DNA of 37,703 nucleotides from Bacteroidota bacterium (GTDB taxonomy: Bacteria > Bacteroidota > Bacteroidia > 2-12-FULL-35-15), in contig CANNHN010000005.1 in the NCBI GenBank assembly GCA_947504725.1, positions 1 through 37,703 on the forward strand, given 5' to 3'. Shown piece after piece: positions 1 to 37,703 of this stretch. Every line of letters starts with the position of its first letter. The stretch's first letter is position 1. The notes beneath the pieces were generated by a model. That model searched no databases and was not told the origin of the DNA. It worked only from the letters and a program-made list of their open reading frames with translations. Made by a program: the position numbers and the translations under genes.

Positions 1-76
1 TCTCCCCACAAAATACTAGGAGAGAAAATAAATAGAGTATATAAAATAGTTCTTTAAATAACAGTTTTTTTAATCC

Positions 77-149
77 GCGAAAGTAGCTCATTTGGTAGAG
101 CGTCAGCCTTCCAAGCTGAGGGTGGCCGGTTCGAGCCCGGTCTTTCGCT
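77..149 (+). tRNA. tRNA-Gly (anticodon TCC)
   Basis: A complete cloverleaf can be folded. The 7-bp acceptor stem is GCGAAAG (77-83) with CTTTCGC (142-148), and position 149 is the discriminator. The anticodon loop CTTCCAA at 108-114 places TCC at 110-112. The T-loop sequence GGTTCGAGCC is standard. CCA is not encoded. It is the first of two tRNAs ahead of tuf, the same Gly-Thr-tuf order as E. coli glyT-thrT-tufB. Confidence 0.96.
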
Positions 150-154
150 CTAGA

Positions 155-192
155 AGAGTAGGATTTTAGAATTTTCTAAAATCCTCTCTTTT
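155..192 (+). terminator. Strong hairpin with T-run between tRNA-Gly and tRNA-Thr
   Basis: AGGATTTTAGAA (160-171) is exactly complementary to TTCTAAAATCCT (174-185). The stem continues past a bulged T159 through AGAG (155-158) and CTCT (186-189), followed by TTTT. This looks like an intrinsic terminator for the upstream tRNA transcript, in which case tRNA-Thr and tuf would need their own promoter. It could instead be an RNA-processing hairpin or a partial terminator. Confidence 0.55.
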
Positions 193-259
193 AAAAAAAT
201 CACATTTTTGAATGTGAGTAGGACAAACAAGAAGCTGTAGAATAAATACCACTAAATCA

Positions 260-331
<72 letters not shown>

Positions 332-398
332 CTGATTTTTGAAAAGAATTTTTGAACAAGTAAATAAATATAAAATAACAATTAAATAATAACTAGCA

Positions 399-1586
399 AT
401 GGCTAAAGAAAAATTCGACCGTTCGAAACCACACGTAAACATCGGAACTATCGGTCACGTTGACCACGGTAAAACTACCTTAACCGCAGCAATCACTGTT
501 GTATTGGCTGAAAAAGGTTTATCTGAAGTAAGAGATTTCTCTTCTATCGATAACGCTCCAGAAGAAAAAGAACGTGGTATCACGATCAACACTTCTCACG
601 TTGAGTATTCTACAGCTAACCGTCACTACGCTCACGTTGACTGTCCAGGTCACGCAGATTACGTAAAGAACATGGTTACTGGTGCTGCTCAAATGGATGG
701 TGCAATTTTAGTTGTTGCAGCTACAGATGGTCCAATGCCTCAAACTCGTGAGCATATCCTTTTAGCACGTCAGGTTGGTGTGCCTAAAATCGTTGTATTC
801 ATGAACAAAGTGGATATGGTTGATGATGCTGAGTTATTAGAATTAGTTGAAATGGAAATTCGTGAGTTATTGTCTTTCTATCAATTTGATGGTGACAACA
901 CTCCTATCATCCAAGGTTCTGCTTTAGGTGGTTTGAACAAAGATGCTAAATGGATGCCGAAGATTATGGAATTGATGGATGCAGTTGATGCATACATTCC
1001 AATCCCTGTTCGTGAAACAGATAAGCCTTTCTTGATGCCAGTTGAGGATGTATTTACGATCACTGGTCGTGGTACTGTTGCAACAGGTAAGATCGAAACA
1101 GGTGTTATCAACTCAGGTGATGAGGTTGAAATCATTGGTATGCAAGATGAAAAATTAAAATCTACTATCACAGGTGTTGAGATGTTCAGAAAAATTCTTG
1201 ACCGTGGTGAAGCAGGTGATAACGTTGGTTTATTGTTGCGTGGTATCGATAAAAAAGATATCCGTAGAGGTATGGTTGTTGTTCGTCCTGGTACGATCAC
1301 TCCTCATACTGAATTTAAAGCAGAAATCTACGTTTTGAAAAAAGAAGAAGGTGGACGTCACACTCCATTCCACAATAAATACCGTCCTCAGTTCTATTTA
1401 CGTACAACTGACGTAACTGGAGAAATTGAATTACCAACAGGACGTGACATGGTTATGCCTGGTGATAACGTAACAATTACTGTTAAATTAATTGTTCCTG
1501 TTGCAATGACTCAAGGTCTTCGTTTCGCTATCCGTGAGGGTGGAAGAACAGTAGGTGCTGGTCAGGTAACTGAGATCATTAAGTAA
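399..1586 (+). CDS. tuf: Translation elongation factor Tu
   Basis: This GTPase delivers aminoacyl-tRNA to the ribosomal A site in the cytoplasm. The 395-residue protein is the usual EF-Tu length. The P-loop GHVDHGKT lies at residues 19-26, the switch I sequence RGITI and the switch II sequence DCPGH follow, and the guanine-specificity motif NKVD is near residue 137. The C-terminal domains 2 and 3 are complete, ending in [10 protein letters not shown]. The start codon ATG gives the typical [13 protein letters not shown]-terminus. It sits between tRNA-Thr and tRNA-Trp, and a strong terminator follows the stop codon, so it is probably expressed with the upstream tRNA and separated from the secE-rpoC genes. 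Confidence 0.99.
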
Positions 1587-1610
1587 TAAATAGTATACAA
1601 ATTAGTAACG

Positions 1611-1646
1611 AACAGTGCCCCGAAATATCGGGGTGCTGTTTTCTAC
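1611..1646 (+). terminator. Intrinsic terminator after tuf
   Basis: A 13-bp stem pairs 1611-1623 with 1628-1640 and includes two G-T wobbles around a GCCCCG/CGGGGT core. The loop is AATA and a T-rich tract (TTCT) follows. It lies 24 bp after the tuf stop codon and before tRNA-Trp, so it separates tuf from the downstream operon. Confidence 0.85.
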
Positions 1647-1710
1647 TAATATAAGGTGAATGTAAAAAGCGGTGTTTTTTGCATTTAAAATAACACAGTT
1701 TGGAGGATTT

Positions 1711-1781
1711 ACAGGTGTGGTGCAAGGGTAGCATACGGGTCTCCAAAACCTTTGATGGGAGTTCGAATCTCTCCACCTGTG
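1711..1781 (+). tRNA. tRNA-Trp (anticodon CCA)
   Basis: The acceptor stem is ACAGGTG (1711-1717) with CACCTGT (1774-1780), with G1781 as discriminator. The anticodon loop CTCCAAA (1741-1747) gives CCA. The D-stem and T-stem both pair. The outer end of the anticodon stem is weak: G1737 faces T1751 and C1736 faces T1752. Its place between tuf and secE is common in Bacteroidota. Confidence 0.93.
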
Positions 1782-1839
1782 CTTAAGAAGTAAAATAGTA
1801 AAATAGGTAGATTAAGTAAATAGGGCCTTCCCAAAACAA

Positions 1840-1866
1840 CTCAATTAACCCAATTAACTTAATTAA
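1840..1866 (+). repeat. Three 9-bp tandem units ahead of secE
   Basis: CTCAATTAA, CCCAATTAA and CTTAATTAA follow one another without a gap and end 9 bp before the secE start codon. They lie in the untranslated leader. No function can be assigned, but the AT-rich, unstructured sequence would suit translation initiation without a Shine-Dalgarno sequence. Confidence 0.6.
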
Positions 1867-1875
1867 CAAAAAATT

Positions 1876-2067
1876 ATGAGCAAATTCAAAACATACATTG
1901 ATGAAACAACAAATGAACTTTTTCATAAAGTTAGTTGGCCATCATGGAGCGAATTGCAAGGCAGCGCTATTGTTGTTGCTATTGCTTCAATAATTATTGC
2001 ATTAATTGTTTTTGCAATGGACTTTACATTCAACAAAGGAATGGAAGCTATTTACCAATTATTTTAA
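1876..2067 (+). CDS. secE: Preprotein translocase subunit SecE
   Basis: SecE is the small essential subunit that clamps SecY in the protein-export channel of the inner membrane. The 63-residue protein has the short single-helix architecture of most non-enterobacterial SecE. An amphipathic region carries the family signature ELFHKVSWPSWSEL (about residues 14-27), followed by one membrane helix at about residues 33-50. It lies directly before nusG with a 23-bp gap, the standard secE-nusG pairing, and follows tRNA-Trp. Confidence 0.95.
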   Translation: MSKFKTYIDETTNELFHKVSWPSWSELQGSAIVVAIASIIIALIVFAMDFTFNKGMEAIYQLF

Positions 2068-2090
2068 TAAAATAATAGTTTATAAAGAAA

Positions 2091-2657
2091 ATGAGCGAGC
2101 AAACAAAAACCGACACTGTTAAAAAATGGTATGTGGTAAGAGCTATCAGTGGTCAGGAGAAAAAAGTGAAGCAGTATATTGAATTAGAGATTAATCGTTT
2201 GGGATTAAGCAATTTTGTATCTCAAATTTTAATTCCTACAGAAAAAATTTATCAAATCCGTAACGGAAAAAAGGTTAGTAAAGAACGCCCTTTTTATGGT
2301 GGCTATATTTTAGTTGAAGCTGCATTAGTGGGTGAAGTTGCTCACGTAATTAAACAAATTACGGGTGTAATTGGATTTTTAGGTGAAACTAAAGGCGGTA
2401 CTCCTGTTCCGATGCGTTTGGCTGAAGTAAATCGTATTTTAGGTACAGTTGATGATTTAGCGGATACTGACGCACAAATTAGCATTCCTTTTATTGTTGG
2501 CGAAACTGTAAAAGTTATCAATGGCCCATTCAACGGTTTCACAGGAACTATTGAAAGAGTAATTGAAGAGAAAAAGAAATTAGAGGTAATGGTGAAAATC
2601 TTTGGAAGAAAAACTCCATTAGAATTAGGTTACCTAGAAGTAGAGAAAGAGAATTAA
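2091..2657 (+). CDS. nusG: Transcription termination/antitermination factor NusG
   Basis: NusG binds RNA polymerase, modulates pausing and Rho-dependent termination, and couples transcription to ribosomes. The 188 residues cover the NGN domain (starting WYVVRAISGQEKKV, about residues 13-26) and a C-terminal KOW domain (VGETVKVINGPFNGFTG, about residues 140-157). Start and length fit the family. It is cotranscribed with secE and is followed by a 177-bp leader before rplK. Confidence 0.97.
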   Translation: MSEQTKTDTVKKWYVVRAISGQEKKVKQYIELEINRLGLSNFVSQILIPTEKIYQIRNGKKVSKERPFYGGYILVEAALVGEVAHVIKQITGVIGFLGETKGGTPVPMRLAEVNRILGTVDDLADTDAQISIPFIVGETVKVINGPFNGFTGTIERVIEEKKKLEVMVKIFGRKTPLELGYLEVEKEN

Positions 2658-2685
2658 AAAAAATTGATTTTAATATTCAAAAAAA

Positions 2686-2698
2686 GCCTGGCTTCCAC
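2686..2698 (+). promoter_or_regulatory. Candidate rplK leader motif, shared with the rplJ leader
   Basis: GCCTGGCTTCCAC at this position recurs as GCCTTGGCTTCCAC at 4057-4070, upstream of rplJ, differing by one inserted T. It lies about 140 bp before the rplK start codon in the 177-bp nusG-rplK spacer. Ribosomal-protein operons are often autoregulated by L1 or L10 binding to their leaders, so this is a candidate protein-binding or processing element. No structure is established. Confidence 0.3.
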
Positions 2699-2789
2699 CG
2701 GTTCGTGACAGTTGAATAGAGAAGATCAGAGATTAGAGTAAATAACAATACCGTTTAAAGGAAAAAAGAAAGTAGAGTCAGACCGACAA

Positions 2790-2823
2790 AAACTTTAAAC
2801 TTTAAAACTTTAAACTTTAAACT
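2790..2823 (+). repeat. AACTTTA heptamer array in the rplK leader
   Basis: Four copies of AACTTTA, one with an extra A, run head to tail and end 11 bp before the rplK start codon. Related sequence recurs at 4598-4620 and 15208-15237 (as the complement AAAGTTTAAAG) and at 9029-9060. All copies lie in spacers. Confidence 0.7.
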
Positions 2824-2834
2824 AAAAAAAGAAA

Positions 2835-3281
2835 ATGGCAAAAGAAGTAAGTGCAATGATTAAATTGCAAATAAAGGGTGGAGCAGCAAATCCTTCGCCT
2901 CCAATCGGTCCGGCATTAGGTGCAAAAGGAGTGAACATTATGGAGTTCTGTAAGCAGTTTAATGCTAGAACACAAGATAGAACAGGTAAAGTAACTCCAG
3001 TTATTATTACTGTTTATAGCGATAAAACATTTGAATTCATTTTAAAACACCCTCCTGTAGCAGTTTCGTTATTGGAAATCACAAAAATTAAACAAGGTTC
3101 AAAAGAATCAAACCGATTAAAAGTTGGTAACGTTTCTTGGGAACAAATCCGCACAGTTGCTGAAGGCAAAATGCCAGATTTAAATTGTTTTACAATTGAA
3201 TCAGCAATGAGTATGGTAGCTGGAACAGCTCGCAGTTTGGGAATGACCATCACTGGTGAGTCTCCTTTGAAAAAGAAGTAA
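2835..3281 (+). CDS. rplK: 50S ribosomal protein L11
   Basis: L11 forms the GTPase-associated centre with 23S rRNA and the L10-L12 stalk. The 148-residue product has the usual length. It contains the N-terminal signature [20 protein letters not shown] (about residues 9-28), the Pro-rich linker region and a C-terminal RNA-binding domain ending [13 protein letters not shown]. It is followed by rplA after a 57-bp spacer, the standard L11-L1 pair. Confidence 0.98.
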
Positions 3282-3338
3282 GTTTAACTGATGGAGGCCG
3301 AATCAAGTAAGCCGTTTGCACATCATAATTTTAATAAA

Positions 3339-4034
3339 ATGACAAAAATTTCAAAAAACAGAAAGCTCGCGCTTTCTAAGTACGACTCTTCAAAAGCGTA
3401 CACATTAGCAGAAGCTGCTAAAATCGTTAAAGAAATCACTACAGCAAAATTCGATGCATCAATCGATATCAGCGTTCGTTTAGGCGTTGATCCTCGTAAA
3501 GCAAACCAAATGGTTCGTGGGTCTGTTTCATTGCCTCATGGTTCTGGTAAAGTATTGCGAGTTCTTGCAATCGTTACTCCTGATAAAGAAGCAGAAGCAA
3601 AAGCTGCTGGTGCTGATTTTGTTGGATTGGATGAATTCATCGAAAAAATTAAAGGTGGTTGGACAGATGTTGACGTAATCATTACTATGCCTTCAGTTAT
3701 GGGTAAAGTTGGTGCATTGGGTCGCGTTTTAGGGCCTCGTGGATTAATGCCTAATCCAAAAACAGGAACTGTAACAATGGAAATTGGTAAAGCAGTTACT
3801 GAAGCGAAAAACGGTAAAATAGATTTTAAAGTAGATAAAGCGGGTATTGTTCAAGCCCTTGTTGCTAAAGCATCTTTTGATAGCAGCAAAATTGCGGATA
3901 ACGCAAATGAATTGTTACAATCAATTATGAAATTAAAGCCTTCATCAGCAAAAGGACAGTATGTTAGAAGTATTTACATGAGCTCAACAATGAGCCCAAG
4001 TATCGAAATTGACAGCAAATTCTTAGGGCAATAA
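3339..4034 (+). CDS. rplA: 50S ribosomal protein L1
   Basis: L1 binds 23S rRNA at the L1 stalk, helps release E-site tRNA, and in many bacteria represses its own L11-L1 operon. I chose ATG 3339, which gives [16 protein letters not shown] and 231 residues, the normal family length. An in-frame ATG at 3291 would add 16 residues ([13 protein letters not shown]...) not found in L1. The extra stretch can pair GATG (3290-3293) with CATC (3321-3324) and is more likely an intercistronic RNA element. The L1 signature region [10 protein letters not shown] is present at about residues 137-146. Confidence 0.96.
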
Positions 4035-4050
4035 TTTTTAAACAAAACCA

Positions 4051-4080
4051 TCACTAGCCTTGGCTTCCACTAAGCAGTGA
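4051..4080 (+). promoter_or_regulatory. Candidate rplJ leader hairpin
   Basis: TCACT (4051-4055) pairs with AGTGA (4076-4080) and GCTT (4063-4066) pairs with AAGC (4072-4075). This leaves a 7-nt one-sided bulge and a CCACT loop. It sits 14 bp before the rplJ start codon and contains the motif also seen ahead of rplK at 2686. Position and shape are compatible with an L10(L12) autoregulatory site, but that is inference. Confidence 0.35.
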
Positions 4081-4094
4081 AAAACTAAATTAAA

Positions 4095-4592
4095 ATGAAA
4101 AGAGAAGATAAAACAAAGATCATCGAGTCGCTGGTAGAAAGAATCAATGCTAATAACAAGATCTATCTAGCTGACTGTTCTTCTTTATCCGTTGAAAAAA
4201 TTAACCAATTCAGAAGATCCTGCTTCCAAAAAAACATTTCGATGACAGTAGTGAAAAACTCTTTGCTTAAAAAAGCATTGGAGCAAGCTGCTGATAGTCG
4301 TTTGGTTGATTTGATCCCAGCATTGAAAGGTGCTACTGCGATCATGTTCACAGAAGTAGGAAACGCTCCTGCAAAGTTGATTCAAGAGTTCAGAAAGAAA
4401 AACGACAAGCCTATTTTGAAAGGGGCTTTCGTTGAAGAAAACATTTACATTGGTGATAAAGAATTGAATGCTCTTGCAAACATTAAGAGCAAAAATGAAC
4501 TTATCGGTGAAGTTATTGGATTACTTCAGTCTCCTGCCAAGCGAGTGCTTGGAGCTCTTCAGAGCAATGCAGAGAAAAAAGATGCGGCTTAA
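4095..4592 (+). CDS. rplJ: 50S ribosomal protein L10
   Basis: L10 anchors the L7/L12 dimers of the ribosomal stalk. The 165-residue protein matches the family from MKREDKTKIIESLVERI through the core VVKNSLLKKAL (about residues 53-63) to the C-terminal helix region LLQSPAKRVLGALQS (about 143-157), which binds L12. It is followed by rplL after 66 bp, as in nearly all bacteria. Confidence 0.97.
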   Translation: MKREDKTKIIESLVERINANNKIYLADCSSLSVEKINQFRRSCFQKNISMTVVKNSLLKKALEQAADSRLVDLIPALKGATAIMFTEVGNAPAKLIQEFRKKNDKPILKGAFVEENIYIGDKELNALANIKSKNELIGEVIGLLQSPAKRVLGALQSNAEKKDAA

Positions 4593-4597
4593 TAAGC

Positions 4598-4620
4598 TCA
4601 AAGTTTAAAGTAAGAAGTTA
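4598..4620 (+). repeat. Degenerate AAAGTTTAAAG repeat between rplJ and rplL
   Basis: TCAAAGTTTAAAGTAAGAAG is the complement-type version of the AACTTTA repeat found before rplK and rpoC. It lies just after the rplJ stop codon. No function is evident. Confidence 0.5.
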
Positions 4621-4658
4621 AAAAATTAATTAGTAATTAAATTTAAAAATCAAATACA

Positions 4659-5027
4659 ATGGCAGACGTAAAAGCAATTGCTGAACAGTTAGTAAATTTA
4701 ACTGTTAAAGAAGTGCAAGAATTATCAACAATCCTTAAGGATGAGTACGGAATCGAACCAGCAGCAGCAGCAGTAGTTGTAGCAGCAGGCGGTGGCGGAG
4801 ATGCAGCAGCAGAAAAAACTACATTCGATGTAATTTTAGTAGAAGCTGGAGCAGCAAAATTAGGAGTTGTTAAAATCGTAAAAGATTTAACAGGATTAGG
4901 TTTGAAAGAATCTAAAGATCTTGTTGATGGTGCACCAAAACCACTTAAAGAAGGTGTTTCTAAAGAAGAAGCAGAATCAATTAAAAAACAATTAGAAGAA
5001 GCAGGAGCTAAAGTTGAAGTTAAATAA
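4659..5027 (+). CDS. rplL: 50S ribosomal protein L7/L12
   Basis: L7/L12 is the multicopy stalk protein that recruits and activates translational GTPases. The 122 residues show an N-terminal dimerisation/L10-binding region ([20 protein letters not shown]), an Ala/Gly-rich hinge at about residues 35-50, and the C-terminal factor-binding domain with [20 protein letters not shown]. Length and hinge are typical. A strong hairpin lies between it and rpoB. Confidence 0.98.
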
Positions 5028-5050
5028 GCTGTTTCTAATACACTCTTAAT

Positions 5051-5090
5051 AGTCAGTCCTCATCCACTTTGGTGGATGAGGCAATTGACT
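5051..5090 (+). terminator. rplL-rpoB intercistronic hairpin (possible attenuator)
   Basis: A perfect 10-bp stem pairs CCTCATCCAC (5058-5067) with GTGGATGAGG (5072-5081). Beyond an internal loop it extends through AGTCA (5051-5055) with TGACT (5086-5090). No T-run follows directly, but a second weak palindrome, GATTATAATC (5098-5107), leads into GTTTTTT. In E. coli the same spacer holds an attenuator and an RNase III site that lower rpoBC expression relative to rplJL. A similar role here is inferred from position and shape. Confidence 0.55.
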
Positions 5091-5176
5091 TTAACGGTGA
5101 TTATAATCGTTTTTTCTTATTAACCTCGTTCAACTTTCAAGCATCTATTGTAAATTGAACATAATACTTAAGCACC

Positions 5177-8100
5177 TTGGCTCAAACTAAAAAACCGCAA
5201 AGAATAAGTTTTGCATCTATTAAAAGTCAGATCGATTACCCTGATTTTTTAGATATTCAACTTCAATCGTTCCAAGACTTTTTTCAGTTAGAAACAACTT
5301 CTGAAAATCGCCAGAACGAAGGATTATTTAAAGTTTTCGCAGAAAACTTTCCAATATCCGATGCACGAAATAATTTCGTGCTTGAATTCTTAGATTATTT
5401 TGTTGACCCTCCTCGTTATTCACTTGATGAATGTATCGAGCGTGGTTTAACGTACAGCGTTCCGCTTAAAGCGAAATTACGTTTGTATTGTACTGATCCT
5501 GAACACGAAGATTTTGAAACAATCGTTCAGGATGTATACTTAGGTACTATTCCATACATGACTCCAAAAGGTACGTTCGTTATCAATGGAGCAGAACGTG
5601 TTATTGTTTCTCAGTTGCACCGTTCTCCTGGAGTTTTCTTCGGTCAAAGTCGTCACGCTAATGGTACAAAGTTGTATTCAGCTCGTGTTATTCCTTTTAA
5701 AGGATCATGGATTGAATTCGCAACTGACATCAATAGCGTAATGTATGCTTACATCGATCGTAAGAAAAAATTACCGGTTACAACATTATTAAGAGCTATC
5801 GGATTTGAAAGCGATAAACAAATCCTTGAAATATTCGGCTTAGCTGATGAATTAAAAGTTAGCAAAGCTGCCCTGAAATCTGCAGTAGGCCGTAAATTGG
5901 CTGCACGTGTTTTGAAAACATGGATTGAAGATTTCGTAGATGAAGATACTGGTGAAGTTGTTTCTATTGAACGTAACGAGGTTATCATTGACCGCGAAAC
6001 AATCTTGGATAACAACCACATCGATATGATTGTGGATGCAAATGTAAAATCAGTAATTCTTCACAAATTAGATGTGAATGCTGGTGACTATGCTATCATC
6101 TATAATACATTGCAAAAAGATACTTCCAATTCTGAAAAAGAAGCGGTTGAACATATCTATCGCCAATTGCGTAACGCAGAACCACCTGATGAAGAAACAG
6201 CTCGTGGAATCATTGATAAATTATTCTTCTCTGATAAACGTTACGATTTAGGTGAAGTTGGTCGTTACAGAATCAATAAAAAATTGAATCTGAACACACC
6301 TTCTAACACAAAAACATTAACAAAAGAAGATATTATTTGCATCATTAAGTATTTGATCGAATTGATCAACTCTAAAGCTGATGTGGATGATATTGACCAC
6401 TTAAGTAACAGACGTGTTCGTACTGTTGGTGAACAATTGTATTCTCAATTCGGAGTTGGTCTTGCTCGTATGGCTCGTACTATTCGTGAGCGTATGAACG
6501 TTCGTGATAACGAGGTGTTTACACCTACTGATTTGATCAATGCTAAAACATTGTCATCTGTTATCAATTCGTTCTTCGGAACAAATCAGTTATCTCAATT
6601 TATGGATCAAACCAACCCTCTTGCAGAAATCACGCACAAGCGTAGACTTTCAGCACTTGGGCCAGGAGGTTTATCCCGTGAGCGTGCTGGTTTCGAGGTT
6701 CGTGACGTTCACTATACGCACTACGGTCGTTTGTGTACTATTGAAACTCCTGAGGGACCAAACATTGGTTTGATTTCTTCTTTATGTGTATTCGCTAAAA
6801 TCAACAAGTTAGGATTTATTGAAACGCCATATATGACTGTTACCAAAGGTAAAGTAGATATGGAAAAATCAGTTACTTATTTAAGTGCTGAGGAAGAAGA
6901 TTCTAAAACTATTGCTCAGGCAAATGCTCCTGTGGATGCAAAAGGTAAATTCTTAGAAGCGAAAGTGAAAGCTCGTTACGAAGGAGATTTTCCTGTTGTT
7001 GAACCAGAAAAATTACAATTGATGGACGTTGCGCCAAATCAAATTGCTTCGATTGCTGCATCATTGATTCCTTTCTTGGAGCATGATGATGCCAACCGTG
7101 CTTTGATGGGTTCTAACATGCAACGTCAGGCTGTACCATTGTTACGTCCTGAAGCTCCAATTGTAGGAACTGGTCTTGAGCCATTAGTAGCACGTGATTC
7201 ACGTGTATTAGTAAATGCTGAAGGCGAAGGTGTTGTTGAATATGTTGATGCAAACGAAATTGTTATTCGTTACAACCGTACGGATGATGATCGTTTAATC
7301 AGCTTTGACGATGATATCAAACGTTACCAATTAACTAAATTCCGTAAAACCAACCAAAGTACTTGTATCAACTTAAAACCAATCGTTAAGAAAGGTGAGA
7401 AAGTTACTAAAGGACAAGTATTGTGTGATGGTTATGCAACTCAAAATGGTGAATTAGCTCTTGGTCGTAATATGAAAGTGGCATTCATGCCATGGAAAGG
7501 TTACAACTTTGAGGATGCGATTGTAATTTCTGAGCGCGTTGCTCGTGAAGATATTTTCACATCTGTTCATATCGATGAGTATTCATTGGAAGTTCGTGAT
7601 ACAAAACGTGGATTAGAAGAATTAACAGCAGATATTCCTAACGTTTCTGAAGAGGCTACAAAAGACTTAGATGAAAACGGATTAATCCGCGTAGGTGCTG
7701 AAGTAAAAGAAGGTGATATCTTAATTGGAAAAATTACTCCAAAAGGTGAAACAGATCCTTCTCCAGAAGAAAAACTTTTACGTGCAATCTTTGGTGACAA
7801 AGCAGGTGACGTAAAAGATGCTTCGTTAAAAGCGCCTCCATCTTTACGTGGTGTTGTAATCGATAAAAAATTGTTCTCTAGAGCAATTAAAGATAAAAAA
7901 TCAAAAGCAGAAGAAAAACCATTGCTTGATAAAATTGATAAAGAGCATGGTGTTGATGTAGCTGCATTAAAAGCAAGATTAATTGAAAAACTTTTCACTT
8001 TAGTTAACGGAAAAACTTCTCAAGGTGTTATCAATATCCTAAAAGAAGAAGTAGTTGCTAAAGGTGTGAAATTCACACAGAAAAGTTTAGAGAAAATTGA

Positions 8101-8986
8101 TTTCGCAAATGTGAATGCTAGTAAATGGACTACTGATAAAGATGTGAACGACAAAATTAAAATGTTGTTACACAACTACAATATCAAGTACAATGATTTA
8201 TTAGGTGCATTTAAACGTAAAAAGTTCGCTGTTACTATCGGTGATGAGTTACCTGCTGGTATTGTACAACTTGCAAAAGTTTACATTGCTAAAAAACGTA
8301 AATTAAAAGTAGGTGATAAAATGGCTGGTCGTCATGGTAACAAAGGTATTGTTGCTCGTATCGTTCGTGATGAAGACATGCCGTTCTTAGATGATGGAAC
8401 TCCAGTAGATATCGTATTGAATCCACTTGGTGTACCTTCTCGTATGAACCTTGGTCAGATTTATGAAACCGTTCTTGCTTGGGCTGGACATAAATTAGGT
8501 GAGAAGTTTTTCACGCCAATTTTTGACGGAGCTACCACAGATCAATTGAATGAATGGACAGACAAAGCAGGATTGCCTAGAAATGGACGTACATTCTTAA
8601 CAGATGGTGGAACAGGTGAGAAGTTTGATCAACCAGCAACTGTAGGTATTATCTACATGTTGAAACTTGGTCACATGGTGGATGATAAGATGCACTCTCG
8701 TTCAATCGGACCTTACTCTCTTATCACGCAACAACCATTGGGCGGTAAAGCTCAATTCGGAGGTCAGCGTTTTGGTGAGATGGAAGTTTGGGCTCTTGAA
8801 GCATTTGGTGCTGCCAACATTCTTCAGGAAATCCTTACTATCAAGTCGGATGACGTTGTAGGACGTGCTAAAGCTTATGAAGCTATTGTTAAAGGTGAAA
8901 ATATGCCAACTCCTGGTATCCCTGAATCATTCAACGTATTGTTGCATGAATTAAGAGGATTAGGATTAAATATTTCACTTGACTAA
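5177..8986 (+). CDS. rpoB: DNA-directed RNA polymerase subunit beta
   Basis: This is the catalytic beta subunit of RNA polymerase, 1269 residues and complete. The start must be TTG 5177: an in-frame TAA lies at 5162, no ATG lies between, and the product [18 protein letters not shown] aligns with the normal Bacteroidota N-terminus. The rifampicin-binding cluster [20 protein letters not shown] (residues 475-494) keeps the usual sensitive residues D477, H487 and S492. The conserved GRHGNKGIV and the C-terminal [20 protein letters not shown] are present. It is followed by a hairpin and rpoC. Translation from TTG may lower initiation efficiency. Confidence 0.98.
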
Positions 8987-9000
8987 TAACGAAATTTAAA

Positions 9001-9030
9001 TTTGGTGTTTCCTGAATTGGGAACACCAAA
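9001..9030 (+). other. rpoB-rpoC intercistronic hairpin
   Basis: TTTGGTGTTTCC (9001-9012) pairs with GGGAACACCAAA (9019-9030) over 12 bp with one T-G wobble and a 6-nt loop. It is followed by an AACTTTA-type repeat and not by a clean T-run. It is more likely an mRNA-stability or processing element, or a weak attenuator, than a full terminator, because rpoC must be cotranscribed. Confidence 0.55.
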
Positions 9031-9060
9031 CTTTAAACTTTATACTTTGAACTTTTTAAA
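9029..9060 (+). repeat. AACTTTA-type repeat ahead of rpoC
   Basis: AACTTTA, AACTTTA, TACTTTG and AACTTTT follow each other with a 7-bp period and end 13 bp before the rpoC start codon. It is the same repeat type as at 2790-2823 in the rplK leader. Confidence 0.6.
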
Positions 9061-9072
9061 TAAATAATAAAC

Positions 9073-12000
9073 ATGGCTTTCAAAAGAGACATCAAATTAA
9101 AAAGTAACTTCTCGAAAATCACAATCAGCCTCGCATCTCCAGAAGCAATTTTGGAGCGTTCAAGTGGTGAAGTTGTAAAACCAGAAACCATCAACTACAG
9201 AACATACAAACCAGAAATGGGTGGATTGTTTTGTGAAAGAATTTTTGGACCGGTTAAGGATTGGGAATGTGCTTGTGGAAAATATAAACGTATTCGTTAC
9301 AAAGGAATTGTTTGTGACCGTTGCGGTGTTGAAGTAACTGAAAAGAAAGTACGTAGAGAAAGAATGGGACACATCAACTTAGTTGTGCCTGTTGCTCACA
9401 TCTGGTATTTCAAATCATTACCAAACAAAATTGGTTATTTATTAGGTCTTCCAACTAAAAAGTTAGACATGATTATTTATTACGAACGTTATGTTGTAGT
9501 AAATGCTGGTGTTAAAGCTGTTGATGGAATTAACTATTTAGATTTTTTATCTGAAGAAGAATATTTAAATATTTTAGATACACTTCCAAAAGAAAATCAA
9601 TACTTAGATGATAACGATCCAAACAAATTCATCGCGAAGATGGGTGCTGAAGCATTACAAGCACTTTTAAGCCGTGTTGATTTAGATGGTTTATCATTTG
9701 ACTTAAGATTAAAAGCAAATACAGAAACATCTCAACAACGTAAAAACGAAGCATTGAAGCGTTTGCAAGTAGTTGAAAGTTTCCGTCACGCAAATCAAAA
9801 TGTTGAAAATCGTCCTGAGTGGATGATCGTAAAAATCGTTCCTGTAATTCCACCAGAATTGCGTCCATTAGTTCCATTGGATGGCGGACGTTTTGCAACT
9901 TCTGATTTAAATGATTTATACAGACGTGTTATTATCCGTAACAACCGTTTGAAACGTTTGATCGAAATTAAAGCTCCTGAAGTAATCTTACGTAACGAAA
10001 AACGTATGTTGCAAGAAGCAGTAGATTCTTTGTTTGATAACTCACGTAAATCAAACGCTGTAAAAACTGAATCTAACAGAGCATTAAAATCTTTATCTGA
10101 TTCATTAAAAGGTAAACAAGGTCGTTTCCGTCAAAACTTACTTGGTAAACGTGTCGATTATTCTGCACGTTCGGTAATTGTTGTTGGACCAGAATTAAAA
10201 TTACATGAGTGCGGATTGCCAAAAGATATGGCAGCAGAATTATTCAAACCATTTATCATTCGTAAAATGATTGAGCGTGGTATTGTAAAGACTGTAAAAT
10301 CTGCAAAGAAAATAGTTGACAAAAAAGAACCTATCGTTTGGGATATTTTAGAGAACATTTTAAAAGGACATCCAGTTCTTTTAAACAGAGCTCCGACATT
10401 GCACAGATTAGGTATCCAAGCTTTCCAACCAAAATTAATTGAAGGAAAAGCGATTCAATTGCACCCACTAACTTGTACTGCGTTTAACGCGGATTTTGAC
10501 GGGGATCAAATGGCGGTTCACGTTCCATTGGGACATGCTGCTATTTTGGAAGCACAATTGTTGATGCTTGCTTCTCACAATATCTTGAACCCTGCGAATG
10601 GTGCTCCGGTTGCCGTTCCTTCTCAAGACATGGTGCTTGGTCTGTACTACATGACCAAAGGAAAGAAAAATACAAAAGAAGATTTTGTTAAAGGTGAAGG
10701 TTTAACTTTTTATTCTCCTGAAGAAGCGATTATTGCTTATAACGAAAAACGTGTTGATTTACATGCTTGGGTGAAAGTTCGTTTGTCAGTAAAAGAAGGT
10801 GATACTTTCTCAAACAAATTAGTTGAAACTACTGTTGGTCGTATCTTGTTTAATCAAGTTGTTCCAAAAGAAGTTGGTTATATCAACGAATTGTTGACGA
10901 AGAAATCTTTACGTGATATTATTGGTAACATCGTTAAGGAAACGGGTATGGCTAAAACAGCTAAGTTCCTTGATGAAATGAAGACCTTAGGTTTCATGAG
11001 TGCATTCCGTGGATGTTTGTCTTTTAACTTGGGTGACGTAATTGTTCCTGAAGATAAAGGTAAAATGATTGCTGATGCAAATACGCAAATTGATGAAGTA
11101 GTAGCAAACTACAACATGGGTTTCATTACCAACAACGAGCGTTACAATCAGGTTATTGATATCTGGACACATACAAACTCTCGCATTACTGCGAAAGTAT
11201 TGAACACATTGACAAACGATCGTCAAGGTTTCAATCCAGTTTATATGATGTTGGATTCTGGAGCCCGTGGTTCTAAAGAACAAATTCGTCAGTTAGGTGG
11301 TATGCGTGGATTGATGGCGAAACCGCAAAAAGGTGCAGGTGGTGGAGAGATTATTGAAAATCCTATCATCTCTAACTTTAAAGAAGGTTTATCCATCCTT
11401 GAGTATTTTATTTCTACTCACGGTGCTCGTAAAGGTCTTGCCGATACAGCCTTGAAAACTGCGGATGCTGGTTACTTAACTAGACGTTTAGTGGATGTTG
11501 CTCAAGATGTAATTATCACAGTTGAAGATTGTGGTACTTTACGTGGATTGATCGCTACACCATTGAAGAAAAATGATGAAGTAGTTGAATCTTTATATGA
11601 CAGAATTTTAGGTAGAACTGCAGTTCACGATGTTTATAATCCTTTAACAGGAGATTTAATTATCGGTGCAGGTGAAGAAGTTACTGAAGATTATGCAAAA
11701 ATTATTTCTGAATCTCCAATTGAATCAGTTGAAATTCGTTCGGTATTAACTTGCGAAAGTAAGAGCGGAGTTTGTGGAAAATGTTACGGACGTAACTTGG
11801 CTACAGGCCGTATGGTTCAAAGAGGTGAGGCAGTTGGTGTTATCGCAGCTCAGTCAATTGGTGAGCCGGGTACACAGTTAACATTGCGTACATTCCACGT
11901 TGGAGGTACTGCATCTAACACAACTACTGCAAGTAAAATTGAAGCAAAATATGATGGTATCATCGAAATTGACGAATTAAAAACAGTAAAACGTAAAAAT

Positions 12001-13365
12001 CCTGATGGACAAGTCGTTGATGTTGTTATTGGTCGTTCAGCTGAGATGCGCATCATTGATGCAAACACAAAAATTGTTTTAACAACAGGAAATATTCCTT
12101 ATGGTTCACAAGCTTATGTGAAGCATGCATCAAAAGTTAAAAAAGGAGATTTAATCTGTGATTGGGATCCGTATAACGCTGTTATCGTTTCTGAATTCGC
12201 TGGTAAAATCGAATTTGATAACGTTGAAGAAGGTATTACATTCCGTGAAGAGTCCGATGAACAAACAGGCTTTAAAGAAAAAGTTATTGTTGAAAGTCGT
12301 GATAAATCTAAGAACCCTTCTATCAAGATTGTTGTTAGCAAAGAAACATTACGTACTTACAACATTCCAGTTGGAGCTCACATCATTGTAAACGATGATG
12401 CGAAAATTGAAGCAGGACAAATCCTTGTGAAGATTCCTCGTTCATCTGGTAAAACAGGTGATATCACGGGTGGTTTACCTCGTGTAACTGAATTGTTTGA
12501 AGCACGTAACCCAAGTAACCCGGCTGTGGTTTCTGAAATTGATGGTATCGTTTCTTTCGGTAAAATTAAACGTGGTAACCGTGAGGTGCATGTTGAATCT
12601 CGTACTGGTGAAAAGAAAACGTACCTTGTTCAATTATCGAAACACATCCTTGTTCAAGAAAATGATTTCATCAAAGCTGGTGAGCCATTATCTGATGGGG
12701 CAATCACTCCAAGCGATATCCTTGCTATCAAAGGACCAACTGCTGTTCAAGAGTATTTGGTAAATGAGGTACAAGAGGTTTACCGTTTACAAGGTGTGAA
12801 AATTAACGATAAACATTTCGAAGTAATTGTTCGTCAGATGATGCGTAAAGTTGACATCAGCGAAGCGGGTGATACAATTTTCTTAGAAAAACAATTGGTG
12901 AACAAATCGGAGTTCATGAAAGAAAACGATAACTTATATGCTAAAGTTCTTATTCTTGAGCCAGGTGATTCAACCTTATACAAAGCTGGTCAGATCATCA
13001 GTGCACGTAAATTGAGAGATGAAAATTCTTCATTGAAACGCAGAGATATGAAAATCATCGAAGCTCGTGAAGCAGTTCCTGCTACATCAAGCCAAGTGTT
13101 ACAAGGTATCACACGTGCATCATTGCAAACGAACAGTTTCATGAGTGCTGCATCGTTCCAGGAAACTACAAAAGTTCTGAACGAAGCTGCAGTAAGCGGA
13201 AAAGTAGATTACTTATTAGGATTAAAAGAAAACGTAATCGTTGGACATTTAATTCCTGCAGGTACCGGCTTAAGAGCTTACGACAAAATGATTGTTGGTT
13301 CACAAGAAGAGTACGATCGTTTGTTGGCTTCTAAAAAAGAAGCTGCATTAGAAGAAGAAGCGTAG
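9073..13365 (+). CDS. rpoC: DNA-directed RNA polymerase subunit beta'
   Basis: This is the beta' subunit carrying the catalytic magnesium, 1430 residues. The N-terminal zinc site has C66, C68, C81 and C84. The active-site loop NADFDGDQM has its three aspartates at residues 474, 476 and 478. A second zinc site lies in the [13 protein letters not shown] region near residue 895, followed by the conserved [16 protein letters not shown] trigger-loop region. The C-terminal omega-binding region is intact, ending in an acidic tail. ATG 9073 gives [13 protein letters not shown], usual for Bacteroidota. A clear terminator follows at 13424. Confidence 0.98.
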
Positions 13366-13366
13366 A

Positions 13367-13399
13367 TACGAATAACGAATCGTACGAATGTTACGAATC
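13367..13399 (+). repeat. Short ACGAAT repeats after rpoC
   Basis: ACGAAT occurs four times within 33 bp, once with the preceding AT and otherwise preceded by TA, GT or TT, directly after the rpoC stop codon. Period is irregular at 7-9 bp. No function is apparent. Confidence 0.5.
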
Positions 13400-13423
13400 T
13401 AAGCGTGTTAAAGCGATAAATAA

Positions 13424-13458
13424 AAAAGAGGGACAGCAGAAATGTTAGTCCCTCTTTT
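13424..13458 (+). terminator. Intrinsic terminator after rpoC
   Basis: AAAAGAGGGAC (13424-13434) pairs with GTCCCTCTTTT (13448-13458) over 11 bp with a 13-nt loop. The A-tract before and T-tract after make it a typical terminator of the rpoBC operon. It lies only 26 bp before the DUF3467 gene, so that gene needs readthrough or its own promoter. Confidence 0.85.
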
Positions 13459-13484
13459 ACTAAACAGAACTAAAATAAAAAATC

Positions 13485-13799
13485 ATGGAAGAGCAAAATC
13501 AAAACAATCAATTGAATATTGAATTGAGCGAAGAAATCGCAGAAGGAATTTATTCAAACCTTGCCATCATCACACATTCGAATTCGGAGTTTGTTGTTGA
13601 CTTTGTAAGAATGATGCCGGGTGTGCCGAAAGCGAAAGTAAAATCGCGTATCGTATTAACGCCTCAACATGCTAAACGTTTAATGAAAGCGTTGAAAGAT
13701 AATGTTTCAAAATTTGAACAAACGCATGGGCCAATTAAAGACACGGAAATGCCGAATGTATTGCCGATGAACTTTGGCGGACCGACAGCACAAGCTTAA
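13485..13799 (+). CDS. DUF3467 family protein
   Basis: The 104-residue protein matches what I recall of the DUF3467 family (ELSEEIAEGIYSNLAIITHS at the start, VKSRIVLTPQHAKRLMKAL in the middle). Its function is unknown. Members are small, soluble and commonly found next to rpoC in Bacteroidota. It has no signal peptide or membrane segment. The rpoC terminator sits between the two genes, so linkage may reflect conserved order and not simple cotranscription. Confidence 0.88.
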   Translation: MEEQNQNNQLNIELSEEIAEGIYSNLAIITHSNSEFVVDFVRMMPGVPKAKVKSRIVLTPQHAKRLMKALKDNVSKFEQTHGPIKDTEMPNVLPMNFGGPTAQA

Positions 13800-13828
13800 A
13801 AAGTGATAAGGATAGAGCTTGTTAGAAC

Positions 13829-13916
13829 TGTCATTCCGACCGAAGTGGAGGAATCTTTTCCAATGAGAACTAGAATTAATATTGTGCAAGATCTCTCCAC
13901 TTCGGTCGAGAGGACA
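13829..13916. repeat. Palindromic intergenic repeat (GTCATTCCGAC type)
   Basis: The left arm reads GTCATTCCGACCGAAGTGGA and continues GGAATCT. The right arm AGATCTCTCCACTTCGGTCG is its imperfect complement, so CCGAAGTGGA pairs with TCCACTTCGG and the whole can form one long hairpin. The right end (GAGAGGACATG) has drifted from the expected GGAATGACA. It resembles palindromic repeats scattered in many Bacteroidota genomes. It occupies most of the 247-bp spacer between the DUF3467 gene and the C1 peptidase gene. Confidence 0.75.
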
Positions 13917-14046
13917 TGCAATAAACATTTTCTTCCAACTTTTTAACTGTTTTTTGCCAGTAATGTTTGTTATCAACCACTCGTCACAAATTCAAGAATA
14001 AGATTCTTTTAACAACGTAAATTAGTACAAACAAAATCTCTCAAAA

Positions 14047-15207
14047 ATGAATATTAAAAAACAAATTATCCTCGGATTAGCACTTATGTCTGCTGATTTA
14101 ATTATTGGACAAACCCTTACCAACAAAAAAGACGGTAACTACAAATTTACTGTTGTGAAAAATTTAGATGCAACGGAAGTGCAAAACCAAGCACAATCAA
14201 GTACTTGCTGGTCGTTTTCATCGCTTTCATTTTTTGAATCTGAAATGATTCGTATGGGAAAACCGAAAGTAAATTTATCTGAAATGTTTGTTGTGCGTAA
14301 TGCCTACATGGCAAAAGCGGATAAATATGTAAGAATGCACGGTGCTACAGGTTTTAGCCCGGGTGGAGCATTTCATGATGCCGTTTATGTATTTAAAAAT
14401 TTCGGTTTCATGCCACAAGCTGCTTATGTTGGAATGGTGAATGGTGAAAAAGACATCAATCATCAAGAAATGGATAATATGTTGAAAGCACAATTGGATG
14501 TAGTAATCAAAGGAAACAAAATTACTACTGCTTGGCCAAAGGCAATTGATGCTACGTTGGATGCGTATTTAGGAAAAGCTCCTGAGAAATTTGATTACAT
14601 GGGAAAACAATATGATCCAAAAACATTTGCGACTACATTAGGTTTGAATATGGATAATTACATTGAAATTTCATCTTTTACTCATCATCCATTTTATACA
14701 AAGTTCGCTATTGAAGTGCCAGATAATTGGTCGTGGGATCAATTGTACAACTTGCCATTGAACGAAATGATAGATGTAATGGACAACGCAATCATGAATG
14801 GATATTCAGTTGCTTGGGGAGCTGACGTTAGTGAAAAAGGTTTCTCGTTCAAAAATGGTGTTGCCATTGTTCCAGATGTAGATTGGACTAGTATTAAAAA
14901 AGAAAAAATAGATTCTGTTGTGCAAGTTGTGCCAACAAAAGAAATTGCAATTACTCAGGCTTTACGTCAGGAAGCATTCGATAATTACGAAACTCAAGAT
15001 GACCACGGAATGCACATTGTTGGAATTGTAAAAGACCAAAATGGAACAAAATATTATGTTGTAAAAAATTCATGGGGAATTAAAAACAATGATTGTGATG
15101 GATATTTTTATGCATCAGAAGCATTTGTGAAATACAAAACTACTAGCATCATGGTTCATAAGGATGGAGTTAAGAAGGAGATTGCGAAGAAATTGGGACT
15201 TAAGTAA
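14047..15207 (+). CDS. Exported C1-family peptidase (aminopeptidase C / bleomycin hydrolase type)
   Basis: This is a papain-fold cysteine peptidase, probably C1B (PepC/bleomycin hydrolase-like). An N-terminal signal-like segment covers residues 1-22. The oxyanion Gln is Q48 and the nucleophile is C54 in QSSTCWSFSS. The catalytic His is H323 in DDHGMHIVGI and Asn is N341 in VVKNSWG. At 386 residues it is a little shorter than cytosolic PepC (about 440), and it is predicted to be exported, unlike that enzyme. It stands alone between two palindromic repeats, with a terminator after it. The substrate is unknown. Its C-terminus ends in a lysine-rich tail (KKEIAKKLGLK). Confidence 0.9.
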   Translation: MNIKKQIILGLALMSADLIIGQTLTNKKDGNYKFTVVKNLDATEVQNQAQSSTCWSFSSLSFFESEMIRMGKPKVNLSEMFVVRNAYMAKADKYVRMHGATGFSPGGAFHDAVYVFKNFGFMPQAAYVGMVNGEKDINHQEMDNMLKAQLDVVIKGNKITTAWPKAIDATLDAYLGKAPEKFDYMGKQYDPKTFATTLGLNMDNYIEISSFTHHPFYTKFAIEVPDNWSWDQLYNLPLNEMIDVMDNAIMNGYSVAWGADVSEKGFSFKNGVAIVPDVDWTSIKKEKIDSVVQVVPTKEIAITQALRQEAFDNYETQDDHGMHIVGIVKDQNGTKYYVVKNSWGIKNNDCDGYFYASEAFVKYKTTSIMVHKDGVKKEIAKKLGLK

Positions 15208-15237
15208 GTTCAAAGTTTAAAGTTAAAAAGTTCAAAG
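15208..15237 (+). repeat. AAAGTTTAAAG repeat after the C1 peptidase gene
   Basis: GTTCAAAGTTTAAAGTTAAA followed by AAGTTCAAAG is another copy of the heptamer-type spacer repeat. Its last part forms the left arm of the terminator described next. Confidence 0.55.
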
Positions 15238-15263
15238 TCGGTTTATGGCTTTGAACTTTTTTA
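15225..15263 (+). terminator. Intrinsic terminator after the C1 peptidase gene
   Basis: AAAAAGTTCAAAG (15225-15237) pairs with CTTTGAACTTTTT (15249-15261) over 13 bp with an 11-nt loop and a terminal T-tract. The arms resemble the spacer repeat, suggesting the terminator evolved from it or gave rise to it. Confidence 0.8.
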
Positions 15264-15282
15264 TTTGAATCATATTAGAAAT

Positions 15283-15366
15283 CGTCATGCCGTGCTACGA
15301 CACGGCATCTCATTAATGTTAGCAGTCTGCAATCGGGAGATCCCGTGTCGAGGCACGGGATGACAG
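15283..15366. repeat. Palindromic intergenic repeat (GTCATGCCGTG type)
   Basis: The element begins CGTCATGCCGTG and ends CACGGGATGACAG. It contains two small hairpins, GCCGTG/CACGGC and CCCGTG/CACGGG, each with a 6-nt loop, and the outer GTCAT/ATGAC ends also pair, giving a cloverleaf-like fold. It lies between the C1 peptidase gene and the 3' end of the SPOR gene. It shares GTCAT...ATGAC ends with the other palindromic repeats in this window. Confidence 0.75.
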
Positions 15367-15425
15367 TTGAAAGGGGAACACTGCTTACAAACGCATTTCT
15401 TATCTGCGAGCAAAATTTTACGGAG

Positions 15426-16280
15426 CTATTTTACGATCTTCTCATTCTCAAAAGCCACAATAAAAGCACCTTGAAAACCTTTTTCTACCATTTCTTTTTT
15501 GCGATTTAATGCTTCTTCGTAAGTAGAAAAATTTCCACTAAAATATTTTGTTATTCCATTATCCAAGACAAGAGTTGTAACTTCTGTAACGCCATCAATT
15601 TTTGGTTTTGCAGAAAATGCGCCTATTTGTACACGATACATTTTGCCTGTTGAAGCTGGTAATGCAGTCGTAGGAACCTTTGCAAATGTTGTTGGTTGTT
15701 GATTTGTGGTGCTTGGTGGTGTTTCTTTTTTAGGTTCAACTGGTGGAGTCGTTTTAACTGGAGTTGTTGTAGCAACTGGAGTGGTGGCAATCGGATTTGT
15801 TTTTACAGGTTGTGTACTTATTGTTGGATTATTACTTGGAATTTCTTTTTTTACGGGTGCTGTTGCTGTTCCAATAATAATTTTTGCTATTGGGAAATCA
15901 AATACTTTACGTTCGTTATTGTTGATGTAAGAAATTTTTGATGGTAACGATTTAGTTCCTGAAACACCACCATTTACTGTTATTTTATATTTGATAGTAA
16001 ATGTTTCTTCTTTTGGAGGAGTAATCCAAACGATTTTTGCTCCGCCATCAGCAAACGTAAATGTTCCACTCTGACTTTCAATTTCACTTGCAACTAATCC
16101 TTCTGGAATTTCTTGGAAAAACTTCATGAAATCTTTAATCGTTCCTTTGTTGACTGTTGTTTCCACAATAAATTCAGTTCCGGGTAAAGCAGTTGCTGGA
16201 ATTTTTTGTATCCCGGTAATGTTTTGTGCCGACAAACCAATAGATAAAAAAAGAAGAAAAAAAGTAAACGATTTTGACAT
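15426..16280 (-). CDS. Exported SPOR-domain protein
   Basis: The 284-residue protein has a signal peptide (residues 1-18, ending GLSAQ). A folded N-terminal domain of about 120 residues is not recognised. A Pro/Thr-rich linker covers about residues 142-205, and a SPOR domain starts at MYRVQIGAFSAKP (about residue 212). SPOR domains bind peptidoglycan denuded of stem peptides, often at division sites, so a periplasmic cell-wall role is likely. It is monocistronic as far as visible. The long linker suits spanning the periplasm. The precise function is unknown. Confidence 0.85.
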   Translation of the reverse strand: MSKSFTFFLLFLSIGLSAQNITGIQKIPATALPGTEFIVETTVNKGTIKDFMKFFQEIPEGLVASEIESQSGTFTFADGGAKIVWITPPKEETFTIKYKITVNGGVSGTKSLPSKISYINNNERKVFDFPIAKIIIGTATAPVKKEIPSNNPTISTQPVKTNPIATTPVATTTPVKTTPPVEPKKETPPSTTNQQPTTFAKVPTTALPASTGKMYRVQIGAFSAKPKIDGVTEVTTLVLDNGITKYFSGNFSTYEEALNRKKEMVEKGFQGAFIVAFENEKIVK

Positions 16281-16418
16281 AATTGATAAAGCTTAGAGAC
16301 TGTAAATTTAATTAAAAAACCTTAATTTGGCCTTCATAAATCAGGCCATTTCAATTTATTTAACGAATTTATCACATATATATTCATTGAAATTGACTTG
16401 TCTTTATAACAATGAGCT

Positions 16419-16784
16419 ATGTCTATTAAGTCCAGCAATCAAACAGAAACAGAAGTAGCTACCGAAACCATGGTGGCGGAGGAAGGACAAACTATTGTCC
16501 ATTGTGTCTGTAACCAAGATGCGTATTATAGAATTTGGCCTTCTACATTTCTAATAGAACATGGAACTGGTAAAGAAGCACGATTAATTACAGCATTTAA
16601 TGTTTCTTTTTATCCGCAATGGACGCCAAAATCCCCCGGACAAAAATTTACTTTAATCTTTGAAGGTCTCAGTAAAAATTGTGTAGTGTTTGATTTAAGA
16701 GAAATCATTCCTCAAGAAGGCGGTTTTGAAGTGAATGCAATAGTTAGAAATGAAACGGATGTGTATACGGTTTGGATTGATTAG
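16419..16784 (+). CDS. Hypothetical protein, 121 aa
   Basis: I do not recognise this protein. It has no signal peptide or membrane segment. An acidic, Thr-rich N-terminus (residues 1-25) precedes a compact region with YYRIWPSTFLI, FYPQWTPKSPGQKFTLIFEG and ending VYTVWID. It looks like a small all-beta domain with many aromatics. The start is ATG 16419; the ATG at 16412 is out of frame and runs into a stop after five codons. Its stop codon overlaps that of the converging dinB by 4 bp, which supports it as a real gene packed against dinB. Confidence 0.65.
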   Translation: MSIKSSNQTETEVATETMVAEEGQTIVHCVCNQDAYYRIWPSTFLIEHGTGKEARLITAFNVSFYPQWTPKSPGQKFTLIFEGLSKNCVVFDLREIIPQEGGFEVNAIVRNETDVYTVWID

Positions 16785-17866
16785 AACAATTCCAACTGCC
16801 ACTCATTTTTTTTCTTCACCACTCTCTCAGGAGCATCCCCAAAATTAGAAAGTGAAATTCCTAAAAGACGAATCTTTTTGTTTTCTAAATCAGTTTTTAA
16901 AAGCAACTCTTTTGCAGTGTTGATAATTGTTTCAAAGTCGTTAATCGCTTTGTTGAAGGAGTAGTTGCGTGTGATTTGCTGAAAGTTATGATATTTTATT
17001 TTCAAAGTAACCGTCCTTCCTTTCAAATTATATTTCTGTAAACGTGTTACAACTACTTCAGCAATTTTATCCAATTCTTCATTCATTGCTTCAACTGTTG
17101 TTAAGTCTTCTGCAAATGTATCTTCTGCTCCCAATGATTTGGATTCTCTATGTGGCTGGACAGCACGATTATCAATTCCTCTCACAATTTTATAATAAAA
17201 CCTTCCTGGCTTTCCGAAAGAATGTACCAACTCTTCTTCCGTCATCTTTTTTAAATCTTCACCTTTGTGAATGCCCATCCCTTTCATTTTATCGGCTGTC
17301 ACTTTTCCCACACCAAAGAATTTTTCTACAGGAAGTTTTTCCATAAATTCTTCAATCTTCTCAGGAGCAATAAAAGTCAGGCCATCAGGCTTGTTCATGT
17401 CGGAAGCAATTTTAGCAACAAACTTACTGCAGGAAACACCAGCAGATGCCGTTAAATTCAATTCTTCTTTGATTGCTAATTTTATTTGTTTGGCAATTTC
17501 AATCGCTGAAGTAATTCCTTTTTTGTTTTCGGTTACATCCAAGAATGCTTCATCCAACGAAAGTGGTTCAATCAAATCGGTATAGCGTTCAAATATTTCT
17601 CTAATTTTTTTTGAGGCTTCTTTGTATGCTGCAAAACGAGGGTAAACAAAAATAACGTGCGGACAAAGTTGTAAGGCTTTTTTACTGGGCATTGCCGAAC
17701 GAATTCCGAATTTACGAGCTTCATAACTGGCAGTTGCAACAACTCCACCACGACCTTCAGGTTTCCCGCCTACAACAATAGGCTTCCCAACGTACTCCGG
17801 AAAGTCACGTTGCTCCACCGATGCATAAAATGCATCCATATCGATATGTATTATTTTGCGAGACAT
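16781..17866 (-). CDS. dinB: DNA polymerase IV (Y-family)
   Basis: This error-prone translesion polymerase bypasses damaged template bases. The 361-residue protein has the catalytic acidic residues D9 (in HIDMDAFYASVEQ), D105 and E106 (in SLDEAFLD), with F13/Y14 in the steric-gate region. A little-finger domain follows. The extreme C-terminus WQLELF is a classical sliding-clamp-binding peptide (QLxLF). It converges on the 121-aa gene with a 4-bp overlap. Upstream on the same strand, 23 bp away, is the end of the membrane-stub gene, so the two may be cotranscribed. No LexA-type operator is obvious. Confidence 0.97.
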   Translation of the reverse strand: MSRKIIHIDMDAFYASVEQRDFPEYVGKPIVVGGKPEGRGGVVATASYEARKFGIRSAMPSKKALQLCPHVIFVYPRFAAYKEASKKIREIFERYTDLIEPLSLDEAFLDVTENKKGITSAIEIAKQIKLAIKEELNLTASAGVSCSKFVAKIASDMNKPDGLTFIAPEKIEEFMEKLPVEKFFGVGKVTADKMKGMGIHKGEDLKKMTEEELVHSFGKPGRFYYKIVRGIDNRAVQPHRESKSLGAEDTFAEDLTTVEAMNEELDKIAEVVVTRLQKYNLKGRTVTLKIKYHNFQQITRNYSFNKAINDFETIINTAKELLLKTDLENKKIRLLGISLSNFGDAPERVVKKKNEWQLELF

Positions 17867-17889
17867 TTTTTACTAATATTATTTCCCCA

Positions 17890-18303
17890 TCACTTTTTTT
17901 TCAATCGGTCGAGGTTCTTTTGAATATATTTCTCAGGAGGGAGGAGAGATCTCTGGATTCTCCTTGCATAATAAATACTATCTGTAATGTCTTTGTTTTT
18001 TTCTTCGATAATTTCTTTTTGCGCTTTTAAAATTTTGTTGTTCTTTCTGTTTGTACGCAATAGTTTCATTGCAATCAACGCTATGACAATGATTAATCCA
18101 GTTACAAGTACATACATATTACGATGTGCTTGTTTGTAACAGACAAGTTCTTCATCGCCTTCGCCACTCAATATTTCCCATGGAGAATGGTGATGTTCAG
18201 CAGCGGCAGCAGAGTCAGTTAAAAAACTTTGTCCGTAATTATTTATTGATATGAAAATCAAAAATAAGAACAGTGTAAGCGTTTTGTAGTTAAATAATTT
18301 CAT
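17890..18303 (-). CDS. Membrane-anchored coiled-coil stub resembling the front of a SpoIIE-type phosphatase
   Basis: The 137-residue protein has a signal peptide (about residues 1-24), a short periplasmic stretch with a His-rich patch, one membrane helix (about 63-82) and a charged helix. It ends in DITDSIYYARRIQRSLLPP (about 105-123), then stops 14 residues later in KKK. In Bacteroidota sensor proteins this 'DSIxYAxRIQ..LLPP' segment normally leads into a PP2C/SpoIIE phosphatase domain, which is absent here. The next gene, dinB, begins 23 bp on. It may be a truncated remnant, or a short signalling stub that still works. Confidence 0.7.
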   Translation of the reverse strand: MKLFNYKTLTLFLFLIFISINNYGQSFLTDSAAAAEHHHSPWEILSGEGDEELVCYKQAHRNMYVLVTGLIIVIALIAMKLLRTNRKNNKILKAQKEIIEEKNKDITDSIYYARRIQRSLLPPEKYIQKNLDRLKKK

Positions 18304-18403
18304 TATCGAGTATTTGGTATTTAAAGGTAATACTATTTTATTCCAAAAATAAATAGTTTTCAGAATACTAAAATTCTTGGCTGTAATAAATTGGAACAGC
18401 GAC

Positions 18404-18411
18404 TAATTTTG
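18404..18411 (+). promoter_or_regulatory. Candidate -7 promoter element (TAATTTTG)
   Basis: It is an exact match to the Bacteroidota -7 consensus TAnnTTTG. It ends only 4 bp before the radical SAM start codon, so transcription would begin at or just inside ATG 18416 and the mRNA could be leaderless. A TTGG about 23 bp upstream could act as the -33 part. Confidence 0.4.
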
Positions 18412-18415
18412 TAAA

Positions 18416-19492
18416 ATGGAAAACGATGAAAAACAAGAAAAATACTTTAAAGGTAGAGGCTCACAAGTCAATACCGATAATCGTTTTCTAAAAGGAACAT
18501 ATGTAGCAGAGCATATCGAAGGGTTAGATGAACCGCTGTTGAGTGATGTCAAAACACAGATTTTTATTGAAACTCCTAAGAAGATTATCAATGTAGTGAA
18601 GAGTCCGGATATTCCTGGAATGTATTCGATGAATCCTTATCAAGGTTGTGAACATGGTTGCATTTATTGTTATGCGAGAAATACACACGAGTATTGGGGA
18701 TACAGTGCAGGATTGGATTTCGAACGAAAAATCATTGCAAAGCCTAATGCTCCTCAACTCATGGAAAAACAATTCATGAATAAAAATTGGATTGTCTCTC
18801 CAATAATGTTTTCAGGAAACACCGATTGTTATCAACCCATTGAGCGGAAGATGAAAATTACTCGACAAATGTTGGAAGTGCTTTTGAACTTTCGTCACCC
18901 TGCCGGAATGATTACAAAAAATGATTTGATAATAAGAGACATTGATATTTTGCAAGAATTAGCTAAGTTAAATTTGGTTCATGTGATGGTTTCAATCACA
19001 AGTTTGAATAATGATTTGCGTTTAAAAATGGAACCGAGAACTGTAACAGCAAAAAATAGATTGAAAGTAGTAGAGACATTAAGTAAAGCTGGAGTTCCTG
19101 TTGGAGTGATGGTAGCCCCAATTATTCCAGGCTTAAACAGCGATGAAATCCCTGATTTAATAAAAGCTGCAGCCGATCATGGAGCGGATTGTGCAGGTTA
19201 TACAATTGTGCGTTTGAATGGTTCAATTGCAGAAATATTCAAAGACTGGATCTATAAAAATTTTCCCGACAGAGCAGAAAAAGTATTGCATCACATAGCA
19301 GATGCACACGGTGGACAGTTAAGTGATAATCGCTTTGGTAAAAGAATGAGCGGAGAAGGAAACATGATTCGTTCTATTCATCAACTCTTTAAAATGTCAG
19401 TTAAAAAACATTTGTCAGGCCGCAAAAGAATGGAATACGATTTAACAGCTTTCCGTAGACCAGGCGAAGTGACTCAAATGGAATTGTTTTGA
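18416..19492 (+). CDS. PA0069-like radical SAM protein (spore photoproduct lyase-related)
   Basis: The 358-residue protein has the radical SAM iron-sulfur motif CEHGCIYCY, with cysteines at residues 78, 82 and 85, in the context MNPYQGCEHGC that is typical of the PA0069 subgroup related to SplB DNA photoproduct lyases. The substrate of the subgroup is not known to me. The C-terminus VTQMELF (Q354-F358) fits the bacterial sliding-clamp-binding consensus, suggesting action on DNA at replication forks. It converges on tcdA with adjacent stop codons and no spacer. It is transcribed divergently from the membrane-stub and dinB genes, with a candidate promoter just upstream. Confidence 0.9.
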   Translation: MENDEKQEKYFKGRGSQVNTDNRFLKGTYVAEHIEGLDEPLLSDVKTQIFIETPKKIINVVKSPDIPGMYSMNPYQGCEHGCIYCYARNTHEYWGYSAGLDFERKIIAKPNAPQLMEKQFMNKNWIVSPIMFSGNTDCYQPIERKMKITRQMLEVLLNFRHPAGMITKNDLIIRDIDILQELAKLNLVHVMVSITSLNNDLRLKMEPRTVTAKNRLKVVETLSKAGVPVGVMVAPIIPGLNSDEIPDLIKAAADHGADCAGYTIVRLNGSIAEIFKDWIYKNFPDRAEKVLHHIADAHGGQLSDNRFGKRMSGEGNMIRSIHQLFKMSVKKHLSGRKRMEYDLTAFRRPGEVTQMELF

Positions 19493-20215
19493 TTATTTTC
19501 CAATCAAATCTCGAATCACCACCGAAGCACAAACACTTCCAAATGTTGCAGGTAAGTATGATATGGTACCGTAAGCCGATTTTTTAAAGTTTCTTCCATC
19601 CGTTAACATCAACGATTCTCTGATGGGCTCTTCTGGTGAAAACACAGTTTTGATTCCTTTCTTAATGCCTTCTTCACGCAATCGCTTGCGTACATATTGT
19701 GCAAAGGGACAATTATATGTTTTAGAAATATCAACTACTTGCAATTTGGTCGGGTCTAATTTTGCACCCGCACCCATCGAACTAATGATTCTTACTTTGT
19801 GTTCGTAAGCTGTTTTTAAAAATGTAATTTTTGGTGTGATGCTATCGATGGCGTCAATCACATAATCATAAGGAGTAGATAATATTTGTACCGCTCTATC
19901 TGGATTAATAAATTCTTTAATCACCGTTAGTTTTAAATCAGGATTGATGTCAAGCAAACGTTTCGCCATTATATCCGCTTTGGATAATCCATGTGTTGTT
20001 GATAAAGCGGGGAGCTGGCGGTTTCGATTACTCGGGTCTACCACATCGCCATCCACAATTGTCATCGATCCGATTCCTCCTCTGCAAATAAATTCTGCTG
20101 CAAACGAGCCAACTCCGCCCATGCCAACTACCAGTACGTTTGCGTTTTGCAACTTCATTAAGTTTTCTTGTCCGATTAACAATTCGGTGCGGGATAACCA
20201 TTTTAAATCACTCAT
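19493..20215 (-). CDS. tcdA: tRNA threonylcarbamoyladenosine dehydratase
   Basis: This E1-like ThiF-family enzyme uses ATP to cyclise t6A37 to ct6A in ANN-decoding tRNAs. The 240 residues begin with the Rossmann motif VVGMGGVGSFAAE (G31, G33, G34, G36), followed by the acidic VDGDVVD (about 54-60) and the NRNRQ segment (63-67). The C-terminal YNCPFAQYVRKRL and the length fit TcdA (YgdL/CsdL). It is the last gene of an apparent three-gene operon GNAT-tatD-tcdA, 27 bp after tatD. Confidence 0.9.
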   Translation of the reverse strand: MSDLKWLSRTELLIGQENLMKLQNANVLVVGMGGVGSFAAEFICRGGIGSMTIVDGDVVDPSNRNRQLPALSTTHGLSKADIMAKRLLDINPDLKLTVIKEFINPDRAVQILSTPYDYVIDAIDSITPKITFLKTAYEHKVRIISSMGAGAKLDPTKLQVVDISKTYNCPFAQYVRKRLREEGIKKGIKTVFSPEEPIRESLMLTDGRNFKKSAYGTISYLPATFGSVCASVVIRDLIGK

Positions 20216-20242
20216 AAGAATTTTAACTAGTATTATTTTGTT

Positions 20243-20902
20243 TTACGAATGTAAGAATACGTTCTTGAAATTGGCAGAAATTATTTTTTTTAGTGTTTCC
20301 GTTTCCAAATTTAAAATGTTGCTTGCAGCTGAATAGATGTTTTCAATTGTTGTGTCTGCATCATCCGTTTCAAGGAACAACCTGTCGGAAGGAATTATAG
20401 AAATCACTTGCGATGCATTCGAATCCTTAATTAATAGTGCTTTTCCAAATGAAAAATAGCATCCTGATTTTAATAGTTGTAATGCAATTTCTTTGTTGTT
20501 GTTAAAACCGTGCACAATCATTGGTACGGTTAATTTCATTTCTTTTCGGATGCGAAGCAAATCATCAAATGCTCTGACGCAGTGGATAATTATGGTTTTT
20601 TTATGCTTTTCAGCAAGTCGCAATTGTTCTTTAAATATAGTTTCCTGCAATTGTATCGGAACATCAATTAATTTATCCAAGCCGCATTCGCCTATTGCAA
20701 GTGCTTTTTTGCTTTCTAAGAGGGTTTCCAGTTTTTCTAATTGCTGCTTCGTATTAGCGATGTCGATGTGCCAAGGATGAATACCAACGGAGCAGAGGTT
20801 CGCGTGAAACGTTTCTTCTATTGGTTGATTGTATACTTGAATCGTTTCACTCTTTTTTAGTGAATGTGTATGGATATCGATATAGTTGCTGTCTGAATTC
20901 AA
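20243..20902 (-). CDS. TatD family metal-dependent hydrolase
   Basis: TatD-family enzymes are amidohydrolase-fold metal-dependent nucleases. Visible metal ligands are H11 and H13 in DIHTH, E72 in GECGLD, H107 in IIIHC, H131 in VHGF and D180 in LETDD. At 219 residues it is shorter than typical TatD (about 260), a compact form common in Bacteroidota. It sits between the GNAT gene (13 bp upstream) and tcdA (27 bp downstream) on the same strand, so all three are probably cotranscribed. Confidence 0.88.
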   Translation of the reverse strand: MNSDSNYIDIHTHSLKKSETIQVYNQPIEETFHANLCSVGIHPWHIDIANTKQQLEKLETLLESKKALAIGECGLDKLIDVPIQLQETIFKEQLRLAEKHKKTIIIHCVRAFDDLLRIRKEMKLTVPMIVHGFNNNKEIALQLLKSGCYFSFGKALLIKDSNASQVISIIPSDRLFLETDDADTTIENIYSAASNILNLETETLKKIISANFKNVFLHS

Positions 20903-20915
20903 TTTTTTTTAACAA

Positions 20916-21416
20916 TTATTTGAGGATATATATTTCTGCAGGATCATGTGCGCACATATCATTCTTCAAATAAACCAATCCTAATTTTTTGATAACGTTT
21001 ATAGATGCAACATTGTCTTTTGCCGCCCGAGCAATAATGTTTGTGAGCTTTAAGTTATTCACACCATAATCCAAAGTTGCTTTTGCAGCTTCTGATGCAT
21101 ATCCATTACCCCAATATTTTTCAAATAATCGATAGCCCAAATCAATTTCATTTTCTTCGATAATATGTTTGAGGCCACACCAACCAATAAATTCATCATT
21201 GGATTTTAAATGAATTGCCCAGCGACCCATCTTGTTTTTATATTGTGGAAAAATGATGTCCGTTAAAATGCGCTGTGCTTCTTGCAGGTCTTTTACTGGT
21301 CCGTCACCGGTATATCTCGTAACATTTGGGTTGCTGTTGAGGTCAATCAATAGTTGCGCATCGTCAATTGTGAATTCCCGCAAATAGAGGCGAGGTGTTT
21401 GTAGTCGTTGTGTCAT
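20916..21416 (-). CDS. GNAT family N-acetyltransferase (RimJ/RimL type)
   Basis: The 166-residue protein starts TPRLYLREFTIDDAQ, the standard opening of the RimJ/RimL-like GNAT subgroup. The acetyl-CoA pyrophosphate loop lies at YWGNGYASEAA (about residues 121-131), followed by ARAAKDNVASINVIKKLG, the usual motif B region. The acceptor (protein, antibiotic or small molecule) cannot be told from sequence. It heads the GNAT-tatD-tcdA gene group. Confidence 0.9.
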   Translation of the reverse strand: MTQRLQTPRLYLREFTIDDAQLLIDLNSNPNVTRYTGDGPVKDLQEAQRILTDIIFPQYKNKMGRWAIHLKSNDEFIGWCGLKHIIEENEIDLGYRLFEKYWGNGYASEAAKATLDYGVNNLKLTNIIARAAKDNVASINVIKKLGLVYLKNDMCAHDPAEIYILK

Positions 21417-21425
21417 ATAATTAGT

Positions 21426-21458
21426 AAAAAAAAACTCCCGATTGAATCGAGAGTTTTT
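21426..21458 (-). terminator. Intrinsic terminator of the small secreted-protein gene
   Basis: AAAAACTC (21430-21437) pairs with GAGTTTTT (21451-21458), and the inner CGAT/ATCG also pairs across a single mismatch. Read on the minus strand, the stem is followed by a run of Ts. It lies directly after the stop codon of the small secreted-protein gene and before the GNAT gene. Confidence 0.8.
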
Positions 21459-21464
21459 AGTGAA

Positions 21465-21815
21465 TTATTTTTTAGCTTTTTCGTCAGCTTGAAATTTTTT
21501 CCATTTCTGTAAACCTTGTTCACCAACAATTGCTGTCATATCAGTATCCCACAATTTGTGGATACGTTGTTTCTCCACTTCAAGCTCATTTGGTTTGTTT
21601 GCGTTGGTTGTTTGATTCAGTTCTATTAATTTAACTGTTTCCAAATTAGCTGCCTGAACTCTTTCTTTTTGTTCAGTAGTAAGTGTTAAAACAGCTGATA
21701 TTTTTTCTGTCATCGTAGTCGCTTTTGCAGTAGCATCTACTTTTTGAGATTTTTCCTGTGCATTTACTGCGGTGAATGATAGAACTGCAGCAAAAAGAAG
21801 TATTATTTTTTTCAT
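21465..21815 (-). CDS. Small secreted helical protein
   Basis: I chose the start at 21815, giving 116 residues that begin MKKIILLFAAVLSFTAVNAQ, a clean signal peptide. An upstream in-frame ATG at 21839 would add MLTKQTKT before it. The mature part is charged and helical, with TLTTEQKERVQAANLETVKL, reminiscent of Spy/CpxP-like LTxxQ periplasmic proteins, and KLWDTDMTAIVGEQGLQKW near the end. Function is unknown; a periplasmic stress or chaperone role is a guess from that resemblance. It has its own terminator. Confidence 0.8.
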   Translation of the reverse strand: MKKIILLFAAVLSFTAVNAQEKSQKVDATAKATTMTEKISAVLTLTTEQKERVQAANLETVKLIELNQTTNANKPNELEVEKQRIHKLWDTDMTAIVGEQGLQKWKKFQADEKAKK

Positions 21816-21876
21816 GGTTTTAGTTTGTTTGGTTAGCATAAAATTAATAAATATAATTCAACTTTAAAAATTTAAT

Positions 21877-22665
21877 TTAGTGATTGTCGCCATCAAACAT
21901 TCTGCCTAATCCGCCCAGCACACTGCCTTCTTCCTTACCACCTCGTGAATAAGCCATCAATCTGCCTGCCAAACGGCTTACTGGTAAGGATTGTATCCAA
22001 ACTTTGCCGGGCCCTTTTAATGTTGCAAAAAACAATCCTTCTCCACCAAAAATGGTGTTTTTGATGCCTCCTACAAACTGAATATCATAATCTACATCAT
22101 GAGTGAAAGCAACTATACAACCTGTATCTACCTTAATTAATTCACCTGGGGCTAGTTGTTTTTCGATAATCATTCCTCCTGAATGAACGAATGCCAATCC
22201 ATCACCTTCTAATTTTTCCATGATAAAACCTTCTCCACCAAATAAGCCGGTTCCAAGCTTCTTTTGAAATTCAATACCAATGCTTACACCTTTTGCTGCA
22301 CATAAAAAGGCGTCTTTCTGACAAATAATCTTACCGTTTAACGTGCTTAAGTCCATTGGGATTATCTTTCCAGGATATGGGGAAGCAAAAGTGATACGCT
22401 TTTTTAAATTCCCAGAGTTTGTAAAGGCAGTCATAAATAAACTTTCTCCAACAATCAATCGTTTCCCAGCTGAGAATAATTTATCCATCAAGCCACCTTG
22501 CTCTTTCGATCCGTCTCCGAAAATGGTTTCCATCCGGATACCGTCATCCATCATCATAAAGTTGCCCGCTTCAGCAACAACCGTTTCATTAGGGTCCAAT
22601 TCAATTTCTACACATTGTAATTCTTCCCCTAAAATTTTGTAGTCGATTTCGTGATTTGATCTCAT
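21877..22665 (-). CDS. AIM24 family protein (TIGR00266)
   Basis: The 262-residue protein matches the bacterial TIGR00266/AIM24 family, with an all-beta double-psi-like repeat. Recognisable pieces are [15 protein letters not shown] (about residues 29-43), the Gly-rich [20 protein letters not shown] (about 137-156), the related [20 protein letters not shown] (about 203-222), and a C-terminal Gly-rich tail. No signal peptide is present. The biochemical function is unknown in bacteria; in yeast the homologue is mitochondrial. Transcribed alone. Confidence 0.9.
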
Positions 22666-22881
22666 GTTTTTTGTTTTTACCGCAGAGGATGCTGAGAAAA
22701 AGCAGAGTGCCGCGGAGGTTTATTTTTTTAGTTTTGTAATTATTCGGAGTGGGAACATCATAATTTGGACCAATCATTCGGGATTGGAATAAATGTGACA
22801 GATTTACTGAAAATGGCAGAGTTTAACGCAAAGGGCTATACGAAGAAGCAGAGAAGTACGGCAAAGTTTTATTTCTTGTAG

Positions 22882-22916
22882 GAGATTGCTTCGGTCATGC
22901 TTCCCTCGCAATGACG
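22882..22916. repeat. Partial copy of the GTCATTGCGAG palindromic repeat
   Basis: GAGATTGCTTC followed by CTCGCAATGACG matches the right third of the full repeats at 29232, 31948 and 32734. The left end, variable hairpin and GGCAATCTC arm are missing. Confidence 0.7.
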
Positions 22917-22934
22917 GTTTTGAAAATACTTATT

Positions 22935-23004
22935 CCATTCTCCATCTCCCATCTCCCATCTCCCATCTCCCATTTTCCATCTCCCATTCTCCATCTCCCA
23001 TCTT
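22935..23004. repeat. Ten-copy 7-bp tandem repeat (CCATCTC)
   Basis: Ten contiguous heptamers follow in exact register. Six are CCATCTC; the others are CCATTCT (twice), CCATTTT and CCATCTT. The array ends 5 bp from the icmF stop codon (minus strand), so it lies in the icmF 3' untranslated region. Heptamer periodicity outside a coding frame suggests slippage-driven expansion. Confidence 0.9.
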
Positions 23005-23009
23005 AAATT

Positions 23010-26000
23010 TTACATATTTCTCCGATACTGTCCACCAACTTCAAACAAGGCATTTGTAATTTGTCCTAACGAACAATATTTAGACACTTCCATCAAACCT
23101 TCGAAAATATTTTTGTTTTGGATAGCTGCTGTTTGCAAGTCGCGAAGAAGTTGTGCTGATTTATCACTATTCCCTTTTTGTAGTTGTTCCAGCATTGTAA
23201 TTTGATATTGCTTTTCTTCTTCCGTTGCACGGATAACTTCTTTTGGAACAATAGTAGGTGAACCTTTGGATGATAGGAATGTGTTTACTCCAATGATTGG
23301 ATATTCACCTGTATGTTTTAATGTTTCATAGTATAAACTTTCTTCCTGAATTTTTCCACGTTGATACATCGTTTCCATGGCACCTAAAACTCCACCACGT
23401 TCACTGATGCGTTCGAATTCTAATAATACTGCTTCTTCTACTAAGTCAGTTAATTCTTCTATGATGAAGGAGCCTTGTAACGGATTTTCGTTTTTCGCTA
23501 AACCTAATTCTCGGTTGATGATTAACTGAATGGCCATTGCTCTACGAACTGATTCTTCTGTTGGTGTTGTAATCGCTTCGTCATAAGCATTTGTGTGCAA
23601 CGAATTGCAATTGTCATAAATCGCATACAACGCTTGTAATGTTGTACGAATATCATTGAAGTCGATTTCTTGTGCATGTAAAGAACGACCAGAAGTTTGA
23701 ATATGATACTTTAACATTTGTGAGCGTTCATTCGCATTGTATTTCAACTTCATCGCTTTCGCCCATATTCTGCGGGCAACTCTACCAATTACAGCATATT
23801 CAGGATCAATACCATTGCTGAAGAAGAAGGATAAATTTGGAGCAAATTTGTTAATGTCCATTCCTCTACTTACATAATATTCTACATACGTAAATCCGTT
23901 GGATAATGTTAATGCCAGCTGTGTGATAGGATTAGCCCCCGCTTCCGCAATATGGTATCCTGAAATAGAAACTGAATAAAAATTTCTAATATTTTTTTGA
24001 ATAAAGTAATCTTGCATATCACCCATCAATCGCAAGGCGAACTCTGTAGAGAAGATACAAGTGTTTTGTGCCTGATCTTCTTTTAAAATATCTGCTTGCA
24101 CGGTTCCACGAACAGCTGCAATCGTTTCTGTTTTTATTTTTTCGTATACGTCTTTTTGTAATACAAGGTCGCCAGTAACTCCTAACAACATTAATCCCAA
24201 GCCATCATTTCCTTCTGGTAATGGTCCTTGATAAGTCGGACGAATAACTCCGCGTTTTTTGAAAATATCTACTATCTTTTTTTCTATTTCTTTTTCTAAA
24301 CCATTCTTCTTGATGTAGATTTCACATTGCTGATCAATCGCAGCATTCATAAAGAAGCCAGTTAACATTGCTGCTGGACCGTTGATGGTCATACTCACCG
24401 ATGTTTTCGCTTCTGCTAAATTAAATCCGCTGTATAATTTTTTTGCATCATCCAAACAACAAATCGAAACTCCTGAGTTACCAATTTTTCCGTAAATATC
24501 TGGACGAATGGCTGGGTCTTGTCCGTATAAAGTAACACTGTCAAATGCTGTACTCAAACGGTGTGCAGGCATTCCCAAACTTACATAATGGAAACGTCTG
24601 TTGGTTCTTTCAGGTCCGCCTTCTCCTGCAAACATTCTTGTTGGATCTTCTCCTTCGCGCTTGAATGGAAACACTCCAGCAGTGTATGGAAATTCTCCCG
24701 GGAAATTTTCTTGTAAATTCCATTTTAAAATATCGCCCCATGCTTCATAACGTGGAGAAGAAATTTTTGGAATCTGAGAATGTGAAAGTGATTCGTAATG
24801 CGTTTTGATTTTTAATTCTTTGTCACGCACTTTGAAAATGAAGAACTCATTTTTGTATTGTTGAACTTTATCAGCCCAACCTTCCAAAATAACTTTATTG
24901 CGACCGTCAAAACTCAATGCTACTTGCGCATAAGTTTCTTCTAATCCTTTTATGATTCTGTCTTTATCTTCAATCTTTGTTTCTTTAAGCGTATCAATTG
25001 ATTTTCGGATAGAAAATAATTTTTGCGCTAGCTCTTTTTGTTCGTCTACCCATTTGTCATATCCACGGTTGTTTTCTGCAATCTCAGCTAAGTAACGTGT
25101 GCGGCTAGGAGGGATGATGTAAATTTTTTCACTCATCTCATCGGTAACAGCAAAATCCGATTTTAGATCAGCACCCGTTTTTTCAGCAAGCATGTTTACA
25201 ATTGCTTTGTACAATTTGTTCATGCCTGGATCATTGAATTGAGAAGCAATGGTTCCATAAACTGGAATTTGTTCATCATCGGTATCCCATAATTGATGAT
25301 TGCGTTTGTATTGTTTTTTCACATCGCGGATTGCATCCAATGCACCACGTTTATCAAATTTGTTTAAAGCAATGATGTCAGCAAAATCAAGCATATCGAT
25401 TTTTTCCAACTGAGTTGCTGCTCCATATTCCGGAGTCATCACGTACAAACTCATATCACTGTGCTCCGTAATTTCCGTATCACTTTGTCCGATACCTGAA
25501 GTTTCCAGAATAATCAAATCATAATCCGCAGCTTTTACAATGTCAATTGCTTCCTGAACATATTTGGATAATGCTAAATTGCTTTGACGAGTAGCCAACG
25601 AACGCATATACACACGTTCATTACGTATGGCATTCATGCGAATTCTGTCACCCAGCAATGCTCCACCTGTTTTTCGTTTTGAGGGATCAACAGAAATGAT
25701 TGCAATGGTTTTTTTAGGAAAATCGATCAGGAATCTTCTCACCAATTCATCCACCAGCGAGGATTTTCCGGCACCACCTGTTCCCGTGATTCCCAAAACG
25801 GGAGTAACGGTCTTCGGTGAATTCTTTTTAATTTCAGGAAGAAATTTTGCAAATTCTTCAGGGAAGTTTTCAGCAGAAGAAATTAAACGGGCAATTGATT
25901 TAATGTCTTTGTCTTTTAAATGTTTGGCTTCGCCATTTAAGTTGTTTCCGGTAGGGAAGTCGCATTTTTCTAACATGTCGTTAATCATGCCTTGTAATCC

Positions 26001-26396
26001 CATCGCGCGACCGTCATCTGGAGCATAAATGCGCGTGATGCCATACGCATGAAGTTCTTCAATTTCAGTAGGGAGGATGGTTCCACCGCCACCGCCAAAT
26101 ATTTTAATATGTCCGCAACCTTTTTGTTTCAAAAGGTCTAACATGTATTTAAAAAACTCATTGTGACCACCTTGGTAAGAAGTAAGTGCAATCGCATTTG
26201 CATCTTCCTGAATGGCACAGTTTACAATTTCTTCAACGCTTCTGTCGTGGCCAAGATGGATTACCTCAACACCACTGCTTTGAATGATTCTGCGCATGAT
26301 GTTAATAGCAGCATCATGTCCGTCAAATAACGAAGCAGCGGTAACAATTCTAATCTTGTTTTTGGATTTATAAGGTTCTGTAACGAATGTGTTCAT
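23010..26396 (-). CDS. icmF: Fused isobutyryl-CoA mutase (IcmF), B12-dependent
   Basis: This 1128-residue fusion interconverts isobutyryl-CoA and n-butyryl-CoA (some members also rearrange pivalyl- or isovaleryl-CoA) using adenosylcobalamin. An N-terminal B12-binding domain carries D25 and H27 in [10 protein letters not shown] MeaB-like G-protein chaperone follows, with P-loop GTGGAGKSS at 205-213 and NKFD further on. The C-terminal mutase barrel starts near residue 560 and contains [20 protein letters not shown], where IcmF has Phe in place of the mutase Tyr. The last residue of the usual DxHxxG motif is Ala. It is monocistronic with a candidate promoter at 26415; I see no cobalamin riboswitch upstream. 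Confidence 0.94.
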
Positions 26397-26414
26397 AGTT
26401 GTAAGCTTAAGCTA

Positions 26415-26422
26415 CAAATATA
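26415..26422 (-). promoter_or_regulatory. Candidate icmF -7 promoter element (TATATTTG)
   Basis: Read on the minus strand it is TATATTTG, an exact match to TAnnTTTG. It lies 18 bp upstream of the icmF start codon, which leaves a leader of only about 10-15 nt, too short for a riboswitch. Confidence 0.5.
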
Positions 26423-26565
26423 AGATTTTGAGGGTGATATTCCAAGCAGAATTTTATTTGCTTGAAGTCCTTGTTTTGCATGAGTTTACTTGTTGTTTGG
26501 CTTTTAGTTGTTAGTTGTAAGTGTATTTTTTTTTTGAAAACATGAGAATTATGAAACTATTTAGG

Positions 26566-26573
26566 TATCTTTG
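26566..26573 (+). promoter_or_regulatory. Candidate -7 promoter element (TATCTTTG)
   Basis: TATCTTTG matches TAnnTTTG exactly and lies 23 bp before the start codon of the T9SS-secreted protein. No clear -33 TTTG was found at the right spacing. Confidence 0.5.
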
Positions 26574-26596
26574 CGGCCAAACTAAAGTAATAAAAT

Positions 26597-28081
26597 ATGA
26601 AAAAAATTTTTACAATTGTATGCGCTTTATGTTCTTTTTTTGTGTCTGCTCAAGACACAACTAATTTAAGATGGGTTGGAGTAAACGAAGATGGTGAATT
26701 TAATTTTTTTAAAACAGATACTTCTGATTTAATCAATTATGTTAGTGGTTACGGTACAGGTCAGGGTGTTTTTATGAGTAATAAAGATAGTTTATTGTAT
26801 GCTATTTTTGATGTTAACGCAGATGGAGACAGAAATTTATATTCCTTTAACCCTTTCACGGGTGCTTATTCCTTAGTGCGTGACTTAGGTGTGCCGTATG
26901 TTAGTAGTGCTGACATCAGTGATGATGGATTGACTCTTTATGTAATTGAAGGAAACAATGCAACCTTAGGTCAAATTACTTCTGTTAATTTGACTACTGG
27001 TGTGGAAACAGTTGTTACTACTGCATTAAATGATCCTGCAAATAGTTCTTATGGAATTGAATTGAATCCAACAAACAACAGTTTGTATGTTTTCGAAGGA
27101 TCTTATGCATCGGCAAACAGAGTTCAAGCAATTGACCTAACAACAACAGTAAACACAAATTCACCAATGGTTGGATGGTCGACTCAAATTCATGGGGCTA
27201 AATGGACGGGTACAGGCAGTAAATTTATTGTAACAGCAGGTTACGGCTGTGATATGTTAATGACTGATGCAACAGGAAATAATTTAACTTCTTTTTACTC
27301 AACTTGCCCATACAATACAGCTGATGTTGAAGATTTTAAAATGTTAAGAGCAGAAAATGATTCTATTATTGTGTGTGGTACTTCTGATAGCACGATGATT
27401 AGCTTGATTTATAGTGGAACAAATTTTACTTGGTACAGGAATGGAGTGTTATTGCCTGCAACAAATGATACCATAATGATAGCAACTTCCGGAAATTACA
27501 AGGCATTAGTAGAAATCGGTACTACCGGTAACTACATGTGGTCAGAAACGATTGTTGTTAATGTAGCAACTGTTCCGGTTGTTAATATTACACAAGCAAC
27601 AAATGATACATTGATTTGCCCATCTGAAACAATCATACTTACAGGCGCTACAGGCGGTTCATTGCAATGGTATAGAAATGGTGTTTTGATACCGGGAGCA
27701 AATGCAAGTACTTATGCTGCAACATTAGCAGGAACTTATAACCAAACAAAAACAAATACAAGTGGATGTAGTGATTCTGCTGCTGTGTCGTATGTTATTG
27801 ATAATCAGTTGGTAGGTTGTCCTGCAGTTGGGATTGCTGATGTGCAAGGTGCATCTTCAATACGTGTATACCCGAATCCTGTTGTGACAAATTTGTTTAT
27901 TGAATCTGCTGATGCAATAAAATCGATTGTGATTTATGATATTGTTGGAAAAGAAGTTTATCGTGCTGAAAGCACTGGTAAAAACAATTTAAGTATCAAT
28001 CTCTCTGATTTGGTTAGCGGTTTTTATTTCGTAAGAACAATAACAGATGCAGGCGAGAAAATTCAGAAAATTCAAAAGTAG
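26597..28081 (+). CDS. T9SS-secreted protein with Ig-like repeats and type A sorting domain
   Basis: The 494-residue protein has a signal peptide (residues 1-18, ending FVSAQ). A beta-rich region of about 230 residues looks like a propeller (repeated pieces such as YSFNPFTGAYSLV and TSVNLTTGVETVV). Two related Ig-like segments follow (TWYRNGVLLPATNDT and LQWYRNGVLIPGANAST). The last about 75 residues form a type A C-terminal sorting domain with VYPNPVV (YPNP at 425-428) and a final KIQKIQK. It should cross the outer membrane by the type IX system and be released or anchored on the surface. The ligand is unknown. Confidence 0.9.
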   Translation: MKKIFTIVCALCSFFVSAQDTTNLRWVGVNEDGEFNFFKTDTSDLINYVSGYGTGQGVFMSNKDSLLYAIFDVNADGDRNLYSFNPFTGAYSLVRDLGVPYVSSADISDDGLTLYVIEGNNATLGQITSVNLTTGVETVVTTALNDPANSSYGIELNPTNNSLYVFEGSYASANRVQAIDLTTTVNTNSPMVGWSTQIHGAKWTGTGSKFIVTAGYGCDMLMTDATGNNLTSFYSTCPYNTADVEDFKMLRAENDSIIVCGTSDSTMISLIYSGTNFTWYRNGVLLPATNDTIMIATSGNYKALVEIGTTGNYMWSETIVVNVATVPVVNITQATNDTLICPSETIILTGATGGSLQWYRNGVLIPGANASTYAATLAGTYNQTKTNTSGCSDSAAVSYVIDNQLVGCPAVGIADVQGASSIRVYPNPVVTNLFIESADAIKSIVIYDIVGKEVYRAESTGKNNLSINLSDLVSGFYFVRTITDAGEKIQKIQK

Positions 28082-28103
28082 AATTCGGTTCTATTTTTAT
28101 TCT

Positions 28104-28142
28104 AATTCAAAAGCCTCACAACTATTGTGAGGCTTTTGAATT
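28104..28142. terminator. Bidirectional terminator between convergent genes
   Basis: A stem of about 18 bp pairs 28104-28121 with 28125-28142, with core AAAAGCCTCACAA and TTGTGAGGCTTTT and a loop of 3 nt. A-tracts and T-tracts flank both sides, so it can end transcripts from the T9SS-protein gene and from the converging peptidase gene, whose stop codon it touches. Confidence 0.9.
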
Positions 28143-29185
28143 TACAACGAAGGATATTTTCCCTTCAAATATTCAAAATACTTTTTCAAATCGGAATTGA
28201 ACTTTTCTTTGTACTCTTTTTCGAAAATTTCGTATTGAGAGTCATAGCGTTCAAAGGCCATAAAAAATGCATTGCCTTCGAAAAAAGCCTGTTGTGTGTA
28301 TTTGAAATAATTCTTCTTTTTATGTAATGGAAGTTTGTTTACTCCTAGTACAATTTCCATAATAAGTTTATCTTTTTTTTGTTTTTTGATAAGATGTCCT
28401 TGTTTTCCCGACATCGTTTTGTAAAGACTATCCAGTCTTTCCTTGTTTTGTAAAATGTAGGTAGTAAATGTTTTTTGATCGGTTTTGTCTTGTTCATAGT
28501 CGATGTATTCTTTCGACTCTTTTCCAAAACGTTGTATTAAAAAAAGCTCAGCCCCTTTATCGCCAATAAAATTAGCGAGGTTTTCATTGAAGTTTACATC
28601 GTTTTTTACAAATAAAGTCCCGTGCGTTAATTCATGGATGATTAAATTTGACAAACTTCCTTCATCTTGTTTCAGCATGTTTGAAAGAATAGGATCCTTG
28701 AACCAACCCAATGTGGACCAACCAGATGGACTGTACACATCCACATCGTACCCTCGCATTTTCAACTTTAGAATTTCTTTTTGTGCTTCCTTTTTATCAA
28801 AAAAACCTTTGTAAGGAACGGTTCCTAAAAATGGGAAAGTCCATTCTTTGGGAGTGAAACTATAAGGTTCGCAAGCGGAAACATTTAAAAGTAATGATTG
28901 GCCATGTTGGTCGTAAACGGAAGTGTAATTTTTACTTTCATTCATACCTAATTCATCAACAGTAAACTTTCGCATCTCAATAATGAGTCGGAGTTTCGGT
29001 TTGAGAGAATCAGGGAAACTTCCATCGTTTAACACTTCCTCCACAGGCTTAGCTCCCATAACCAATTCTAGCTGCCCTTTTCCCTGCTGGAGTCCATAAA
29101 TAGCCACTTTGTACTCTACCATCAGAAAGATGAAGAATGCAAGAAGAAAAAACTGAAAGAAGAGCTTCAGAAGGCTTTTAAGCAT
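28142..29185 (-). CDS. Membrane-anchored zinc peptidase, PF10023-like predicted aminopeptidase
   Basis: The 347-residue protein starts with one hydrophobic helix (about residues 5-23), so it is anchored in the inner membrane facing the periplasm. The zinc motif HELTH is at H184-H188, and NENLANFIGDKGA (about 200-212) supplies the likely third ligand E201. The sequence YSPSGWSTLGWFKDPIL before it is typical of the predicted-aminopeptidase family PF10023 (COG4324). The substrate is unknown. It converges on the T9SS-protein gene and shares its terminator. Confidence 0.85.
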   Translation of the reverse strand: MLKSLLKLFFQFFLLAFFIFLMVEYKVAIYGLQQGKGQLELVMGAKPVEEVLNDGSFPDSLKPKLRLIIEMRKFTVDELGMNESKNYTSVYDQHGQSLLLNVSACEPYSFTPKEWTFPFLGTVPYKGFFDKKEAQKEILKLKMRGYDVDVYSPSGWSTLGWFKDPILSNMLKQDEGSLSNLIIHELTHGTLFVKNDVNFNENLANFIGDKGAELFLIQRFGKESKEYIDYEQDKTDQKTFTTYILQNKERLDSLYKTMSGKQGHLIKKQKKDKLIMEIVLGVNKLPLHKKKNYFKYTQQAFFEGNAFFMAFERYDSQYEIFEKEYKEKFNSDLKKYFEYLKGKYPSL

Positions 29186-29231
29186 GGTGTAAAGGTATTG
29201 ATAATTGGTGAAAGATATTGCTTACTGAGGA

Positions 29232-29348
29232 CGTCATTGCGAGTCTTGTCCCGCCCCGAATACGTAGGGCGGGACAGGGTGTGGCAATCTCATCCACGAT
29301 GGACTGACAGTGTTAGTGTGAGATTGCTTCGCTCTGCTAGCAATGACG
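29232..29348 (+). repeat. Palindromic repeat, copy A (117 bp)
   Basis: Ends are CGTCATTGCGAG and AGCAATGACG. After the left end comes a hairpin (TGTCCCGCCC and GGGCGGGACA around a 10-nt loop), then the shared core GTGGCAATCTCATCCACGAT and TGAGATTGCTTC. Copies B and C have the same ends and core but a different inner hairpin. It lies in the divergent spacer between the PF10023-like and DUF218 genes. Confidence 0.9.
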
Positions 29349-29414
29349 GTTTAAAGGAGCATCGTTCTCTTGCAACTGTCATAAATGGTGGAGAAAACTG
29401 CTTTTCGGAGCCGT

Positions 29415-29435
29415 CCCCTCTCCTTTGGAGAGGGG
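29415..29435. repeat. Short palindrome CCCCTCTCC-TTT-GGAGAGGGG
   Basis: A perfect 9-bp stem with a 3-nt loop. It is followed by TTAGG and, 11 bp further, by a T-run. It resembles small G-rich palindromes scattered in Bacteroidota spacers, and may also hinder transcription towards the DUF218 gene from upstream. Confidence 0.6.
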
Positions 29436-29454
29436 TTAGGTCATCATTTTTTTT

Positions 29455-29462
29455 TATATTTG
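29455..29462 (+). promoter_or_regulatory. Candidate DUF218 gene promoter, -7 element (TATATTTG)
   Basis: TATATTTG matches TAnnTTTG exactly. It ends 19 bp before the GTG start codon at 29482, placing the transcript start near 29469. This supports GTG 29482 as the true start, because an earlier one would precede the mRNA. Confidence 0.55.
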
Positions 29463-29481
29463 CCTCCTAATTTTTAAAAAA

Positions 29482-30243
29482 GTGTTTTTTCTACTTTCAA
29501 AATTACTTTCTTTTATAATCAGTCCAATTGTTTGGATCATTAGTTTGCTTTTCGTTTTCGTATATTCTAAAAATGAAAAACGAAGAAAAAAAGCTTTCTA
29601 CTGGGCATTTGGTTTCATCTTATTTTTCTCTAATAGTTTTGTTTTCGATGAATTTGCAAGAGCATGGGAAGTTCCTGCTACACAATACGAAGATTTGGAA
29701 ATGTATGACGTTGCAATTGTTCTTGGTGGAATGAGTGTGTATGACGAAGAATATGAGCGCCCACAGTTTTACAGAGGCGTGGATCGTTTGTTACAAACAG
29801 TTGAGTTATATAAGTTGGGGATGATTAAAAAAATAGTTTTCACAGGTGGCTCGGGAAGAGTTCTTCATCCCGAAATGAGAGAGGGTGAGTATATTAAACG
29901 ATATTTAATATTGATGGGCGTTCCCGAGAAAGATTTTATTATTGAATCGAAATCGCAGAATACCAGAGAGAATGCGTTGTTTACAAAAAATCTGATTGAT
30001 GAGAAAAAATTAAAAGGACGATTTTTATTAATTACTTCAGCCTTTCATATGCGTAGAAGTTTAAACTGTTTTGAAACAGTTGGAATGGAAGTGACGCCAT
30101 ACAGCACCGATAGATATGCTGGTCCACGCAAATTTGAATTTGATCATTTGTTTATTCCAAATAGTTCAGCCTTGAACGATTGGACTACCCTTATCCATGA
30201 GGTAGTTGGTTACATCACATACAAAGTTATTGGCTACGGTTAA
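29482..30243 (+). CDS. DUF218 / YdcF-ElyC family membrane protein
   Basis: The 253-residue protein begins at GTG. Two membrane helices (about residues 5-27 and 38-54) precede a periplasmic DUF218 domain. That domain shows VAIVLGGMSVYDEEYERP (about 77-94), IVFTGGSGRV, SQNTRENALFT and LLITSAFHMRRS, all standard for the SanA/YdcF/ElyC group. ElyC-type members affect peptidoglycan or lipid-carrier metabolism, while others have no known substrate. Its 3' end overlaps that of the converging M1 peptidase gene by 17 bp. Confidence 0.88.
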   Translation: MFFLLSKLLSFIISPIVWIISLLFVFVYSKNEKRRKKAFYWAFGFILFFSNSFVFDEFARAWEVPATQYEDLEMYDVAIVLGGMSVYDEEYERPQFYRGVDRLLQTVELYKLGMIKKIVFTGGSGRVLHPEMREGEYIKRYLILMGVPEKDFIIESKSQNTRENALFTKNLIDEKKLKGRFLLITSAFHMRRSLNCFETVGMEVTPYSTDRYAGPRKFEFDHLFIPNSSALNDWTTLIHEVVGYITYKVIGYG

Positions 30244-31921
30244 ATTCGGCTGGTAACTTCTTATTCTTTTCTGTTCCAAAATACAATTCATCCGAGTTAT
30301 CATAAAAATTTGAATAGGTATTGCTCAAATCAATTGTTTGAAGTTTAGTAGTAGGGTAAAGTGTGATTGTTTTATCACTCACTTTTATTTTAATAGGAAG
30401 TACAAAATCATCACTGGTGTTCTTCCATCGATAATACAATTTATCATTCGTCCAGCAGAATTCTAAAAACGGAGCTTCACGCTTATACAAGTATTGCTTA
30501 AAAAACCAAGAGTAATCTTTTCCTGTTTTTTTGTTTACTAAATCGGTAAATGTTTCTGAATAGATTTCTTTCTGAACATTTTCCATATAAAATGTTTTGA
30601 GGATATCAAAAAACAAAGAATCGTTACTTAGCGTTGTACGCAGTGAATGCAATACCCAAGACCCCTTTCCATAAATATCTCCATCGTGATAATCGAAATA
30701 ACGAATTTCTTTTTGTCTTACAACCGGTCGTTTATTTAAAATTCCAATTCGTTGCCAATACATATAATCCAAATATCCCTTGTATCCCGAAATGCTTTCT
30801 ACAAAAAGGGCTTCACAATAACTGGCAAATCCTTCATGAATCCAAGCGTCAGATAAATCAGCAGCAGTAACGCTATTTCCCCACCATTCGTGAGCCGTTT
30901 CGTGTAGGATTATGTAATCAAATAAATTTTGATAATCGTTTTTATAACCATTTCCATAAGCAATTGCAGATTGATGTTCCATTCCTGCATAAGGAGATTC
31001 TACCAATTTAAAACCATCGCGTTGCCACGGATATGGACCAAATGTTTTTTCGTAAAAGGCTATGTGCTTTTTCACTTGCTGAAAATGTAGTTTAGCTTTT
31101 TCATAATTATAGGACAAAACATAATGGTTGAGCTGGGTTGTTTTCGAAGTGATATCACTTATGTACGATTCGTTTAGCGATTTTAAATTTCCAATATATA
31201 AAGTAACGTTGTAGTTGTTGATTGGATAAGAAATATGCCAATGAAATGTTTTTTTATCAGCAGTGCTATTTGTGTCTTTCAAAACACCATTGCTCACAGC
31301 GACTAAATTTTTCGGAACCGTGATAGTCATGTCTGTGCTGTCTGCTTCATCACTCATGATGTCTTTACTAGGCCACCACATGCTGGAACCTTCACTCTCA
31401 CAAGCTACACCAATCCATGGATTCCCATCTTTGTCTTTTTTCCAAACAAAACCTCCATCCCAAGGTGGACGCTTTGCTGAAATTGGAATGCCTTCATAGG
31501 CGATTATTAAGTTAAAGATTTCTTCTTTTTTTATTTGTCGAGGCATTTTTACAAACACAGCACCTTCTTCTCTTTTAAAAGTAATTGCTTGGTTTTCGAA
31601 CGTTACACTTTTTAAAAGCATGTTTTTGTAAAGATCGATTTGAAGTGTATCGAAATTATTTAGCGCCTTTGCAGTAATTTTTACTTTTCCAGAAATGAAT
31701 TTTTTTGCGGGAACAACTTCAATGTTGATGTCGTTATGCAAAACATCAAAACACGTTCTGTATTTAGTCGTTTCCGCCAATAACTTATTTTGTTTTGTTT
31801 CTTTGGGATATTTTCCTGCTTTTTTTGGATTGTGAACATTGAAATGGATTCCCAACATTCCGCAGGAGGAGAGGAAGAATGGGAGAAGGAGAATAAGGAA
31901 TGTTTTGTTAAAAAATTTCAT
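30227..31921 (-). CDS. M1 family metallopeptidase lipoprotein
   Basis: This 564-residue zinc aminopeptidase has a lipoprotein signal (LSSC, lipid-modified C20). An N-terminal beta domain is followed by the catalytic domain. The substrate-binding variant of GAMEN reads AGMEH (E315). The zinc motif HETAH is at 340-344 with the third ligand E363 in IHEGFAS. It is therefore a surface or periplasmic exopeptidase that probably trims peptides. It ends within the 3' end of the DUF218 gene (17-bp overlap). Copy B of the palindromic repeat lies 26 bp upstream. Confidence 0.95.
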   Translation of the reverse strand: MKFFNKTFLILLLPFFLSSCGMLGIHFNVHNPKKAGKYPKETKQNKLLAETTKYRTCFDVLHNDINIEVVPAKKFISGKVKITAKALNNFDTLQIDLYKNMLLKSVTFENQAITFKREEGAVFVKMPRQIKKEEIFNLIIAYEGIPISAKRPPWDGGFVWKKDKDGNPWIGVACESEGSSMWWPSKDIMSDEADSTDMTITVPKNLVAVSNGVLKDTNSTADKKTFHWHISYPINNYNVTLYIGNLKSLNESYISDITSKTTQLNHYVLSYNYEKAKLHFQQVKKHIAFYEKTFGPYPWQRDGFKLVESPYAGMEHQSAIAYGNGYKNDYQNLFDYIILHETAHEWWGNSVTAADLSDAWIHEGFASYCEALFVESISGYKGYLDYMYWQRIGILNKRPVVRQKEIRYFDYHDGDIYGKGSWVLHSLRTTLSNDSLFFDILKTFYMENVQKEIYSETFTDLVNKKTGKDYSWFFKQYLYKREAPFLEFCWTNDKLYYRWKNTSDDFVLPIKIKVSDKTITLYPTTKLQTIDLSNTYSNFYDNSDELYFGTEKNKKLPAEFNRSQ

Positions 31922-31947
31922 AGTGTAATTTACAATTTTTTTTAGAA

Positions 31948-32046
31948 CGTCATTGCGAGTCGCGCATTTTCGCGCGATGTGGCAATCTCATCCACGATGG
32001 GCTGAAGATGCTGATGTGAGATTGCTTCTCTTCGTTCGCAATGACG
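31948..32046 (+). repeat. Palindromic repeat, copy B (99 bp)
   Basis: It starts CGTCATTGCGAGTCGCGC and ends CGTTCGCAATGACG. The inner hairpin is TCGCGC/GCGCGA with an ATTTTC loop. The core GTGGCAATCTCATCCACGAT is identical to copy A. It has the same orientation as copy A and lies between the M1 peptidase start and the L,D-transpeptidase stop. Confidence 0.9.
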
Positions 32047-32066
32047 CTCCGATTTAAACATTAATG

Positions 32067-32660
32067 TCAATTAAACATCCACAACAAAACAGGTTTTTCA
32101 GATGCTTTTAATTTAGGATCAACAATTCTCATAAAACTATTTGATACAGCCGGACAACCCCAACCTTCGGGTGTGCCATTTGGATAAACTTCATATTCCG
32201 TTACATCGTCCCACGAATGTAAAACGATTTGTCGTTTTAAAGCATTGCTATTGGTGCTTTCTAATCCATGCATTAAATAATTCACATTTATTCCCCAATT
32301 GCTATAACCTCGTTTTCCAATTTTAAATTTTCCAATAGCGGTGCAATGACTATCAGGAGTATTACTAAATTTTGGTTTTTCTTTGGTATACGTTTCTCCC
32401 CAAGGGTTTGAACCACAACCATGCGCACACATTCCTTCCGCAAGAATACTGTCTTTCTTTATATCGTATAAAAATGCGCGTTTTTTTCCAGAGTGAATGG
32501 TCATGTCAATTAAAATACAGAAGTTGGTATTATAACCATTGGCTTTGCAGAAAGTTACAGCATCTTTCGATTTTAGTTTTAAACGCTCAATTGTTTTTGT
32601 ATCCGTTTTGAACGAGAAGAGTGAGATGCAGAAGAGTAGGAGAAGGGAGTTCTTATACAT
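32067..32660 (-). CDS. L,D-transpeptidase catalytic-domain protein (YkuD_2-like)
   Basis: The 197-residue protein has an N-terminal hydrophobic export signal (about residues 5-17). The catalytic pattern of murein L,D-transpeptidases is visible as H131 in YLMHGLE, H148 in IVLHSW and the nucleophile C169 in EGWGCPAVSN. This arrangement fits the YkuD_2 group common in Bacteroidota, which may cross-link or modify peptidoglycan or anchor proteins. The gene is bracketed by inverted copies B and C of the palindromic repeat. Confidence 0.88.
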   Translation of the reverse strand: MYKNSLLLLFCISLFSFKTDTKTIERLKLKSKDAVTFCKANGYNTNFCILIDMTIHSGKKRAFLYDIKKDSILAEGMCAHGCGSNPWGETYTKEKPKFSNTPDSHCTAIGKFKIGKRGYSNWGINVNYLMHGLESTNSNALKRQIVLHSWDDVTEYEVYPNGTPEGWGCPAVSNSFMRIVDPKLKASEKPVLLWMFN

Positions 32661-32733
32661 GTGTATTTTATGCAGGAACGTATATGGTAAAAGAAATATT
32701 GTTACGGAGCAGTAGGTGTAGTCTAATTTAGAA

Positions 32734-32840
32734 CGTCATTGCGAACGAAGAGAAGCAATCTCACGCCAGCATTTTCGGCCCATGATGGAGGAGATTGCCA
32801 CATCCCGTCCCAAGGCCTTGGGACGGGACTCGCAATGACG
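32734..32840 (-). repeat. Palindromic repeat, copy C (107 bp, inverted)
   Basis: Read on the minus strand it has the layout of copies A and B, with CGTCATTGCGAG at the left and TTCTCTTCGTTCGCAATGACG-type sequence at the right, the latter identical to copy B over its last 20 bases. Its inner hairpin is a perfect 26-nt palindrome with half-site TCCCGTCCCAAGG. It is opposite in orientation to copy B. Confidence 0.9.
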
Positions 32841-32853
32841 GTCATTAGATTGC

Positions 32854-33135
32854 TTAGATTTCTTTCGACTTAGCAAGGAACTTAATCACATCTTCACCCA
32901 ATTTTTCTTTGATTTGAGAAAAGTGCTTTTTTACTTCTGCTCTTGTTTTTAATTTTTTTGTGCTGTTCACTTTCGCGATTAATTCATCTGCTAGGTCTAC
33001 ACAGTCGTCCACAAGTTTTTCAATTTGAGCTTCCGTTGCCTTGGAATCTCCATTTAACAATGCTGAATAATATTCTTCAATTACATCTCCTATTATGTGG
33101 TTGATGTCTCTTTTAAGGTCTCTGCGATTTGCCAT
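32854..33135 (-). CDS. Small helical protein encoded after valS
   Basis: I do not recognise a named family. The 93-residue protein is all-helical by appearance, charged, with no signal or membrane segment: RRDLKRDINHIIGDVIEEYY (4-23), a central KATEAQIEKLVDDCVDLADELI and a Lys-rich C-terminus. It starts 16 bp after the valS stop codon and so is probably cotranscribed with it. It may be a conserved Bacteroidota protein of unknown function. Confidence 0.75.
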   Translation of the reverse strand: MANRRDLKRDINHIIGDVIEEYYSALLNGDSKATEAQIEKLVDDCVDLADELIAKVNSTKKLKTRAEVKKHFSQIKEKLGEDVIKFLAKSKEI

Positions 33136-33151
33136 TTGTTTTGTTTTAGTG

Positions 33152-35785
33152 TTAGTTTAATCCAGCCAATTGTTCTTCAATCGCTTTTATTTTTGATTCG
33201 GCATCAGCCATTTTCTTCTTTTCATTTTCAACCATTTCTGGTTTAGCATTGGCAACAAATTTTTCGTTCGCTAACTTTGTTTGAACCGACTTTAAGAATC
33301 CTTTATTGTAATCCAAGTCTTTTGCCAAACGTTCTTTCTCTGCTGCTACATCAATGTTTTGTGATAACGGAACATAGTACTCAGCATGTTTTAATACAAA
33401 TGAAAATGCTCCATCCACTTTCGCGGTAACATATTCGAAGCTACTTAAATTACAAAGTTTGATAATTAATGAATCGTAGGTTTTAATCACCTCTCCTTGA
33501 TTTACTTTTTCAAATACTTGCAGCTTCTCTTTCGGAGAAATATTTTTTTGCTTGCGGATGTTGCGTATGTTGGTAATCACTTCCATTACCACATCAAAAT
33601 GTTTGATGATGTCGGCCGTTTCGTTTTTTGTCTTTGGCCATTCGGCAACAATGATGCAATCCTTTTCCGAACGATCAGCAATCAAATGCCAGATTTCCTC
33701 AGTGATAAATGGCATAAATGGATGCAATACTTTTAATACTTTTTCCAAGAAAACAAGAGTGGCATCATACGTTGCTTTATCAATCGGTAAAGATTTGCCA
33801 TCTACAAATTCAGGTTTGATCATCTCTAAATACCATGCACAGAAATCATCCCAAACCAATTTATAAGTGGTCATTAAAGCTTCACTCATTCGATATTTCG
33901 AATACAAATCGTTGATGATTTCTACCTGTTCATTGAATTTTGCGTCAAACCATTCGATTGCAATTTTATTTGCATCGTTCTGTTTAATATCGCTACTTAC
34001 TTCAAATCCATTAATCAATCGGAATGCATTCCAAACTTTATTTGAAAAATTTCTTCCTTGTTCACACATGCTATCATCAAACGGTAAATCGTTTCCAGCA
34101 GGAGAACACAATAACATTCCAACACGTACTCCATCCGCTCCGTATTTTTCAATCAGCTCAATTGGATCAGGAGAGTTACCAAGCGACTTACTCATTTTAC
34201 GTCCTTGCTTATCACGAACAATTCCCGTTAAATAAACATTGGTGAAAGGTTTTTTACCTTGGTATTCGTATCCAGCAATAATCATACGCGCTACCCAGAA
34301 AAATAAAATTTCGGGAGCTGTTACTAAATCATTTGTCGGATAATAATATTTAATGTCTTTTCCATCTGGATTTTTAAATCCATCAAAAACACTTATCGGC
34401 CAAAGCCAAGATGAGAACCATGTATCCAAAACATCTTCGTCTTGTTTAATGTCTTCTTTTTTGACTTCTAATTTTTGACTTTTGAATTTCTCAATTGCTT
34501 CGTCAATTGTTTTTGCTACAACTGTATTCCCTTTTGAATCATACCATGCTGGAATTTGTTGTCCCCACCATAACTGACGAGAGATACACCAATCGTGTAC
34601 ATTTTCCATCCAATGTTTGTATGTGTTTACAAACTTTTCTGGAATCAATTTTATTTCTCCGTTCAGCACATTGTCTAACGCAGGTTTCGAAATTTGATCC
34701 ATTTTCAAAAACCATTGCATCGATAATTTAGGTTCAATAACAGCATTGGTTCGTTCGCTATAACCTACTTTGTTTTTGATGTCTTCGATTTTTACAATCT
34801 GTCCCATCTCTTCTAAATCCTTCGCAATTTTTTTACGAACAGCAAAGCGGTCTTCACCAATATAAAATTGAGCAGCAGCGCTCATTTTCCCATCTGCAGC
34901 GATGGTGTCAATCACTTCTAGTTTGTGTTTAACTCCTAAGTTGTAATCGTTAATGTCGTGTGCAGGCGTAACTTTAAGCGCCCCGGTTCCAAATTCTAAA
35001 TCTATGTAGGTATCAAAAATAATCGGTACCGAACGGTTTACCATTGGAATGATAACTCGTTTTCCATTTAAGTGTTTATAGCGTTCGTCATCGGGATGCA
35101 CACATACAGCAGTATCACCTAAAATTGTTTCTGGTCGAGTAGTAGCAATCGTAATCCATTCATCACTCCCTTCAATTTTATATTTTACATAATATAATTT
35201 TGAGTTTACTTCTTTGTGAATTACTTCTTCGTCAGAAACGGCCGTTAATCCTTGCGGATCCCAGTTCACCATTCTAACGCCTCTATAAATATGTCCTTTA
35301 TTATATAGGTCGATAAAAACATCAATAACAGCTTCACTCAAATCATTTTCCATCGTAAAACGGGTACGATCCCAATCACAGGAAGCACCAAGTTTTTCCA
35401 ATTGTTTTAGAATAATACCACCGTATTTTTCTTTCCATTCCCAAGCATGTTTCAGAAAATCTTCACGAGACAAATCCGTTTTTTTAATTCCTTTTTCTGC
35501 AAGTAAAGCAACCACTTTTGCTTCTGTTGCAATTGAGGCATGGTCAGTTCCTGGAACCCAACAAGCATTCTTACCTTGCATACGAGCTCTTCTAATCAAT
35601 ACATCTTGAATGGTATTGTTTAGCATATGTCCCATGTGGAGAACACCTGTAACATTCGGTGGCGGTATAACTATTGTATATGGTTCACGCTCATCTGGTG
35701 TTGATTTAAAGAATTTATGCTTTAACCAATGGGCGTACCACTTGTCTTCGGTAATTTTTGGGTCGTATGTTTTAGGAATTTCCAT
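33152..35785 (-). CDS. valS: Valyl-tRNA synthetase
   Basis: This class I synthetase charges tRNA-Val and edits misactivated threonine. The 877 residues contain the HIGH motif as HMGH (50-53) in PPPNVTGVLHMGHML, the CP1 editing domain with TTRPETILGDTAV, the KMSKS motif at 530-534, the anticodon-binding helical domain and the C-terminal coiled-coil arm (about 815-877) that contacts tRNA. A matching -7 element lies 36 bp upstream. The small helical gene follows immediately, and the DUF1573 array diverges from it. Confidence 0.98.
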   Translation of the reverse strand: MEIPKTYDPKITEDKWYAHWLKHKFFKSTPDEREPYTIVIPPPNVTGVLHMGHMLNNTIQDVLIRRARMQGKNACWVPGTDHASIATEAKVVALLAEKGIKKTDLSREDFLKHAWEWKEKYGGIILKQLEKLGASCDWDRTRFTMENDLSEAVIDVFIDLYNKGHIYRGVRMVNWDPQGLTAVSDEEVIHKEVNSKLYYVKYKIEGSDEWITIATTRPETILGDTAVCVHPDDERYKHLNGKRVIIPMVNRSVPIIFDTYIDLEFGTGALKVTPAHDINDYNLGVKHKLEVIDTIAADGKMSAAAQFYIGEDRFAVRKKIAKDLEEMGQIVKIEDIKNKVGYSERTNAVIEPKLSMQWFLKMDQISKPALDNVLNGEIKLIPEKFVNTYKHWMENVHDWCISRQLWWGQQIPAWYDSKGNTVVAKTIDEAIEKFKSQKLEVKKEDIKQDEDVLDTWFSSWLWPISVFDGFKNPDGKDIKYYYPTNDLVTAPEILFFWVARMIIAGYEYQGKKPFTNVYLTGIVRDKQGRKMSKSLGNSPDPIELIEKYGADGVRVGMLLCSPAGNDLPFDDSMCEQGRNFSNKVWNAFRLINGFEVSSDIKQNDANKIAIEWFDAKFNEQVEIINDLYSKYRMSEALMTTYKLVWDDFCAWYLEMIKPEFVDGKSLPIDKATYDATLVFLEKVLKVLHPFMPFITEEIWHLIADRSEKDCIIVAEWPKTKNETADIIKHFDVVMEVITNIRNIRKQKNISPKEKLQVFEKVNQGEVIKTYDSLIIKLCNLSSFEYVTAKVDGAFSFVLKHAEYYVPLSQNIDVAAEKERLAKDLDYNKGFLKSVQTKLANEKFVANAKPEMVENEKKKMADAESKIKAIEEQLAGLN

Positions 35786-35821
35786 ATTTATTTACTTACT
35801 TCGTTCTTCTAAAAAAGTAGG

Positions 35822-35829
35822 CAAATCTA
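35822..35829 (-). promoter_or_regulatory. Candidate valS -7 promoter element (TAGATTTG)
   Basis: Read on the minus strand it is TAGATTTG, an exact match to TAnnTTTG, ending 36 bp before the valS start codon and leaving a leader of roughly 30 nt. Confidence 0.5.
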
Positions 35830-35862
35830 CTAAAAATTAATTTTCCTTTCTTTTTTTGATTG

Positions 35863-35878
35863 TGGCATGGTTTTGGCA
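35863..35878 (+). promoter_or_regulatory. Candidate sigma-54 (-24/-12) promoter
   Basis: TGGCATGGTTTTGGCA matches the sigma-54 consensus TGGCACGrnnnTTGCw, keeping the invariant GG and GC with the correct 12-bp register. It differs only at C6 and T13. It points towards the first DUF1573 gene, whose start codon is 52 bp downstream. A sigma-54 activator site was not identified. Confidence 0.45.
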
Positions 35879-35929
35879 GTTAATCAAGTAAGAAATTTGA
35901 CCCTAAAAACGATTAAATTTTAAATTAAG

Positions 35930-36406
35930 ATGAAAAAATTAGCATTTACATTCGGAACAGTATTGTTGACAGCATTTGTTGCTGTAGCACAGGAAAAAGT
36001 AGCAGCTCCACCAGCGCCTTCAAGTAACGCAGAAATCACGTTTGACAAGGAAACCCATGATTTTGGTAACCTGGAATATGCAGGAAACGGAACGTATGAG
36101 TTTAAATTCAAAAACACTGGAAAAGAGCCATTAATCATTTCAGATGCAAAAGGTTCTTGTGGTTGTACTGTACCTACATATCCTAAAAACGTACCTATTA
36201 AACCAGGTGAGACTCAGGTAATTAAGGTGACATACGATACAAAACGTGCAGGTAACTTTAATAAAACAGTAACTGTGACTTCAAATGCTAAAACACCTTC
36301 TAAGCTTTTGACTATTAAGGGCAAAGTTGACGCAGCTCCAGTTGAAGAGACATTTCCATCAAACGGAAAAAAAGATGATGGCGCAACTCCATTAGAAAAA
36401 CACTAA
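35930..36406 (+). CDS. DUF1573 protein, array member 1
   Basis: The 158-residue protein has a signal peptide (about residues 1-21), an acidic/Pro-rich spacer and a DUF1573 immunoglobulin-like domain. Recognisable pieces are THDFGNLEYAGNGTYEFKFKN, GKEPLIISDAKGSCGCTVP (cysteines at 77 and 79) and the closing TVTSNAKTPSKLLTIKG. It is exported. The role of DUF1573 is not known; the paired CxC is invariant in many members. It is 43 bp before the second copy with no terminator between, so the two are likely cotranscribed from the sigma-54-like site. Confidence 0.9.
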   Translation: MKKLAFTFGTVLLTAFVAVAQEKVAAPPAPSSNAEITFDKETHDFGNLEYAGNGTYEFKFKNTGKEPLIISDAKGSCGCTVPTYPKNVPIKPGETQVIKVTYDTKRAGNFNKTVTVTSNAKTPSKLLTIKGKVDAAPVEETFPSNGKKDDGATPLEKH

Positions 36407-36449
36407 AAACAATTAAACTAAATAATAAAATCTCAAAAACACACACACA

Positions 36450-36908
36450 ATGAAAAAAGTTATCCTATCAATTGGCTTAATGTTATGTGTTGCGGTAGGT
36501 GCAAATGCACAAGAAGCTGTAACTCCAAACCCCGTAAATCCAAATGCTCCAAAGTTTAAATTTGAAGCAGAAACAATGGATTATGGAACGATCGAACACA
36601 ATGCAAACGGTGATCGTGAATTTAAATTCACAAACGTTGGTAAAGAACCATTAATTATTTCTAATGCAGTAGGATCTTGCGGATGTACAACGCCTGTTTG
36701 GCCAAAAGAACCAATTAAGCCAGGTGCTTCTGCAATTATTAAAGTTCATTATGCTACTGATAGAGTAGGTCAATTTGAAAAAACAATTACATTAACTTCA
36801 AATGCTGAAACGCCTTCAAAAGTTATTAAAATAAAAGGTGTTGTAAAACCAGATCCAACACCTGCTCCAGCAACAGGAACAGTTGCGCCTGCTGAGCAAA
36901 AACACTAA
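36450..36908 (+). CDS. DUF1573 protein, array member 2
   Basis: A 152-residue paralogue of the preceding gene, with signal peptide (about 1-20, ending ANA) and DUF1573 domain containing TMDYGTIEHNANGDREFKF and GSCGCTTPVWPKEPIKPG (cysteines 77 and 79). Both copies end in basic -KH tails (EKH and EQKH). A CA-rich tract (36440-36449) directly precedes its start codon. A strong terminator follows the gene. Confidence 0.9.
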   Translation: MKKVILSIGLMLCVAVGANAQEAVTPNPVNPNAPKFKFEAETMDYGTIEHNANGDREFKFTNVGKEPLIISNAVGSCGCTTPVWPKEPIKPGASAIIKVHYATDRVGQFEKTITLTSNAETPSKVIKIKGVVKPDPTPAPATGTVAPAEQKH

Positions 36909-36933
36909 TTTGTTTTGTTTATTAGTATCTATT

Positions 36934-36973
36934 TCAAGCCCTTTTGATTAAGTTCAAAAGGGCTTGATTTTTG
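36934..36973 (+). terminator. Intrinsic terminator after DUF1573 member 2
   Basis: TCAAGCCCTTTTGA (36934-36947) pairs exactly with TCAAAAGGGCTTGA (36954-36967), a 14-bp stem with a 6-nt loop, followed by TTTTT. It divides the array into transcription units 1-2 and 3-4. Confidence 0.9.
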
Positions 36974-37006
36974 CATTTACTTTAAAATAAATCAATACTC
37001 TATAAA

Positions 37007-37408
37007 ATGAAAAAAGTAATTGTATTCTTGTGTTTCTCATTAGCCCTGTTAAATGCTTCTGCACAGCAACCTGTTGTTTCTGCTTCAAATGGTGCTAAAA
37101 TTAAATTTGAATCTGAAGTCGCAGATTATGGAATCATTGAAAAGAATGGCGATGGAAATCGAGAATTTAAATTTACAAACATTGGTAAAGAATCGTTGAT
37201 TTTGCTGAATGTAAATTCTTCATGCGGTTGTTTAGTTGCAAGCTGGCCAAAAGAACCAATCGCTCCAGGTAAATCAGGTGTAATTAAAGCGCATTACGAT
37301 ACAAGTAGAATAGGAAAATTTGAAAAAACACTTACTGTTCAGTCCAATGATGCTGAAAGACCTGCTATTGTTTTAAAAGTTAAAGGTGAAGTTTTATTAC
37401 CTAAATAA
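37007..37408 (+). CDS. DUF1573 protein, array member 3
   Basis: A 133-residue paralogue with signal peptide (about 1-19, ending ASA) and a compact DUF1573 domain: VADYGIIEKNGDGNREFKF, then SSCGCLVASWPKEPIAPG with cysteines 73 and 75. It has Leu where the other members have Thr after the second Cys, and lacks the C-terminal extension of members 1 and 2. It lies 15 bp before member 4, so these two may be cotranscribed, and after the terminator of member 2. Confidence 0.9.
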   Translation: MKKVIVFLCFSLALLNASAQQPVVSASNGAKIKFESEVADYGIIEKNGDGNREFKFTNIGKESLILLNVNSSCGCLVASWPKEPIAPGKSGVIKAHYDTSRIGKFEKTLTVQSNDAERPAIVLKVKGEVLLPK

Positions 37409-37423
37409 TTTCTATCTTTAAAT

Positions 37424-37703
37424 ATGAATTTCACAAAAACGATATTGATTCTTTTTTTAGTTGTGTTTGTAACACATGCTTTTTCGCAGGAAATTAAATT
37501 CAAGGAAACGAAACACAATTTTGGTTTTGTGCATGAAGGCGATACAGTGAAAGTAGAGTATGAGCTAAAAAATATTGGAGATAAACCTTTGATTGTTTCC
37601 AATTATGAAGTGGAATGTGGCTGTACGAAAATGGAGAGTATTCCCAACCCAATTGAACCAGGGCAAACATATATCTTGAAAGTGACATTTGATACCCATC
37701 AAA
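37424..37703 (+). CDS. DUF1573 protein, array member 4 (partial, cut by window end)
   Basis: ATG 37424 opens a frame to the window end, 93 residues visible. It has a signal peptide (about 1-21, ending AFS) and a DUF1573 domain with KHNFGFVHEGDTVKVEYEL and EVECGCTKMESIPNPIEPGQ (cysteines 65 and 67). It diverges more from members 1-3 than they do from each other. TATCTTTA at 37413-37420, one base from the -7 consensus, lies just before the start codon. Confidence 0.88.
   Translation, partial: MNFTKTILILFLVVFVTHAFSQEIKFKETKHNFGFVHEGDTVKVEYELKNIGDKPLIVSNYEVECGCTKMESIPNPIEPGQTYILKVTFDTHQ

Follow-up and report, generated by a model that had tools for sequence, protein, structure and literature searches.

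Side-arm hairpins of transposase-less CGTC REP dimers are probably overwritten by templated copying in a Bacteroidota lineage

How does a dispersed palindrome keep base pairing at one internal site while holding a different sequence there in each copy? The question is raised by three repeats in the window, by which we mean the whole 37,703-nucleotide stretch of Bacteroidota DNA analyzed here. An initial annotation had located these copies and described constant ends, a core of equal length, and three different inner palindromes, and our data confirmed all of these features. The ends read CGTCATTGCGA/TCGCAATGACG in every copy (the right end of copy 1 deviates at one position), the core bounded by GCAATCTC and GAGATTGC is 28 nt long in all three, and the inner palindromes are TGTCCCGCCC/GGGCGGGACA in copy 1, TCGCGC/GCGCGA in copy 2, and a perfect 26-nt palindrome, TCCCGTCCCAAGG/CCTTGGGACGGGA, in copy 3. 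The arrangement can be written as a unit, CGTCATTGCGA-module-GCAATCTC, where the module may be a short loop or else a hairpin whose sequence varies, and each copy is an inverted pair of such units around a 28-nt spacer; what had been called the inner hairpin site is the loop of one REP unit. The features are as follows.

22882 to 22916, minus strand: single CGTC unit with a 16-nt inner part, without a partner.
29232 to 29348, plus strand: copy 1, in which two CGTC REP units are joined head-to-head; it lies between divergent genes (DNA fold z-score of -6.9).
29244 to 29279, plus strand: side-arm module of copy 1, TCTTGTCCCGCCCCGAATACGTAGGGCGGGACAGGG, with a perfect 10-bp stem (from the sequence).
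29292 to 29319, plus strand: spacer of copy 1, 28 nt (25/32 identical in the ortholog from the sister species, G035).
29320 to 29348, minus strand: second unit of copy 1, with a short loop.
31948 to 32046, plus strand: copy 2, a CGTC dimer (DNA fold z-score of -4.3).
31960 to 31977, plus strand: side-arm module of copy 2, TCGCGC-ATTTTC-GCGCGA, a compensated variant of TCCCGC-ATTTTC-GCGGGA.
31990 to 32017, plus strand: spacer of copy 2, 28 nt.
32018 to 32046, minus strand: second unit of copy 2, with the short loop ACGAAGAGAA that it has in common with the short unit of copy 3.
32734 to 32840, minus strand: copy 3, a dimer inverted relative to copies 1 and 2 and also found at the orthologous G035 site (DNA fold z-score of -7.7).
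32734 to 32762, plus strand: short-loop unit of copy 3, ACGAAGAGAA (GGAACGAA in the G035 ortholog).
32763 to 32790, minus strand: spacer of copy 3, 28 nt (29/32 identical in the G035 ortholog).
32803 to 32828, minus strand: side-arm module of copy 3, TCCCGTCCCAAGGCCTTGGGACGGGA, the perfect 26-nt palindrome (TCCCGCCTTTTGCGGGA in the G035 ortholog).

All three copies are intergenic, lying among predicted genes for a putative aminopeptidase, a DUF218 protein, an M1 peptidase, an L,D-transpeptidase, and valyl-tRNA synthetase. In the predicted DNA fold, the constant ends form a main stem that is continued by GCAATCTC/GAGATTGC, and the module is a side arm at the junction.

Other repeats were observed around these elements. 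Tandem heptamers resembling CCATCTC/CCATTCT (window positions 22921 to 23004) adjoin the single REP unit, and a palindrome, CCCCTCTCCTTTGGAGAGGGG (29408 to 29440), adjoins copy 1; a palindrome of the latter type also occurs in the genome of another species, G003, in the intergenic interval that matches that of copy 2 (L255, near 8150). A further inverted palindrome of the dispersed-repeat type, TGTC-tagged (TGTCATTCCGACCGAAGTGG...), lies at 13829 to 13916, and TGTCAT-tagged repeats resembling it are nested within the spacers of CGTC dimers in G074, a genome with 628 ends. CGTC dimers of G074 (L332 to L351) have their outer 17 to 22 bp tandemly duplicated with short filler, as if ends had been added repeatedly.

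The three copies belong to a larger family. The genome (3.4 Mb, 43 contigs) contains 75 exact CGTCATTGCGA ends (40 + 35) versus 2 (1 + 1) for the reversed pattern, so that, together with the fold z-scores, the repeat is far above chance. All 75 ends were retrieved and 70 units were parsed; the exact ends start on the outside with CGTC and then AT, and they are mostly paired head-to-head, about 50 to 200 bp apart. Within a unit, the constant stem ATTGC/GCAAT encloses 8 to ~50 nt, and most units have a CTC tail. The three copies are thus inverted dimers of CGTC-tagged REP units, members of a transposase-less superfamily that is already known; Rfam gave no match for the repeat. Among 68 parsed dimers (26 from this genome and 42 from G035), the commonest type combines a hairpin with a short loop (33/68), the partner unit usually having a loop of 8 to 10 nt. 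Short loops in this genome are GGAACGAA, GCGAAGTGAA, ACGAAGAGAA, and similar sequences. The commonest hairpin module is TCCCGC-ATTTTC-GCGGGA, others being TCACGC/GCGTGA, TCATGC/GCATGA, TCCTCCC/GGGAGGA, and the TCGCGC/GCGCGA of copy 2, and the repertoire also includes double hairpins and long hairpins with a CCCGAGNATCGGG tip. These repertoires are species specific, that of G032 consisting almost entirely of GGGCTTTTCGCCC.

Comparison with orthologous DNA, obtained by a region search across 36 congeners, indicates how the modules change. At copy 3, the spacer is conserved in G035 (29/32) and both modules differ (6/10 and 20/31 identical). At copy 1, a spacer that is 25/32 identical accompanies a left module that matches at 20/41 positions, TCTTGTCCCGCCCCGAATACGTAGGGCGGGACAGGG here versus TCCCGCTTTTTAGCGGGA in G035, and the same site carries TTCTGC..GCAGAA in G003 and TCCTCCC..GGGAGGA in G016, in both cases with a spacer not clearly the same as that of copy 1; the four species thus have four different module hairpins. 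Two further sites behave alike: at C1:15457, the spacer is 33/34 identical and both modules are changed (the right one 7/17), and at C5:139200, the spacer is 27/34 identical and the short module is changed (7/10). Orthologous modules differ in length (41 versus 23, 31 versus 22, and 10 versus 8 nt), parts of them show no relationship, and the hairpins that replace them in G035 mostly pair. The relatives in these comparisons, G035 included, are drafts and some are metagenome-assembled genomes, so that repeat misassembly is possible, although a dimer of ~100 bp would fit within a read of usual length. With spacers conserved and modules differing in both sequence and length, the exchange of modules in place is real. 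It is not universal, since at C1:18205 the differences between this genome and G035 are confined to point changes.

Modules are also shuffled relative to spacers within genomes. Across the 68 dimers of the two genomes, 61/258 unit comparisons (24%) shared a module when the spacers of the two dimers were at least 80% alike, and 12% did so when the spacers were less than 60% alike (Mantel r of 0.11). This weak association argues that modules vary largely independently of the remainder of the element and, together with the replacement at orthologous sites, bears out the cassette exchange proposed in the initial annotation. Some modules have candidate donors: there are five occurrences of TCCCGCTTTTTAGCGGGA in G035, and ACGAAGAGAA is present in copies 2 and 3. 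For the long module of copy 1, there is no visible donor, as it has no second occurrence among the units listed for this genome. On average, the two units of a dimer resemble each other no more than units drawn at random, a result that speaks against frequent copying from arm to arm within a hairpin; two sites, L056:200 and C1:15457, nonetheless look concerted.

We consider it probable that these elements are REP dimers of a non-autonomous kind in which templated copying overwrites the hairpins of the side arms. The predicted fold of a dimer, as single-stranded DNA or as a cruciform, is a main stem (the constant ends and the constant GCAATCTC/GAGATTGC core) from which one or two side arms project at a fixed position. 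Since each such arm pairs with itself alone, it could be replaced without disturbing the rest. The new sequence would be copied from other REP units, either through template switching of replication at a stalled hairpin or through ectopic gene conversion via the short constant arms. A factor that recognizes or replicates the folded dimer may read the tag and the lower stem and tolerate any upper hairpin, in which case only side arms that are paired would be kept. We infer the copying step, given that no exchange event was seen directly and that the guiding homology is short. What the orthologous sites do show is that replacement, besides mutation, turns over part of the element.

An alternative that we regard as unlikely is ordinary divergence, in which one ancestral hairpin accumulates point mutations and compensation is selected for RNA or DNA structure, with no exchange. 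Its mutational component is real. Among 84 hairpins with six-base stems (22 distinct arm pairs, from this genome and its relatives), the arms keep 5.27/6 pairs versus 4.38 (standard deviation, 0.13) with arms shuffled, and none of 10,000 shuffles reached as high a value, so that the inner hairpins covary, as selection on structure, the other proposal of the initial annotation, would have it. Variants with one change per arm are compensated in three of four cases. TCACGC/GCGTGA, TCGCGC/GCGCGA, and TCCCAC/GTGGGA are compensated variants of TCCCGC/GCGGGA, which also has 12 single-arm variants. Point mutation with compensation therefore occurs, the module of copy 2 being one such variant, and compensatory changes were described in GTAG REPINs by Bertels and Rainey in 2011 (PMC3116915). 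Derivation from one ancestral hairpin by simple point mutation accounts for copy 2 and for C1:18205. It fails where modules differ wholesale in length or sequence, sometimes to the point of being unrelated, beside conserved spacers, and this contradicts it for copies 1 and 3. The finding of different modules on identical spacers also speaks against it.

Serial insertion, by which new REP dimers repeatedly enter an old one and mimic exchange, we consider quite unlikely. Dimers with unrelated spacers do occupy the same position at C1:411649, and REP-in-REP nesting and extra terminal ends are common in G074. However, copies 1 and 3, C1:15457, and C5:139200 keep the spacer yet change modules, which is unexpected if whole elements were replaced.

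That local selection chose the side hairpins as binding or regulatory RNA modules, such as terminators or mRNA stabilizers, is very unlikely. The folds are stable, and a role for REPs as RNA elements has been proposed (PMC3733652). However, copy 1 lies between divergent genes, an awkward place for a terminator, one site carries different hairpins in four species although its neighboring genes are unchanged, and neither a terminator-like site at the copies nor an Rfam match was found. A terminator or promoter role was also considered and rejected: the copies have no T tract and drew no terminator call, and the termination module suggested in the initial annotation is not upheld. A REPIN driven by a RAYT or IS200-like transposase, as for GTAG REPs, is suggested by the dimer architecture, which matches REPINs (PMC3116915), but it is exceedingly improbable, as the tag is CGTC, not GTAG, as PF01797 (Y1, IS200-like), the transposase class covered by our search, is absent from this genome and from G074 despite its 628 ends, and as Y1 and repeat numbers do not correlate over 79 genomes (Spearman coefficient of 0.09, P = 0.44), so that the REP-associated transposase the initial annotation had in view found no counterpart.

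Under the favored reading of copied side arms, the dimers themselves are non-autonomous, and the distribution of copy 2 fits a mobile element of this kind, as initially suggested. Four congeners (G035, G031, G006, and G015) lack its dimer in the orthologous interval, and this interval holds another palindrome in G003 and an unrelated CGTC dimer in G016, which suggests that copy 2 was gained in its own lineage; intergenic DNA is too diverged for exact insertion boundaries to be drawn. In this genome, neither a target duplication, a terminal inverted repeat (TIR) beyond the REP ends, nor a long conserved flank was detected, the flanks showing only a weak extension of 6 to 7 bp (TTCTAA or CTCCGTA outward).

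The dimers of G032 provide a case of dispersal by another route. This genome has 241 ends, nearly all sampled dimers have identical modules, and the dimers sit at one fixed point of a ~199-bp element with imperfect TIRs (TGAGTATCCGGAACTTTGTACCA; L192 to L231), which were found at most copies sampled. Direct repeats of ~8 bp flank the element (6.95/8 positions match versus 5.41 when permuted, with none of 3,000 permutations as high), so that both TIRs and a target duplication surround the dimer. The element was found in 0/35 other genomes of the genus searched, and no autonomous partner was found among the ~30 of 112 TIR matches that came with loci, none of these having a second TIR at gene-length distance. 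With respect to the TIR arms, spacers point either way (20:17), indicating that the core inverts, and one inserted extra module is common to three copies with different spacers. At another G032 locus, L309, the TIR start is that of the element and the interior palindrome is different. Two candidate "empty" elements were rejected as preinsertion sites, both being deletions at 3- to 5-bp microhomologies inside the palindrome. Another transposon can thus carry a CGTC dimer, and in at least this one congener, the dimers disperse by hitchhiking within an unrelated, TIR transposon-like element.

The architecture extends well beyond this genus. When the pattern CGTCATTGCGAG-N(10-40)-TGTGGCAATCTC was scanned against a genome collection, the matches listed included Bacteroidota, Rickettsia, Gammaproteobacteria, Clostridia, Chloroflexi, Spirochaetes, and candidate phyla. 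Inner segments vary by lineage, 29/45 fold better than 95% of their shuffles, and paired examples from other lineages include CCCGC-AAA-GCGGG, CCTTGAC-GCA-GTCAAGG, and CAGCC-GTA-GGCTG, so that a fixed base bearing a freely varying but paired tip is a general feature. Together with the compensated variants, these paired but unrelated hairpins support the view that structure is maintained. The bolder proposal that a dedicated process swaps self-complementary side-arm cassettes among dispersed CGTC dimers in many phyla while the tag, the lower stem, and the spacer stay constant, with shape rather than sequence being inherited, we hold to be unlikely.

A literature search with the exact end sequences returned nothing relevant, and the closest known system is the CGTC superfamily. 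Di Nocera, De Gregorio, and Rocco in 2013 defined CGTC REPs, noted that a transposase was missing, proposed mobilization by other transposases, and divided the superfamily into four families, with Neisseria dRS3 and Rickettsia RPE-4/RPE-6 among its members (PMC3733652). As the superfamily is transposase-less, its spread and maintenance are an open question in the literature. The replacement seen at orthologous sites and the G032 element bring this question within reach of tests in culturable carriers. Our elements resemble the published ones in the CGTC tag, the AT-rich start of the stem, the predominance of head-to-head dimers, sometimes structured spacers, the lack of a transposase, and a spotty distribution that includes Bacteroidetes. 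They differ in that the published REPs have a stem of 8 to 9 bp and a loop of 4 to 5 nt (reported sizes rather than a defining feature of the superfamily) and here the stem encloses 8 to ~50 nt, in many cases a complete hairpin that differs between sites and between species, and in that the tail is CTC instead of the mostly CCA of the published forms (the commonest form, not a definition). Relative to the published loops, the hairpin-bearing form is new, and in the portion of that paper used here, no in-place exchange of modules between species is described for CGTC REPs; the G032 element exemplifies the kind of mobilization these authors suggested. It also resembles classical MITEs in its ~199-bp TIR structure and ~8-bp target duplications, unlike the dimers of the genome studied here.

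REPINs likewise form a hairpin from an inverted REP doublet in which intervening length and pairing outweigh sequence and changes are compensatory (PMC3116915), so that keeping pairing with free sequence is not new by itself; they carry a GTAG tag and a cognate RAYT, whereas the tag here is CGTC, with no link to a Y1 transposase. The functional analogy we favor is with the E. coli REPs (Y, Z1, and Z2), substrates of TnpA-REP, for which the upper stem and loop have a structural role alone (PMC8266576). A known enzyme acts on those REPs, whereas none is known for the CGTC dimers. With their constant base and free side arm, these dimers lend themselves naturally to testing what portion of a folded DNA is recognized.
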